Shown here in pieces: positions 1 to 60,639 of a DNA stretch of 60,639 nt; positions within the stretch are counted from its first letter, which is position 1, and every line of letters starts with the position of its first letter. The notes below the pieces were generated by a model that worked only from the letters and a program-made list of their open reading frames with translations, did not search any database and had not been told where the DNA came from. Source of the DNA: Pseudomonadota bacterium (GTDB taxonomy: Bacteria; Pseudomonadota; Gammaproteobacteria; Acidiferrobacterales; UBA6901); NCBI GenBank assembly GCA_021790335.1, contig JAJYEE010000015.1, forward strand, positions 1 to 60,639, in the 5' to 3' direction. The position numbers and the translations under genes were made by a program.

Positions 1-280
1 CGCCTGTCCTCGTCGCACGCCGCGACGACAGCCACCTTACGCAATATCCGCGCGTGTGTCCAGCACTTTCGTTGGGAACGTCAAACAATCAGCGAAAATC
101 GCCCAAGATGTGTGCAATAGAAAGGTGATACACATCTGGCAGAAAAACCGGGACCAGCGGAACGCAGGCATTTTGGTTCAAAACGACTCCCGGCGTTACT
201 GGCGCGCGGGAACGCTGAGATCTAGGCACTCAACTTTTGACAATCGGTACCATGGCCTGCGGAACCGCCCGATCTGTCTG
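1..280. other. No gene recognised
   Basis: This is the stretch downstream of the HlyD-type gene up to the window edge. Open frames on both strands are short or are shadows of the neighbouring gene. I saw no convincing start, terminator or repeat. A gene entering from the left edge cannot be excluded. Confidence 0.4.
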
Positions 281-1474
281 TTAACGCGCCCTCACCCGTA
301 CGCCATTGCTGATTGCCTCGTCCGGATGGAACACTACGCGGTCGCCAGCACTGAGCCCGGAAAGCACTTGAGTAACAAGCCCGGCGCGATGGCCGATTTC
401 GACCGGGGTCAGACGTGCGCGCCCGCGCTCCAGCCGGAACACCGCCCAACCTTTGCCATGGCGGAACAGCGCGCTGGAAGGCAGCTGCAACACATTATTG
501 CCCTGCCACAGCACAAACCGCGCCTCCACCCGGTAGCCGTCGCCGAGCCGCTGCCATGCCTGGCGCGGCGAGGTGAAATCAACGATGACCCGCACCCGCT
601 GCTCCTCGACACCGAGCGCCGAGATTTTTGTGTGGCCACTGGGTTCGACCGTGCGGACCGTACCTTCGACCGGCTGGTCGTTGCCCCAGCGGTCGAGCAC
701 CACCCTGGAACCGGGCGCAATCTTCACGGCCTGCGTGGACAGCACTTCGACTTCGACTTCCAGGCTCTCGGGATTGCCGATCTCAATGAGCGGCTGGCCC
801 GCCGCAACTGCACCCTCGCTTTCGTGCAACACCTTGAGTACGCGCGCAGCGACCGGAGCACGCACCGGCATGGCTTCGCCCCGGGCGCCGGCCTGCAGGC
901 CAGCGGCGCTGGCAACCGCAGCACGCGCGGTCTCCAGATCGAAGCGCGCCACCTTGACCGCATTCTGTGCCGCCTGGGCCGCTGCGCGAGCGCGGGCCTC
1001 CGAGCTGCGCGCGGTATCGAGCGCCTGTGCAGAAACGAAATTCGAATTCCGCAGGATTTCGGCGCGAGCGAGCTTCTGCTGCGCGAGCTGTGCCGCGGCA
1101 GCAGCGGACCGGGCGTTGTTCTGCGCCACCGCCAACGCGGCCTCGGCAGCACGCACCTGTGCCTGGGCTCGGGCCCGTGTGCGCGGATCGAGCGGCACCG
1201 GGCGTGCCGGCTCAATCACCGCCAGCACCTGGCCGGCTGCAACGTTATCGCCCGCCTTAAGATCGATGCGCCGCGCGTATCCGGCCACCGGCGCCGACAC
1301 CAGATAGCGGTCGCGTACCCGCGTTTTCCCCTCGTCCTCCACCGTCGCCGCCATGGGCGCGCGCTGCACCTCGACAACATCGACCAGCGGCGCGCGCGGC
1401 AGGAATCCGATCACAAGGCCTAAGACCACCAGCGACGCCGCAGCGAACATTCCGATTTTTGCGCGTAACCGCAT
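281..1474 (-). CDS. HlyD/RND-type periplasmic adaptor subunit of an ABC exporter
   Basis: A 397-residue membrane-fusion protein that would link the inner-membrane ABC permease encoded just upstream to the periplasm or an outer-membrane channel. Residues about 8-26 form a signal anchor. A first lipoyl half follows (VSAPVAGYARR, about 59), then a long Ala/Arg/Gln-rich coiled-coil hairpin (about 90-190), a second lipoyl half (MPVRAPVAARV, about 201) and a beta-barrel C-terminal region. It starts 18 bases after the permease stop, so it is the last gene of an ATPase-permease-adaptor operon of DevBCA/MacAB type. The substrate cannot be read from the sequence; lipids, glycolipids, peptides or drugs are all possible. 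The family call is firm, the role is general. Confidence 0.88.
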   Translation of the reverse strand: MRLRAKIGMFAAASLVVLGLVIGFLPRAPLVDVVEVQRAPMAATVEDEGKTRVRDRYLVSAPVAGYARRIDLKAGDNVAAGQVLAVIEPARPVPLDPRTRARAQAQVRAAEAALAVAQNNARSAAAAAQLAQQKLARAEILRNSNFVSAQALDTARSSEARARAAAQAAQNAVKVARFDLETARAAVASAAGLQAGARGEAMPVRAPVAARVLKVLHESEGAVAAGQPLIEIGNPESLEVEVEVLSTQAVKIAPGSRVVLDRWGNDQPVEGTVRTVEPSGHTKISALGVEEQRVRVIVDFTSPRQAWQRLGDGYRVEARFVLWQGNNVLQLPSSALFRHGKGWAVFRLERGRARLTPVEIGHRAGLVTQVLSGLSAGDRVVFHPDEAISNGVRVRAR

Positions 1475-1492
1475 AGGCCGTGTTTGTCCTGT

Positions 1493-3862
1493 TTATTCTC
1501 GTGTTTTCAGTACTGCCACCAGATCCAGCCGTCCAAGTCGCAACCATACCAAATAGCCCGACAGCAGGGCGGACGCGACGACGACGCTCGCACCCATGGC
1601 GTAGTTTTCCGGTGTGAGAATCATCGGCAGCCGGTACAGTTCGCCCTGGAACGCCACGACCAGGATACCGACGAGACCGATTCCAATTAGAAAACCGACC
1701 GGGATCGCAGCCAACGTAAGAAGCGCCAGCTCCCCCAGCAGGATATAGGCGATTTCGCCACGAGTGAAGCCCAGTACACGCAGACTGGCGAGCTCGCGCC
1801 CGCGCTCGGACAGGGAAATGCGGGCGCTGTTGTAGACTACGCCGAAACCGATGGCACCGGCGAGCAGCGTCGCCACCAGGTTGAAGAACAGGATGAATTC
1901 GCCGATTGTGTCGTAGAAGCTCTGGATGGCCGACTTGTTGGCGATCATGCCAAGTACGCGCGGGCGATCATGAAGCTCGGCATACAACTTCGCCTCCGCT
2001 CCCGGCTCCACCGCGAGATAGGCACCGGTCACGGTGTTGCCCTCACGCAGCAGCGCGTTCACCGAGTCTTTTTGCATGTAGGCCGACACACCCAGGTACT
2101 GTTTTGTGATGCCGAGTACCGGCACCTGCCGCACGGGGCGGCTGCCTTCCAGCACCTCGACCGTCAGCACGTCACCCGGCTTCACGTGCAGCATGTTGTT
2201 TGCCAGATGGTCGGTGAGCACCACCCCGCCCGGCGGCACCGGCACCGGCCTCAACTCGCGGTCAAGCGCACGGTGCAGCTGGCCCTCCGGCTGGATGCCG
2301 AACAACATGGCACGATGACTGTATTGCCCGTAGCGCAGGATCACCGGCACATCGCGATAACCCTCCACAGAGCGGACCCCCGGTAGCGCCTCCAGCTCAT
2401 GGAGCGCACGGCCGGACGTTGGATCGATCAGGGAAAGAGCCAGATCCTCACGTGCAGCCTGGCGGAACTGCACATCGACCATGAAATCGATGGCTCCTTG
2501 CTGGTAGTTGCCAACCATCATCAGCCCGCAGGCGCAGGCAATGCCTACTACGGTAAGGAATGACTTCAGCGGGCGCCACCCGATATGACGCAGAATCATT
2601 CGCGAGGGTGCACTAAGCCAACGCTTGAGGCCCATGCGCTCGACCAGACTGGTGCGGTATGCCACCGGCATCTCCGGACGCATGCCCTCGGCCGGCGGAA
2701 GCCGTACCGCGCGCATGACGGAAACCAGGGTCCCGCTCACCGCGGCCAGCGCCGATACCACCAGCGAAAAGAGCACGACGCCCGGCTGCACCCGGTAATC
2801 CAGGTAGGGGAAACGGAATGTCGTCTCGGTGTAGACATGCGACAGCCCCCAGCCGAACCAGGTGCCGAGCGCCGCCCCGGCCGTAACGCCCAGCAATACC
2901 AGCAGCAGAACCATCATGACGTAGTGCATGGCAATGGCCAGATCGCTGTAGCCGAAGGCCTTGAGGATGGCGATCTGTTCGCGCTGCAGGGCAATCAGTC
3001 TGCTCAGCACCACATTGAGCAGGAAGGCGGCGACGCCGAGGAAAATGGCAGGGAAAATTATGACCATGGTCCGCAGCTCCTTCAGCTCCTCGCTGAGAAA
3101 GCGGTTGGATAACTGGTCTTTGCGTCCGTAAGCCCCGGTGCCCCCATAGACTGCGAGAATCGAATCGACGCGGTCGATCACATCCTGTTCGTTGGCGTGT
3201 CGGGCCAGGGTCAGGCTTACCTGATTGAAAGAACCCTCCATGTTGCAGGCCGCAGCAAGGGCATGGCGCCCCATCCACAGCACACCGAAGCGCTTGAAAT
3301 CGGGAAACATGGCGCCGGGCGCAATCTGGTAGACATATTCCGGCGCCACCGCGACACCGACCACCGTCAGCCGCTTGCGCTTCCCGTGGATGATCGCGGT
3401 AAGAAGGTCACCTGGCTGCAGGTGGTGGGCATCGGCAAAGGTATCGGTAATCACCACCTCGTCGGTGCTCCAGGGACGTACCAGACGCCCGCGCTTGATA
3501 TAGAGGCGGTTGAGTTGCGCCTGGCCGACATCCGGGAGAGACAGGATCTGGCCAGTAATGGGGTCGGGAAAGCCCTCCACTTCCAGCTTCACCCCGGTCG
3601 TTACCGCTGTCTCCATGCGTTGTACCCCGGGGATCGCTGCGAGCCGCTCCGCCACCGGCTCAGGAGCGCGCTTCAGGCTGTCGAACACATCAGCGAGATG
3701 GTATTCGCTATAGAAACGGTCGCGGGTATCGACCAGGGAATCATAGGTGGAAAGCGATATCACCAGGGTGGCGACACCGCCCATGATTACCGCGGCAATT
3801 GCCAGCATCTGGCCACGCATGTGCCAGAGATCGCGTAGCAATTTGCGGTTGAGGACACGCAC
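1493..3862 (-). CDS. FtsX/MacB-type ABC transporter permease
   Basis: A 789-residue permease with a short cytoplasmic start, a first membrane helix (MLAIAAVIMGGVATLVISL, about 17-35), a large periplasmic MacB-like domain, three helices around 265-400, a second helix-plus-periplasmic-domain repeat and a final helix bundle. This duplicated FtsX layout is typical of single-chain permeases of the DevC/LolE-like exporter class. The first codon is GTG. It lies 3 bases after the small upstream ORF and 18 bases before the HlyD-type gene, so it is co-transcribed with the ATPase. Such permeases work mechanically, passing substrate from the outer leaflet or periplasm to the adaptor. The substrate is unknown. 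Confidence 0.88.
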   Translation of the reverse strand: MRVLNRKLLRDLWHMRGQMLAIAAVIMGGVATLVISLSTYDSLVDTRDRFYSEYHLADVFDSLKRAPEPVAERLAAIPGVQRMETAVTTGVKLEVEGFPDPITGQILSLPDVGQAQLNRLYIKRGRLVRPWSTDEVVITDTFADAHHLQPGDLLTAIIHGKRKRLTVVGVAVAPEYVYQIAPGAMFPDFKRFGVLWMGRHALAAACNMEGSFNQVSLTLARHANEQDVIDRVDSILAVYGGTGAYGRKDQLSNRFLSEELKELRTMVIIFPAIFLGVAAFLLNVVLSRLIALQREQIAILKAFGYSDLAIAMHYVMMVLLLVLLGVTAGAALGTWFGWGLSHVYTETTFRFPYLDYRVQPGVVLFSLVVSALAAVSGTLVSVMRAVRLPPAEGMRPEMPVAYRTSLVERMGLKRWLSAPSRMILRHIGWRPLKSFLTVVGIACACGLMMVGNYQQGAIDFMVDVQFRQAAREDLALSLIDPTSGRALHELEALPGVRSVEGYRDVPVILRYGQYSHRAMLFGIQPEGQLHRALDRELRPVPVPPGGVVLTDHLANNMLHVKPGDVLTVEVLEGSRPVRQVPVLGITKQYLGVSAYMQKDSVNALLREGNTVTGAYLAVEPGAEAKLYAELHDRPRVLGMIANKSAIQSFYDTIGEFILFFNLVATLLAGAIGFGVVYNSARISLSERGRELASLRVLGFTRGEIAYILLGELALLTLAAIPVGFLIGIGLVGILVVAFQGELYRLPMILTPENYAMGASVVVASALLSGYLVWLRLGRLDLVAVLKTRE

Positions 3863-3865
3863 GGA

Positions 3866-4165
3866 TCAGGGCGCCGTGCGCGTGGCCCGTCTGCGGGAGA
3901 ATGCGCGTTTTGACCGGTCCGCCGGGAGCGGGTAGATCCGTAGCATGGCGGTCGGTACAGTACGGAACTCCTCTGGCGACGCGACGGACCCGCGATGCGT
4001 GCCTGACGGCAGACCAGGCAATGTCCTCCCCGGCGGGTTGCGGGAGTATGTGAGAATCTTGAGCAGCACGACACACTCGATCGGCGGTCGCAGCGCCGTG
4101 CGCCAATCCGGAAAAAATCGTTGCCAGAGTTTCGGCCCGCTGTCATCGGAGTCCGGCGCACTCAT
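3866..4165 (-). CDS. Possible small protein between ATPase and permease
   Basis: A 99-residue frame starting with ATG ([14 protein letters not shown]), 5 bases after the ATPase stop and ending 3 bases before the permease start. That is the spacing expected of a real operon member. The protein is basic at the C-terminus ([15 protein letters not shown]), rich in Pro and Arg, and has one weakly hydrophobic stretch ([13 protein letters not shown], about 29-41). I recognise no family. It could instead be an untranslated gap that happens to stay open at high GC. Only the tight packing supports it. Confidence 0.35.
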
Positions 4166-4170
4166 GGACA

Positions 4171-4905
4171 CTACCAACTCAGAGCGTGCGCGGCGCGCTT
4201 GTGGGCATTTCGTCGTTCTTCCGCAATGCGGCCGTCAGACAGCCGAATCACACGATCCGCCATGTCGGCAATACCGACGTTGTGGGTGATCAGAACGGTC
4301 AGCGTGCCCAGCTCGCGATTCACCATTTCCAGCACCTCAAGCACCACGACACCGGTGGCCGAATCGAGCGCCCCGGTCGGCTCGTCGCACAGCAGCACTG
4401 CGGGATTCTTGGCCACGGCGCGGGCGATCGCCACACGCTGCTGTTCGCCCCCCGACAGCTGGGCGGGGAAATGGTCAAGCCGGTTGCCCAGCCCCACCAG
4501 CTGCAGTGCCTCTTCCGGCTGCATCGGGGACTTGGCAATTTCTGTAACCGCGGCGACGTTCTCGCGTGCAGTGAGGCTGGGAATCAGGTTGTAGAACTGG
4601 AATACGAAGCCGACATGCTCGCGCCGAAAACGCGTCAAATCGGCCTCGGAGGCACCGGTCAGCTTATGGTCGAGGTAATAGACCTCGCCGCTCGTCGGGG
4701 CATCGAGCCCACCGAGAATGTTGAGCAGCGTGGATTTGCCGCTACCCGATGGGCCGAGCAACACCACCAGTTCGCCACGATAGAGTTGCAGATCGATGCT
4801 ACGCAGCGCCGGCACCTCCACGTCGCCCAGGCGGTAAGTCTTGGTGAGGCCGCGGGCAACGAAAATGGCTTGAGTGGCGTTTTCCGAAGGCATGAAATCC
4901 ATCAT
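4171..4905 (-). CDS. LolD/MacB-type ABC transporter ATP-binding protein
   Basis: A 244-residue ATPase that would power the permease encoded downstream. It has Walker [10 protein letters not shown] (about 52), a Q-loop (FQFYNL), the signature [14 protein letters not shown], Walker [13 protein letters not shown] and a switch-region histidine (LITHN). Length and motifs match the LolD/MacB/DevA group, which pair with FtsX-type permeases. Several nearby ATG codons (MMDFM) could be the start; the first is used. It is the first gene of the exporter operon and faces cydD across a divergent intergenic region. Confidence 0.9.
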
Positions 4906-5325
4906 GCCACGCCACAGGTCGAGCAGCCAGCCAGCCTACCTTGCTGTCTTCGGCAACGGTTTCGGTCGCACCGGCGACCAGCCGTGGGATGTGCCCATCA
5001 AACGCACCCGTTGCCGCTGCTGGCCGAAGACCTTGACCAGTTCCGTCCCGATTACGCCACCGGCTCCGGGTATCGTCTGCACGCACCTATGCTTCGTTGA
5101 TGAAGACCGTCAATACAATGCATGGACCAAGCGAAAGGACCGCGGTGTCCGATATCGCCAGCTGGGCTGTCGTTCCGTAAAGTAACCATGGAAAGGCCGT
5201 AGGTGGTCGCCTGCAAACTTCGGCCCGCACCGATGCGCAGGCCTCCCTGGCCGGCATTCTGGCCGGTGGCATCAGGACTTCGATTGCGCTATCGTCGCCC
5301 GTCGACAGCGCGACAGAATCCACGC
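4906..5325. other. Divergent intergenic region between exporter ATPase and cydD
   Basis: About 420 bases that should hold promoters for both flanking operons. The only hint I see is a TTGACG on the minus strand near 5108-5113 with a weak -10 about 17 bases further. The plus frame running into cydD from 5203 has no family content before the MNVKIW start. No clear operator or terminator is visible. Confidence 0.4.
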
Positions 5326-7053
5326 ATGAACGTAAAAATCTGGCTGAACCGGGCAAGTGCACGTGCGGCACTTCCTCTGCGCGCCGCCGTTGCTCTAGGG
5401 ATCTGCGGCGGCCTGCTGCTGATCGTTCAGGCCTGGTTTCTGTCCGGAGTCATCAACGGCGCCGTGTTCGGGCACCGGGGTGTGGCGGCTGTCATGCCGA
5501 TGTTGTGGGCACTGCTCGTTGTGTTTGCGCTGCGCGCCGGAATCGCCTGGGCGTCGGAGCGGATGGCGTTTCGCGCGGCAGCCGGAATCAAGCTCGATGT
5601 CCGCCGGCAGCTGCTCGAGCATCTTTTCGCCCTCGGTCCGCTGCGGATGGTCACGGAGCGTGCCGGCGAGCTCGCGAGCACCGTCACCGACGGGGTCGAG
5701 GCCCTGGAAGCGTACTACGCCCGTTTTCTGCCGCAGATGGCGCTTGCAGCCCTGGTACCGCTTGCGATCCTGGCTGTCGTTTTTCCTTTGGACTGGATTT
5801 CCGGCTTGGTGCTTCTTGTGACCGCGCCCATGATTCCGCTCATGATGGTATTCATCGGACGCAACGCCGAGACGCTCAACCAGCGTCAATGGCGCCGCCT
5901 GGCGCGCCTGAGCGCCCACTTCCTCGACGTGCTCCAAGGACTCACCACCCTGAAGCTGTTCAATGCCAGCCGGCGCGAGGTCGCGGTCGTGGCACAGCTG
6001 TCCGATGATTACCGCAAGAGCACGATGGCGGTGTTGCGCATCGCCTTTTTGTCGTCTCTGGCCCTGGAGTTTCTTGCCACCGTGAGCATCGCCCTGGTAG
6101 CGGTGCTCATCGGATTCCGGCTGCTGTGGGGGGAGCTTGGGTTCCGTGCGGGATTCCTCATCCTGCTGCTTGCCCCGGAGTTCTATCTCCCCCTGCGCGC
6201 CCTGGGAACCCACTACCATGCGCGCATGGAGGCCATCGGCGCCGGTGAGCGCATCGTGCAGCTGCTCGAGACCCCTGCCCCGCCGCCTCCGGTGGCGGCC
6301 ATGGTATTGCCTGCAACCCGCCGTATCGGCATCGGCCTGCACAACGTGCGCTGTGTCTATGAGCCCGGACGGGTGGCTCTGGACGGTGTATCGATCAACA
6401 TCGCGCCCGGAGAACGCGTTGCCCTGGTCGGCCCCTCGGGAGCGGGCAAGACCACGGTAGTCAACCTGCTGCTCGGGTTCGTGCGCCCCGAGGCTGGGGA
6501 AGTGCTCATCAACGGTCTCGCGCTCAGTGAACTCGATCCGCAGCAATGGCTGGAACACGTCGCCTGGGTGCCGCAAAACCCGCGCATTTTTCACGGAACC
6601 GTGCATGACAACATCTGCCTGGGGCGGACCGGTGCCGGACGGGATGCGGTACGCATGGCGGCACGCCTGGCTCTGGCGGAGGAATTCATCGAGGCACTGC
6701 CGCTCGGCTACGACACCATCGTCGGCGAGGGCGGTCAGGGGCTGTCGGGCGGACAGGCACAGCGCCTGGCTCTGGCGCGCGCCTTTTTCAAGGATGCGCC
6801 GGTGGTGCTGCTCGACGAGCCGAGCGCGAATCTCGATCTGGAAAACGAACGCAGGCTAATCACCGGAATCGGCCTGCTTGCCAAGGATCGCACCACGATA
6901 ACCATTGCGCACCGTCTCAACACCGTGACGCGCGCCGATCGCATTGTCGTGCTTGATCGCGGACAGGTCGTGGAAACGGGCACTCACCGCGAGCTTCTGG
7001 ACCGGCCGGGCCTGTACCGCAGGCTCGTCGGACGCTATGCGGAGGCCGGATGA
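5326..7053 (+). CDS. cydD: CydD, heterodimeric ABC exporter subunit (cysteine/glutathione, cytochrome bd assembly)
   Basis: Forms with CydC the inner-membrane ABC exporter of thiols (known for E. coli: glutathione and cysteine) that is needed for cytochrome bd maturation. The 575-residue protein has six membrane helices in about residues 20-310 followed by the ATPase domain: Walker A GPSGAGKTT, signature LSGGQAQRLALARA, Walker B VVLLDEPSANLD and IAHRLNT. The open frame continues upstream, but MNVKIWLNRASARAAL is chosen because the CydD-like membrane region begins there. It overlaps cydC by four bases (ATGA), so the two are translationally coupled. cydABX lies just beyond in the opposite direction. 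Confidence 0.92.
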   Translation: MNVKIWLNRASARAALPLRAAVALGICGGLLLIVQAWFLSGVINGAVFGHRGVAAVMPMLWALLVVFALRAGIAWASERMAFRAAAGIKLDVRRQLLEHLFALGPLRMVTERAGELASTVTDGVEALEAYYARFLPQMALAALVPLAILAVVFPLDWISGLVLLVTAPMIPLMMVFIGRNAETLNQRQWRRLARLSAHFLDVLQGLTTLKLFNASRREVAVVAQLSDDYRKSTMAVLRIAFLSSLALEFLATVSIALVAVLIGFRLLWGELGFRAGFLILLLAPEFYLPLRALGTHYHARMEAIGAGERIVQLLETPAPPPPVAAMVLPATRRIGIGLHNVRCVYEPGRVALDGVSINIAPGERVALVGPSGAGKTTVVNLLLGFVRPEAGEVLINGLALSELDPQQWLEHVAWVPQNPRIFHGTVHDNICLGRTGAGRDAVRMAARLALAEEFIEALPLGYDTIVGEGGQGLSGGQAQRLALARAFFKDAPVVLLDEPSANLDLENERRLITGIGLLAKDRTTITIAHRLNTVTRADRIVVLDRGQVVETGTHRELLDRPGLYRRLVGRYAEAG

Positions 7054-8786
7054 ACCCGTTGCGGCGCCTCGTGCGCCTGTTCCTGCCCTACTGGCGCTGG
7101 ATGGGGCTGGGGGTGCTGGTTTCTCTGGTAGTGGTGCTGGCGAACATGGCGCTGCTCGGTGTAGCCGGCTGGTTCCTCGCTGCCATGGCTGCCGCCGGCG
7201 CCGCGGGTGGCATCATGAACTATCTGCTGCCGGCGGCAGCAATCCGTGCCTTTGCCATCCTGCGCACCGGCGGGCGCTACCTGGAACGCGTCGTCACCCA
7301 TGAGGCGACGCTGCGCTTCCTCTCCGGTCTGCGGGTGTGGTTTTACGAGCATATCGAACCGCTCGCGCCCGCAGGGCTGCAGGGCTACCAGAGCGGGGAC
7401 CTGCTGAGCCGCATCGGCGCGGATATCGATTCACTCAACAATCTGTACTTGCGAACCCTGGTGCCCATGGCGGTGGCGGTCATATCGGCGCTGCTCGCTT
7501 TTGCCTTTCTGACCCGGTACAGCCTTGCGCTGGCAGCCGTCAACCTCGCATTCCTCGTGCTGGTCGGCGCTGCGATCCCGATAGCGGCTCACCGTCTCGG
7601 TGCCCGACCGGGGGCACGTCTGGTGGAAGCGTCCTCACGGCTGCGACTGGCAGTGATCGATGGAGTGCAGGGCATGGGTGAACTGGCGGCCTTCGGCGCC
7701 GCGCGCGCACACCTCGAGCAGACCGACCTGCTCAGCCACGAGCTGACGGCGGATCAGGAACGGATGAGTCGGATCGCAGGCAGCGTCTCCGCAGCGTCCG
7801 GTCTCATGACCAATCTCTCGGTCTGGCTCGCCACATTGCTCGGCGTAGTCCTCGCGCACCACCGACAGGTCGCGACCGTCGACCTGCCCATGCTCATACT
7901 GGTTGTGATGGGCAGCTTCGAAGGCGTCGCTCTGCTGCCCCAGGCCTATCAGTACCTGGGGCATACGCTTGCCGCCGCGCGGCGCATCTTCGCCGTAATC
8001 GACACGCCACCGCCGGTCGCCGATCCGCCGGACGCGTCTCCGCGGCCGCGGGACAGCGGACTCGAGTTCCGGGGAGTGGGTCTGCGCTACACGCCGTCCG
8101 GCCCGTGGGCACTCGCGGATATCGACCTCGACCTCCCGCACAGCCGGCGCGTTGCCATCGTCGGCCCCTCGGGCGCCGGCAAGAGCAGCCTGATCAGCCT
8201 GCTGGTCCGCTTTCGGGAATACGAGACGGGCGACATCCGCCTCGGCGGATACTCGCTGCGAAGTTTCCGGGGCGAAGACCTGCGCCGCATGATCAGCGTC
8301 GTGCCGCAGCGGCCGCACCTGTTCAATGCCACGGTACGCGAGAATCTGCTGCTCGCTGCTCCCGGGGCAGACCAGGCCAGGATCGAAGCTGCGGCGAAAG
8401 CGGCGCAGATACATGAGGACCTGGCTGCCCTGCCCGAGGGTTACGACAGCTTCGTGGGCGAGGCGGGTCTGAAACTCTCGGGCGGACAGGTGCGGCGGCT
8501 GGCGATCGCCCGGGCGCTTCTGAAGAACGCACCGATTCTCATCCTGGACGAACCCACCGAGGGCCTGGATGCCGCTACCGAACAGGCGCTCATGGATAGT
8601 CTGCTCGCGGTCACGAGCAATCGTACACTGCTGCTCATCACCCATCGACTGAGCGCACTCGAGCGCATGGACGAGGTGGCGGTCATGGAGGAAGGTCGCA
8701 TCATCGAACGCGGCAGCCATGCCGACCTGATGAATGGCACCACCCGTTATCGCCAGATGCACGCCGTGCTGGCGCCCTCGCCCTAG
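7050..8786 (+). CDS. cydC: CydC, heterodimeric ABC exporter subunit (cytochrome bd assembly)
   Basis: Partner of CydD in the thiol exporter. The 578-residue protein begins MNPLRRLVRLFLPYWRW, has six membrane helices to about residue 300, then Walker A GPSGAGKSS, signature LSGGQVRRLAIARA, Walker B ILILDEPTEGLD and the switch motif ITHRLS. The start overlaps the cydD stop as ATGA. It converges with cydX, with only about 45 bases between the stops and no clear hairpin there. Having both transporter and oxidase at one locus supports the assignment over a generic exporter. Confidence 0.92.
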   Translation: MNPLRRLVRLFLPYWRWMGLGVLVSLVVVLANMALLGVAGWFLAAMAAAGAAGGIMNYLLPAAAIRAFAILRTGGRYLERVVTHEATLRFLSGLRVWFYEHIEPLAPAGLQGYQSGDLLSRIGADIDSLNNLYLRTLVPMAVAVISALLAFAFLTRYSLALAAVNLAFLVLVGAAIPIAAHRLGARPGARLVEASSRLRLAVIDGVQGMGELAAFGAARAHLEQTDLLSHELTADQERMSRIAGSVSAASGLMTNLSVWLATLLGVVLAHHRQVATVDLPMLILVVMGSFEGVALLPQAYQYLGHTLAAARRIFAVIDTPPPVADPPDASPRPRDSGLEFRGVGLRYTPSGPWALADIDLDLPHSRRVAIVGPSGAGKSSLISLLVRFREYETGDIRLGGYSLRSFRGEDLRRMISVVPQRPHLFNATVRENLLLAAPGADQARIEAAAKAAQIHEDLAALPEGYDSFVGEAGLKLSGGQVRRLAIARALLKNAPILILDEPTEGLDAATEQALMDSLLAVTSNRTLLLITHRLSALERMDEVAVMEEGRIIERGSHADLMNGTTRYRQMHAVLAPSP

Positions 8787-8831
8787 GCGATCGCCTTCCG
8801 AGCACAGGCACCGGACGCAAAGCCACAGCGC

Positions 8832-9020
8832 TCACCGACCGTTATGTTTTGCCTCTTCCTGGGCATCCAGCAGCGCTCCACCGGCCGCCGCGATCAGCAC
8901 GATCATGACTGTGCCGAGCACCCACGCGAAATACCACGCTCCCCGCTGGCCGAGCAGGATAACCAGGAACAGCGTCACCAGCGAAATAACGAAGTACAGC
9001 AATATGCGCAATACGATCAT
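8832..9020 (-). CDS. cydX: CydX-like cytochrome bd small subunit with an extra N-terminal helix
   Basis: A 62-residue, two-helix membrane protein directly after cydB. Its second half, WYFAWVLGTVMIVL, closely follows E. coli CydX (WYFAWILGT), the single-helix subunit that stabilises the haem site of cytochrome bd-I. Ahead of it is another hydrophobic helix (MIVLRILLYFVISLVTLF) that the 37-residue E. coli protein lacks. ATG at 9020 is chosen because a strong GAGGGGGG ribosome site, overlapping the cydB stop, lies about eight bases upstream; a GTG three codons earlier would sit inside that site. The homology to CydX is clear; the role of the extra helix is unknown. Confidence 0.8.
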   Translation of the reverse strand: MIVLRILLYFVISLVTLFLVILLGQRGAWYFAWVLGTVMIVLIAAAGGALLDAQEEAKHNGR

Positions 9021-9035
9021 GCCGGTCACCCCCCC

Positions 9036-10169
9036 TCAATAAGCGTGGTCGTCACCTTCGACATGCGCCGCCGTGACCTTGCCGCGCATGACCCAGAATG
9101 CCCAGCTGGTGTAGACGAGCACAATAGGCACGAACACGACGGTCCACCCGAGCATCCACAGCAGCGTCATCTGACTGGACGACGCATCCCACACGGTCAG
9201 ACTCTGGGACGGATCGCTGCTCGACGGCATCATGAACGGAAACATGGCAGCACCCACGGTCCCGATCGTGCCGACCCAGCCCAGGGCTCCCAGCCACCAT
9301 GCGAAATGCGACCAGCCGCGACGCAATGCCCAGGCCCCCAGGAGGATGCTGACGTAGGTCAGTACCGGCACCAGCCACAGCACCGGGTGAGCGCCGAAGT
9401 TGTGCAGCCAGGCGCCCTGCGCCACCTCCACCGTCTTGTGCAACGGCATTGCCGGTCCGGCCGGATCGTCCCCGGCAGTCACTACATAGCCCGACAGCCG
9501 CGCCACCCAGAAGCCGCCTATGGTGAACAGCACGAGTGCCACAAGCCCGCCCCAGACCCCGAGCCGGCGCGCCCTCTCCCGCACCGCGCCTTCGCCGCGG
9601 TTCATGACCATAGCCGATCCCTGGTACAGGGCCAGCGACAGCGACATGAGACCACAGAGGATCGCAAACGGGTTGAACAGAGAGATGAAACTTCCGGTGT
9701 ACCAGGAATTTAGCTTCCAGTCGAAGTGAAACGGCACGCCCTGCAGCATGTTCCCCATGGCGGCGCCGAAGATCACCATCGGCAGCAGGCCGCTCACGAA
9801 CAGCCCCCAGTCCCAGACATTGCGCCAGGAGGGCGACGGCAATTTGCTGCGGTATTCGAAGCCAAGCGGCCGTATGATCATGCTCCACAGCAGCAGCAGC
9901 ATGACGACATACAGCCCTGAGAAGGCCGTAGCGTAGATCGTCGGCCAGGCCGCGAACACGGCCCCGCCCCCGAGAATGAACCAGACCTGGTTTCCGTCCC
10001 AGTGCGGACCGATCATGTTGAGCACCGCCCGGCGCTCGCCGTCGGTGCGCCCGAAATAGCGCAGTGCAGCGCCGATGCCCATGTCCATACCGACCATCAC
10101 GGCCAGCCCGATCAGAAGCACACCCAGAAGCAACCACCAGGTAATCTTGAGTATCGCGTACAGTTCCAT
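9036..10169 (-). CDS. cydB: Cytochrome bd ubiquinol oxidase subunit II
   Basis: Structural subunit of the quinol:O2 oxidoreductase in the inner membrane. The 377 residues match the E. coli length (379) and pattern: MELYAILKITWWLLLGVLL, the conserved WDGNQVWF segment near residue 57, and repeated membrane helices to the C-terminus. It lies 16 bases after cydA and is followed directly by the cydX ribosome site, giving the usual cydABX order. The enzyme has high oxygen affinity and is usually induced at low oxygen, which agrees with the FNR box upstream of cydA. Confidence 0.95.
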   Translation of the reverse strand: MELYAILKITWWLLLGVLLIGLAVMVGMDMGIGAALRYFGRTDGERRAVLNMIGPHWDGNQVWFILGGGAVFAAWPTIYATAFSGLYVVMLLLLWSMIIRPLGFEYRSKLPSPSWRNVWDWGLFVSGLLPMVIFGAAMGNMLQGVPFHFDWKLNSWYTGSFISLFNPFAILCGLMSLSLALYQGSAMVMNRGEGAVRERARRLGVWGGLVALVLFTIGGFWVARLSGYVVTAGDDPAGPAMPLHKTVEVAQGAWLHNFGAHPVLWLVPVLTYVSILLGAWALRRGWSHFAWWLGALGWVGTIGTVGAAMFPFMMPSSSDPSQSLTVWDASSSQMTLLWMLGWTVVFVPIVLVYTSWAFWVMRGKVTAAHVEGDDHAY

Positions 10170-10185
10170 GGCTCTACCCCCTGAA

Positions 10186-11724
10186 TCAGTGTGCCGGCGC
10201 AGCGCCTTCGTCCGGACCCTTGCGGATGAACTTGAGCATCAGGTACGCTTCCACCGCGATGAAGGCGGTATAGATCAATACGAAGCCCGCCAGCGAAAAC
10301 ACCATGTAGCCTACGCTCTGCGTCGACACCGACATCCAGGTCGGCAACACACCATACACGGTCCACGGCTGTCGGCCCATCTCCGCCACCAGCCAGCCCG
10401 CCTCGCATGCGATATACGGCAGCGGAATAAGCCACGGCGCGATCTTCAGCAGCCACCGCCGTTCCTGGACTTTGTTGTTCATTGAGCAGAACGTGGCAAT
10501 GCCCAGGTAGAGCAGCATGACAAACCCGGCGAGCACCATGACCCGGAACGACCAGAATATCACCGGCACATCGGGGATCACGGCGCGCGCCGCCCGCTGA
10601 TAGTCGGCTGGCGTGACCGCCGTCAGATCCGGCGCGTAGCGCTCAAGCAGCAGCGCGTAGCCCATATCCTGCTCGTGCGCCCTGAACTGGGCGAGCGCCG
10701 CCGGGTTGGTCGGATCGGCACTGAGCGTCTTGAGCGCGAGTACGGCCGGGATGCCATCCTTCATCCGCACCACCGCCTGCTTCTCCACCTGGTCAGCGCC
10801 CGGAATGACGGTGTCCATGGTGCGGGTCACCAGCGGCGTGAGCAGCCTGGGAATCTGGATATCGAACAGGTTGCGCTGCTGTTTCTGCGAGGGGAACGCA
10901 ATCACATTGAACCCCACTGGTGGCGGCTTGGTCTTCCACATCGCTTCCATGGCGGCCAGCTTGGCGGGCTGCGCGTTGCCGTCGATAAAGCCCAGGGCAT
11001 CGCCAAGGCTGATCACTCCGATGCTGGCAAAGACCCCGAACAGCACTGCCATGCGGAATGACCGCTTGGCAAGCTCCATGTGCCGGTTGCGCAGCATGTA
11101 CCAGCCGCTGATGCCGGCCACGAACATCGCAGCGGTCACGTAGCCGGCAATGCTGGTGTGCACGAACTTCGCCTGGGCATCGTGACTGAAGATCAGATCG
11201 GTAAAGCTGGTCAGTTCCAGGCGCATGGTCGCCGGATCGAACTTCGCGCCGTGCGGCGACTGCATAAAGCTGTTGGCAATCAGTATCCACAGGGCCGAAA
11301 GATTCGATCCCAGCGCTACCATATAGGTGATCAGCAAGTGCTTGCCACGACTCATGCGATCCCACCCGAAGAACATCAGCCCGACAAAGGTGGATTCGAG
11401 GAAGAACGCCATCAGGCCCTCGATCGCAAGCGGTGCCCCGAAAACATCGCCCACGAATCGCGAATACTGAGACCAGTTTGTGCCAAACTGAAATTCCATG
11501 GTCAACCCGGTAGCCACTCCGAGGGCAAAGTTGATGGCGAACAATTTTCCCCAGAACCGAACCATGTCCTTGTAGATCTGGCGGCCGGTCGTCACGTATA
11601 CGGTCTCCATCGCGGCCAGCAGGAAAGTCATGCCCAGGGTGAGAGGCACGAACAGGAAGTGATACAGAGCGGTAGCGGCGAACTGCCAGCGCGACAGGAC
11701 CAGAACGGTCTGCAGATCATGCAT
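10186..11724 (-). CDS. cydA: Cytochrome bd ubiquinol oxidase subunit I
   Basis: Catalytic subunit holding haems b558, b595 and d. The 512-residue protein aligns along its whole length with E. coli CydA. His22 (ALYHFLF) corresponds to His19, FVHT to His186, and the Met of FRVMVLAGF to Met393. The Q-loop region between about residues 250 and 390 is long, as in the E. coli type. The open frame extends 48 codons further, but ATG at 11724 has a GGAGGAT ribosome site and matches the family start. It is the first gene of cydABX, about 250 bases below a candidate FNR-dependent promoter. Confidence 0.95.
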   Translation of the reverse strand: MHDLQTVLVLSRWQFAATALYHFLFVPLTLGMTFLLAAMETVYVTTGRQIYKDMVRFWGKLFAINFALGVATGLTMEFQFGTNWSQYSRFVGDVFGAPLAIEGLMAFFLESTFVGLMFFGWDRMSRGKHLLITYMVALGSNLSALWILIANSFMQSPHGAKFDPATMRLELTSFTDLIFSHDAQAKFVHTSIAGYVTAAMFVAGISGWYMLRNRHMELAKRSFRMAVLFGVFASIGVISLGDALGFIDGNAQPAKLAAMEAMWKTKPPPVGFNVIAFPSQKQQRNLFDIQIPRLLTPLVTRTMDTVIPGADQVEKQAVVRMKDGIPAVLALKTLSADPTNPAALAQFRAHEQDMGYALLLERYAPDLTAVTPADYQRAARAVIPDVPVIFWSFRVMVLAGFVMLLYLGIATFCSMNNKVQERRWLLKIAPWLIPLPYIACEAGWLVAEMGRQPWTVYGVLPTWMSVSTQSVGYMVFSLAGFVLIYTAFIAVEAYLMLKFIRKGPDEGAAPAH

Positions 11725-12183
11725 GGCGTATCCTCCAGACGGTGACCGGCAGGCCTGCCTCGGACTGTCCAGTGGGATGATCCGGCTCGGCGCAGTACGG
11801 TGGATTCGGCAGAATCCGGATGCCGCCTGATTTCCGACGATCTTCCCTCGGCATAGGCATGATGGCATTACTCCCTGACGCAGCTGTTGAACTCGGAACC
11901 CCTGCCGGCGCTGTATGCGGTCAACACCGGATAGCCCTGTCTCCTCTCACGCCACAGTGGCCGATATCGTCAACTTGTACCGATTTTATGGTCCTATCGA
12001 TCCCGATATTTTGATCTGCATCAACGATTGAGCCGGATGAGGCGCTGTCAATCCGAACCGCTACGGCGCGTAGCGTCGGTCCGGATTTGCGAGCCACACA
12101 TACTGGGTCATTGCCCCGGCACGGCGATCCGCCGTCGACAGGGCATGCAAAAAAACATGCCGAAGCCGGCCGGCGGAACCGGC
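11725..12183. other. Intergenic region upstream of cydA
   Basis: About 460 bases between the cydA start and the MscS-type gene stop. Apart from the FNR-type promoter listed separately I see no gene. A frame extending cydA upstream to 11868 has no cytochrome bd similarity. No clear terminator for the MscS-type gene was found. Confidence 0.5.
11983..12024 (-). promoter_or_regulatory. Candidate class II FNR/Anr-dependent promoter of cydAB
   Basis: TTGATCTGCATCAA at 12011-12024 is a perfect match to the FNR consensus TTGAT-N4-ATCAA. On the minus strand a -10 box TAAAAT lies at 11983-11988. If transcription starts at 11976, the FNR box is centred at -41.5, the class II activator position. The leader to the cydA ATG would be about 250 bases. 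Box and spacing are seen directly; FNR control is inferred because no fnr gene is in the window. Confidence 0.65.
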
Positions 12184-14520
12184 CTAACCGGACTCCGGGC
12201 GACGCAGCGCAGTGGGTGGAACCCATCCTGGCGGCAGGTCACGCACATGAATGTCGCGTTGTGGAAACGGCATCTCTATGCCCTGTTTGCGGAACTCAGC
12301 GTCGATCGCGAAGTTGAGATCGCTGACCAACTGCTGCCGCTGGCCGATATGGCCGATATGGCAATGCAGCTCGAAATTCAGGGCATTGTCTCCGAAAGAA
12401 AGGAAGAAAACCTTGACCGCGCGTTCCGGATCGTCGCCAATCGAAAGCGGGTGCCCGGTGCCGATCTTCAGCAGCAGCTCCTTAACCAGACCGGTATCGC
12501 TTCCGTATGCGACCGACACCGGGATGCGCACCCGCCCGCGCGGGTCATGCAGCATCCAGTTCGTAACCTGTCCGGAAATCAGCTCCGAATTCGGCACAAT
12601 GACGTCGGCACGGTCGAAAGTCTGGATCTGCGTCGAACGGATGTTTATGTGCCTGACAAGGCCCTCGGTGTTGCCGACCACGATCCAGTCTCCGGTCTTT
12701 ATAGGCCGCTCGAACAGCAGAATCAGCCCGGACACAAAGTTGTTGACGATGTTCTGAAGCCCGAACCCGATACCGACCGAAAGCGCGCCGGCAATGATCG
12801 CCAGGTTGCTCAGTCCGAGCCCGGCGACGCCCAGTGCGACCAGGATGGAAATCGAAGTTCCGGCGTAGCCGCTGAGGATCACGATCGTGTCGCGCGCGCC
12901 GGATTCGAGCTGAAGTTTCCCGATCCAGCGCTTTTTGAGGCGTGCGCGCAACCATCCGTTGACGGAAAACAGCACAACGAAAGTCACAAGCGCGAGCAGG
13001 ATACGCACCGGAAACACCTGCAGCGACCCGACCATGAATCCGCCCACCACGTAGGCACGCACCGCGAGCATGGCCGCATCCGACAGGCCCCATGCCCGCA
13101 GAACCCCGTACAGGAACACGGCCCAAAGCAGAATGAACGCTGTAATCCGCAGCCACAGCAGTCCCGGTATCGTCTGTCCGGCGGAAAGATCCAGTGCCTG
13201 GCGCAGCCGCTGGTGCCACGGATGACGACCGGTGTTCAGCCGGTCGAAGAACTCCCCAAGCAGTCGGCTGGCGAGCACCAGAAGTCCCGAAGCCAGCAGC
13301 GTACCGGTGACGGCACGCAACAGCGCAATCGAAAGATTCCGGTAGCCGAGCACTTCCGCGACCATCGCTGCGGTCAGCACGAAAACCAGCACGGCACGCA
13401 GGCTCCGCTGACGCGACAGCCTGCCGATATGGGCCACCAGCCACACAACCCAGAGGATGTTGAACGTGAGGACGACGAAGAATACGCCGCGCGCCAGCAG
13501 CAGCGCCGGTGCAGGCAGGCTCTGGGCAACCAGGGCGCCGAACCCCAGATAGCCGATATAGCCGAGCAATGCCAATATCCGCAGACGCGCCGCCAGCGCC
13601 CGGGCGACCTGCAGCGGAAGCGTGACAAACGGTTGCGCCGGTGGCGGCGGCGCCAGGAACAGACAGATAAACGCCAGTACGAGGATATAGACCGGCAGTC
13701 CGTAGGCTGCGAGATTGACAAGCGGCAATGGCGTCAACCCGCCGGTCGACTGCCAAAGAGTCACAGCGACGGCGGTACTCGCCAGAAAATACGGCAGGTA
13801 TTGGCCGATGGACGTCGTCATCGACGTACCCAATCCGCCCGAAAACCCTTCCCCCCAGTGGCGCTGCACCGCGAAGCGAAACAGGCGTCGCCGTAACAGG
13901 ATGCCGATGATCGCGGCCACGACCGCGGTAGACCCCAGGGCCCAGAAATCTCCCGGCGCAAGCTGGCCGATGCCGCTGTGCTGGGCGAAAAAATTCCTGG
14001 TTGATCCGATCCACGCTGCCCGCTGTCCCCAGTCTTCCTGAAGCAGGCCTGCGAAGGTCGGACCGCGTCCGAAAAGTTGCGCCGCCAGTGCCTGGCGCTG
14101 GCTTCGGGCGATGCGTTGCAGCACCCCGGTGGCGCGCGAACTCAGCAACCGGCAGGCAGCGAGTCGATCTTCCTGGGTGAGACGTTCCTGGCGCAGCAGC
14201 TCGCGCTGGCGGGTAACCTGCAGCGCCTCGCCGGGGCGGAGCCGCGGGAGCTTCGCCAGATCCCGGTCGAGCTGGTCGACATTCTGACTGCCATCGGATA
14301 CACAGCGATCAGCCTGGCTTTTGATGGCACCTACATCGTTCGCCCAGGCCGCAAACCGGCCGGGGTCGAGGACCGGGCGCGTCAGCCCGCTTTCGATCCG
14401 GTAGAGCTGCTGGTTCATCGCCGCAAGGTCGTCGCGCGCCGGAACCGCTCCGGCCGCCAGCGCCGTACTGCCGCAAAACAGCACACCGGCAAGCACCGCA
14501 GCGATCCGCCGCACGGACAT
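12184..14520 (-). CDS. MscS-family mechanosensitive channel with DUF3772-like N-terminal domain
   Basis: A 778-residue inner-membrane channel of the large MscS class (MscK/YbiO-like), which opens under membrane tension to release solutes. It begins with a signal peptide (MSVRRIAAVLAGVLFCGSTA). A periplasmic Leu/Gln/Arg-rich helical domain (about 25-170) resembles DUF3772. Several membrane helices follow, then the MscS pore helix with its Gly/Ala pattern (about 565-600) and a cytoplasmic beta domain (FERPIKTGDWIVVGN). The upstream frame is open to 14718, but the signal peptide points to the ATG at 14520; ATGs at 14589 and 14601 are alternatives. No neighbour suggests a specific solute. Confidence 0.8.
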   Translation of the reverse strand: MSVRRIAAVLAGVLFCGSTALAAGAVPARDDLAAMNQQLYRIESGLTRPVLDPGRFAAWANDVGAIKSQADRCVSDGSQNVDQLDRDLAKLPRLRPGEALQVTRQRELLRQERLTQEDRLAACRLLSSRATGVLQRIARSQRQALAAQLFGRGPTFAGLLQEDWGQRAAWIGSTRNFFAQHSGIGQLAPGDFWALGSTAVVAAIIGILLRRRLFRFAVQRHWGEGFSGGLGTSMTTSIGQYLPYFLASTAVAVTLWQSTGGLTPLPLVNLAAYGLPVYILVLAFICLFLAPPPPAQPFVTLPLQVARALAARLRILALLGYIGYLGFGALVAQSLPAPALLLARGVFFVVLTFNILWVVWLVAHIGRLSRQRSLRAVLVFVLTAAMVAEVLGYRNLSIALLRAVTGTLLASGLLVLASRLLGEFFDRLNTGRHPWHQRLRQALDLSAGQTIPGLLWLRITAFILLWAVFLYGVLRAWGLSDAAMLAVRAYVVGGFMVGSLQVFPVRILLALVTFVVLFSVNGWLRARLKKRWIGKLQLESGARDTIVILSGYAGTSISILVALGVAGLGLSNLAIIAGALSVGIGFGLQNIVNNFVSGLILLFERPIKTGDWIVVGNTEGLVRHINIRSTQIQTFDRADVIVPNSELISGQVTNWMLHDPRGRVRIPVSVAYGSDTGLVKELLLKIGTGHPLSIGDDPERAVKVFFLSFGDNALNFELHCHIGHIGQRQQLVSDLNFAIDAEFRKQGIEMPFPQRDIHVRDLPPGWVPPTALRRPESG

Positions 14521-14743
14521 GCAGCGCCACAGCGGCACACCGCGCGCGTGAACGGTTCGGACAACCTCGCAACGGCCTGATCGCTTCATAAGTATGCGCA
14601 TTCGAGCCAGCCTATCCCGACGCCGGCCCGCAAAAAGGGTAGCACTGCGGCCGTACCTGCGCTCAGCTGATCTGCCGACGGCAGCGGGCGGAGTGTAGGA
14701 GGTTTCGGACCGCCCCACAACCGGGCACGCACCTCTGTCCTCT

Positions 14744-15262
14744 TCAGGACACGGCGGCCTGCGCCCGCAGCAGCCCGATCACTGTCTTTGCATCCTGGAT
14801 ATCGCCGGAAAGGGAACGTGCTACCGCCTCGGTCAGCGGAAGCCAGTGGACTTCGATGAGTTCGTGCTCCTCAGGTGCGCTCGGACGCGAATCAAGATCG
14901 CGCGCCAGGAACAGATGGATGGTCTCGCTGAAGACACCCGGTGAACTGAGCATCCTCCCGAGCGATTGCCAGCTGCGCGCACCCACTCCGGCCTCCTCCC
15001 CCAGCTCGCGCTGGGCGGCCGCGAGCGGCGCTTCTGCACCGTCGAGCTTGCCTGCCGGAAGCTCCCATACCCAGTCTGCGACCACATGCCGATACTGGCG
15101 CAGCAGACACACCCGAGCATCCCGGTCCAACGCAACCGCGGCCGCACCACCCGGATGGCGTACGATTTCGAATTCTCCGGTGCGACCGTTGGGAAGCTGC
15201 ACCACCTCGCGGCTGACGGTGATGATTCTGCCCTCATAGATGAGGGTCTGGCGGGCGATCAA
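14744..15262 (-). CDS. Nudix hydrolase, ADP-ribose pyrophosphatase-like
   Basis: A 172-residue hydrolase. The Nudix box begins with the Gly of the AGKLDGAEAPL segment and runs through RELGEEAGVG, giving the GX5EX7REUXEEXGU pattern. Flanking segments (VCLLRQYRHVVADWVWELPAG) match the ADP-ribose/NudF group. TTG at 15262 is chosen as start because AAGGAG lies six bases before it; the open frame upstream runs antisense-free through nuoI in another frame and has no Nudix content. It sits at the 3' end of the suf-Rieske-nuoI run, possibly co-transcribed across a gap of about 115 bases. ADP-ribose is the probable substrate but is not certain. Confidence 0.85.
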   Translation of the reverse strand: MIARQTLIYEGRIITVSREVVQLPNGRTGEFEIVRHPGGAAAVALDRDARVCLLRQYRHVVADWVWELPAGKLDGAEAPLAAAQRELGEEAGVGARSWQSLGRMLSSPGVFSETIHLFLARDLDSRPSAPEEHELIEVHWLPLTEAVARSLSGDIQDAKTVIGLLRAQAAVS

Positions 15263-15378
15263 GATTTTCTCCTTCCGGTTCTTCTGTCGCGGACAGGCGC
15301 ACTCCCCCCCTGCGCTCCGGCGCCCGTACCCAGTTTCCACAGCCGCGCCGCTACAGACCACTATACGCCGAACTGGCC

Positions 15379-15879
15379 CTAGCGGTAACGCGCATCCGCC
15401 GCGCGATCCACGGCGATACCGGACTCCATGCGATCGCCGACCGCCAGCAGTCCTTCTTTGTCTATGACCTGGTTGCCACGGCTTTCGAAATGAAACTCGA
15501 AAATTCGCGTCAGCACCACGGCATCGACCGGGCAGGCCTCCTCGCAAAACCCGCAGTAGACACACTTGAACAGATCGATATCGTAACGCGTCGTCCGGCG
15601 CGTTCCGTCGGAGCGCTGTTCCGATTCTATCGTAATGCATGCCGCCGGGCATACCGCTTCGCACAGCTTGCAGGCAATGCAGCGCTCCTCGCCGTTCGGA
15701 TAGCGGCGCAGCGCATGCAGGCCACGGAAACGCGGCGACTGCGGTGTCTTCTCGTCCGGATACTGCACCGTTATCTTGCGGGCGAACAGATGCCTGCCGG
15801 TTTCGGCCAGCCCGGCAACGAGCTCCCAAAGCAGGAAGGTCCTCAGGTAACGCCGGACCAGGTGCAGCCGCCCTGCCAT
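15379..15879 (-). CDS. nuoI: Orphan NuoI-like two-[4Fe-4S] ferredoxin protein
   Basis: A 166-residue protein that matches NADH-quinone oxidoreductase subunit I closely. It has the N-terminal amphipathic region, the [12 protein letters not shown] segment, and two cluster motifs [12 protein letters not shown] and [12 protein letters not shown], each completed by the last Cys of the other set. In complex I it carries clusters N6a and N6b. No other nuo gene is near; it lies downstream of the SUF genes and the Rieske ferredoxin. It may be a detached complex I gene, a second copy, or an independent electron carrier. The start has a strong GAGGAGGTG site. Confidence 0.88.
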
Positions 15880-15961
15880 CACACCTCCTCGCCCTGCGCT
15901 GCCGGACCCCGTGTGCACTGCGGTATGCCGCTTCCCGAGACCGCTGCGCCATACGGCAAGG

Positions 15962-16282
15962 TCAGTCCCAACGGTCGTCCCTCACCTCTATCCGCTGCTC
16001 GCGGATGCGCACCGGAAAGCGGTGCAGCGCCTCACAGGCCGGCGGTGCGGTTACCTCTCCGGTGGTAATGCGGAATCTCGCTCCGTGCCTCGGGCAGACG
16101 ATTTCGTCCCCCTCCACGCAGCCGCCGCCGAGCGACCCGCCGTCATGGGTACAGATGTCGTCGACAGCGAAATAAGCTCCGTTCAGATTGAACACCGCGA
16201 CCATCGCGCCATCGACCTCCACCACGCGAAAGTCCCCGTTCGGGACCTCGTCGACCGCCGCTACGTCAATCCATTCAGACAT
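15962..16282 (-). CDS. Rieske-type [2Fe-2S] ferredoxin
   Basis: A 106-residue soluble protein with both Rieske ligand pairs, CTHDGGSL (Cys-x-His) and CPRHGARF (Cys-x-x-His), separated by 16 or so residues. This is the layout of ferredoxin components of non-haem oxygenases and of Rieske proteins often found at the end of suf operons. No oxygenase gene is nearby. The gene follows sufT by 66 bases, so an electron-transfer role linked to cluster assembly is plausible but not shown. It has no signal or membrane segment. Confidence 0.87.
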
Positions 16283-16348
16283 GACCGCCCCTGCGCCCGG
16301 TACTGTCCGGCACGCAGCACAGTGTGCAATGCCGGTCGCCGCCGGCGC

Positions 16349-16702
16349 TCACAGCAGACCCAGCTCCAGTTTTGCCGCCTCGGACATGCTGTCCCGGCTC
16401 CACGGCGGATCCCACACGAGTTCCACCGCCACATCCCTGACACCCGGCACCTCCCGGACTGCGCATTCCACGGTGCACGGAAAGGTCTGCGCAACCGGGC
16501 AGGCTGGCGTGGTCAGGGTCATTCTGACGTGAACCCTGCCCACGGGCTCATCGATATCGAGATCGTAGATGAGCCCGAGGTCGTAGATATTGAGCGGAAT
16601 CTCCGGATCGAAAACCGCGCGCAGCGCCTCGATCACACGCTTCCTGAGTCCGTCAGAGCCGGATTGCTGCTGTGCGGCGAGCTTTTTCAGGTCGATGGTC
16701 AT
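16349..16702 (-). CDS. sufT: SufT, MIP18/DUF59-family Fe-S assembly factor
   Basis: A 117-residue protein with the DUF59 pattern: VFDPEIPLNIYDLGLIYD followed by VRMTLTTPACPVAQ, including the conserved Cys of TPACP. SufT helps maturation or delivery of Fe-S clusters, mainly when demand is high. ATG at 16702 is used; GAGGAGG lies about 11 bases upstream, and an earlier in-frame start would enter sufU. It is 72 bases after sufU and before the Rieske gene, within the SUF operon. Confidence 0.88.
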   Translation of the reverse strand: MTIDLKKLAAQQQSGSDGLRKRVIEALRAVFDPEIPLNIYDLGLIYDLDIDEPVGRVHVRMTLTTPACPVAQTFPCTVECAVREVPGVRDVAVELVWDPPWSRDSMSEAAKLELGLL

Positions 16703-16774
16703 GGTGACAGAGGCCTCCTCAGGGCGGTGGGCCGATAGCCTGACGCAAAAAGCGCACAGCCGCCCGCGTTGCAA

Positions 16775-17221
16775 TCATTCGGTCGATACGGTTCCCTGCT
16801 CTTTGCGCAGGGCGGCCTGCAGGGTGTGCCAGGCAAGCGTCGCACACTTCACGCGCGCCGGATATTCGCGCACCCCGGCAAGCACCTGCAGCTTGCCCAT
16901 GGGCCCGCCACTGCCCTCGCTGGTGAGCAGCCCATGCACGGATTCAAAAAGCGCCCGGGCCTCTTCCACGGTCTTTCCCTTGACGATCTCGGTCATGAGT
17001 GAGGCCGACGCGGTCGATATGGCACAGCCTGCGCCCTCGAATCCTATGTCCGTCACGACACCGTTTTCCAGCCGCAGGCTGACGGTGAACTCATCGCCGC
17101 ACAGCGGGTTGTAGCCGTGCGCGACGTGATTGGCCCCCGGCGGGGCGTACTGGAAATTGCGCGGGTTGCGGTTATGATCGAGAATCACTTCCTCGTAGAG
17201 GGAACGCAGGTCGGCAGTCAT
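16775..17221 (-). CDS. sufU: SufU, zinc-dependent sulfurtransferase partner of SufS
   Basis: A 148-residue protein of the IscU/SufU fold that, in the SufU class, accepts persulfide from SufS. Visible ligands are the Cys and Asp of LCGDEF, the Cys of GAGCAIS and the Cys of KCATLAW. The SufU-type insertion (around GGPMGKLQVLAG) lies between the second and third, which separates it from IscU. The ATG overlaps the sufS stop by four bases. SufU with sufBCDS, and no sufE or sufA, is the arrangement best known from Gram-positives but also present in some proteobacteria. Confidence 0.9.
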   Translation of the reverse strand: MTADLRSLYEEVILDHNRNPRNFQYAPPGANHVAHGYNPLCGDEFTVSLRLENGVVTDIGFEGAGCAISTASASLMTEIVKGKTVEEARALFESVHGLLTSEGSGGPMGKLQVLAGVREYPARVKCATLAWHTLQAALRKEQGTVSTE

Positions 17222-18480
17222 CCGAACACCTCCTTTGCTCTGTAAATCCCGGCCACCAGCGCATCGACCTCCTCGCGGGTGTTGTACAGCGCGAACGAGG
17301 CGCGCGCCGTGGCAGGCACGCAGTAACGCTGCATGACTGGCATGGCGCAATGGTGTCCCACGCGAACGGCGACACCCTGCATGTCAAGAATGGTGCCCAC
17401 ATCGTGTGCATGGACACCGTCCAGTACGAAAGACAGGATTCCGGTCTTTTCTGGCGCCGTACCTATGATGCGCAGCCCCGGTATCCGGCTGATTGCCGCG
17501 GTGGCCAGCATGAGCAGCTCCTGCTCGTGCCTGCCAATTGCCTCGCTGCCGAGCGCATCGACGTAATCAATCGCTGCGCCCAGGCCGATGGCACCGGCGA
17601 TATCGGGCGTTCCGGCCTCGAATCGCAACGGGGGGTCGAGATAGCTGGTACGGTCAAAGCTGACGTGCTTCACCATTTCGCCGCCGCCCTGATAGGGGGG
17701 CATCTCCTGGAGCAGCGCCCTCTTCGCATAAAGCACGCCAATCCCGGTCGGTCCGTACAGCTTGTGGCCGGAGAAGGCGTAGAAGTCGCAATCCAGATCG
17801 CGCACATCCACCGGGAGATGTGCCACCGCCTGGGCTCCATCCACCAACACCAGGGCGCCCACCTCGTGGGCCTGGGATATCATCCGCTTTACAGGATTGA
17901 TGGTCCCGAGTGCGTTGGAGCAATGGGACACTGCCACCAGGCGGGTGCGCCGGCCCAGAATCTGCGCATACCCTTCGGCCGAAAGCACTCCATTGTTCTC
18001 GACCGGAACAATGCGCAGCTGCGCGCCTGTCTGCCCGCACAGCATCTGCCACGGAACGATATTCGAATGATGCTCCGTTTCCGTGATGACGACCTCGTCG
18101 TCGGGACGCAGATTTGTGCGGCCCCAGCTCTGCGCCACCAAATTGATGCCCTCGGTGGTGCCGCGCACGAATACGATCTCCTGCACCGACGGCGCGTTCA
18201 GGAATTTCCGCACCTTTTCGCGCGCGGTCTCATAGGCGGCGGTCGCCCGCTCGCTGAGGGCATGCACGCCGCGATGGACATTGGCATTGTCGCTGCGGTA
18301 GTAACGATCCAGGGTCTCGATGACCTGCCGCGGCTTCTGGGTGGTCGCCGCGTTGTCAAGATACACCAGCGGCTGGCCGTGCACAGTCTGGTGCAGGGCG
18401 GGAAAATCCGCGCGCACACGTTGCACGTCGAGCGCATCGACTCGCGCCGCGCTGTGCCTCTTGCCTGCGGCTGTTGTCAT
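17218..18480 (-). CDS. sufS: SufS cysteine desulfurase
   Basis: PLP-dependent enzyme that takes sulfur from L-cysteine as a persulfide for Fe-S cluster assembly. The 420 residues include the N-terminal VYLDNAATTQKP, the PLP lysine in SGHKLYGPTGIG (about residue 238) and the active-site cysteine in RVGHHCAMP (about 376). The type II (SufS) form is indicated by the short active-site loop. Both ends overlap neighbours by four bases (ATGA with sufD and sufU), so translation is coupled along the operon. Confidence 0.95.
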   Translation of the reverse strand: MTTAAGKRHSAARVDALDVQRVRADFPALHQTVHGQPLVYLDNAATTQKPRQVIETLDRYYRSDNANVHRGVHALSERATAAYETAREKVRKFLNAPSVQEIVFVRGTTEGINLVAQSWGRTNLRPDDEVVITETEHHSNIVPWQMLCGQTGAQLRIVPVENNGVLSAEGYAQILGRRTRLVAVSHCSNALGTINPVKRMISQAHEVGALVLVDGAQAVAHLPVDVRDLDCDFYAFSGHKLYGPTGIGVLYAKRALLQEMPPYQGGGEMVKHVSFDRTSYLDPPLRFEAGTPDIAGAIGLGAAIDYVDALGSEAIGRHEQELLMLATAAISRIPGLRIIGTAPEKTGILSFVLDGVHAHDVGTILDMQGVAVRVGHHCAMPVMQRYCVPATARASFALYNTREEVDALVAGIYRAKEVFG

Positions 18481-19807
18481 GTGTGCACCTCGCGCGGCGC
18501 GAACCGCCGCATGGCAGCGGCAAGACGGAGCTCGATCCGTGCCCGCAGCGGCGCCAGCCGTACCCGGTCCAGAACCTCGCGCGCGAACGCAAAGGTGAGC
18601 AGATCGCGCGCATCGGCGTCACTCAGGGCACGCGCCCGAAGATAGAACAGCGCATTTTCATCGAGCTGTCCGACGGTTGCACCATGAGAACACATGACGT
18701 CATCGGCATAGATTTCCAGCTGCGGCTGGCTGTCGACCTCGGCATCGCGCGACAGCAGCAGGTTGTCGTTAACCTGGCGCGCGTCGCTTTTCTGGGCACC
18801 CGGGCGCACGATAATGCGCCCCCGGAACACCGTCCGGCCGCGCCCGGACAGCACACCGCGGTAGAATTCACGGCTCGTGCAGTGCGGTTGGGCATGATCG
18901 ATATGCGTATGGTTGTCGATGTGCTGCCTGTCGGTGGCGAGGTAGAGGCCATTGAAATGGCACTCCCCTCCGCTGTCCGCGAGCACTGCGCGCAGATCAT
19001 TGCGGACCAGCCGTCCGCCGAGATCCAGCGCATGAGTGGTGACCCGGCTGGACCGGTTGATCTGCATGTGCACGCCGCTGACGTGAAACGCCGTACGGTT
19101 CTCCTCCTGCACGCGGTAATGTTCCACCGTGGCGTTGTCCGCTGCGAAGATTTCGGTCAGGCTGTTCGTGAAATACGCCATATCCCCGACCGCCGCGTAA
19201 TGCTCGACGATCGTGACCTGGCTGTCCCTTTCAGCAATGATCAGGTTGCGCGGCAGCAGCAGCGCCGCGCTGGCCGTTGCCAGATACAGCACATGGATGG
19301 GCTGCTCCATCCTGGTTCCGGCATTAAGACGGATGAAGGCGCCATCGGACAGAAGCGCGGTGTTGAGCGCGATGAAGCCGTGGCTATCGTCCGGGAGGTA
19401 TCGCCCCAAATGTGCTGCGGGCAGCTGCGGCTCGCTGTTCAGGGCATAGGCGAGGGTTGTTACCGTCGCGCCTTTGGGCACACCGCCAAGATCCGAAAGC
19501 GACGCGCTGAAGCGGCCATCGATGAACACCAGCCGTGGTCCGGAAACGCCATCGAGCCGGAACTGACCGGCATCCGGGATCAGAGGGGTTGCCGCATCGA
19601 GAGGCAGAGGCATGAAGGCGGCGCGCTCAATGGGGCGCACATCAGTATATTTCCAGTCTTCATCCTGCTGCAGAGGAAATCCCAAATCGGCGAAACGGGC
19701 GACGGCCGACTCCCTGAGCGTGCGCAACCATGCCGCTTCACGCGCGACGTCGTTACGCTCGTGCATGACCTGCACGTATCTGGCTGCGGTGTCTGGCGCA
19801 GGGTTGC

Positions 19808-19811
<4 letters not shown>
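18477..19811 (-). CDS. sufD: SufD, scaffold subunit of the SufBCD complex
   Basis: A 444-residue beta-helix protein that pairs with SufB and two SufC to form the cluster scaffold. Family features include the N-terminal helical segment ending in EDWKYTDVRPI, the central repeats, and the C-terminal CSHGATVGQLDENALFYL motif with RARALSDADARDLL. Start and stop overlap sufC and sufS by four bases. SufD length varies; this is typical. The conserved His and Cys near the C-terminus are kept. Confidence 0.93.
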
Positions 19812-20581
<770 letters not shown>

Positions 20582-20621
20582 TCTGTTCTCCTGTGCGCCG
20601 CGCCGTTGGGCACCGGCCATG

Positions 20622-22070
<1,449 letters not shown>

Positions 22071-22169
22071 GGCAACCTCTGCAATGACTCTGGCCGGCAC
22101 GACGGCCACGGACGGATCGTGGCCTGCTACCGCGGTCGGGGGAAATTCCGACTTTATCGGTCGGGAAAT

Positions 22170-22209
22170 AGAATACGAAACCAGACTATAATAGTCAACT
22201 ATTATAGTC
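22170..22209 (-). promoter_or_regulatory. suf operon promoter with overlapping IscR-like double palindrome
   Basis: On the minus strand TTGACT (22193-22198) and TATTCT (22170-22175) are 17 bases apart, a good sigma-70 promoter. The -35 lies in a perfect inverted repeat, 22184-22209: arms GACTATAATAGT and ACTATTATAGTC with a CA spacer. The segment from GACT to TAT (22184-22202) fits the right part of the E. coli type 1 IscR site exactly, and the other half fits with one mismatch. A Rrf2-family repressor (IscR or SufR-like) is therefore likely. No such gene is in the window. Confidence 0.7.
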
Positions 22210-22410
22210 GGGGCGAACCCGAATCGATTGTGGATAGAGGATAAAATACCGGTCGAATCAACATCTTGTTCGGGATTGGGTGGCCTAAACGATTGATGCG
22301 GAACGGGGGCAGGGGATTTGGCGCCCCAGGGTCCTTTTTCGGATGTACGGCCTGTTTAAGGAGGTGAGACCGGGGGATTCGCAACAGACCGAGAGACCCT
22401 CCCCAGCCGC
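22210..22410. other. Intergenic stretch between suf promoter and rimI
   Basis: About 200 bases of noticeably lower GC than the surroundings, with no open frame of interest. Together with the suf leader (22071-22169) it makes a gene-free gap of 340 bases. No clear terminator for rimI was found. Confidence 0.4.
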
Positions 22411-22875
22411 TTAGAGGTCGCGTGCCAGAATGATGGCGTCTTCTCGTCCCTTGCGCGCCGGATAATAGCCCCGGCGCGTTCCGATTTCATGGAATCCGAG
22501 CTTGCTGTAGACGTGATACGCCACCGGGTTCGAAACGCGCACCTCCAGCAACGCGGTCTTGGCATGACGCGTGCGAGCAATTTCCAGCATCTGCGAGGTC
22601 AGTTCGGTGCCGTAACCCTTTCCCTGACTCTGTGGATGAATGCAGATATTCAGCAAGTGACATTCGCCCGCGCCTAGCGACATGATCCCATGGCCAATGA
22701 CGCCGCTGCTGCCGCCGAGGACCTTACAGACATAGCCGAACCGGATGCAGTCTCGGAAGATGCCGAAAGTCCACGGAAATTCATAGGCGGCGAGCTCCAC
22801 TTCCATGACCATCGAGAGGTCTTCTTCGCGCATGTTGCGCAGCCGTATCTGACGCCGGAAGGCGACGGCGCTCAC
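22411..22875 (-). CDS. rimI: RimI, ribosomal protein S18 alanine N-acetyltransferase
   Basis: A 154-residue GNAT acetyltransferase. It has the acetyl-CoA site pattern HPQSQGKGYGTELT (R/Q-x-x-G-x-G/A) and the RimI-type segment LEVRVSNPVAYHVYSKLGF ending in GRRGYYPA-like residues. In E. coli RimI acetylates the N-terminal Ala of S18. GTG at 22875 is preferred: it overlaps the stop of the glycosylase gene by four bases (GTGA). RimI next to a uracil-DNA glycosylase is a common pair. Confidence 0.88.
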   Translation of the reverse strand: MSAVAFRRQIRLRNMREEDLSMVMEVELAAYEFPWTFGIFRDCIRFGYVCKVLGGSSGVIGHGIMSLGAGECHLLNICIHPQSQGKGYGTELTSQMLEIARTRHAKTALLEVRVSNPVAYHVYSKLGFHEIGTRRGYYPARKGREDAIILARDL

Positions 22876-23627
22876 GAAGCAGCCTCCACGAGCCTCCGTG
22901 CCAGGCACAGGTCTTCCCAGGCCTTGCGTTTGTCGGCCGGATTGCGCAGCAGGTATGCCGGATGGTAGGTCACAATCAACGGAATGTCGTGATAGTTCAG
23001 CTGCTGACCGCGCAGTTTGCCGAGCGCCAGTTCCGTCCTGAGCAGACTGTGTGCGGCATGCCGCCCGAGGGCGACGATCATGCGCGGCCGGATCAACTCG
23101 ATCTGGCGCACGAGATAGGGTTCACATTGCTGCACTTCGTCGGGCTGAGGATCGCGGTTATTGGGTGGGCGGCATTTGAGCACATTGGCGATGTACACTT
23201 CTTCGCGCGTGAGCCCGGTGGCAAACAGCATTGCGTTGAGCAGTTGGCCGGCCCGTCCCACGAACGGCTCGCCCTGTCGGTCCTCTTCGGAGCCCGGCGC
23301 CTCTCCAATGAACATCCACCGCGCATGGCGGTTCCCCGTACCGAAAACGGTCCGGGTACGCTCCAGATGCAGACGGCATTTCGTGCAGCCGCTAACCGCC
23401 TGTTCCAGTGCCCCCCAGTCCATTCCGGCAACTGCGGGCTGTCCGCAGCCCGCGGCAGGCGGAATCGGCGATTGCTCACCCTCCACGCGAACCGCCCCCC
23501 CGGGCGACAACCCGCAGTTTTCCGTGGCTCCGGGACCCGGATACGCGGCATGCCGGGTGCGACGCTCCCATGCCCGGATACCCATGGCCGCCAGATACTG
23601 TCTTCTGAGGTTGTCGTGCAAAACCAT
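22872..23627 (-). CDS. Uracil-DNA glycosylase, family 4 (Fe-S type)
   Basis: Removes uracil from DNA in base-excision repair. The 251-residue protein has a variable Pro/Gly-rich N-terminus (1-70), then the core with CTKCRLHLERT, motif A GEAPGSEEDRQGEPFVGRAG, VLKCRPPNNRDP and motif B HPAYLLRNP. The cysteines CTKC, KC and the one in QQCEPYL would hold a [4Fe-4S] cluster as in family 4 enzymes. The N-terminal extension is as found in many proteobacterial homologues. It is coupled to rimI by overlap. Confidence 0.9.
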   Translation of the reverse strand: MVLHDNLRRQYLAAMGIRAWERRTRHAAYPGPGATENCGLSPGGAVRVEGEQSPIPPAAGCGQPAVAGMDWGALEQAVSGCTKCRLHLERTRTVFGTGNRHARWMFIGEAPGSEEDRQGEPFVGRAGQLLNAMLFATGLTREEVYIANVLKCRPPNNRDPQPDEVQQCEPYLVRQIELIRPRMIVALGRHAAHSLLRTELALGKLRGQQLNYHDIPLIVTYHPAYLLRNPADKRKAWEDLCLARRLVEAAS

Positions 23628-23772
23628 ACGGAAAGGATAGCGCGGCTGTGATCGAACACAAAACCGTCAAGACCACGGCACGTCACCGATTGACGGTTTC
23701 CGTTGCCCGGCCATCTGCCCGACACCATCGGGATGGGTGCCGCCACCCGGCCCGGCGTCTCGCCGCATGACA

Positions 23773-23802
23773 CGGGCTGCGGCCGACCACGGCCGCAGCC
23801 CG
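23773..23802 (-). terminator. Strong GC hairpin after leuA
   Basis: A perfect 13-base-pair stem (CGGGCTGCGGCCG, 23773-23785; loop 23786-23789; 23790-23802) begins 18 bases past the leuA stop. On the leuA transcript no U-tract follows, so it may be a rho-assisted terminator or a 3' stabiliser rather than a classic intrinsic terminator. Confidence 0.55.
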
Positions 23803-23819
23803 CGACGGACGCGCCTGGC

Positions 23820-25367
23820 TCAGATCGGCGTTCCGGCCTGCGGATGCGCGCGATCAGCGGGAAGCACCAGTTTGTTCAGCGCGTTGAGATAGGCTTTGGC
23901 CGATGCGATGACGATATCGGTGTCGGCTCCGTGGCCGTTGACGATCCGTCCCGCCCGCTCCAGTCGCACGGTCACCTCTCCCTGCGAATCGGTTCCGCTA
24001 GTTATGTTATTGACCGAGTAGAGAAGCAGTTGCGCTTCGCTTCCGACCACCGCCTCGATGGCCCGAAACGAGGCGTCGACGGGACCGCCGCCATCCGCGT
24101 CCGCGGACTTCTGTGCACCCTGTACCGAAAGGGTTACCGCGGCATGCGGCCGCACACCAGTTTCCGAACATACTTTTAGGCTCATGAGCCGATACTGCTC
24201 GTCGATACCCTCGAGCCCCTCCTCCGTAACCAGTGCCTGGATGTCCTCGTCGAATATCTCGTGCTTCTTGTCCGCAAGATCCTTGAAGCGCTCGAAAGCA
24301 GAGTTGAACTCTTCGTCGGTCTTGAACCCGATGCCGAGTTCCTTCAGGCGCGTACGGAATGCGTTGCGTCCCGAGTGCTTGCCGAGCACCATGCGGTTCG
24401 CGACCCAGCCTACATCCTCGGCGCGCATGATTTCGTAAGTCTCGCGCTTCTTGATCACTCCGTCCTGGTGGATTCCGGATTCGTGGGCGAAAGCATTGGC
24501 ACCCACGATCGCCTTGTTCGGCTGCACGGCGAATCCGGTGATGTTCGACACCAGTCGGCTGGCAGGCACGATCTGGGTCGTATCAATGCGTGTGTCGCAG
24601 GAAAACAGGTCGCGGCGGGTGCGGACCGCCATGACCACTTCCTCCAACGCCGCATTGCCGGCACGCTCTCCGAGGCCATTGATCGTACACTCGACCTGAC
24701 GTGCACCGTTAAGCACGGCCGAAAGCGAGTTGGCCACCGCCAGGCCCAGATCGTTATGGCAGTGCACGGAAAACACCGCCTTGTCGGAATTGGGCACACG
24801 CTCGCGCAATGTCCTGATGAGGTCGCCGAACTGGCCAGGGAGATTATAGCCGACGGTATCCGGGATATTGACGGTACGTGCACCGGCGGTGATCACGGCC
24901 TCCAGCACGCGGCACAGAAAATCGGTCTCGGAGCGTCCGGCATCCTCGGGCGAGAATTCCACATCATCCGTGAACTGGCGCGCGTACTTTACTGCCTTGA
25001 CCGCATCCTCAAGGACCTGCGCCGGCTCCATGCGCAGCTTCTCGCGCATGTGTATCGGCGAGGTCGCGATGAAGGTATGGATGCGGCCTGAACGGGCCGG
25101 CTTGATGGCCTCGGCCGCCCGGTCGATGTCCCTGACGATCGCGCGCGCGAGCGCGCATACCGTGCTGTCCTTGATTTCCTGCGCTACCGCCCTGACTGCC
25201 TCGAAATCCCCGGGGCTGGCAATGGGGAAACCCGCCTCGATGACATCGACACGCAGGCGCTCGAGATTTCTCGCAATCCGCACCTTCTCGTCACGGGTCA
25301 TTGATGCGCCGGGGCTCTGCTCCCCGTCTCGCAACGTCGTATCGAACACGATCAACTGGTCGTTCAT
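23820..25367 (-). CDS. leuA: 2-Isopropylmalate synthase
   Basis: First committed enzyme of leucine synthesis, joining acetyl-CoA and 2-oxoisovalerate. The 515-residue protein begins with [17 protein letters not shown], has the metal-binding [15 protein letters not shown] (HxH) and the [17 protein letters not shown] segment, and ends with the LeuA dimer/allosteric domain (about 390-500; [14 protein letters not shown]) used for leucine feedback. This domain and the length favour LeuA over homocitrate or citramalate synthase. It is the last gene of the ilv-psd-pssA-leuA run but seems to have its own promoter and a structured leader. Confidence 0.95.
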
Positions 25368-25381
25368 CCTGCGTTCTCCTC

Positions 25382-25588
25382 GCAGGTACCCCTTCGGGTT
25401 CCTGCCGGCATTCGTTCAACAATGGGTGTCTGGTTGCGTGTTTTAGTCCTCGCCAGGAACAAGTCGGAGTCTTATGCGCTTGCGCGCAGCAGTCGGCAGG
25501 AAAGAGGGCAGGAACCCAGACGGGCGCAACTCCCGCGGGAGCGGGACGCTAGATTGAAACTCCGGGAACGGAGGGTATCGGTAACCAT
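25382..25588 (-). promoter_or_regulatory. Structured leader of leuA with two mutually exclusive hairpins
   Basis: Three segments read on the transcript: A (25507-25517, GGGTTCCTGCC), B (25396-25405, GCAGGAACCC) and C (25382-25391, GGGTACCTGC). A pairs perfectly with B, and B pairs with C with one mismatch around a GAAG loop. The B-C stem ends one base before the leuA AGGAG ribosome site (25376-25380). A 38-codon frame (25472-25588, MVTDTLRSR...) contains six Leu codons, including CTG CTG near its end, and spans segment A. This resembles attenuation or translational control. Structure is inferred by eye. Confidence 0.4.
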
Positions 25589-25595
25589 GTCGATA

Positions 25596-25623
25596 AATAT
25601 AAACCAGGAAAGCCGATTTTCAA
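25596..25623 (-). promoter_or_regulatory. Candidate leuA promoter
   Basis: TTGAAA (25618-25623, overlapping the pssA stop) and TATATT (25596-25601) are 16 bases apart on the minus strand. Transcription would start near 25589, just ahead of the ATG of the 38-codon leader frame, which would then be leaderless. Confidence 0.5.
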
Positions 25624-26396
25624 AGTCTCGGACCGCCAACCTCGCGGTGGCTCAGGCGACGGTAGAACCGGAAGGACGCCAGCAGCGGGCCCGACAGGGA
25701 GTAAAACAGAAACATGATAAACAACACCTGCGGTGGATCGAGCGATATCAGCACAAACACGAGTACCACAGCGAGAATCGCGACGAACGAGACACGTCCC
25801 TTGAGATCCAGGTATTTGAAGCTGAAGTAGCGGATGTTGCTGACCATGGCGGCGGCGGCAAAGACGGTGAAGCCGAGGGCCACAAAGCGCCAGTCCTTGC
25901 CCGTCGCGCCGTAGCTGTGCAGCGTCCACACCAGACCGACCACCAATGCCGCGGCCGAGGGGCTCGGCAGTCCCTGGAAATTATGGCTGTCGGAGTGGCC
26001 CAGCTGGGTGTTGAACCGGGCGAGCCGCAGCGCCGCTGCCGCGGCATATAGAAACGCCGCCAGCCAGCCGAGCTTGCCCAGGCCCGACAGGGCCCATTCG
26101 TAGATCACCAGCGCCGGTGCCAGACCAAACGATACCATGTCCGAAAGACTGTCATACTCGGCACCGAAATCGCTCTCGGTATGGGTCCAGCGTGCGACCC
26201 GCCCGTCCAGACCGTCCATGATCATGGCAATGAAGACCGCGACCGGTGCATGCCCGAATCGGCCATTCATCGCCTGCACGATGGCGTAGAAGCCCGCAAA
26301 CAGACTGGCCGTGGTAAACAGGTTGGGCAGTATATAAATGCCCTTGCGCTCGTGCTTTTCTTGCACCCCATCGTCCCGTGCGTTGTCTGCCTTCAT
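25620..26396 (-). CDS. pssA: CDP-diacylglycerol-serine O-phosphatidyltransferase
   Basis: Makes phosphatidylserine from CDP-diacylglycerol and serine in the inner membrane. The 258-residue protein has the CDP-alcohol phosphotransferase motif, DGLDGRVARWTHTESDFG followed by EYDSLSD, near residue 60, and about seven membrane helices (for example LFTTASLFAGFYAIVQAM). This is the type II integral-membrane form, unlike the E. coli PLD-like enzyme. It follows psd by 45 bases, so the two steps of phosphatidylethanolamine synthesis are encoded together. Confidence 0.93.
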   Translation of the reverse strand: MKADNARDDGVQEKHERKGIYILPNLFTTASLFAGFYAIVQAMNGRFGHAPVAVFIAMIMDGLDGRVARWTHTESDFGAEYDSLSDMVSFGLAPALVIYEWALSGLGKLGWLAAFLYAAAAALRLARFNTQLGHSDSHNFQGLPSPSAAALVVGLVWTLHSYGATGKDWRFVALGFTVFAAAAMVSNIRYFSFKYLDLKGRVSFVAILAVVLVFVLISLDPPQVLFIMFLFYSLSGPLLASFRFYRRLSHREVGGPRL

Positions 26397-26441
26397 AACG
26401 AAGAATCTAGCATATATAAAGCTGTCCGCCCGAATATCGGG

Positions 26442-27098
26442 TCATTGCGGGAGAAACCCGAGGATATCCCGGCCACCTGCCACCCGGTCGCCGAGGGCCA
26501 CGCGGACCTCGCAGGCAGTCGGAAGATAGACGTCGACGCGCGACCCGAAACGGATGAAGCCGTAGCGTTCGCCACGTTGCACCCGGACTCCTTCCTGGAC
26601 GTAGCACAGGATACGACGCGCGATGAGCCCGGCGACCTGCACGACCACGACCTCGCTGCCCTCGTCGGTGCGTATCAACAGCGCATTGCGCTCGTTGTCG
26701 CGCGAGGCCTTGTCGAGGGCGGCATTGACGAAGCTGCCGGGGTGATACCAGCGGCCCTCGATCGCTCCGGATACCGGAATGCGGTTGGCATGGACGTTGA
26801 ACACGTTCATGAAGATGCTCACGCGCCGGGCGGTGCGGTCGAGGTAAGGGTCGCGGACCTCGTCGATCGCGATGACCCGACCGTCGGCCGGGCATATGAT
26901 CGCCCCCGCCGCCTGCGGAATGCGTCGCGGCGGATCGCGGAAAAACTGGATGACGAACAGGCACAGCAACCAGGGCAGCAGCGCCCACAACCCGCCCGCC
27001 AGCCACTGAACGATCGCGGCGACCGCCACGGCGACTGCAACATGGACCCAGCCCTCCCGGGCCAGGATGAACTGGCGCGGACGCTCAGTCATGGACAC
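26442..27098 (-). CDS. psd: Phosphatidylserine decarboxylase, short form
   Basis: Converts phosphatidylserine to phosphatidylethanolamine, using a pyruvoyl group made by self-cleavage. The 218 residues have an N-terminal membrane hairpin (VAVAVAVAAIVQWLAGG and LLPWLLCLFVIQFF), the FRDPPRRIP motif, the histidine of NVFNVHANRIPVSG and the C-terminal cleavage site FGSRVDVYLP, where the Ser becomes the pyruvoyl residue. This is the short, archaeal-like PSD-B type rather than the LGST type of E. coli. It lies between ilvC and pssA. Confidence 0.92.
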   Translation of the reverse strand: MSMTERPRQFILAREGWVHVAVAVAVAAIVQWLAGGLWALLPWLLCLFVIQFFRDPPRRIPQAAGAIICPADGRVIAIDEVRDPYLDRTARRVSIFMNVFNVHANRIPVSGAIEGRWYHPGSFVNAALDKASRDNERNALLIRTDEGSEVVVVQVAGLIARRILCYVQEGVRVQRGERYGFIRFGSRVDVYLPTACEVRVALGDRVAGGRDILGFLPQ

Positions 27099-27128
27099 AT
27101 CCGCCGGCGCACGGGCAATGCAGATATT

Positions 27129-28250
<1,122 letters not shown>

Positions 28251-28742
28251 CTACAGGTGCAGCCCCTTGTCGCCGCGGGCGATGGCGGACGGTCCCGACC
28301 GGACCACCTCGATTATACCCGTCTTTCCCAGCGTCTGGAGGAACGCATCCAGCTTGTCCCCGGTACCAGTGAGCTCGATCGTGTAGGCTCTATCCGTCAC
28401 ATCGATGATCCGGCCACGGAATATATCGGACAGGCGCTTCACTTCCTCGCGCGCGCCATCGGTTGCCTCGACCTTGATCAACAGCATCTCGCGCTCGATG
28501 TGCGCGCCTTCCGTCAGGTCTACGAGCTTGACCACGTCCAGCAGCTTGTTGAGCTGCTTGGTGATCTGTTCGATGATCTCGTCGGATCCGCGCGTCACCA
28601 GAGTCATACGCGAAAGCGTCGGATCTTCGGTTGCCGCGACGGTCAGCGATTCTATGTTATAGCCGCGCGCCGAAAACAGTCCGGCCACGCGCGACAGCGC
28701 ACCCGATTCGTTCTCCAGCAGAAGCGATATGATGTGGCGCAT
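28251..28742 (-). CDS. ilvN: Acetolactate synthase small (regulatory) subunit
   Basis: A 163-residue regulatory subunit that gives valine feedback inhibition to the large subunit. The N-terminal ACT domain is plain (ISLLLENESGALSRVAGLF, then GYNIESLTVA), followed by VTRGSDEIIEQITKQLNKLLDVVKV-like residues and the C-terminal domain. Its length matches IlvH rather than the shorter E. coli IlvN. The ATG overlaps the large-subunit stop codon by one base (TAATG), indicating coupled translation. Confidence 0.94.
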   Translation of the reverse strand: MRHIISLLLENESGALSRVAGLFSARGYNIESLTVAATEDPTLSRMTLVTRGSDEIIEQITKQLNKLLDVVKLVDLTEGAHIEREMLLIKVEATDGAREEVKRLSDIFRGRIIDVTDRAYTIELTGTGDKLDAFLQTLGKTGIIEVVRSGPSAIARGDKGLHL

Positions 28743-30475
28743 TACGCAAGCTCCCGCTCGGCGCTGGTATCGCGGTGGCAGGGGGACAGCTGCATCTCAT
28801 GCTGGCCCTTGCCCGCCGCGATCATCGGATAGACGTTTTCCGTCTGATCGGTGATGAAATCCATGAAAACCAGGCGGTCCTTGAGCTTGAAGGCCTCCTT
28901 CAGGGCGCCTTCGACGTCAGACGGCTTGTCAATCTGCATGCCCACGTGGCCGTAGCTTTCCGCAAGCTTGATGAAGTCCGGAAGCGCGTCCATGTACGAA
29001 TGCGAGTAGCGACGATCATAGAAGAATTCCTGCCACTGCCGCACCATGCCCATGTAGCGGTTGTTCAGATTCACGATCTTGATCGGCAGGCTGTACTGCT
29101 TGCAGGTCGAAAGCTCCTGGATACACATCTGGATGCTGGCCTCGCCGGTGACGCAGACGACAGTTTCCCCCGGATGCGCGAACTGCACGCCAATCGCCGC
29201 CGGCAGCCCGAATCCCATGGTCCCGAGGCCCCCGGAATTAATCCAGCGGCGCGGCTTGTCGAATTTGTAGAACTGCGCGGCCCACATTTGATGCTGGCCG
29301 ACATCGGAAGTGACAAACGCGTCCCCCTGGGTCAGCTCGTAGAGCTTCTCGAGCACGGCCTGAGGTTTGATCACCTTGTCGCTATGTTCGTATTTCAGGC
29401 ATTCGAGGCTGCGCCATTCGTTGATCTGCTTCCACCACGCCTGAAGCGCCGCCTTGTCCGGACGCTGCTTGCTCTCCTTGACCAGCTTGATCATGTCCCT
29501 AAGCACGTTGTCCACCGATCCGACGATGGGGATCTCCACGGGCACGTTCTTGGAGATGGATGAGGGGTCGATGTCCACGTGGACAATGCGCGCGTGCGGG
29601 CAGAACTTGCTCAGTTCGCCCGTGACGCGGTCGTCGAAACGCGCGCCGATGGCGACCAGCACGTCGCACTCATGCATCGCCATGTTGGCTTCATAGGTGC
29701 CGTGCATCCCGAGCATTCCGACAAACAGCGGGTCCGTGGCGGGAAACGCGCCCAGACCCATGAGCGTATTGGTGCAGGGATAGCCGAGCAGGCGCACGAA
29801 CTCGGTGAGCTGCTTCGAACTCTCGCCGAGAATCACGCCGCCCCCCGTATAGATCATGGGGCGTTTGGCCTGCAGGATCAGATCCACTGCCTTGCGGATC
29901 TGGCCCGAATGTCCCTTGGTGACGGGGGAATAGGAGCGCAGCGAAACCGACTTGGGATAGTGGTATTCCGTCTTGTGCGCAGTGATATCCTTGGGAATAT
30001 CCACGACCACGGGCCCGGGACGACCGGTGGTGGCGATGTAAAACGCCTTCTTTATGGTTTCCGCGAGATCCTTGACATCCTTTACCAGAAAATTGTGCTT
30101 GACGCAGGGGCGCGTGATGCCGACCGCGTCGACTTCCTGGAACGCATCGTTGCCGATCAGGCTAGTGGCGACCTGGCCGCTGAACACCACGATCGGAATC
30201 GAGTCCATGTAGGCGGTGGCGATACCTGTGACGGTATTGGTCACGCCCGGGCCGGAGGTCACCAGCACCACACCGGGCTTGCCGCTGGAACGTGCGTATC
30301 CGTCCGCCGCATGGGCGGCACCCTGCTCATGCCGGGCCAGGATATGCTTTACCTCGTCCTGCTTGTAAAGCGCGTCGTAGATGTGAAGTGACGCCCCTCC
30401 CGGATAGCCGAACACATACTCAACGCCCTCGTCGCGCAAGCAGCGGACAAAGATCTCTGCACCCGTCAATTCCAC
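28742..30475 (-). CDS. ilvI: Acetolactate synthase large (catalytic) subunit
   Basis: ThDP-dependent enzyme that condenses pyruvate with pyruvate or 2-oxobutyrate. The 577-residue protein shows the N-terminal YVFGYPGGASLHIYDAL with its catalytic Glu downstream (ARHEQGAAHAADGYAR), the central FAD-binding domain (GARFDDRVTG) and the C-terminal ThDP/Mg motif beginning GEASIQMCIQEL and ending LNNRYMGMVRQWQ. The start is GTG, with GAGGA seven bases before it. It is the first gene of ilvI-ilvN-ilvC-psd-pssA. Confidence 0.95.
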   Translation of the reverse strand: MELTGAEIFVRCLRDEGVEYVFGYPGGASLHIYDALYKQDEVKHILARHEQGAAHAADGYARSSGKPGVVLVTSGPGVTNTVTGIATAYMDSIPIVVFSGQVATSLIGNDAFQEVDAVGITRPCVKHNFLVKDVKDLAETIKKAFYIATTGRPGPVVVDIPKDITAHKTEYHYPKSVSLRSYSPVTKGHSGQIRKAVDLILQAKRPMIYTGGGVILGESSKQLTEFVRLLGYPCTNTLMGLGAFPATDPLFVGMLGMHGTYEANMAMHECDVLVAIGARFDDRVTGELSKFCPHARIVHVDIDPSSISKNVPVEIPIVGSVDNVLRDMIKLVKESKQRPDKAALQAWWKQINEWRSLECLKYEHSDKVIKPQAVLEKLYELTQGDAFVTSDVGQHQMWAAQFYKFDKPRRWINSGGLGTMGFGLPAAIGVQFAHPGETVVCVTGEASIQMCIQELSTCKQYSLPIKIVNLNNRYMGMVRQWQEFFYDRRYSHSYMDALPDFIKLAESYGHVGMQIDKPSDVEGALKEAFKLKDRLVFMDFITDQTENVYPMIAAGKGQHEMQLSPCHRDTSAERELA

Positions 30476-30547
30476 GGCACGTCCTCGGATGGGTCGCGAT
30501 GCCGGCGGAACTGGGCATCAACCCGGATTTTTGGAAACAAGTGTGAG

Positions 30548-30576
30548 AAATTACTTATAAGCGTCCCCAGGGTCAA
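30548..30576 (-). promoter_or_regulatory. Candidate ilvI promoter
   Basis: TTGACC (30571-30576) and TAATTT (30548-30553) are separated by 17 bases on the minus strand, about 75 bases before the ilvI GTG. The short leader holds no Leu/Val/Ile-rich peptide, so classic ilv attenuation is not apparent. Confidence 0.5.
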
Positions 30577-30626
30577 GCCCGCAGGGGCAGAAAACCGCGA
30601 AATAGCGTGTTTGCGGAGCCACCCGG

Positions 30627-30646
30627 CCCGGAAAACCGCTTCCGGG
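30627..30646 (-). terminator. Hairpin after cysS
   Basis: Perfect 7-base-pair stem CCCGGAA (30627-30633) / TTCCGGG (30640-30646) with a 6-base loop, 14 bases past the cysS stop. No U-tract follows on the transcript, so termination efficiency is uncertain. Confidence 0.4.
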
Positions 30647-30659
30647 GATCTACCGCGGT

Positions 30660-32057
30660 TCAGCTGCGGCGCCAGGTGGTGCCTGCGCCGGCGTCTTCCA
30701 GGATGATTCCCTGACCTTTGAGTGCGTCGCGGATACGATCGGCCTCTGCCCAGTTCTTTGCGCGCCGGGCAGCCAGCCGCTGGTCGATCAGGCTCTCGAT
30801 TTCGGCCGCTGAAGGCCCGGCTGCCGTGCTGCTCTGCAGAAAGGCCTCGGGGTCATTCCGCAACAGCCCCAGGATTCCGGCCAATCGCCGCAGTTCGGCG
30901 GCGAGCGACGCCGCGGCTGCAGGCTCGGCTGCCTGCAGCCGGTTGATTTCGCGGGCGATATCGAAAAGCACCGCTATCGCCACAGGGGTATTGAAGTCGT
31001 CGTCCATAGCGGCGAAGAACTGCTCCGCATAGTCGGTCCTGGCCTGCGTCTCGGTGGCGCCGGTTGCCCGGGGAGCAGGAATGTCCTTTAGCGACAGATA
31101 CATCCGGGTGAGCGCTGCCTTGGCGTTGTCCAGTGACTCGTTGCTGTAGTTGAGCGGGCTGTGGTAATGGCTGGCCAGGATGAAGTAGCGCACCACCTCG
31201 GGATCGTAGTTCCTCATCACCTCGCGCAGCGTGAAGAAATTGCCCAGCGACTTCGACATTTTCTCATTGTCGACACGCACGAAGCCGTTGTGCATCCAGA
31301 CATTGACGAATTTCCCCCCGGTCGCTGCCTCGCTTTGCGCAATCTCGTTCTCGTGGTGCGGAAACTGCAGATCCAGCCCACCCCCATGGATGTCGAAATG
31401 ATGCCCGAGGCACGCAGTGGACATCGCCGAGCATTCGATGTGCCAGCCCGGGCGGCCCCGCCCCCAGGGCGAATCCCAGCTTGGCTCCCCGGACTTGGCC
31501 GCCTTCCAGAGGACGAAGTCCAGCGGATCGTCCTTGGCCTCGCCGGCCTCCACGCGCGCGCCGACGCGCAGATCCTCCAGCGATTTTCCGGAAAGCTGTC
31601 CATAGGCCGGAAAGCGGCGCACGCGATAGTAGACATCCCCGTTTGCAGCAACGTAGGCGTAACCGCGGTCGATCAGGGTCTGAATCATCGAGATGATCTG
31701 CGGCATGTAGACCGTCGCCCTCGGCTCGGCATCCGGAGCGTCCACGCTAAGCGCGCTCGCGTCCTCATGCATTGCGACCGTAAATCGTTCCGTCAGCGAA
31801 CCGATCGTCTCGCCATTGTCGTTGGCGCGGCGGATGATCTTGTCATCGATGTCGGTGATATTGCGCACGTAATTGACGCGGTAACCGCGGGAACGCAGGT
31901 AACGCACAATCATGTCGAACACGACCAGAACCCGTCCGTGACCCAGATGGCAGTAGTCGTAAACGGTCATGCCGCAAACGTACATGCGCACCTCGCCCGG
32001 AACGATCGGCTGGAAGGGCTCTTTTTTCCTGGTAAGACTGTTGTATATCTGCAGCAT
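30660..32057 (-). CDS. cysS: Cysteinyl-tRNA synthetase
   Basis: Class I synthetase that charges tRNA-Cys. The 465 residues include the Zn ligand Cys and HIGH-like motif in [17 protein letters not shown] (about 26-42), the Zn-binding CSAMS and [15 protein letters not shown] region (about 209-238), and KMSKSLGN (about 268). The length is typical. The adjacency of cysS to gltX and then the divergent ppiB-lpxH recalls the E. coli cysS-ppiB-lpxH locus. Confidence 0.96.
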
Positions 32058-32158
32058 GGTCTCGGATCCGGGCGGCAGCCCCGGCAGTGGTGGTTTCAGG
32101 TAGCGAAGACAGACGGTCTGCCGTCGTCATCGTGTGGGTGAAAGTCCTCGACAGCAGG

Positions 32159-33631
32159 TCATCCCGTGCCCGCAAGCCGGGCGGCTTCCTCCAGGCGCCG
32201 TCTGATGCGTGCCGGTCCGAGCAGGTTCCATATCCGCTCGAGCGCCGGTCCGTGCGGCCACACCCTCGGCCACTTAGAATCATATACCGCCCCGGTTAGC
32301 GCGGCACGCAACGGCATGAACAGCGATTTGCCCTGTGCTCCGGTAGCGGCCCTGAGCGCTCCACCGAAGCTCCTGAAATCGGCTTCCTTACCCTGCAGGC
32401 AGCCGAGCGCGGAACGGAAAAACGCTTCACCAGCCCGACCGATTACATCGCGCGCTTCGCTGTCGTAGGCAGCGCCGGCAAACAGGTTCCCCGCCCAGAC
32501 ATACGCATCGAGCGGCGTCATGACGTTTTCCCTCACGGTCTGAACGAACGCTCCCACCAGCTCCGGCGGTACGAGACGCTCTAGCCGCCCGCCGTCCGGA
32601 TGGACGGCGGCGTTCATCCATTGCCACAGTTCGTCCTCGGGGGCACACAGAACCGCCTCCTTTTGCCAATGGAGAAGCTGCGCTTCGTCGTAGCGCGCCG
32701 GTGCACGATGAAGGCGATCGACTCCGAACGCAGCTGCCAGGCCATCCAGTGGCAGCAACTCGTTGGCGTCGTAGGTATGTCCGAGACGTGCAATGTAGTT
32801 ATTGATGGCGAGCGGAAGGAACCCCCCCTCGCGCAGCTCCTGCACACTGCGGCTGCCGGTACGCTTGGACAGCGGCGAACCGTCCGCACCCACCACCATG
32901 GCGATATGGGCATATTCGGGCAACTGCAGATCCAGGGACTGCAGGATCAGAATCTGCCGTGGCGTGTTTGCCAGGTGGTCCTCGCCGCGCACCACCAGCG
33001 TGACCCCCATCACGGCATCATCGATGGCGTTGCTGAAGAAGAATGACGGAGTGCCGTCCGACCGGCGAATGATGAAATCCCCGATATCCTCCGTGCGGAA
33101 CAGCTGGCGGCCGCGCACCCTGTCGTCGAACTCGACCGAGGTGCTCCTGCCCACATGAAAGCGAAGCGTGGCCGGAGAGCCGGCAGCGAGACGCTCCTCC
33201 ACCTGCTCTTTCGTCAGAAGCCGGCAGCGGCCCGAATAACGCGGCGGACGTCCCGCTGCCATCTGTGCGCGGCGCTCGGCCTCAAGCTCATGTTCGGTGC
33301 AAAAGCACCGGTAGGCGAAGCCCCGCTCCAGAAGAAGGGCAAAATACTGGGCATAAACCGGTCCGCGCTGTGACTGGAAGTAGGGCCCGTTCGCCCCGCC
33401 CGCCTGTGGCCCCTCGTCCCAGACCAGACCCAGCCACCGCAGGTCGTCCTCGAGTGCCTGTGCATAGCGCTCATGCCCCCGCACGGCATCGGTGTCCTCG
33501 ATCCGGAGCAGAAACACGCCTCGACGACTGCGGGCCAGCAGAAAATTGAACAAGGCTGTGCGGATATTGCCCAGGTGCAAAAGCCCAGTCGGGCTCGGCG
33601 CGAACCGGGTCTTGAAAGAAGTGTCGTTCAT
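32159..33631 (-). CDS. gltX: Glutamyl-tRNA synthetase
   Basis: Class I synthetase for tRNA-Glu. The 490-residue protein begins with FAPSPTGLLHLGNIRTAL (HIGH-type motif HLGN), has a cysteine pair segment CFCTEHELE (about 110-118), and the KMSKS-type motif PLSKRTGS (about 254). The C-terminal anticodon-binding domain is complete. Discrimination between GlnRS-like and GltX rests on these segments and length. It is upstream of cysS across a 100-base gap and divergent from ppiB. Confidence 0.94.
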   Translation of the reverse strand: MNDTSFKTRFAPSPTGLLHLGNIRTALFNFLLARSRRGVFLLRIEDTDAVRGHERYAQALEDDLRWLGLVWDEGPQAGGANGPYFQSQRGPVYAQYFALLLERGFAYRCFCTEHELEAERRAQMAAGRPPRYSGRCRLLTKEQVEERLAAGSPATLRFHVGRSTSVEFDDRVRGRQLFRTEDIGDFIIRRSDGTPSFFFSNAIDDAVMGVTLVVRGEDHLANTPRQILILQSLDLQLPEYAHIAMVVGADGSPLSKRTGSRSVQELREGGFLPLAINNYIARLGHTYDANELLPLDGLAAAFGVDRLHRAPARYDEAQLLHWQKEAVLCAPEDELWQWMNAAVHPDGGRLERLVPPELVGAFVQTVRENVMTPLDAYVWAGNLFAGAAYDSEARDVIGRAGEAFFRSALGCLQGKEADFRSFGGALRAATGAQGKSLFMPLRAALTGAVYDSKWPRVWPHGPALERIWNLLGPARIRRRLEEAARLAGTG

Positions 33632-33666
33632 CCTGAAGGGAATGGTAACGAAGCATTGCCTGGATT

Positions 33667-33696
33667 AAAATACGCTCTCGTCGAAAGAGGCGGCAA
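33667..33696 (-). promoter_or_regulatory. Weak candidate gltX promoter
   Basis: TTGCCG (33691-33696) and TATTTT (33667-33672) lie 18 bases apart on the minus strand, about 36 bases before the gltX ATG. The match is moderate only. Confidence 0.35.
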
Positions 33697-33767
33697 TTGT
33701 CAGGAAGGACAACCCTTTCGATCGTCCGGCTATCTCCTTCGCAAAACAAACGAGTGATAATCATATT

Positions 33768-34268
33768 ATGAAACGGGTACGCATGCTGACAAGCTACGGC
33801 GCGATCATCCTCGAACTTGACGAGCAAAGAGCACCCAAGTCCGTGGAGAATTTTCTCGCCTATGTCCGCGAAGGGTTTTTCGATGGAACCCTGTTTCACC
33901 GCGTCATTGACAATTTCATGATCCAGGGTGGCGGGTTCAACGCCGGCATGACGCAAAAGGCCACGCACGCGCCGATCGAAAACGAAGCCATGAACGGATT
34001 GCGCAACGAGCGCGGCACCGTGGCCATGGCGCGCACGAGCGATCCGCATTCCGCCACCAGCCAGTTCTTCATCAACGTGGTCGACAACGATTTCCTGAAC
34101 TACACGGCCCCCAGCCCTGCGGGCTGGGGCTACTGCGTATTCGGGAAGATCACCGACGGCATGACCGTGGTGGACCGGATCAAGGGTGTCCCGACCGGCA
34201 GCAGGGGCGGCCACAAGAATGTGCCGCTCACCGAAGTCGTCATTGAGAGCGTATCCGAGATCGAATAA
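33768..34268 (+). CDS. ppiB: Peptidyl-prolyl cis-trans isomerase B (cyclophilin)
   Basis: A cytoplasmic cyclophilin of 166 residues. Catalytic residues are visible in [15 protein letters not shown] (Arg and Phe/Gln), [20 protein letters not shown] and [10 protein letters not shown]. No signal peptide is present, which favours PpiB over the periplasmic PpiA. The ATG at 33768 gives [11 protein letters not shown]; the ATG five codons later (33783) is an alternative and matches the family start slightly better. It is followed by lpxH after 37 bases. Confidence 0.93.
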
Positions 34269-34305
34269 CCCCCTGGCGGCGCGGTCTCTTCGCACAATCA
34301 AGCCC

Positions 34306-35028
34306 ATGGCCACCTTGTTCATTTCCGACCTGCACCTCAGCGCGGAGCGGCCGGCCATCTTCGATCTTTTTCTGCGATTCCTGCGCGAACGCGGCGCGGG
34401 CAGCGATGCGCTCTATATCCTGGGCGACCTGTTCGAGTACTGGATCGGAGACGATGCTGCCGGCTACAGCGGCTATCTGCCGGTCATGGAAGGCCTGCGG
34501 GCATTGACCGGCGCCGGAACACCGGTGTACCTGATGCATGGTAATCGGGATTTCCTGCTGGCCGGCGGATTCGAACAGGCCACAGGCGCACGCCTGCTGC
34601 CGGAGCCGGCGATGATCGATCTGTACGGCGAACCGGTGCTGCTGATGCACGGCGACACCTTGTGCACCGACGACATCGAATACCAGAGGTTTCGCGCCAC
34701 AGTGCGCGATCCCGCATGGATTGCCCAGTTCGTCGCAAAGAGTCTGGAGGAACGCCAGGCCATCGTCCGCAACCTGCGTGAAACCAGCAAGGCCGCGACG
34801 GCGACAAAGAAACCGGAAATCATGGACGTGAACCAGGATGCGGTCGAATCGGTAATGACCACGCACCGCATTGTCAGGCTGATTCACGGCCATACCCATC
34901 GACCGTCAATGCATGAGTTCCCGCTGAACGGGAAGACTGCGCACCGCACGGTCCTGGGAGACTGGTACGACCAGGGCAGCGTTCTGGTCTGCACCCCGGG
35001 ATCCTGCGTCCTCGAACAGCTGGACTGA
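34306..35028 (+). CDS. lpxH: UDP-2,3-diacylglucosamine diphosphatase
   Basis: Calcineurin-like phosphoesterase that hydrolyses UDP-diacylglucosamine to lipid X in lipid A synthesis. The 240 residues show all metal motifs: FISDLHLS (8), GDLFEYWIGDD (41), GNRDF (79), HGDTLCTDD (114) and HGHTHRP (195). The frame is open further upstream, but the MATLFISDLH start matches the family. It confirms an LPS-bearing Gram-negative. It converges with the secreted-protein gene at 35098. Confidence 0.95.
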   Translation: MATLFISDLHLSAERPAIFDLFLRFLRERGAGSDALYILGDLFEYWIGDDAAGYSGYLPVMEGLRALTGAGTPVYLMHGNRDFLLAGGFEQATGARLLPEPAMIDLYGEPVLLMHGDTLCTDDIEYQRFRATVRDPAWIAQFVAKSLEERQAIVRNLRETSKAATATKKPEIMDVNQDAVESVMTTHRIVRLIHGHTHRPSMHEFPLNGKTAHRTVLGDWYDQGSVLVCTPGSCVLEQLD

Positions 35029-35097
35029 TGCCGGCAGTCGGCAGACTCGCCGGGATCCGCCGACAAATCGGGACCGCGATCCGCTTGCGGTTTTTCC

Positions 35098-35832
35098 TCA
35101 AGGACCGGCGCCGCCGGCCATCTGCCCGACACTGTAGCGCCGGTAATGGGACGGAAGCGCGAAAAGGCTGGACGCCACGGGCACTGCGGTACGGAAATTC
35201 AGCAGCTGTCGGGAAGCACCGGTGTCATCCCTCTGCCTCACCGGGAATCCGAAATCGAGATAGCGGGCCGGCCTGAATATGTAGTTCGACAGGTCGCACA
35301 CCGAACGCATCGACCGCGGAGTCCTGGCTTCGGTGACAGCCTGCTCGCCTGCCAGTACCCGCTGGTATTCACGCAGCGCCGCCACAGCATCCGGCAGGAG
35401 GCCGGCGGCAGCGTAGACGTCGAAACAGCGCTTGCCGTTGGTGAAAAACGTGTAGTGCACGACCCTCTTCCCTGCAACCGCCGGGAAGTCGCCCCCGCCC
35501 TTCACAACCCGCTGCCGGAATCTGGCCAGCCGGGGAAATGCGATCTTCTCCGGCGTGATCACCAGGATCGTCCGATCCGTCCGGCTTACGCTGTAGACGG
35601 TGCGCGTCGCCCGGTTGAGAAGAATGAAGCCGCCGCCATCCGCTCCGTTATCCATGCGAAGATACTGCGGCGTAATCAACATGCGCGCTTCGTACGGGGC
35701 ACCGCCTGTGTCCCGTTCCGAAAACGTCAGTATGGTCGCCGGCTGGGTGGCGGTCACCGCGTGTGCGATGCCGGGTCCCAGTGCAATGGCGAACGCCAAC
35801 GTGCAGCTTCGGGCGATATGCCTGATCGACAT
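35098..35832 (-). CDS. Secreted protein of unknown function
   Basis: A 244-residue protein with a clear signal peptide (MSIRHIARSCTLAFAIALG, cleavage likely after HA around residue 25), so it is exported to the periplasm. The mature part has beta-rich segments (MLITPQYLRMDNGADGGGFI, TVYSVSRTDRTILVIT) and two cysteines (KRCFDVYA and SVCDLS) that could form a disulfide. I do not recognise the family. It follows gckA by 14 bases and so probably ends the metZ-paiB-gckA transcript. Confidence 0.7.
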   Translation of the reverse strand: MSIRHIARSCTLAFAIALGPGIAHAVTATQPATILTFSERDTGGAPYEARMLITPQYLRMDNGADGGGFILLNRATRTVYSVSRTDRTILVITPEKIAFPRLARFRQRVVKGGGDFPAVAGKRVVHYTFFTNGKRCFDVYAAAGLLPDAVAALREYQRVLAGEQAVTEARTPRSMRSVCDLSNYIFRPARYLDFGFPVRQRDDTGASRQLLNFRTAVPVASSLFALPSHYRRYSVGQMAGGAGP

Positions 35833-35846
35833 GAGTGTGCGTTCCT

Positions 35847-37097
35847 CTATTCCCGCGACGCCAATTTCAGCCCCAGCACGAGGTCGGTCACGTTGGTGCC
35901 CGTCGGGCCGGTGTACAGCAGGTCTGCGCTGGCATCCAGGAAGCTGCCGGCATCGGCGCTGCTGATCGCCGTTTCCTCGTCCAGGCCGGCTGCACGTCCG
36001 CGATCTACGGTGCCGCCATCCACCAGCGCTCCGGCATCGATGCCGGGTCCGTCGCTGCCGTCGGTGCCGGCGGCGAGCAGTAGCGCATCACTGTGCCCGC
36101 GCAGTCGCGTTGCCGCCGCCAGCGCCAGGCTCTGATTGCGCCCTCCCCGGCCCGGGTGCGGCGGCAGTCGCACGCTAGTCTCGCCACCCCATATGTGCAA
36201 GGTCATGCCGGAACTGCCGAGAAGTTCCCGCGCGATCCGCCGCCCGTTCTCGGCGGCATCGCCCCGGATCGCCGGAGCATGTACGACAGCCCGATAACCC
36301 AGCCCGCGTGCCGCGTCGGCAGCCGCCTGCATAGCATCCTCGAGCGTGGCGACAATGTGGTATCTGACGCTGCCGAACACCGACGGTTCCGGATCTGCCG
36401 GCTGCCCGACATGCTCGATCACCGCGCGCAGCAACGGTGGAAAATCCTCCGGCAACGCCACCGCCGGGCGCGCGTCGTTCGCCAGCGGCCCGGAAGCGAT
36501 CGTTGCGGCGTCATTGCCTGGCACGTCCGAAATCGCAAGGCATAGCACCGGCCGCGGTGCCAGCAGGCCAGCAAGTCTTCCGCCCTTGATCAGGGACAAA
36601 CGCTTGCGCACGGCATTGATGGCGACGATATCGAGTCCCGATGCGAGCAGCCATTCATTTATCGAACGCAATTCGACGAGCCCGATCCCGCGCGCCGGAC
36701 ACTCCGCCAGCGCTGATGCTCCGCCCGAAAGCAGCACCAGCACGCTGGCTTCGCGGGGCATGCGCCCAATATAGTCAAGCAGGCCTGAGCCCGCCTCGAT
36801 GCTGCCGATATCCGGCAGCGGGTGGCCAGCCTCGAGCACTGGCCAGGGCAGAGCCTCCGCATAACCGTGCTTGGTGACCACCCAGGCGTCGCCCACCGCC
36901 GCACCCAGCATTTCACCCGCGGCACGCACCATCGGACAGGCGGCCTTGCCGAGTGCGATGATGTGAACGGGACCAGTTAACGGATGCGCGCGCAGGAATG
37001 CCTCGACCCGGCTAGCGCCATGGACCGCCGCCAGCGCCGACTGAAAAATGCTCAGCAGATGGTCACGCGGGCCACGGTTCTGCGGTACGCCGGACAT
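35847..37097 (-). CDS. Glycerate 2-kinase (GckA/TtuD, MOFRL family)
   Basis: Phosphorylates D-glycerate, probably to 2-phosphoglycerate. The 416-residue protein has the DUF4147 N-terminal domain (IIALGKAACPMVRAAGEML; VLLSGGASAL) and the MOFRL C-terminal part (GGRNQSLALAAA, LLAAGTDGSDGPGIDAGA). ATG at 37097 is used; an upstream ATG at 37112 would put it nearer paiB. It lies between paiB and a secreted protein gene, with no other glyoxylate or hydroxypyruvate genes in view, so its pathway here is uncertain. Confidence 0.88.
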   Translation of the reverse strand: MSGVPQNRGPRDHLLSIFQSALAAVHGASRVEAFLRAHPLTGPVHIIALGKAACPMVRAAGEMLGAAVGDAWVVTKHGYAEALPWPVLEAGHPLPDIGSIEAGSGLLDYIGRMPREASVLVLLSGGASALAECPARGIGLVELRSINEWLLASGLDIVAINAVRKRLSLIKGGRLAGLLAPRPVLCLAISDVPGNDAATIASGPLANDARPAVALPEDFPPLLRAVIEHVGQPADPEPSVFGSVRYHIVATLEDAMQAAADAARGLGYRAVVHAPAIRGDAAENGRRIARELLGSSGMTLHIWGGETSVRLPPHPGRGGRNQSLALAAATRLRGHSDALLLAAGTDGSDGPGIDAGALVDGGTVDRGRAAGLDEETAISSADAGSFLDASADLLYTGPTGTNVTDLVLGLKLASRE

Positions 37098-37115
37098 CGT
37101 CGGACCGCCCACGAA

Positions 37116-37727
37116 CTACACGCGGCGCGAAGCGCCGACACTACGCGGCTGCGCTTCCATCAGTCCGGCAAGCGCAGCCGCGGTATCGGATCCGCTCAGC
37201 CGCAGCGGCCCGCTGACCTGCCGCCGATCCTCCTCCGGCCGGTTCTGGCCGAGCTTGAACTGGCCCTGCATGTCGGTGATCCTGATCTCGAAACCGATGA
37301 TCTCGGCAAGCAGTCGATCGAGATTCGTTTCGGGCAGGCCAGGCTTCCATGGCTGCGCACGGCGCGACTCGTGTTCGGCGATGAGCCGATCGAGCATGGA
37401 CTGAACGGTCGGAGCATGATCGATGACCCGGCCCTCGCCATACCTATGGACCGCGGCATAGTTCCAGGCCGGCACGCCGAAGGACCGATACCACGAGGGC
37501 ACCGCATATGCATGCAGTCGCTGGAATGTTGCAAGGACCGGATTGCCGCGCGCCATGCGCCCGAGCAGCCGGCCGTTGGCTTCCGCGGCGACGTCGGGCA
37601 GGAAGGGAATATGGCTCGCGACCGGCACGTCGTCGCAGACTGGAACCGGCAGACCGAAGCTGTGGTTGCAAATGAAATTAACCAGGCATTCGCGCCTGTC
37701 TTCCCGGAAATGCGCCGGAACATACAT
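37116..37727 (-). CDS. PaiB-family FMN-binding protein
   Basis: A 203-residue protein starting MYVPAHFRE with the PaiB pattern: FICNHSFG, VASHIPFLPD, RMARGNPV, the HAYAVPSWY segment and VPAWNYAAVHRYGEG. PaiB of Bacillus subtilis was described as a negative regulator of sporulation and protease genes and has an FMN-binding split-barrel fold. The function in proteobacteria is not settled; a flavin-dependent activity is as likely as transcription control. It follows metZ by 36 bases and is likely co-transcribed. Confidence 0.85.
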   Translation of the reverse strand: MYVPAHFREDRRECLVNFICNHSFGLPVPVCDDVPVASHIPFLPDVAAEANGRLLGRMARGNPVLATFQRLHAYAVPSWYRSFGVPAWNYAAVHRYGEGRVIDHAPTVQSMLDRLIAEHESRRAQPWKPGLPETNLDRLLAEIIGFEIRITDMQGQFKLGQNRPEEDRRQVSGPLRLSGSDTAAALAGLMEAQPRSVGASRRV

Positions 37728-37763
37728 AGAACTGCCCCTCTCCCGACCCGCTACTGGTCGGCC

Positions 37764-38948
37764 CTACTTCAGACCGCGCTCCAGGTCCTCCTTGAGATCT
37801 TCCACATCCTCAAGCCCCACGGAAATGCGCACCAGGCCGTCGCTGATACCAGACTGGGCACGTTCCTCGGGCGTCAACCGCCCATGGGTCGTGGTCGCCG
37901 GATGGGTGACGGTGGACTTGGTGTCACCGAGATTGGCGGTGATCGAAATGATACGCAATGCGTCGATGAGCTTCCAAGCTGCCGCCTTTCCCCCTTCCAG
38001 TTCGAATGAGATCAGTCCGCCGAAATCCGATTGCTGGCGCCGCGCCAGGGCGTGCTGCGGATGCGACGGAAGACCCGGAAAAAAAACGCGCCCGATGCCG
38101 GGCTGGTGCGACAGCCACTGCGCGAGCGCGGTGGCATTCGCGCTGTGCGCCTTCATCCGCAGCCCCAGGGTCTCCAGGCCCTTGAGGAACACCCAGGCAT
38201 TGAACGGGCTCATGCTCGGACCGGCGGTGCGAAGAAAGCCGAACACCTCCTTGCCAACGCGTTCGCGGTCTCCAACCACGGCGCCGCCGAGGCACCGGCC
38301 CTGCCCGTCGATATACTTGGTAGCCGAATGAACCACGATGTCGGCGCCGAGCGCAAGCGGGCGCTGCAACGCCGGTGTGCAGAAGCAGTTGTCGACCACC
38401 AGCAGGCAGCCGTGCTCGTGCGCCAGCCGTGCCAGCGCCTCGATGTCCGCCACCTCTGTAAGTGGGTTGGATGGCGTCTCAAGGAAAAGCAGGCGGGTAT
38501 TTTTGCGGATCGCACGCTTCCATTCCTCGATGTCGGTGAGCGACACGAAACTCGTCTCGACGGCGAAACGCCCGAGATAGTTTCTGAACAGAACCACGCT
38601 CGTTCCGAAGATGCTGCGCGAGGCAACCATGTGGTCGCCCGCCTTCAGCAGGGCCGCACAGGTCGCCAGAATTGCCGACATGCCCGAGGCGGTGGCGACA
38701 CAGGCCTCGCCGCCCTCGAGAGCCGCCAGCCGCTGCTCGAACATGCGTACGGTGGGATTGGTGAAACGCGAATAGATATTTCCGGGGCTCTCTCCGGAAA
38801 ATCGCGCGGCCGCCTCGGCCGCACTCGAGAAAACGAAACTCGAGGTCGGAAAAATGGGCTCGGAGTGTTCTCCCTCGCTCGTATGTATCTGGCCGGAACG
38901 CACGGCGAGCGTGTCGAAACGCCAATTCTCGCGATCATCATGGGACAT
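37764..38948 (-). CDS. metZ: O-succinylhomoserine sulfhydrylase
   Basis: PLP enzyme that makes homocysteine directly from O-succinylhomoserine and sulfide in methionine synthesis. The 394 residues show the Cys/Met-metabolism family: IYSRFTNPTVRMFEQRLAAL, the substrate/PLP region ATASGMSAI and the PLP lysine in HSATKYIDGQGR (about 207). The position after cvpA-purF and the N-terminus (DTLAVRSGQ) are as in pseudomonad MetZ, favouring it over MetB or MetC. Its leader carries a candidate SAM-II riboswitch, consistent with methionine-pathway control. Confidence 0.93.
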   Translation of the reverse strand: MSHDDRENWRFDTLAVRSGQIHTSEGEHSEPIFPTSSFVFSSAAEAAARFSGESPGNIYSRFTNPTVRMFEQRLAALEGGEACVATASGMSAILATCAALLKAGDHMVASRSIFGTSVVLFRNYLGRFAVETSFVSLTDIEEWKRAIRKNTRLLFLETPSNPLTEVADIEALARLAHEHGCLLVVDNCFCTPALQRPLALGADIVVHSATKYIDGQGRCLGGAVVGDRERVGKEVFGFLRTAGPSMSPFNAWVFLKGLETLGLRMKAHSANATALAQWLSHQPGIGRVFFPGLPSHPQHALARRQQSDFGGLISFELEGGKAAAWKLIDALRIISITANLGDTKSTVTHPATTTHGRLTPEERAQSGISDGLVRISVGLEDVEDLKEDLERGLK

Positions 38949-39006
38949 GCCCGCACCTCGTCTTCAAGTTCTGTTTGGCAGCGACGGTCGGGGAGCGGGA
39001 ACGGAA

Positions 39007-39035
39007 AACCCGCTTGCGCACAGCAGAAGCGGGTT
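39007..39035 (-). terminator. Terminator/attenuator hairpin in the metZ leader
   Basis: A 9-base-pair perfect stem, on the transcript AACCCGCTT (39027-39035) and AAGCGGGTT (39007-39015), with an 11-base loop and TTTT at 39005-39008. It lies 6 bases after the candidate SAM-II element and 59 bases before the metZ ATG, where a riboswitch expression platform would be. Confidence 0.65.
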
Positions 39036-39040
39036 CGTCT

Positions 39041-39093
39041 CGCTTTAGCGGTATTTTTACCGCGCCCGCAAGCTGAAGCTCAAATCGGCGCCG
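39041..39093 (-). ncRNA. Candidate SAM-II (SAM-alpha) riboswitch upstream of metZ
   Basis: Read on the minus strand, stem P1 is GCGCC (39087-39091) with GGCGC (39062-39066). Its loop starts GATTTGAG and ends TTGCG. After P1 comes GGTAAAAATACCGCTAAAG. Known SAM-II RNAs show GAUUUAA, UUGC, a GAUAAAU-like A-rich stretch and GCUAAA in the same order. Loop segment GCTTCAGC (39072-39079) can pair with tail GCTAAAGC (39042-39049) in 7 of 8 positions, giving the pseudoknot. A competing hairpin GCGGTA-AAAA-TACCGC is also possible. The location before a methionine gene supports the call. Sequence was compared from memory only. Confidence 0.6.
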
Positions 39094-39103
39094 TTGCCCG
39101 AAA

Positions 39104-39132
39104 ACATTATCCCAGCGCAGGTGCTCCGTCAA
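39104..39132 (-). promoter_or_regulatory. Candidate metZ promoter
   Basis: TTGACG at 39127-39132 and a -10 region GGATAATGT; TAATGT (39104-39109) gives a 17-base spacer and GATAAT (39106-39111) a 15-base one. The start would be near 39097, a few bases before the candidate riboswitch. Confidence 0.5.
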
Positions 39133-39206
39133 CCGGAAGTCGCGCGCTCCGCCCCGGTCCGGAACGACCGGCACGCCGCCTGTCGCTCCCGGTGGCCGGC
39201 AATCCC

Positions 39207-40718
39207 TCAGGGATAGGTATGCAACTCCGGAGTTGCGAGCACAGTCGGTACATCCGTGGAGCGTTTGGAGTCGCAGCGCGTACGCTCGAGTCGATCCAGG
39301 TAGTCCTGGCTGACATCGCCGGTAATATACTCGCCGCTGAAGCACGAGGTGTCGAACTGGGTGATTCGCGGATTGCCCTCGTGGGCGGCCGCGATAAGGT
39401 CATCCAGGTCCTGAAAAATCAACCGGTCGGCGCCGATGACAGCCGCAATCTGCGCCTCGTCGCGCCCGTTCGCTACCAACTCGTGCACCGACGGCATGTC
39501 GATTCCGTACACGTTCGGATAGCGTACCGGCGGTGCAGCCGAGGCGAAGTACACCTTGCTGGCGCCCGCCTCGCGCGCCATCTGTATGATCTGCTTCGAC
39601 GTCGTTCCGCGCACGATGGAATCGTCCACCAGCAGGACATTTTTGCCGCGGAACTCGAGATCGATGGCATTCAGCTTCTGCCGCACCGACTTCCTGCGCT
39701 GCGCCTGGCCCGGCATGATGAACGTCCTTCCGATGTAGCGGTTCTTGATGAACCCCTCGCGGTACTTAAGATCCATCGCGTAGGCCATCTGCAGCGCCGC
39801 CGTGCGGCTCGTGTCGGGAATCGGTATCACCACGTCTATGTCGTGATTCGGCCACTCGCGCAGTATCTTGCGCGCAAGCTTCTCCCCCATGCGCAATCGC
39901 GTCCGGTAGACCGAGATCCCGTCCATGATCGAATCGGGACGCGCCATGTAGACATGCTCAAAGATGCACGGGACGTGACGCGGACTCTCGGCGCATTGCT
40001 GGGCGTGCACCTGTCCATTGAGATCGACGAATAGAGCTTCGCCGGGCTCTATGTCACGCACCAGATCGTAGCCCAGCACGTTGAGCGCAACGCTTTCCGA
40101 GGCAATCAAATGCTCGGGTCCCTCGTCGGTCTCGCGCTTGCCGTACACCAGCGGGCGGATGCCAAACGGGTCGCGGAATGCCAGGATACCGTAGCCAACG
40201 ATCAGCAGGGTAACGGAGTAGGAACCGCGGCAGCGCCTATGGACTGCGGCAACCGCGCGGAATATGTGGTCCGGCGTGAGTTGCAGGTTGGCCTGCGCCT
40301 CGAGTTCATGTGCAAACACATTGAGCAGGATTTCAGAATCGGAACTGGTATTGATATGCCGCAGATCCTCGCGGAACAACTCGTCCTTGAGCTGCGCGGC
40401 ATTGGTGAGGTTTCCGTTATGGGCAAGCGCCAGTCCGAAGGGGGAGTTCACGTAGAATGGCTGCGCCTCGGCGGCAGAATCCCGGCCCGCCGTGGGATAG
40501 CGCACATGCCCAAGTCCGAGGTTCCCTTTGAGTTCGCGCATGTGATGTGCTTGAAACACGTCGCGCACCAGGCCGTTGTCCTTGCGCAAGTGAACACGCT
40601 GGCCATCGCTGGTAAGGATTCCCGCCGCATCCTGGCCGCGGTGCTGCAGCACCATCAGGCCGTCATAGATTGACTGATTTACCGGGCCCTTGGCCAGGAT
40701 GCCGATGATACCGCACAT
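39207..40718 (-). CDS. purF: Amidophosphoribosyltransferase
   Basis: First step of purine synthesis: PRPP plus glutamine to phosphoribosylamine. The 503-residue protein has the N-terminal nucleophile cysteine after Met ([11 protein letters not shown]), the Ntn glutaminase domain ([19 protein letters not shown]), and the PRPP-binding loop [18 protein letters not shown] (about 366). The spacing matches the E. coli type without a propeptide. It is in the usual cvpA-purF-metZ order, 175 bases below cvpA. Confidence 0.96.
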
Positions 40719-40893
40719 AGGGAAAACCCTCCGACGCGTGAGCGGATCGAACCATTGCCGCAGGCCGCTAGAAACGCGGCGGCGTCACCAGCATTCGGAC
40801 CGGAGCCTAAATGCGGAAGATCTGCACAGCGGGTGCAAAGCAAACGCGTATTTTGCGATTTAAACTATCAAAAGTCCATGCAAGCCTGGCGGG

Positions 40894-41382
40894 TCACGTG
40901 AAACGGAACTGGTGCGCCACTTTCTCCGGCAACATGCCACGCACGGTGAGCGCTGCGGATTCGAAGTAGGGCATCAGCGCCGAGTCGCGCCACCAGGGTT
41001 TCTGCGGAAATGCGGTCAGTCCGGCAAGCAACACCAGGACCAGCACTACGACCGCGCCACGGAATGCACCGAGCATTCCGCCAAAGAGACGCCCGGCAAC
41101 CCCCGGCATCGACGCGAAAAACAGCAGCCGCAGCACCAGCGCAGCCAGCGTTACCGCGATGAACACCGCGGCAAACAGCAGGGCGAATGCCACCACCTGG
41201 CGCAGCATCGCGCTCCCAACCCACGGAAACCAGCCACCGATGCTGTCCGAGAACAGGTACGCGACAGAAATCGAAACGACCCAGGTCACGAGCGAGACTA
41301 TCTCGCGCAGCGCGCCGCGCAATGCCCCGATCCCGGCGAAAAGCAGGACCATGATCGTGATGACGAGGTCGAGCGGGCTCAT
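40894..41382 (-). CDS. cvpA: CvpA family membrane protein
   Basis: A 162-residue inner-membrane protein with four hydrophobic segments (LDLVITIMVLLFAGIGALRG; VTWVVSISVAYLFS; VVAFALLFAAVFIAVTLAAL; GAVVVLVLVLLAGLTAF). The N-terminal pattern and position before purF identify CvpA, named for colicin V production and since linked to envelope stress and bile tolerance. The ATG at 41382 is used; the frame extends 11 codons upstream. It lies 33 bases after the SPOR gene. Confidence 0.9.
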   Translation of the reverse strand: MSPLDLVITIMVLLFAGIGALRGALREIVSLVTWVVSISVAYLFSDSIGGWFPWVGSAMLRQVVAFALLFAAVFIAVTLAALVLRLLFFASMPGVAGRLFGGMLGAFRGAVVVLVLVLLAGLTAFPQKPWWRDSALMPYFESAALTVRGMLPEKVAHQFRFT

Positions 41383-41415
41383 AAAAGCGAAGTTCGATGC
41401 CAAAGCATGCTGCAA

Positions 41416-42036
41416 TCAGGGATAGCCCAGCACCACACCCTTGATGCCCGTCTGGCGGGCAATATGGGCCTCCAATATCCCTGCTTCTCTGCGGCTTCTG
41501 ACCGGCCCCACCCGCACGCGTACGCCCCGCCGGTGTCCGATCCGCACGTCATCGAGCTCCGCTCTGAATCCTTTGTGCTCAAGGGTCTGCCTGACACGTA
41601 GGGCATTTTGACGGCGCGAAAACGCGCCGAGCTGTACGATCCAACCACGCGCGACGTGCACGGCGGGATGCGCCGGCGCGCGGCGCTGCGCGCGTACCGG
41701 CACCGCCTTCGGTCCGGGTCTGGGCACAGCTTCGGGTATTGCCGCGGCCGCCTGAGGCTGGGGCGGCACCGGTGCCGCGGGGGCCATCGGTGCCGCGGCT
41801 GCGGCCGGAGGAGGCACGTTTCCGCCCGGCGTCATCGGCAGCGGCGGTGGAGACGGCGGCACTGCAATCGTTCCCGAGGGCGCAGCTGCCGATACCGAGG
41901 GCACGGGCTGCGACTTGGATTCGCGGTTCCTGAGAATCAGCGGGATCAGAAGTACCGCCAGTGCTACCAGAACGACTGCGCCTATGATCCGGTGTTTGGG
42001 ATTGAAATGATGACTGGTATCTTCTGGCTCGGCCAA
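41416..42036 (-). CDS. dedD: SPOR-domain protein (DedD-like)
   Basis: A 206-residue inner-membrane protein: a short cytoplasmic start, one helix (IIGAVVLVALAVLLIPLIL, about 17-35), a long Pro/Ala-rich periplasmic linker (about 45-125) and a C-terminal SPOR domain (GWIVQLGAFSRRQNALRVRQ) that binds denuded glycan at the division septum. TTG at 42036 is chosen because GGGAGG lies four bases upstream and the membrane anchor follows. The folC-dedD-cvpA order is as in E. coli and pseudomonads. Confidence 0.88.
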   Translation of the reverse strand: MAEPEDTSHHFNPKHRIIGAVVLVALAVLLIPLILRNRESKSQPVPSVSAAAPSGTIAVPPSPPPLPMTPGGNVPPPAAAAAPMAPAAPVPPQPQAAAAIPEAVPRPGPKAVPVRAQRRAPAHPAVHVARGWIVQLGAFSRRQNALRVRQTLEHKGFRAELDDVRIGHRRGVRVRVGPVRSRREAGILEAHIARQTGIKGVVLGYP

Positions 42037-42047
42037 GGTGCCTCCCT

Positions 42048-43361
42048 TCAGGAACCGTTTAGACCACGCATTGACGGGACCGCGCGTAGTATAGCACTCA
42101 CCGTATGGAACGATCCAAAGACCACGATGCGGTCTGCGGGTCCGGCCTGCCGAAGCGCTTCCGAATAGGCGGTGGTGACATCCGGATGCAGGGTAGCCGG
42201 TGTGCCAATTCCAGCCGCGGACAGCGCCGCATGCAGCTGTTCGGCGCTGGCGCCACGCGGTGTGGCGAGCGTCGCTAGATGCCAGGCATCGACCACGGCA
42301 CTCGCTTCGGCCAGAACGTCTGCCATGGGTTTGTCCTTGAGCATTCCGACTACGGCCAGAGTCTTGCCGGTCACCTTCTGGGTAGCCAGAGTTGCAGCCA
42401 GTGATCGCGCCGCCTGCGCGTTGTGCGCGACATCTAGAACCCGAACCGGAACGCCGGACAGCGTCTGGAACCGGCCCGGCAGCACCGCTTCCTGCAGGCC
42501 CGCACGGACATCCGCCTGACTTACTGCAAAGCGCGGCGCCAGCAGTTCCAGCGCCATCAGCACGCTCGAGGCATTGTAAAGCTGGTAGTCGCCGCGCATT
42601 GCCGGATATGGCAGCGCCGCACGCATGCGCTCCGTCCCACAATTCGGGCATCGCCAAGTCCAGCTGGTCGCGCCGCGCTCAAATCCGAAATCCCGCCCCA
42701 CGCGCCGAAGATCGGCACCGATGGCCGCAGCACGTTCCTCGATCGTTGCCGGTGGCGCCGGGTCGCCGCATACGGCAGGCTGACCGGCACGGAAAATCCC
42801 CGCCTTTTCGCGCCCGATCGATTCGCGGTCGGGGCCGAGCCAGTCGGTATGGTCGATGCCGATCGAGCTGATCACGGCAACATCAGCGTCCCAAAGGTTC
42901 ACGGCATCCAGCCGCCCCCCCAGACCCACCTCGAGAACCGCGATGTCGACATGCTGCAAGCACAGCAGTTCGGCGGCGGCAAGCGTGCCGAATTCGAAAT
43001 AGGTCAGTTTGGTGCGCCCGCGCCGCGCTTCTACCCGCTCGAAGGCGGAACACAGCTCGGCGTCGCTCGCCGCAATACGCGCCGTGCGAACGCGCTCGTT
43101 GTAGTCCAGAAGGTGCGGCGAGGTATAGGTGCCGACGCGATAGCCCGCTTCATGCAGAATCGCCTCCAGCATCGCGACCGTCGAACCCTTGCCGTTGGTA
43201 CCAGCAACGGTCACCACCGGAAACGGCAGGCGTTCGAGCCCCATGCGGACCGCGACTTCTCGCACCCGATCAAGGCCGAGATCGATCACGCGTGGATGGA
43301 GCGTCTCCATCCACGCAAGCCAGCTTGCCAGGGAGTCCGGCGTACGCGACCCGGGATTCAC
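42048..43361 (-). CDS. folC: Dihydrofolate synthase / folylpolyglutamate synthase
   Basis: Bifunctional enzyme that adds glutamate to dihydropteroate and to reduced folates. The 437 residues show the ATP loop [15 protein letters not shown] (about 51), [15 protein letters not shown], the [11 protein letters not shown] segment, the HTDWLG motif with its conserved His/Asp, and the C-terminal [14 protein letters not shown]. The GTG start overlaps the accD stop by four bases. The order accD-folC-dedD is standard in gammaproteobacteria. Confidence 0.95.
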
Positions 43362-44236
43362 GCGGCCGGAAACTGGCTCTTCGACCTCGCGCCCATAAGC
43401 AGCGACAGGAGCACTGACAGTCTGTCACGCATTTCACGCCGGTCGACAATCATATCAATGGCACCATGGTCGAGCAGAAACTCCGAGCGCTGGAATCCCG
43501 CGGGCAGGGTCTCCCGCACCGTCTGCTCGATCACGCGCGGACCGGCGAATCCGATAAGCGCCTTGGGCTCAGCCACAATAATATCCCCGAGCATTGCGAA
43601 GCTCGCGGAAACGCCGCCCATCGTCGGGTCGGTCAGTACCGATATGAAAGGCAGTGCCTGCGCACCCATGCGGGTGAGCGCAGCGCTGGTCTTGGCCATC
43701 TGCATCAGCGAAAGCAGCGCCTCCTGCATGCGCGCGCCGCCGCTCGCCGAAAAGCAGACCATCGGCATGGCATGTTCGATGCAGGCATTGACGCCCCGCA
43801 CAAAACGCTCACCGACCACCGAACCCATGGAACCACCCATGAAACTGAACTCAAACGCAGCCGCAACGAGCGGCACGCCAAGCAATTTCCCCTGGAGCAC
43901 CACCAGCGCATCCTGCTCGCCCGTCGTCTTCTGCGCTTCGTCGAGGCGGTCTCTGTAGCGCTTGCTGTCTTTGAACTTCAGCGCATCGACAGGACGCAGG
44001 TTCGTCCCGAGCTCCACGCGCGGCTCCTTGTCCAGGAACTGATCGAGCCTCCGGCGCGCACCGATGCGCATGTGATAGTCACATTTCGGGCAGACATCCA
44101 TGTTGCTCTCGATCTCGGCGCTGTAGAGTACCGCGTTGCAACCGGGACACTTGCGCCACAGTCCTTCGGGCACGGCCTTCCTGCCGGCGCTGCTGCTTTT
44201 GATCTTGGGCGGCAGCAGCTTGTCGAACCAACTCAT
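43358..44236 (-). CDS. accD: Acetyl-CoA carboxylase carboxyltransferase subunit beta
   Basis: Transfers the carboxyl group from biotin to acetyl-CoA together with AccA. The 292-residue protein begins [13 protein letters not shown], has the four-Cys zinc ribbon (CPGCNAVLY and CPKCDYHMR, about 30-56), and the crotonase-like core ([20 protein letters not shown], about 178-197). The ATG overlaps the trpA stop by four bases, coupling fatty acid synthesis to trp gene expression at this locus. Confidence 0.96.
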
Positions 44237-45081
44237 GCCCGCACCCCTGAAGTCGATCCGGTCGCAGAGGCTGTCGCACTGTCCATCGCCGCGCGCAGCT
44301 GCGCGACAAATGTCGCCGCTTCCGTCGCAATGCGGTCTGGCTGGGATGCAAGCGCAGCGATACGCCCCACCAGTGCGCTGCCGACGATCACGGCGTCAGC
44401 GACCCCGGCGACCTTCGCGGCTGCGTCGGGACTGCTGATGCCGAAACCGACGCCAACCGGCAAATGCGTCTGGGCGCGGATCAGTCTCAGCTTTTGAGCA
44501 ACCTCGGTCAGGTCGAAATTGGCGGCACCGGTGACGCCGCGGAGCGAGACATAATAGACGAACCCGCCGGCCAGCTGCACGATCCGCCTTATTCGTTCGG
44601 CATCGCTGGTAGGCGCGAGCAGAAATACCGGGTCGATGCCGCGCGACCTGAGGGCGGTGACGAGCTCCTGCCCTTCCTCCGGAGGAAGATCCACGGTCAG
44701 GACCCCGTCCACGCCGGCCTCATGCGCGCCAGCCGCGAAACGATCGTACCCCATGGCTTCGACCGGATTGAGATAACCCATCAGCACGACCGGGGTATGT
44801 GGGTCTTCAGTTCGGAACTCGCGCACCATCGCCAGCACGCCGGCCAGGCTCATATGGTGGGCCAGGGCGCGCTCGCTCGCCTTCTGGATCACTGGACCAT
44901 CGGCCATAGGATCGGAAAACGGAACTCCAAGCTCGATCACGTCGGCGCCAGCCTCCGCCAGGGCATGCATGAGCGGCACTGTTATCCTCGGCTCCGGATC
45001 GCCGGCCGTGATGAACGGGATGAGCGCCGTCCGGCCGCGGACCTTGAGCGCCTTGAACCGATCTGCCAGCCGGTTTGTCAC
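44233..45081 (-). CDS. trpA: Tryptophan synthase alpha chain
   Basis: Cleaves indole-glycerol phosphate to indole and glyceraldehyde 3-phosphate. The 282 residues contain the catalytic Glu in [19 protein letters not shown] (about 51), Asp in [14 protein letters not shown], and the phosphate-binding [10 protein letters not shown]. The start is GTG, overlapping the trpB stop by four bases. The protein ends with an Ala/Thr-rich tail reaching into accD by overlap. Confidence 0.95.
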
Positions 45082-46274
45082 AGGGTTATGCCCTCACGTG
45101 CCGCGATCGTATGCACATCCTTGTCGCCGCGCCCGGACAGGTTCACGACTATGCACGCATCTCGGCCCAGTTCACGGGCGAGACGCCCGGAATAGGCGAT
45201 TGCATGGCTCGACTCAAGGGCCGGCATGATGCCTTCAATCCGCGTCAGCAGGTGGAAGGCCTCGAGGGCCTCGTCATCGGTCACCGCCACGTACCGCGCC
45301 CGCCCCGAATCCTTGAGCCAGGCATGTTCCGGGCCGACCCCGGGATAGTCAAGACCGGCGGAAATTGAATGGGTCTCGATGATCTGGCCGTCGTCGGTTT
45401 CCATCAGGTAGGTGCGGTTGCCGTGCAGAACTCCGGGCCGTCCTGCCGACAGCGATGCCGCGTGTCGCCCGGTGGCGAGCCCCCTGCCCGCAGCCTCGAC
45501 ACCAAACAGCGCAACCGCAGGATCATCGAGAAACGGGTAGAACAGACCCATGGCATTCGATCCGCCACCCACGCAGGCGACCAGGGCGTCCGGCAGACGC
45601 CCTTCGAATTCCATAATCTGGTAGCGCACCTCTTTTCCGATCACAGCCTGGAAATCGCGCACCATGACAGGATACGGATGGGGGCCCGCCACGGTGCCGA
45701 TTATGTAGAACGTGTTCTCGATATTGGTGACCCAGTCGCGCATGGCTTCGTTCAGCGCGTCCTTGAGCGTCCGCGAACCGGACGTCACCGGCACGACCTT
45801 CGCGCCGAGCAGCTTCATGCGGAATACGTTGATGGCCTGCCGCTGGATGTCTTCGGCGCCCATGTAGATGACGCACTCAAGACCGAGGCGTGCAGCGACG
45901 GTAGCCGTTGCGACGCCATGTTGTCCGGCACCGGTCTCGGCTATGACGCGCGTCTTCCCCATGCGCTTCGCCAGCAGCGCTTGGCCCACGGTGTTGTTGA
46001 TCTTGTGCGCACCAGTGTGATTGAGGTCTTCGCGCTTCAGATAGATGCGCGCGCCGGCAAATCTCTCCGTAAGGCGGTGTGCCGGATACAGCGGCGACGG
46101 GCGTCCGACGTACAGACGCAGATCCTCGCTGAACTCCTCCTGAAAAGCGCTGTCCTGGCGCAGGCGCTCATAGATTTCCTGAAGTTCGAGTAACGGCCGC
46201 ATCAGCGTTTCCGAAACAAACCGTCCGCCGTATCTGCCGAAGTGCCCACCTTCATCGGGCAGTGCGTAACCCAT
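45078..46274 (-). CDS. trpB: Tryptophan synthase beta chain
   Basis: PLP enzyme that condenses indole with serine. The 398 residues contain HTGAHKINN with the PLP lysine (about 88), [10 protein letters not shown], and the phosphate loop [10 protein letters not shown] (about 231). ATG at 46274 is chosen because the family start is [13 protein letters not shown]; upstream frame codons overlap trpF. The trpF stop is one base upstream. Confidence 0.96.
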
Positions 46275-46275
46275 T

Positions 46276-46908
46276 TTAATGTACCCCACCTGAAGCGATC
46301 GTGACACTTCGCATGAATGCGTCGATCCTGGCTGCGTCCTTGATCCCCTTGCTGCGCTCCACCCCGCTGCTCACGTCCACCGCAAACGGCCGGACTTCGC
46401 GGATGGCCTCGGCGACATTCTCGGGGGTCAGCCCGCCGGCGAGAATTAGGCGCCGGCCAAGTCCCTGCGGCAACCACCGCCAGTCGAAGCGGCGACCGAC
46501 GCCACCGGCCGCTTCCGGGCTGTAGGCATCGAAAACGAGCGCCGCTGCGTCCTGGTACAGGCGCAGCGCGCGCTGTGACTCCGAGCCGTCTCGCATATGA
46601 ACCGCCTTGAGATACGGCCGCCCATACTGCCGGCACTCGCCCGGGTCCTCCTGGCCATGAAATTGTAGCAAGTCCAGAGGCACTTCAGTGAGAACCTGGC
46701 GGATACGTTCTGCAGGCGCATCCACGAACAGCCCGACGGTCGTCAGGAACGGGGGCAGGGCCAGTGCGATGGCGCGCGCCTGCTGCGGCTCGATGAATCG
46801 CGGGCTCCGTTCCTCGAAGACGAATCCGATCGCATCGGCGCCAGCATCGGCCGCTGCCAGGGCATCCTCTAGGCGGGTTATCCCGCAAATCTTTACGCGT
46901 GTACGCAT
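46276..46908 (-). CDS. trpF: Phosphoribosylanthranilate isomerase
   Basis: A 210-residue TIM-barrel enzyme: [15 protein letters not shown] with the catalytic Cys, FVEDSPR-like [30 protein letters not shown] with the conserved Gly pair, and [15 protein letters not shown] with the catalytic Asp. It is a stand-alone TrpF, not fused to TrpC. The order truA-trpF-trpB-trpA-accD-folC is as in pseudomonads and relatives; the remaining trp genes are not in the window. Confidence 0.95.
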
Positions 46909-46933
46909 GCTTACCCAGACCCGACCGGGCAGC

Positions 46934-47713
46934 TTACCAGAGGCCCGAGATGGGCGGAAGCCGGGGAATTCCGTCGTTCACCGGATATTCCACCGCTGTC
47001 AGATACAGGCCTTCGGCGGGAGCGGTAATGCCGCCGACGGTGCGGTCGCGCGCATCCAGCACTTCGCACGCCCAGTGCTCCGGCCTCTCGCCGGCGCCGA
47101 TAGCCATCAGCACGCCCGCGAGATTTCGCACCATGTGGTGGAGAAAGGCGTTGGCTGTCACGGTCATGATCACAATATCGCCACGGCGCTCAAAGTCGAG
47201 ACGGCGAAGTTCCCGCACCGGAGACTTTGCCTGACATTGGACGGCCCGATACGACGAGAAATCGTGGATGCCGATGAGTTGCCGCGCAGCCGACTGCATG
47301 CGTGCCACGTCAAGCGGCCGATATTCGTGGCTCACGCGCCGGGCCAGGAAGCTTGGCCGCACGCTGCGATTAAGTATCACGTACCGGTATTCGCGTCCGG
47401 TAGCGGAGAAGCGCGCATGAAAACCAGGCGCAACCTCCCCGGCCCAGAGCAGTGCGATTTCCGGGGGAAGATTGCTGTTGGCTCCGCGCAGCCAGGCATG
47501 ATCGCTGCGTGCCGCATTTGAATCGAAGTGAATCACCTGTGCGCAGGCATGCACCCCGGCGTCGGTTCGTCCCGCAACGGTTACGCGGACCGGTTCGTTT
47601 GCGACCCGCCCGAGCGCCTCCTCCACGCAGCCCTGGACGGTGCGTGCGCCGTCCTGCCACTGCCAGCCGCAAAAACCCGAGCCGTCGTATTCAATGATCG
47701 CCGCCATCCGCAT
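46934..47713 (-). CDS. truA: tRNA pseudouridine(38-40) synthase
   Basis: Modifies uridines in the anticodon stem-loop. The 259 residues show the N-terminal IEYDGSGFCGWQWQ, the catalytic Asp in AGRTDAGVHA (about 52), FHARFSATGREYRYVI and the C-terminal MVRNLAGVL. It is 26 bases upstream of trpF and forms the head of the truA-to-gckA run; parC lies upstream on the same strand. Confidence 0.95.
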   Translation of the reverse strand: MRMAAIIEYDGSGFCGWQWQDGARTVQGCVEEALGRVANEPVRVTVAGRTDAGVHACAQVIHFDSNAARSDHAWLRGANSNLPPEIALLWAGEVAPGFHARFSATGREYRYVILNRSVRPSFLARRVSHEYRPLDVARMQSAARQLIGIHDFSSYRAVQCQAKSPVRELRRLDFERRGDIVIMTVTANAFLHHMVRNLAGVLMAIGAGERPEHWACEVLDARDRTVGGITAPAEGLYLTAVEYPVNDGIPRLPPISGLW

Positions 47714-47801
47714 AGGCGAGGTATTCTACACGCATTCGCTGCCGCACCCGGACGATGCGCTCCGCAGCCGACATGCCCCTGGATACGCCGCACCGGATCG
47801 C

Positions 47802-50126
47802 TCATCCGGCCTGCGTCTCGATCTCCGTGACTTCGTGGTACCCGCGCGGCAGACGACTCCCTCGCAACGCGCGCTCGCCGATGTATTGATCGATGTTCTT
47901 GCCGGCACGCAGCACCAGCTCGCCCTTGTCTGTACGCAGGACCAGGGACTGGCCTTCCCGGAAGACGGCAACGCCTGCGAGATACTCCTCGCGCTTGGCG
48001 ACCCTGGAAGCGGGGATATTGAGTATTCTTTCGCCCTTGCCCTTCTCCATGCGCGGCAACTCGGCCACCAGGAACACCAGGATATTGCCCTTGTTGGTGA
48101 CGGCCGCAAGCCAGTCGTCATCCGCGCCCGATACTCGCTGTGGCGGCAATGCCTTCGAACCCTTGGGCACCTTGAGCACCGTCTTGCCGGCGCGGCGGTC
48201 GGTGACCAGATCGCCGAGACTGCAGATGAAACCGTAGCCGGCATCCGAGGCAACCAGATAGAGGTCATCCGGCGCACCCATCATGACACCGGCCCAGGTG
48301 GCCCCAGGCGGGGGATTGAGGCTCGAAGCCAGGGGCTCTCCGTGACCGCGCGCCGACGGCAGCTTGTGCGCCGGCAGCGTATACGAGCGTCCGCTGGAAT
48401 CGAGAAACACGACGATCTGGTTACTCTTTCCGCGTGCAGACTGCAGGAACCGGTCCCCGGTCTTGTAGTCAAGCGCACGGGCATCGACCTCGTGGCCCTT
48501 GGCGGCACGCACCCATCCCTTTTCCGAAAGCACCACGGTAATGGATTCGGTCGGAAGCAGCTGCGCCACGTCAATCGCCTTGGCCTCGCTACGTTCGATC
48601 AGCGGCGACCGGCGCGGATCCCCGAATTCCTCGGCGTCGGAGATGATTTCGTCACGCACCTTGTCCCGAAGTTTGTTATTTGACCTGAGAATCGACTCGA
48701 TCTCCTCGCGTTCCGTCTTGAGCTCTTTCTGCTCACCGCGGATCTTCATCTCTTCGAGCTTGGCAAGATGGCGCAGCCGGGTCTCGAGGATCGCTTCGGC
48801 CTGTATGTCGGAAAGACTGAAGCGCTTTATCAACACCGGCTTGGGATCTTCTTCAGCACGGATGATGCGGATTACCTCGTCAAGATTGAGATAGGCGGTC
48901 AGCAGGCCATCCAGGATATGGAGACGTACGGTGACCTTGTCCAGACGGTGCTGCAGGCGACGGCGCACAGTCCCGATGCGAAAAGTCAGCCACTCGCCGA
49001 GCAGTTCCTTGAGGCTGAATACATGCGGCCGCCCGTCGAGGCCGATCATGTTGAGATTTACCCGGTATGAGTGCTCCAGATCGGTGGTCGCAAACAGATG
49101 GTCCATTAGTTCGGCCGGATCCATCCGCCCGCTACGCGGAACGATCACGAGCCGGATGGGATTTTCGTGGTCTGACTCATCGCGCAGGTCTTCGACCATG
49201 GGCAGCTTCTTCTGCTGCATCTGCTGCGCGATCTGTTCCAGGACCTTGGCCGGGGAGACCTGGTACGGCAGGGCACTGATGACGATATCCCCGTCTTCAC
49301 GCTGCCACTTGGCCCGCGCCCTGATCGACCCCGTGCCGCTGTTGTACATGGCGCGGATCTCAGCCTTGGGCGTGACGATCTCGGCCTCGGTGGGATAGTC
49401 CGGACCGTGAACATGCTTCATCAGCTCGCCCGTGGTCGAATCCGGCTTCTCGAGCAGGCGGACGCAGGCGGCGGCCACTTCGCGGACATTATGCGGCGGA
49501 ATGTCCGTCGCCATACCGACGGCAATGCCGGTTGTACCGTTCAGCAGCACATGCGGCAGGCGCGCAGGCATGATTCTGGGCTCTTCCAGAGTGCCATCGA
49601 AGTTCGGCTGCCACTCGACCGTGCCCTGCTCGAGTTCCGACAACAGCACTTGGGCAAAGGGGGTCAGACGCGATTCCGTATAGCGCATGGCAGCGAACGA
49701 TTTCGGGTCGTCGGGAGATCCCCAGTTTCCCTGGCCATCGATGAGCGGATAGCGGTAGCTGAACGGCTGCGCCATCAGCACCATCGCCTCATAGCAGGCG
49801 GTATCGCCGTGCGGGTGATACTTGCCGAGCACATCGCCGACAGTGCGCGCCGATTTCTTGTACTTGGCAGCCGCAGAGAGCCCGAGTTCGGACATCGCAT
49901 ACACGATCCGTCGCTGTACCGGCTTCAGACCGTCGGCGATGTTCGGCAACGCGCGATCGAGGACCACATACATCGAGTAGTCCAGGTAGGCCTTTTCGGT
50001 GAATGCAGCCAGCGGCAGCCGCTCCACCTGCGCGATGCGCGGCCGCGCTTCGGTGGCGGCGACTTTGGCGCGCCCGGGGGCTTTGTCCTTCCCGGAATGG
50101 GGCTTTCCGGATGCTTTCTTGGTCAT
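47802..50126 (-). CDS. parC: DNA topoisomerase IV subunit A
   Basis: DNA-cleaving subunit of topoisomerase IV, which decatenates daughter chromosomes. The 774 residues have the catalytic tyrosine in [13 protein letters not shown] (about 150), the quinolone-region helix [20 protein letters not shown] (about 95) with Asp at the usual Ser-x3-Asp/Glu stretch partly replaced, and a C-terminal beta-pinwheel. The GyrA box (QRRGGKG) is absent, and parE is immediately upstream, so this is ParC rather than GyrA. The N-terminus is Lys/Pro-rich (about 1-25). Confidence 0.95.
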
Positions 50127-50209
50127 TCTTTACCTAGCCATGCTTGGATAGTGCGGACCTGATCCGGCGGGCGCCGACCGAATGCAGCGATGCGAGGCAA
50201 TGCCGGGCG

Positions 50210-52102
50210 TCAGGTCACTTCCGCCTTGTTGCCGTTTTTCTCCAGCCATTCCTTGCGGTCAGGGGCGCGTTTCTTGGCGAGCATCATGTCCATGATGCGG
50301 TTGGTGTCGTCGCCGGCCTTGATTTCCAGCTGCACAAGCCTGCGGGTGTTCGGATCCATGACAGTCTCACGCAACTGCATTGGATTCATTTCGCCGAGAC
50401 CTTTGAATCGCGTGATGGTGGGGCGCGCACGCGGATTCTCCTTCTGGATCCGTTCGAGGACCTGCCTGCGCTCGTCCGCATCGAGCGCGTAATACACCGA
50501 CTGTCCGACATCAACACGGAACAGCGGCGGCATCGCCACATGCACGTGGCCGGCAGCCACCAGCGGCTTGAAGTGCCGCACGAACAGCGCGCACAGCAGC
50601 GTCGCGATATGCGCTCCGTCGCTGTCGGCATCCGCCAGAATGCAAACCTTTCCGTAACGCAGCCCGCCGAGGTCGCTTGATCCCGGATCCACGCCGAGCG
50701 CCACTGCGATGTCATGCACTTCCTGTGAAGCAAGTACTTGCGTAGGATCCACCTCCCAGGTATTCAGTATCTTCCCGCGCAGCGGCATAATCGCCTGAAA
50801 ATTCCGGTCACGCGCCTGCTTGGCCGACCCTCCGGCGGAGTCGCCCTCGACCAGAAAAAGCTCAGTCATCGCCAGATCTGTGGACAGGCAGTCGGCGAGC
50901 TTGCCAGGCAGGGCCGGCCCGTTGCCGACTTTCTTGCGTTCGACCCGTTTTGCGGTGCGCTGCCGTTCCTGCGCCGAATCTATCGCGAGGTTGGCGATCC
51001 GCTGCGCGTCCGCGACATGCTGCATGAGCCATTGGGCGAACGCGTCCTTGACGACAGAGCCGACCAGGGCCGCCGCATCGCGCGAGGTCAGGCGCTCCTT
51101 GGTCTGTCCGGAGAATTGCGGATCACGCAGCTTGCAAGAAAGCACATAGGCGGTCCGCCCCCAGACGTCCTCGGGCGCAAGCCGCACTCCGCGTGGCAGC
51201 AGATTGCGGAATTCGCAGAATTCGCGCAGCGCATCGGTCAGACCCTGGCGGAAGCCGTTCACATGCGTTCCGTCCTGCGGGGTCGGAATCAGATTGACGT
51301 AGCTGTCCATCAGGGGCCGGTCATTCTCCGGCGCCCAGGCGATCGCCCAGTCGAGCTCGGCGTCATTGTCCTTGAATTGGCCGACGAACGGTTCGGCCGG
51401 AATCAGTTCCTGCCCGCCCGTCTCGCTGAGCAGGTAATCCCTCAGTCCATCCTCGTAACACCACTGCTCGCTGTTCGCGGGATCGGACTCGTCGGAAAAT
51501 GTGATCATCAACCCCGGACACAGCACCGCCTTGGCGCGCAACACGTGCTTGAGTTTCGGGACGTGAAACTTCGGGCTGTCGAAGAACCTTTCGTCCGGCC
51601 AGAAGCGCACCGTGGTACCAGTCGCGCGCGCACCTACCGATCCGGTCGCCTTTAGCTCCGCGGTCTTTTGCCCGTCGGCGAACGCCATCTTGTATTCCTT
51701 GCCTGCGCGCCGGACGTACACCTCGAGCTTCTTCGACAGGGCATTGACCACTGACACGCCCACACCATGCAATCCGCCGGAAAAATCATAGTTCCTGTTC
51801 GAGAACTTCCCGCCGGCATGCAGGCGCGTAAGAATCACTTCCACCCCTGAAACGCCTTCACCTTTATGCCTGTCGACCGGCATACCACGGCCATCGTCAG
51901 TCACCGCCAGCGAGCCGTCGTTGTACAGCACCACGTCTATGCGCTTAGCGTGACCGGAAATCGCCTCATCCACCGAATTGTCGATGACCTCCTGGGCGAG
52001 GTGATTCGGGCGCTGCGTATCAGTGTACATCCCGGGACGCTTGCGCACGGGCTCGAGGCCGGTGAGCACCTCGATTGCAGACGCGTCGTAGGCTTGGCTC
52101 AT
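50210..52102 (-). CDS. parE: DNA topoisomerase IV subunit B
   Basis: ATPase subunit of topoisomerase IV. The 630-residue length suits ParE, not the longer GyrB of many proteobacteria. It has GHKL motifs (EVIDNSVDEAISG; GLHGVGVSVVNALS) and the TOPRIM EGDSAGGSAKQARDRNFQA with CILADADSDGAHI. ATG at 52102 (MSQAYDASAIEVL) is chosen over a 32-codon longer frame. It lies 83 bases upstream of parC. Confidence 0.95.
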   Translation of the reverse strand: MSQAYDASAIEVLTGLEPVRKRPGMYTDTQRPNHLAQEVIDNSVDEAISGHAKRIDVVLYNDGSLAVTDDGRGMPVDRHKGEGVSGVEVILTRLHAGGKFSNRNYDFSGGLHGVGVSVVNALSKKLEVYVRRAGKEYKMAFADGQKTAELKATGSVGARATGTTVRFWPDERFFDSPKFHVPKLKHVLRAKAVLCPGLMITFSDESDPANSEQWCYEDGLRDYLLSETGGQELIPAEPFVGQFKDNDAELDWAIAWAPENDRPLMDSYVNLIPTPQDGTHVNGFRQGLTDALREFCEFRNLLPRGVRLAPEDVWGRTAYVLSCKLRDPQFSGQTKERLTSRDAAALVGSVVKDAFAQWLMQHVADAQRIANLAIDSAQERQRTAKRVERKKVGNGPALPGKLADCLSTDLAMTELFLVEGDSAGGSAKQARDRNFQAIMPLRGKILNTWEVDPTQVLASQEVHDIAVALGVDPGSSDLGGLRYGKVCILADADSDGAHIATLLCALFVRHFKPLVAAGHVHVAMPPLFRVDVGQSVYYALDADERRQVLERIQKENPRARPTITRFKGLGEMNPMQLRETVMDPNTRRLVQLEIKAGDDTNRIMDMMLAKKRAPDRKEWLEKNGNKAEVT

Positions 52103-52270
52103 CGGACCGGAAGGGGTGTGCCGGAAGCGGGATCGCTGCCGAAATAAACGGAAGGCTGCGGATGTACGCGCGACCGGTCTGCGACCAGCCGCCCGCATGC
52201 TCCGGGGACCACGATAAACAGCCTGGCTTCTGTCATTGGCGGCGCATTATAGCGTGCCGCGCGCAAAGCG

Positions 52271-52882
52271 TCAGCCGGTTAAATCGCGCGCGAGTGCTGC
52301 GCGCGCCTCGTCCGGCAGCTTCTCGACGGAATGGGAGTAGGCAGGATGTTCGATTCCCATGGCCAGTGCCGCACCGGATTTCACGGCCTGCACCATGGCA
52401 GGATCGAGCTCGAAGCGCAGAAAATGAACGGATGAGGTCTTCTCCGATGTGGCACGTTCCAGATCCTCGTCGGCGATCGCCCAGACACGATCAAATCCCG
52501 CCACGCACACCCAGACCTTGCGTTCGACGCCGATCATGCTTGCCAGCGCCACCTGGCGCTCGTCTTCTCGCGCGTACTCGATCATGAAGGTTGCTTTCCA
52601 GTTGCGGCCGTCCGGAATTAGCGGATTATAGGTTGCGATCTCTTCCTCGATGCCTTGCGCCTCGAAAATCCGCTCGGCACGCAGCATCTCCTGCACCTGG
52701 TACCACATCGTAAGCGCGTCCTCGAAGTAAAGGGTCGCGTGCGGTCCGATCGGCACCCTGCGATTGAGTTTGTGCGCCATCACGGTGGCGCGGAAGTCAT
52801 TGCGCACCCGGTCGTACTGCTCCAGGGACAGCAGACCCGCGCGGGTGAGTTTCTGCGTAGCAATGCAATCGGCTTCAGTCAC
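52271..52882 (-). CDS. DUF3501 family protein
   Basis: A 203-residue soluble protein of the DUF3501 family, recognised by RRVPIGPHATLYFEDALTMWYQVQEML and the RNWKATFMIEY segment. The function is unknown. In other genomes the family tends to lie beside rubrerythrins and GlpC-like Fe-S proteins, as here, which points to oxidative or iron stress. The start is GTG, nine bases after the EncFtn stop, so the two are almost certainly co-translated. The start residue is not certain; KLTRAGLLSLEQY is where the family similarity begins. Confidence 0.82.
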   Translation of the reverse strand: MTEADCIATQKLTRAGLLSLEQYDRVRNDFRATVMAHKLNRRVPIGPHATLYFEDALTMWYQVQEMLRAERIFEAQGIEEEIATYNPLIPDGRNWKATFMIEYAREDERQVALASMIGVERKVWVCVAGFDRVWAIADEDLERATSEKTSSVHFLRFELDPAMVQAVKSGAALAMGIEHPAYSHSVEKLPDEARAALARDLTG

Positions 52883-52891
52883 GGGAACGCC

Positions 52892-53191
52892 CTACGACTT
52901 GTGCTTCCCTTCCAGGGCAACGATAGGCTTGTCGGTGAACACATAATCGCGCAGCTCCTTGTCAAAAGCCGGATCGTGCCGACGGATCCACTCGAGGATC
53001 ATGGCGGCATGCTCCTTTTCCTCGTCACGATTGTGCGCGAGAATCGCGCGCAACTCCTTGTCCTTGCACGCGTCAACGCGCTGATTGTACCAATCAGCCG
53101 CTTCCAGCTCCTCCATCAGGGAAACGATCGCGCGATGCATGTCGCGCGTCTCCTCGCGCAGCTCGGTTTCGTGGTAGCCCTCGCTTGCCAT
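52892..53191 (-). CDS. Encapsulated-ferritin-like (EncFtn) protein without cargo tail
   Basis: A 99-residue two-helix ferritin-like protein. It aligns over the core with the encapsulated ferritin of Rhodospirillum rubrum: MEELEAADWYNQRVDA and AHNRDEEKEHAAM. The ferroxidase ligands correspond to Glu28, Glu58 and His61, with Trp34 nearby. In R. rubrum a C-terminal tail sends the protein into an encapsulin shell made by the next gene. Here the protein stops at VALEGKHKS without such a tail, and no HK97-like shell gene is in the window. Its role is likely iron oxidation or detoxification as a free oligomer. Confidence 0.82.
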   Translation of the reverse strand: MASEGYHETELREETRDMHRAIVSLMEELEAADWYNQRVDACKDKELRAILAHNRDEEKEHAAMILEWIRRHDPAFDKELRDYVFTDKPIVALEGKHKS

Positions 53192-53270
53192 ATCATCTCC
53201 TCAGTCAATGAAGCTAACAGTGCATGCCGGTCATGCGGGCTGGTTGCTCTGCCTCGGACAAATGCTGCGT

Positions 53271-54617
53271 TCAGATCCCGTATGCGGCACGCAGCAGGGA
53301 CAGCGGGTGCTCCGGCGCCTTTCCGGTGGCGAGACCGTTTTCGATCTGATGCCCTGCCATGGGGCAATCGCTACTGAAGTGATCCGCCGCCGCCTGCCGC
53401 ACGCGCTCGACCACCGGTCCTGCAATCTTCATCGAGCTTTCGTGAAACTCGCTCTTGACCGCATAGGTTCCATCGTGCCCGGAACAGCGCTCGATCGCAT
53501 CGACTTGCGTCTGCGGCACCAGCTGCAGCAGATCGCGCGTCTTCATGCCGATGTTCTGCACCCGCAGATGACAGGCGACATGGTAGGAGATCCTGCCGAG
53601 CGGCTGCTTGAAATCGGTACGCAGTTTGCCGTCCTTGTGACGCAGCATCAGGTACTCGAAGGGATCGAAAATGGCGGCCCGCACCTTGGCGACGTCCGGA
53701 TCTTCGGGAAACATCAACGGCAGCTCCTGCTTGAACATCAGCACACAGGAAGGCACCGGTGCGACGATGTCCCAGCCTTCGTCCACCAGGCGTACCAATA
53801 GCGGAATATTTACCTCTTTGGCGCGTTCCACCGCGCCGAGATCACCGAGTTCAAGCTTGGGCATCCCGCAGCAGCGCTCCTTCTCGGCAATGGTAACCGG
53901 GATGCCGTTATGGCGAAACACCGCGACAAGATCATCATTCAGTCGTGGCTCATTGTAATTGCCGTAACAGGTGGCGAACAGCGCCACGCGCCCGCGCGTG
54001 GCGGTAGTGGGCTCGGCCTGCGCCGCTACGGCACCGTCATCGTGCCACCGCTTGAGAAAAGTATCGCTGTGATACGCCGGTACGGGAGCATGGGGATGGA
54101 CATGCAGAGTCTTGTCGAGCACCTTGCGGAACAGACCGTTTCGATTCGCGGCATTGACGAACTGCACGACCACGGGGATGCCTGCCAGACGTCCGACCGT
54201 ATCGGTGCTCGTCAGGATGCGATCCCGCACCCGGGTATCGCCCTTGCGGAACTTTACCGCCTTGGCGCGCAACATCAGGTGCGGAAAGTCCAAGTTCCAA
54301 GGATGCGGCGGCACGTAGGGGCACTTGGTCATGTAGCACATGTCGCACAGATAGCAATGGTCCGCAATCTGCCAGAACACGGACTTCGGGACACCATCGA
54401 GTTCCATCGTCTCGGAAGCATCGATGGCATCAAACAGCGTCGGGAATGCCTGACACAGGCTGAAGCAGCGGCGGCAACCATGGCAGATGTCGAAGACCCG
54501 CTCCATCTCCTTGATCAGGGCGCCTTCGTCGTAGAACTGGGGATTCTTCCAATCCAGGGGATGGCGTACTGGGGCTTCAAGATTCCCTTCGCGGCCGCCC
54601 TGAGTGGTTACAGCCAT
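53271..54617 (-). CDS. GlpC/HdrD-like Fe-S oxidoreductase
   Basis: A 448-residue protein with two [4Fe-4S] motifs, CHGCRRCFSLCQ (about 45) and CYLCDMCYMTKCP (about 87), then two CCG domains. The first has CYGNYNEPRL and ERCCGMPKLE; the second has ACHLRVQNIG and ERCSGHDG, where the second Cys is replaced by Ser. Such proteins pass electrons to or from quinones or disulfides, as GlpC or heterodisulfide reductase D do. ATG at 54617 is used; the frame is open 29 codons further. It lies between rubrerythrin and the EncFtn gene and could supply electrons to either. Confidence 0.87.
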   Translation of the reverse strand: MAVTTQGGREGNLEAPVRHPLDWKNPQFYDEGALIKEMERVFDICHGCRRCFSLCQAFPTLFDAIDASETMELDGVPKSVFWQIADHCYLCDMCYMTKCPYVPPHPWNLDFPHLMLRAKAVKFRKGDTRVRDRILTSTDTVGRLAGIPVVVQFVNAANRNGLFRKVLDKTLHVHPHAPVPAYHSDTFLKRWHDDGAVAAQAEPTTATRGRVALFATCYGNYNEPRLNDDLVAVFRHNGIPVTIAEKERCCGMPKLELGDLGAVERAKEVNIPLLVRLVDEGWDIVAPVPSCVLMFKQELPLMFPEDPDVAKVRAAIFDPFEYLMLRHKDGKLRTDFKQPLGRISYHVACHLRVQNIGMKTRDLLQLVPQTQVDAIERCSGHDGTYAVKSEFHESSMKIAGPVVERVRQAAADHFSSDCPMAGHQIENGLATGKAPEHPLSLLRAAYGI

Positions 54618-54746
54618 AATCTGCCCCGCCCGTGGTTGAACTGACTTATGTAACGCATCCCGGCGCGTCGCCTGATCCCGTTTGCCCGACAGCCCGATCG
54701 GCAACTGCGCCGGGGACAGGGAAACCCTCCCCCTCGGCGCTATCGA

Positions 54747-55169
54747 TTACTTGCCGAGACTGTCCAGAGCTTTCTGAAAACGGTTGGCGTGAGAGCGCTC
54801 GGCTTTGGCGAGAGTCTCAAACCAGTCTGCAATCTCGTTAAAACCTTCCTCGCGTGCGGTTTTGGCCATGCCGGGATACATGTCGGTGTACTCATGGGTC
54901 TCGCCCGCGATGGCGGATTTCAGATTGTCGCCGGTGCTTCCGATCGGCAGGCCGGTGGCCGGATCGCCAACAGCCTCCATGTACTCGAGATGACCGTGCG
55001 CATGGCCGGTTTCCCCTTCGGCGGTGGAGCGGAATACGGCGGAGACATCGTTGAAACCTTCGACGTCTGCCTTGGAGGCGAAATACAGGTAGCGGCGGTT
55101 GGCTTGGGATTCGCCAGCGAAGGCGTACTTCAGGTTCTCGTGGGTCTTGCTGCCCTTCAGACTTTTCAT
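54747..55169 (-). CDS. Rubrerythrin-like di-iron protein lacking rubredoxin domain
   Basis: A 140-residue four-helix di-iron protein that reduces hydrogen peroxide in related systems. Ligands are visible as the ferritin-like pairs [35 protein letters not shown] and [10 protein letters not shown]. The C-terminal CxxC rubredoxin domain of classical rubrerythrin is absent (the protein ends DSLGK), as in sulerythrin or symerythrin types, so an external electron donor is needed; the GlpC-like protein is a candidate. The promoter carries a PerR-type box. It is the first gene of a four-gene run. Confidence 0.92.
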
Positions 55170-55224
55170 ATTCTAGGTCTCCATGTTGTCAGACTCTTCT
55201 AACCAATAAGCGCATGTGCTTATT

Positions 55225-55262
55225 TTAGAATCATTCTAAGTCTGTCCCACCAATCCTGTCAA
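55225..55262 (-). promoter_or_regulatory. Rubrerythrin promoter with PerR-type box over the -10
   Basis: On the minus strand TTGACA (55257-55262) and TAGAAT (55233-55238) are 18 bases apart. TTAGAATCATTCTAA at 55225-55239 is a perfect 7-1-7 palindrome of PerR/Fur-family form and fully covers the -10. A metal- and peroxide-sensing Fur-family repressor would block this promoter. The regulator gene is not in the window. Confidence 0.72.
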
Positions 55263-55893
55263 CGGTCATATTAGGGGTGAAACGCATGACGAACCATGAT
55301 CTCGATCAAATCCCGGTAGCGAGCAACCTCCCAGGACCAATGGAATCCCACGCCCTGGACCGGACAACGATCAATGCTGTATCCATGGCACCGGACCCGC
55401 CGCACCGCACTGCCCGGGCTCTGCACTTCAAGGAAACATCGGTTCGCGCGGCCATCCGGGCGGGGCACCCTTGCCGAGTAGCCGTTTGGGAACGACAGCT
55501 TGGGGCCGATCTCGATTTGCGGAGCCCCCGATGATGGGTCGGTTCGGTGGCTGACGGGTTCATCGGGTCGATCAGGCTCCACATGCTGCGGCTTGTCTGC
55601 GGCTTTCTATACAAACCCCGAGAACGATCTGTCCGGAATTACAGACAGCAGGAGGGCGGAAAAGTACCGCCACACACACCGCCGGTGCGTTCCCGTTCGC
55701 TCGGACCGAGGCCTGGTGCGCATTTCCGTATTCCGGAACCCGGCTGGATCACGAGCCGCCAAACCGACACAGGTAGAATAAATGCCGGCGGACGGCGCCT
55801 GCTGCGGCCGCAGACCGCATATGATGATATTGCTGTCCAGACCGGAAACCGACCCCAAACTGCCTGTCGGGACGAACGAAATGAAATAAAGGA
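55263..55893. other. Gene-poor region between rubrerythrin promoter and pilB
   Basis: About 630 bases with no gene I can support. Short frames exist on both strands (for example 55271-55582 minus and 55277-55534 plus), but none has family features, a good ribosome site or neighbours. I see no repeat, transposase remnant or tRNA. Confidence 0.4.
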
Positions 55894-55922
55894 TTGGCGA
55901 ACCGGATTATCTCATCTAATAT
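55894..55922 (+). promoter_or_regulatory. Candidate pilB promoter
   Basis: TTGGCG (55894-55899) and TAATAT (55917-55922) are 17 bases apart, about 62 bases before the pilB ATG. The leader then holds the inverted repeat AAAAGAC (55928-55934) / GTCTTTT (55957-55963). No sigma-54 site is visible. Confidence 0.45.
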
Positions 55923-55983
55923 TGATTAAAAGACATCGATATCTCGCCCCGACAACGTCTTTTCAATTACTGATCAAAGGGAT

Positions 55984-57705
55984 ATGGCAACTCCGAATCC
56001 GGCAAACAGCTTGAGCGGCTTGGCGCTGAGGCTGGTGCGCGATGGACTGTTAAGCGCGGGCGATGCAGAACGCCTGCAAAACGAGGCGGCTGTCAAAAAG
56101 CTTCCGTTCGTCTCTCAGCTCGTTGAAAGCAAGAAGCTCAACAGCGCAGTCATCGCCCGCGTGGCATCCGAAGAATTCGGCATTCCCCTGTTCGAGATCA
56201 ACGCTCTCGACCTGGAAACGGCGCCGGTAAAACTGGTGGATGAAAAGATCATCCGGCGTCATCGCGTGCTGCCGATCTACAAGCGCGGCACCAAGCTGTT
56301 CGTGGCGATCGCCGACCCCACGAACCTCCAGGCTCTGGACGAAATCAAATTTCATACTGGCCTCGGGGCAGAACCGATCCTGGTCGAGGAAACGAAGCTC
56401 GGCGCCGCCATCGACAAGTGCCTGGAAGCGGCCGACACGACGCTTATGGATCTCGCCGGCGGCGACGACCTGGAAGGGCTCGAGATCTCCTCCGACGATG
56501 ACTCCAAGGCAAAGGGATCAGCCGGTGACGAAACCGATGTCAATGACGCACCGATCGTCAAGTTCGTGAACAAGGTGCTGATGGATGCGATCAATCACGG
56601 TGCTTCCGACATCCACATCGAGCCTTACGAAAAGTCCTACCGTGTCCGCTTTCGCCAGGACGGGATGCTGCACGAAGTGGCCAGCCCCCCCCTGGCCTTG
56701 GCGGGCCGCATCGCGGCGCGCATCAAGATCCTGTCAAGGCTCGACATCGCAGAGCGCCGCATCCCACAGGACGGGCGCATGAAGCTGCGGATCTCCAAGA
56801 ACCGCGGCATCGATTTCCGCGTAAGCACTCTGCCAACGCTGTTCGGCGAAAAACTGGTGATGCGCATCCTGGACCCGGCGTCCGTCACCCTTGGGGTCGA
56901 AAAGCTCGGTTTCGAACCGCAGCAGAAACAGCTGTTCCTGGAGGCCATCGAGCGCCCCTACGGCATGGTGCTCGTGACCGGGCCCACCGGAAGCGGCAAG
57001 ACCGTCAGCCTGTACACCGCCGTCAACATCCTGAACACCCCCGACCGCAACATTTCCACTGCCGAAGATCCCGTGGAAATAAACCTGCCCGGGGTCAATC
57101 AAGTCAACGTCAGCGAGAGGTCGGGGCTTACGTTCTCGGCCGCCCTGCGTGCATTTCTGCGTCAGGATCCGGACGTGATCCTGGTTGGTGAGATTCGTGA
57201 TCTTGAAACCGCCGAGATCGCCATCAAGGCGGCGCAGACCGGTCACATGGTGCTGTCTACCCTGCACACGAACGATGCACCGGCAACCCTGAGCCGGCTG
57301 GCCAACATGGGCGTGGCACCGTTCAACATCGCGTCGGCGGTAAACCTGATCGTGGCCCAGCGCCTTGCCCGGCGGCTGTGTCCGGTGTGCAAGAAACCGC
57401 AGGACATTCCGACACCGGCACTGCTCGATGCAGGCTTCAATGAAAGCGAGGTCGCGGACCTCAAGCTGTATGGGCCGATAGGCTGCGACCAGTGCACCGA
57501 TGGCTACAAGGGACGGGTCGGCATTTATCAGGTCATGCCGGTGTCCGAGGAAATCGGTGCGATCATCATGCGCGGCGGGACTGCGCGCGACATCGAGGAC
57601 CAGGCGCGCAAGGACGGCGTTCCCGACCTGCGCATGTCGGCTCTGAACAAGGTCCGCGACGGCCTCACCAGTCTCGCGGAAATTGAACGCGTAACCAACC
57701 AGTAA
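55984..57705 (+). CDS. pilB: Type IV pilus assembly ATPase PilB
   Basis: Cytoplasmic hexameric ATPase that drives pilus extension. The 573-residue protein has the N-terminal T2SSE-like domain, Walker A GPTGSGKT (about 333), the Asp box and Walker B (FLRQDPDVILVGEIRDLETAE), the His box, and the zinc-binding cysteines CPVCKK and CDQCTDGYKGR. This identifies PilB rather than the retraction ATPase PilT. The start has AAAGGG just upstream. It opens pilB-pilC-pilD-coaE. Confidence 0.96.
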   Translation: MATPNPANSLSGLALRLVRDGLLSAGDAERLQNEAAVKKLPFVSQLVESKKLNSAVIARVASEEFGIPLFEINALDLETAPVKLVDEKIIRRHRVLPIYKRGTKLFVAIADPTNLQALDEIKFHTGLGAEPILVEETKLGAAIDKCLEAADTTLMDLAGGDDLEGLEISSDDDSKAKGSAGDETDVNDAPIVKFVNKVLMDAINHGASDIHIEPYEKSYRVRFRQDGMLHEVASPPLALAGRIAARIKILSRLDIAERRIPQDGRMKLRISKNRGIDFRVSTLPTLFGEKLVMRILDPASVTLGVEKLGFEPQQKQLFLEAIERPYGMVLVTGPTGSGKTVSLYTAVNILNTPDRNISTAEDPVEINLPGVNQVNVSERSGLTFSAALRAFLRQDPDVILVGEIRDLETAEIAIKAAQTGHMVLSTLHTNDAPATLSRLANMGVAPFNIASAVNLIVAQRLARRLCPVCKKPQDIPTPALLDAGFNESEVADLKLYGPIGCDQCTDGYKGRVGIYQVMPVSEEIGAIIMRGGTARDIEDQARKDGVPDLRMSALNKVRDGLTSLAEIERVTNQ

Positions 57706-57710
57706 CCATC

Positions 57711-58943
57711 ATGGCACAACCCGCGGCACAAACTGCCAAAACCAAGCTCAGCACCTTCAACTGGGAGGGCGTCGACAAGAAAGGGCGGCGTCTAAAAGGC
57801 GAAACCCAAGGCATCAGCGTGGCTTATGTGAACGCCGTTCTGCGCCGCCAGGGCATCAATCCCCTGAAAGTACGCAAACAGGCGTCGGCACTGTTCAAGC
57901 GCAAGCGCCGCATTACCCCGAAAGACGTGTCGATATTTACACGCCAGTTCGCAACCATGATCCAGTCTGGCATACCGATCGTGCAGTCATTCGAGATCGT
58001 CGGGAAGGGTCATGACAATCCCAGCATGCAGGAACTGCTGGCGTCGATCAGGCAGGACATAGAATCCGGCACGAACCTGAGCACCGCCCTCGGCAAGCAT
58101 CCGCTTCAGTTTGATGCCCTTTACTGCAACCTGGTCGCAGCAGGCGAACAGGCGGGCATTCTCGATACGATCCTTGAGAAGGTGGCCACTTACAAGGAAA
58201 AGGTCGAGGCGATCAAGGGCAAGATCAAATCGGCCCTGTTCTATCCATCCGCGGTGATTGTTGTGGCGTTCGTCATCACGGCGATTTTGATGATTTTCGT
58301 GATTCCCGAGTTCAGCAACCTGTTTAAGAGCTTCGGCGCCGAGCTGCCCGCCCTGACCTTGCTTGTGATCCATATCTCCAACATCTTCCGGACCTACTGG
58401 TGGGCGATCTTCGGCGGCCTGGGTGGCGCGGTATTTTTCTTTGGATATTCCTATAAACGCTCGTTGAAGATGCAGCACACCCTCGACCGCATGATCCTGC
58501 GGGCCCCGGTGGTCGGGCAGATCGTGAAGAAAGCAACCATAGCTCGCTTTGCCCGCACCCTGGCGACAATGTTCGCAGCCGGCGTTCCGCTGGTGGAAAG
58601 TCTCGATGCGGTGGCCGGTGCCGCCGGCAATCGCGTGTATCATGACGGCATCGTGGATATCAAGGCCGAGGTCAGCACTGGCAGCCAGCTGCAGTCGTCC
58701 ATGGACCACACCGGTCTGTTCCCGAACATGGTGATCCAGATGGTCGCCATCGGCGAGGAATCCGGCGAACTCGACGCTATGCTCGGAAAAGTTGCCGATT
58801 TCTATGAAGAGGAGGTCGACAATGCCGTCGACTCTCTCAGCAGCCTGATGGAACCCGTAATCATGGTGGTACTGGGTGTTATTGTCGGTACGCTTGTGAT
58901 CGCCATGTACCTGCCCATATTCAAGCTCGCCTCGGTGGTATAA
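57711..58943 (+). CDS. pilC: Type IV pilus inner-membrane platform protein PilC
   Basis: Polytopic protein (GspF family) that couples PilB to pilin assembly. The 410 residues carry two GspF repeats, FTRQFATMIQSGIPIVQSFE (about 80) and FARTLATMFAAGVPLVESLD (about 280), with three helices around 210-240, 255-275 and 375-405. It follows pilB by only 5 bases and precedes pilD by 33 bases. Confidence 0.95.
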   Translation: MAQPAAQTAKTKLSTFNWEGVDKKGRRLKGETQGISVAYVNAVLRRQGINPLKVRKQASALFKRKRRITPKDVSIFTRQFATMIQSGIPIVQSFEIVGKGHDNPSMQELLASIRQDIESGTNLSTALGKHPLQFDALYCNLVAAGEQAGILDTILEKVATYKEKVEAIKGKIKSALFYPSAVIVVAFVITAILMIFVIPEFSNLFKSFGAELPALTLLVIHISNIFRTYWWAIFGGLGGAVFFFGYSYKRSLKMQHTLDRMILRAPVVGQIVKKATIARFARTLATMFAAGVPLVESLDAVAGAAGNRVYHDGIVDIKAEVSTGSQLQSSMDHTGLFPNMVIQMVAIGEESGELDAMLGKVADFYEEEVDNAVDSLSSLMEPVIMVVLGVIVGTLVIAMYLPIFKLASVV

Positions 58944-58976
58944 GGGCTCCGCCGGCGCGGCCGGGCAGGTGACACG

Positions 58977-59864
58977 ATGCTGCACATGTACCTGCAATCC
59001 TATTTTCAGACCTACCCCGCGATGTGGATCGTGTTCGCGGGCGTGCTCGGGCTGGTCATCGGAAGTTTTCTCAATGTCGTGATACACCGCCTGCCGGTCA
59101 TGCTCACCTGCGGCTGGCGGCGTGAATGCCGGGAACTTCTGGGCGAAACGGCCGACGCACAGGACAATTCCCCGTATAATCTGGTGCTCCCGGCTTCGCG
59201 CTGCCCGCATTGCGGCCACATCATCCGCGCCTGGGAAAACATACCGGTTCTGAGCTACCTGTGGCTGCGTGGCCGCTGTTCGGCGTGCCGGCAGCGCATT
59301 TCACCGCGCTACCCGGCAGTGGAGCTGACCGCCGGCGGCCTGGCCGCGGTGGCCGCCTTCCATTTCGGGTTCGCTGCGGCGGCTCTTGCGGCGTGCGGGC
59401 TGACTTGGGCGCTGGTGGCGCTCGCATTCATCGATTTCGATCACCAGCTGTTGCCTGACGCCATCACTCTGCCACTGCTGTGGGCGGGACTCATAGTCAA
59501 CAGCTTTCATGTGTTTGTTTCGCTGCACGCGGCTGTGGCGGGGGCCGTAGCAGGCTATCTCTCGCTGTGGCTGGTATATCACGGGTTCCGGCTCGTCACC
59601 GGCAAGGACGGCATGGGACACGGGGACTTCAAGCTGCTTGGCGCACTGGGTGCGTGGCTCGGGTGGCAGAGCCTGCCCCTGATCATCCTGCTGGCATCGG
59701 TGGTCGGGGCCCTTACCGGCCTTGGTCTCATTTTGTTCCGGGGCCGGGACCGGGCACAGCCGATGCCATTCGGACCCTTTCTGTGCGTCGCAGGCTGGAT
59801 AGGTCTCCTGTGGGGTGGAGCGCTCACCCGCTACTACCTGCAACTGGCGCACTTCACAGGCTGA
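58977..59864 (+). CDS. pilD: Prepilin peptidase / N-methyltransferase PilD
   Basis: Removes the leader of type IV pilins and methylates the new N-terminus. The 295-residue membrane protein has the N-terminal methyltransferase region with its CxxC pairs (RCPHCGH and CSACRQ), the first catalytic Asp in LAFIDFDHQLLPD and the second in GKDGMGHGDFKLLGALG. The Cys pairs are complete, so both activities are likely. The ATG at 58977 is used; ATGs at 58986 and 59022 are possible but shorten the first helix. Confidence 0.94.
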   Translation: MLHMYLQSYFQTYPAMWIVFAGVLGLVIGSFLNVVIHRLPVMLTCGWRRECRELLGETADAQDNSPYNLVLPASRCPHCGHIIRAWENIPVLSYLWLRGRCSACRQRISPRYPAVELTAGGLAAVAAFHFGFAAAALAACGLTWALVALAFIDFDHQLLPDAITLPLLWAGLIVNSFHVFVSLHAAVAGAVAGYLSLWLVYHGFRLVTGKDGMGHGDFKLLGALGAWLGWQSLPLIILLASVVGALTGLGLILFRGRDRAQPMPFGPFLCVAGWIGLLWGGALTRYYLQLAHFTG

Positions 59865-59875
59865 GTTCAGGCACT

Positions 59876-60496
59876 ATGCTGCGCGTCGCCCTGACCGGGG
59901 GTATCGGAAGCGGGAAATCCACGGTAGCCCGGATGTTCACGGCGCACGGTGTACCGGTGGTCGATGCCGACGAGATCGCGCACCGTCTGGTGCAGCGCGG
60001 TCAGCCCGCCTATCTCGAAATCGTCGAAGCGTTCGGCACGGAAATCCTCAGTGCGGACGGCGAGATCGACCGACCACGTCTGGGCGGGCGGATTTTCGAC
60101 AGTGCCGACGAGCGCAGGCGCCTTGAGGCCATCGTCCACCCCCGGGTGCGGCGCGAGATCGTCGCACGGGTTCAGGCTTTGCAGGCACCCTACTGCATCA
60201 TCGTGGTTCCGCTCCTCATCGAGGCAGGCATGCAGGATCTCGCCGACCGGATACTCGTGGTCGACTGCAATGAACAGCGGCAGATCGAGCGGGTCCGGGA
60301 GCGCAGCGGTTTGAGCGATGATCGAATCCGCCGCATCATGGCAGCACAGATCAGCTCCTCTGAACGCAGGAACTTGGCCGATGACCTGATTATCAACGAC
60401 GCCGACCTGGTCCATGTTCAGGCACAGGTGGACCGGCTGCACGCACTCTATCATGCGTTATCCGGTGCCGAACTGCATCCGCCCGCGAACCGCTAG
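59876..60496 (+). CDS. coaE: Dephospho-CoA kinase
   Basis: Last step of coenzyme A synthesis. The 206 residues begin MLRVALTGGIGSGKSTVARM (Walker A), then VVDADEIAHRLV and the lid region IRRIMAAQISSSERRNLADD. The ATG at 59876 follows the pilD stop by 11 bases. pilD-coaE is standard in gammaproteobacteria; the usual next gene, zapD, is not seen in the last bases of the window. Confidence 0.94.
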   Translation: MLRVALTGGIGSGKSTVARMFTAHGVPVVDADEIAHRLVQRGQPAYLEIVEAFGTEILSADGEIDRPRLGGRIFDSADERRRLEAIVHPRVRREIVARVQALQAPYCIIVVPLLIEAGMQDLADRILVVDCNEQRQIERVRERSGLSDDRIRRIMAAQISSSERRNLADDLIINDADLVHVQAQVDRLHALYHALSGAELHPPANR

Positions 60497-60575
60497 ACTG
60501 AAGTTGCTGACCGTCCCAAATAGATTTCCCTTGCCGTTCAGGCCTTTTTGCAGAAATCCGGTTGCCGCGTTCTGA

Positions 60576-60639
60576 CTACACTGCCATCTGACCGATCAGA
60601 TCCATCGCCTGCCGCTGCAGCGGATTCGATTGGGTCGTC
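60576..60639 (-). CDS. Possible C-terminal end of a gene entering from the right edge
   Basis: On the minus strand one frame is open from the window edge to TAG at 60576-60578, giving NPLQRQAMDLIGQMAV at the C-terminus. It would converge with coaE. The fragment is too short to name; chance openness is possible. If real, zapD does not follow coaE here. Confidence 0.3.
   Translation of the reverse strand, partial: TTQSNPLQRQAMDLIGQMAV

Follow-up and report, generated by a model that had tools for sequence, protein, structure and literature searches.

Introduction

One rubrerythrin of the aerobic type, the ferriperoxin of Hydrogenobacter, is a proven peroxidase required for aerobic growth; it obtains its electrons via NADPH and FNR and not from an RFO (available part of PMC3317640). 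The closest described gene set is the module of rubrerythrin (RBR), the Fe-S protein RFO and DUF3501; Cardenas et al. (2016) found the three together in 185 of 4461 genomes (accessible sections of PMC5114695). The three core genes occur in mitochondria too and, as far as the excerpt of PMC7050145 goes, the last common eukaryote ancestor is proposed to have had them in its mitochondrion, so that whatever RFO or DUF3501 turns out to do would apply to some eukaryotes as well. EncFtn proteins, according to a 2020 review, depend on an encapsulin cage for keeping mineral cores soluble (PMC7762939, available part).

Gene content of the locus

In the window, that is, the whole stretch of 60,639 nucleotides analysed here, we find the following features in order of transcription:

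55233..55262, minus strand: σ70-like promoter, TTGACA-18-TAGAAT, 11 of 12 consensus matches
55225..55239, no strand assigned: candidate operator, perfect 7-1-7 palindrome TTAGAATGATTCTAA (exact dyad) over the –10 element
54747..55169, minus strand: rubrerythrin, single-domain aerobic type, 140 aa, PF02915 at 106.9 bits
54707..54740, minus strand: GC-rich bulged hairpin, 14 pairs, no T-tract, just 3′ of the rubrerythrin stop
53271..54617, minus strand: GlpC-like Fe-S protein (RFO), 448 aa counted from ATG, CCG at 48 bits
52892..53191, minus strand: EncFtn, short, shell-free, s-FLP type, 99 aa, PF22277 at 139.7 bits
52271..52882, minus strand: DUF3501 protein, 203 aa, GTG start, PF12007 at 241.3 bits

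The original prediction had placed here four same-strand genes, for rubrerythrin, a GlpC-like Fe-S protein, EncFtn and DUF3501, and had read them as a single module. The list of open reading frames confirms the row on the minus strand, with intergenic gaps of 129, 79 and 9 bases (129 and 79 had been given before), the Pfam scores of all four families (Rubrerythrin, CCG, EncFtn-like, DUF3501) exceed their cut-offs, and we uphold the view of a single module. It had also seen in the locus its foremost candidate for a system not yet fully described, a view that has to be given up: an undescribed module is ruled out by the RBR-RFO-DUF3501 set published in 2016 (PMC5114695, in part). As for the expected co-occurrence elsewhere, the three core genes are widely found together, whereas EncFtn is an optional member only. 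The earlier interpretation as a whole is partly supported, and the less described parts of the locus are its fourth gene, EncFtn, and its wiring.

Rubrerythrin, RFO and DUF3501

The rubrerythrin gives only PF02915 and a Ferritin-domain match in Pfam, in agreement with the earlier statement that it has no rubredoxin domain of its own. Residues E20, E53, H56, E90, E93, E124 and H127, which we take to be the metal ligands, are kept in 23 of 23 aligned rows. Those hallmarks of the aerobic module that can be read from sequence are present, namely a rubredoxin-less rubrerythrin with a co-localised DUF3501 gene and a co-localised CCG-domain Fe-S protein (by the CCG model). The closest solved chains are 9onm, 4di0 and 8fuh (E 2e-77 to 3e-77), and 4di0 is placed in the aerobic rubrerythrin group in the accessible sections of PMC5114695.

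Membership of RFO in GlpC proper was rejected, its scores lying below the equivalog cut-offs (237.3 of 278 and 164.3 of 279.9), and a HopA1 Pfam match (20.2 bits, cut-off 22.7) was taken as chance. RFO has no relatives in the PDB at E 0.01, and its structure model is poor (mean pLDDT 58.9). Its 15 cysteines are invariant in all rows covering them. GlpC/HdrD-type electron-transfer subunits keep such cysteines, and the proposal of this protein as electron donor is plausible. To a repair factor they would be of little use, which argues against a different arrangement in which ferredoxin/FNR feeds the rubrerythrin while RFO and DUF3501 act as maturation or repair factors of the di-iron site. We regard this arrangement as unlikely, although the Hydrogenobacter ferriperoxin runs with NADPH and FNR (PMC3317640, in part), RBR-DUF3501 occurs without RFO in 25 genomes (PMC5114695, available sections), and the host genome holds a second rubrerythrin-DUF3501 pair with neither RFO nor EncFtn nearby. 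This second pair also counts against our overall explanation given below, in which RFO is the donor, and so does NADPH-FNR being the route demonstrated for rubrerythrins of this type.

For DUF3501 a solved relative exists (3fjv; E 4.3e-54), which is also the only clear hit of the fold search (Z 25.3, rmsd 2.3, 192 residues). The next, CrdA (Z 6.7, rmsd 3.2, 95 residues), and the later rows reach no further than widely shared arrangements and give no hint of function. DUF3501 is probably not an Fe-S protein.

EncFtn and the encapsulin shell

Assignment of the third gene to EncFtn is backed by TIGR04535 (128.6, cut-off 125) and by its best solved match, NE0167 (3k6c; E 1.4e-44). E28, E58, H61 and Y35 are kept in 27 of 27 rows; with the fold family and the ferroxidase residues in place, the sequence agrees with the earlier reading as an iron oxidiser. 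By eye, the 11-residue C-terminal tail carries no targeting motif, and the host genome gives 0 matches to the Family 1 encapsulin model PF04454. The protein thus combines an EncFtn core and a short C-terminus with no targeting peptide, as s-FLPs do. The absence of shell and targeting tail had escaped the original prediction.

We surveyed 369 genomes of the host's class (Gammaproteobacteria), using a set of 103 EncFtn genes (116 rows minus 13 partial or weak ones). In the tail count, which covers 101 of the 103 (G079 and G187 left out), 19 unfused EncFtn next to a shell gene carry a cargo-targeting tail (one incomplete) and none of the 81 others examined has one. Encapsulin matches of 30-35% identity, which we ascribe to a translated reference of excessive length and to GC-rich frames, were replaced by family searches. 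In each of the 19 genomes with a shell an EncFtn lies beside it; 18 of these EncFtn have the tail, and that of G196 reads into the shell. Further copies, linked to DUF3501 in G014, G196 and G247 and lone in G236, are all tailless. Both observations argue against the packing of short EncFtn into a shell missed by the Family 1 model, for example a Family 2 encapsulin. We consider such a hidden shell very improbable, even if the search covered PF04454 only, the assembly is 97.6% complete, and PMC11202242, in its accessible part, leaves an undefined binding sequence of s-FLPs possible.

Family 1 encapsulin is absent from 79 of the 98 genomes with a full-length EncFtn. Either EncFtn therefore does something else with iron or the cage rule is incomplete. 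We tentatively put forward, as a possibility short of probable, that shell-free EncFtn form a class of their own and the common form in Gammaproteobacteria: a soluble cytoplasmic ferroxidase ring. In those cases where it is part of the rubrerythrin operon, EncFtn would give iron to the RBR-RFO-DUF3501 complex, or take Fe2+ and peroxide from it, under a repressor of the Irr/PerRA branch. The need of EncFtn for encapsulin would then hold only for a minority.

Linkage of EncFtn to DUF3501

Adjacency was scored with 150 DUF3501 genes among the matches listed, the tally of DUF3501 genomes being 160. On this basis, 21 of the 103 EncFtn genes have a listed DUF3501 gene at most 4 kb away, in every case on the same strand, and their genomes span 17 families; conversely, 21 of the 150 listed DUF3501 genes are linked to EncFtn. 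By a rough hand estimate only about 0.1 would be expected, so the linkage exceeds chance. Another 20 of 103 EncFtn genes adjoin encapsulin. Among 29 cluster loci, two of them duplicates, the order RBR-RFO-EncFtn-DUF3501 is found in 22; three of the remaining loci are cut by a contig end, three have EncFtn behind DUF3501 and one is partial. A cluster of all four genes is present in Thioalkalivibrio denitrificans, for example. One set of relatives consisted of the best 80 of at least 545 confirmed ones. In a small sample of the phylum (75 genomes: 19 of the class, including the window's own, and 56 of other classes), EncFtn occurs in seven and DUF3501 in six genomes; no pair within 4 kb was seen besides that of the window, and none outside the class.

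It is conceivable, if not the likelier case, that EncFtn is no more than a neighbour, a cytoplasmic ferroxidase working by itself whose gene occasionally lies in the rubrerythrin operon and borrows the promoter. In line with this, 62 of 103 EncFtn genes have neither a shell nor a listed DUF3501 gene in their vicinity, and DUF3501 is missing from 31 of 98 EncFtn genomes. For some of the EncFtn genes classed as lone, a contig end is close by. Nor do the DUF3501-linked proteins form one clade: the EncFtn tree has 17 changes of linkage state, at least three of them forced by starred branches, and the linked proteins show scarcely more clustering than shuffled labels do (48 of 500 reach as low a number). 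The lone majority and this weak clustering also weigh against our overall explanation. Because 47 of the 96 inner branches are open, the direction of gain or loss is not readable from this tree. For many, an inherited position is suggested by the parE-like gene that adjoins 13 of 27 clusters. What a mere neighbour does not account for well is the number of same-strand linkages, their spread over families and their recurrence in mostly the same RFO/DUF3501 slot, which is more than drift is expected to keep.

Promoter and candidate operator

The original prediction placed one PerR-like promoter in front of the four genes. The promoter-like site is there; since the region holds two such sites and shuffled sequences 1.1, this by itself proves little. 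The attribute PerR-like is better replaced by Irr/PerRA-branch. Internal promoters, thought to have room in the gaps, were not found by a σ70-like scan of the gaps (0 sites); the first gap carries a recurring hairpin instead.

The palindrome lies over the –10 element. Its pattern TTAGAN5TCTAA has a single site in the window and none in 100 shuffles; genome-wide there are two sites, the operon's included, and one of the pattern read backwards. With up to three mismatches, the palindrome precedes 18 of the 25 related clusters (17 of 23 once duplicates are removed; 0.38 expected), and the dyad TAGAN5TCTA was rediscovered without prior in 20 of the 25. It presumably resembles the iron-control-element consensus; that consensus was not found in the literature searched. 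In the survey genomes, the genome-wide count is often not above that of the pattern read backwards, which speaks against our explanation, and for this reason only the place of the palindrome counts.

An operator common to lone EncFtn genes was considered and rejected: at up to three mismatches the palindrome precedes 0 of 60 of them, and 0 of 72 in a named set overlapping these 60. Upstream of lone genes we found no dyad beyond an apparent ribosome site, the start codon and the start of coding. Inside clusters, 0 of 29 EncFtn genes have the palindrome directly before them.

Candidate regulator

The host genome encodes three Fur-family proteins, a Fur (L225; 205.7 bits, cut-off 146), an Irr/PerRA-like (L226) and a Zur-like protein, none of which scores over the cut-off of a PerR model. 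L226 itself stays below the curated cut-offs (IrrA 124.7 of 150, Irr 117 of 170), a point against our overall explanation. In the survey, an Irr-like regulator is present in 117 of 160 DUF3501 genomes vs 34 of 209 without DUF3501, a co-occurrence not corrected for phylogeny. At least one box, that is, the palindrome, is found in 109 of 117 DUF3501 genomes with the Irr-like regulator and in 24 of 43 without it (likewise uncorrected); genomes that lack DUF3501 show a weak link (25 of 34 vs 97 of 175). This comparison takes in 114 of the 115 box-less genomes implied by the tally. Among 22 box-bearing DUF3501 genomes from the matches listed, the box is in place in 12 of 14 with an Irr-like gene and in 2 of 8 without. 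Among the DUF3501 genes listed, an Irr-like gene abuts DUF3501 in G093, G255, G351, G214 and G250.

At the level of sequence, these patterns point to a palindrome that tracks an Irr/PerRA-branch regulator of the Fur family. That it belongs to a true PerR or to Fur is fairly unlikely in view of the same three patterns, the regulator following DUF3501, the box following the regulator in DUF3501 genomes, and the abutting genes. Fur or PerR would find some backing in L225, in the fact that 7-1-7 palindromes are common across the Fur family, in the boxes present somewhere in 24 of the 43 DUF3501 genomes without an Irr-like gene, and in the two listed genomes that keep the box in place without one (one of them, G178, 72% complete). 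The literature searched yielded no tie between an Irr/PerRA-branch repressor and the rubrerythrin module.

Hairpin downstream of the rubrerythrin gene

The 129-base gap of the window contains a strong hairpin, with –32.6 kcal/mol for a stretch of 57 nt (z –3.4). Stems of at least nine pairs occur in 21 of 23 RBR-RFO gaps of the clusters, and among gaps of at least 25 bases in 0 of 15 between RFO and EncFtn and 0 of 12 between EncFtn and DUF3501; two of three DUF3501-EncFtn gaps have them, none beyond shuffles. The window is one of the two clusters that the stem finder did not count (six pairs, p 0.495), because of its bulges. That the window's hairpin is bulged and has no T-tract is a point against our overall explanation. 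We regard the hairpin as a candidate attenuator or partial terminator.

Proposed working of the operon

On the whole we think it somewhat probable that the locus is an aerobic-type rubrerythrin operon with a built-in shell-free EncFtn, a repressor switch and a hairpin-graded output. A Fur-family repressor of the Irr/PerRA branch would sit on the palindrome and be released when iron/haem or peroxide rises. Rubrerythrin would then be made in bulk and RFO, EncFtn and DUF3501 in smaller amounts via read-through, the proposed excess being due to transcription stopping in part at the hairpin. The di-iron site of rubrerythrin would reduce H2O2, with RFO probably standing in as electron donor for the rubredoxin domain that this enzyme lacks. 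EncFtn, probably as a ring free in the cytoplasm, would oxidise Fe2+ and thereby remove the Fenton partner of peroxide. DUF3501, at a guess, might help to assemble or couple the rubrerythrin-RFO pair. The operon apparently places one switch over an enzyme for peroxide, the donor likely to serve it, an iron oxidiser and DUF3501, and thereby offers a concrete place for testing the cage rule.

Comparison with known systems

As in the module of Cardenas et al., a single-domain rubrerythrin, a COG0247 CCG-domain Fe-S protein and DUF3501 are co-localised, but here EncFtn sits between RFO and DUF3501; neither the palindrome nor an Irr-like link nor the hairpin was found in the accessible sections (PMC5114695). 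The EncFtn shares its fold, ferroxidase residues and short tailless C-terminus with the s-FLP NE0167 (3k6c), a type that the available part of PMC11202242 files among encapsulated FLPs while leaving encapsulation open. Here, by contrast, the s-FLP belongs to a rubrerythrin operon, and the genome around it lacks Family 1 encapsulin. Rhodospirillum rubrum EncFtn belongs to the same family, and the equivalents of its E32, E62, H65 and Y39 are kept here (PMC5012862), but the targeting tail is missing, as is a Family 1 shell gene nearby or in the genome.

The archaeal Flp-fusion encapsulins likewise have an EncFtn-type domain in operons often with rubrerythrins; there, unlike here, the domain is fused to the shell protein, mostly in Crenarchaeota (PMC8346489, in part). 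Compared by description only, operons of hot-spring Blastocatellia and of Sideroxydans, noted in 2020, are similar in combining RBR, COG0247 and DUF3501 with a "DNA-binding ferritin-like protein" called DPS, that of Sideroxydans including OxyR as well (PMC7852563, available part). In regulation, a parallel is mbfA of Rhodobacter, a rubrerythrin-like gene controlled through an Irr box, the box of a Fur-superfamily regulator, at its start site; mbfA differs in its alphaproteobacterial host and its other rubrerythrin-like protein (PMC3413700, excerpt), and the regulator here scores below the curated Irr cut-off.

Genes, promoter and palindrome of the locus

The original prediction described four same-strand genes, for a rubrerythrin (RBR), a GlpC-like Fe-S protein (RFO), EncFtn and DUF3501. 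This arrangement was confirmed: all four lie on one strand, separated by 129, 79 and 9 bases, and domain searches agree, identifying an RBR without rubredoxin domain, a CCG domain in the Fe-S protein, an EncFtn-like protein and DUF3501. A promoter scan placed the following element upstream.

55262-55233, minus strand, sigma-70-like promoter

Its –10 hexamer lies inside a perfect palindrome (TTAGAN5TCTAA, 55225-55239), which is the sole copy in the window. The genome as a whole contains two copies, and a single copy of the reversed pattern. An operator covering the –10 element would suit a repressor. The other genomic copy is found on contig C47 (locus L223) at position 1501, TTAGATCATATCTAA. 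Within 52100-55500, one further sigma-70-like site was detected; it begins in the final bases of DUF3501 and is directed at the downstream parE-like gene.

Conservation of the cluster

Besides the window, we compiled 20 fetched and 8 named cluster loci, giving 29 in all, with L016/L157 and L047/L158 as duplicate pairs. The order RBR-RFO-EncFtn-DUF3501 is present in 22 of them; three show the same order cut by a contig end, three carry EncFtn after DUF3501, and one is partial. Among 80 named EncFtn loci, the best 80 of at least 545 relatives, eight are clusters of the four-gene type. Conserved residues were retained in RBR (23/23) and EncFtn (27/27), and all 15 RFO cysteines occur in every covering row of the alignment. 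Because a parE-like gene adjoins 13 of 27 clusters, the data point to vertical descent for many of them. In a tree of 100 EncFtn proteins, 15 of 19 shell (encapsulin) neighbors fall on one side together with two lone proteins; the DUF3501-linked ones are scattered, barely more clustered than shuffled labels (48/500 as low).

A stem of at least 9 pairs follows RBR in 21 of 23 clusters (19/23 at p ≤0.02 against shuffles), with a T-tract in 12. No such stem was found in the next two gaps of at least 25 bases (0/15 and 0/12). The window's own hairpin is among the two not counted: it has 14 pairs with bulges and is stable, without a T-tract. RBR would thereby be made in excess, the remaining genes being expressed by read-through past the hairpin.

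The genome also holds a second RBR-DUF3501 pair, in the following row.

L005 (contig C26), 3639-7480, OxyR-like, catalase-like, RBR and DUF3501 genes in a row (OxyR and catalase identified by eye)

Neither RFO nor EncFtn was found near this pair. By eye, a GC-rich inverted repeat resembling that after the window's RBR directly follows the second RBR stop codon (L005, 6849-6868). One genome thus carries RBR-DUF3501 twice, the window copy preceded by the palindrome and the other in an OxyR setting. In another genome (L158/L047), an OxyR-like gene immediately follows RBR-RFO-DUF3501-EncFtn, so the four genes can adjoin a different peroxide regulator.

The palindrome and a candidate regulator

Allowing up to three mismatches, the palindrome precedes RBR in 18 of 25 clusters (17/23 without duplicates), with 0.38 expected from shuffles, and an unguided dyad search recovered the same motif in 20 of 25. 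It was absent before EncFtn genes, whether in clusters (0/29), lone (0/60) or shell-linked (0/19). Since genome-wide its frequency often does not exceed that of the reversed control, the evidence lies in its position.

The window genome encodes three Fur-family proteins: a Fur above the cut-off, a second closest to IrrA (124.7 bits vs cut-off 150) and a Zur-like third (115.4 bits vs cut-off 167). Across the class, Irr-like proteins (called at E under 1e-24) separate from Fur matches. Of the 151 genomes that have them, 117 also carry DUF3501, which occurs in 160 genomes in total (odds ratio 14, P 4e-29, kinship ignored). In DUF3501 genomes, at least one box is present in 109/117 with vs 24/43 without an Irr-like protein (P 2e-7); the values for genomes lacking DUF3501 are 25/34 vs 97/175 (P 0.06). 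Among the places listed for 22 DUF3501 genomes, a box 1.9-2.4 kb upstream of DUF3501 was found in 12/14 with vs 2/8 without an Irr-like gene (P 0.008); the box of G350, situated past the regulator gene, was not counted, and one of the latter two genomes, G178, is only 72% complete. In five genomes (G093, G255, G351, G214 and G250), the Irr-like gene lies on the opposite strand, immediately next to DUF3501. A Fur-family protein of the Irr/PerRA branch is a candidate regulator acting at the palindrome.

EncFtn without a shell

The nearest solved match of the window EncFtn is NE0167 (3k6c; E 1.4e-44), assigned in the consulted part of PMC11202242 to the "s-FLP" type without targeting peptide. A profile search found this single EncFtn in the genome, and no PF04454 encapsulin was found there.

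We joined the EncFtn, PF04454 and DUF3501 tallies for 369 genomes of the class; 98 of these carry a full-length EncFtn, giving 103 genes in total. The predicted EncFtn-DUF3501 linkage held in part: among the DUF3501 matches listed, it recurs within 4 kb for at least 21/103 EncFtn genes; 20/103 adjoin encapsulin, none is close to both, and 62/103 are near neither encapsulin nor a listed DUF3501. EncFtn and DUF3501 occur together in 67 of the 369 genomes (odds ratio 4.1, P 7e-9, kinship ignored). By PF04454, 79 of 98 EncFtn genomes have no shell; all 19 shell genomes carry EncFtn beside it. G014, G196 and G247 harbor both DUF-linked and shell-linked copies. In G236, the shell-linked copy is accompanied by a lone one.

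C-terminal tails were judged by eye in 101/103 proteins. The 19 unfused shell neighbors carry a targeting-type motif, partial in L218, on tails of at least 24 residues. In the twentieth, L222 (G196, contig C227), the EncFtn frame continues into the encapsulin match, representing either a natural EncFtn-shell fusion in a member of the class or a joined frame. No targeting motif was found by eye in DUF-linked (0/21) or lone (0/60) tails, which measure at most 13 residues in 80 of 81 proteins. The exception, the lone EncFtn L193 (G074), has a lysine- and proline-rich tail of 32 residues, also without the motif.

Roles of the proteins and relation to known modules

RBR of this lineage is described as a peroxidase required for aerobic growth and fed by NADPH-FNR in vitro (PMC3317640, in part). 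Its cysteines make RFO a plausible electron donor. Related EncFtn proteins oxidize Fe2+, according to excerpts of PMC5012862 and PMC7762939. For DUF3501, fold comparison gave 3fjv as the sole clear likeness; DUF3501 is unlikely to be an Fe-S protein, since no cysteine is invariant across nine of its sequences.

The original interpretation was supported in part, for instance as to the missing rubredoxin domain; three of the four genes form a published module. Passages of PMC5114695 (2016) describe RBR, RFO and DUF3501 as a co-occurring set, with the triple in 185/4461 genomes and RBR-DUF3501 alone in 25. The set has also been proposed for ancestral mitochondria (PMC7050145, in part), and the three-gene form is reported from Acidihalobacter (PMC7760498, in part). 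In G300, G311, G061, G259 and G303, DUF3501 lies within long open frames (418-715 aa), perhaps RFO fusions as reported for Nitrosomonas (PMC5114695). Within the portions of text our literature search covered, EncFtn was not found named as part of the RBR-RFO-DUF3501 module; the protein called "DPS" in PMC7852563 may be an EncFtn. Three points are new: a shell-free EncFtn, which joins the module optionally yet recurrently; the hairpin; and the palindrome, with an Irr/PerRA-branch protein as candidate regulator. According to part of PMC8346489, archaeal shell proteins fused to an EncFtn-type domain are often encoded close to rubrerythrins.
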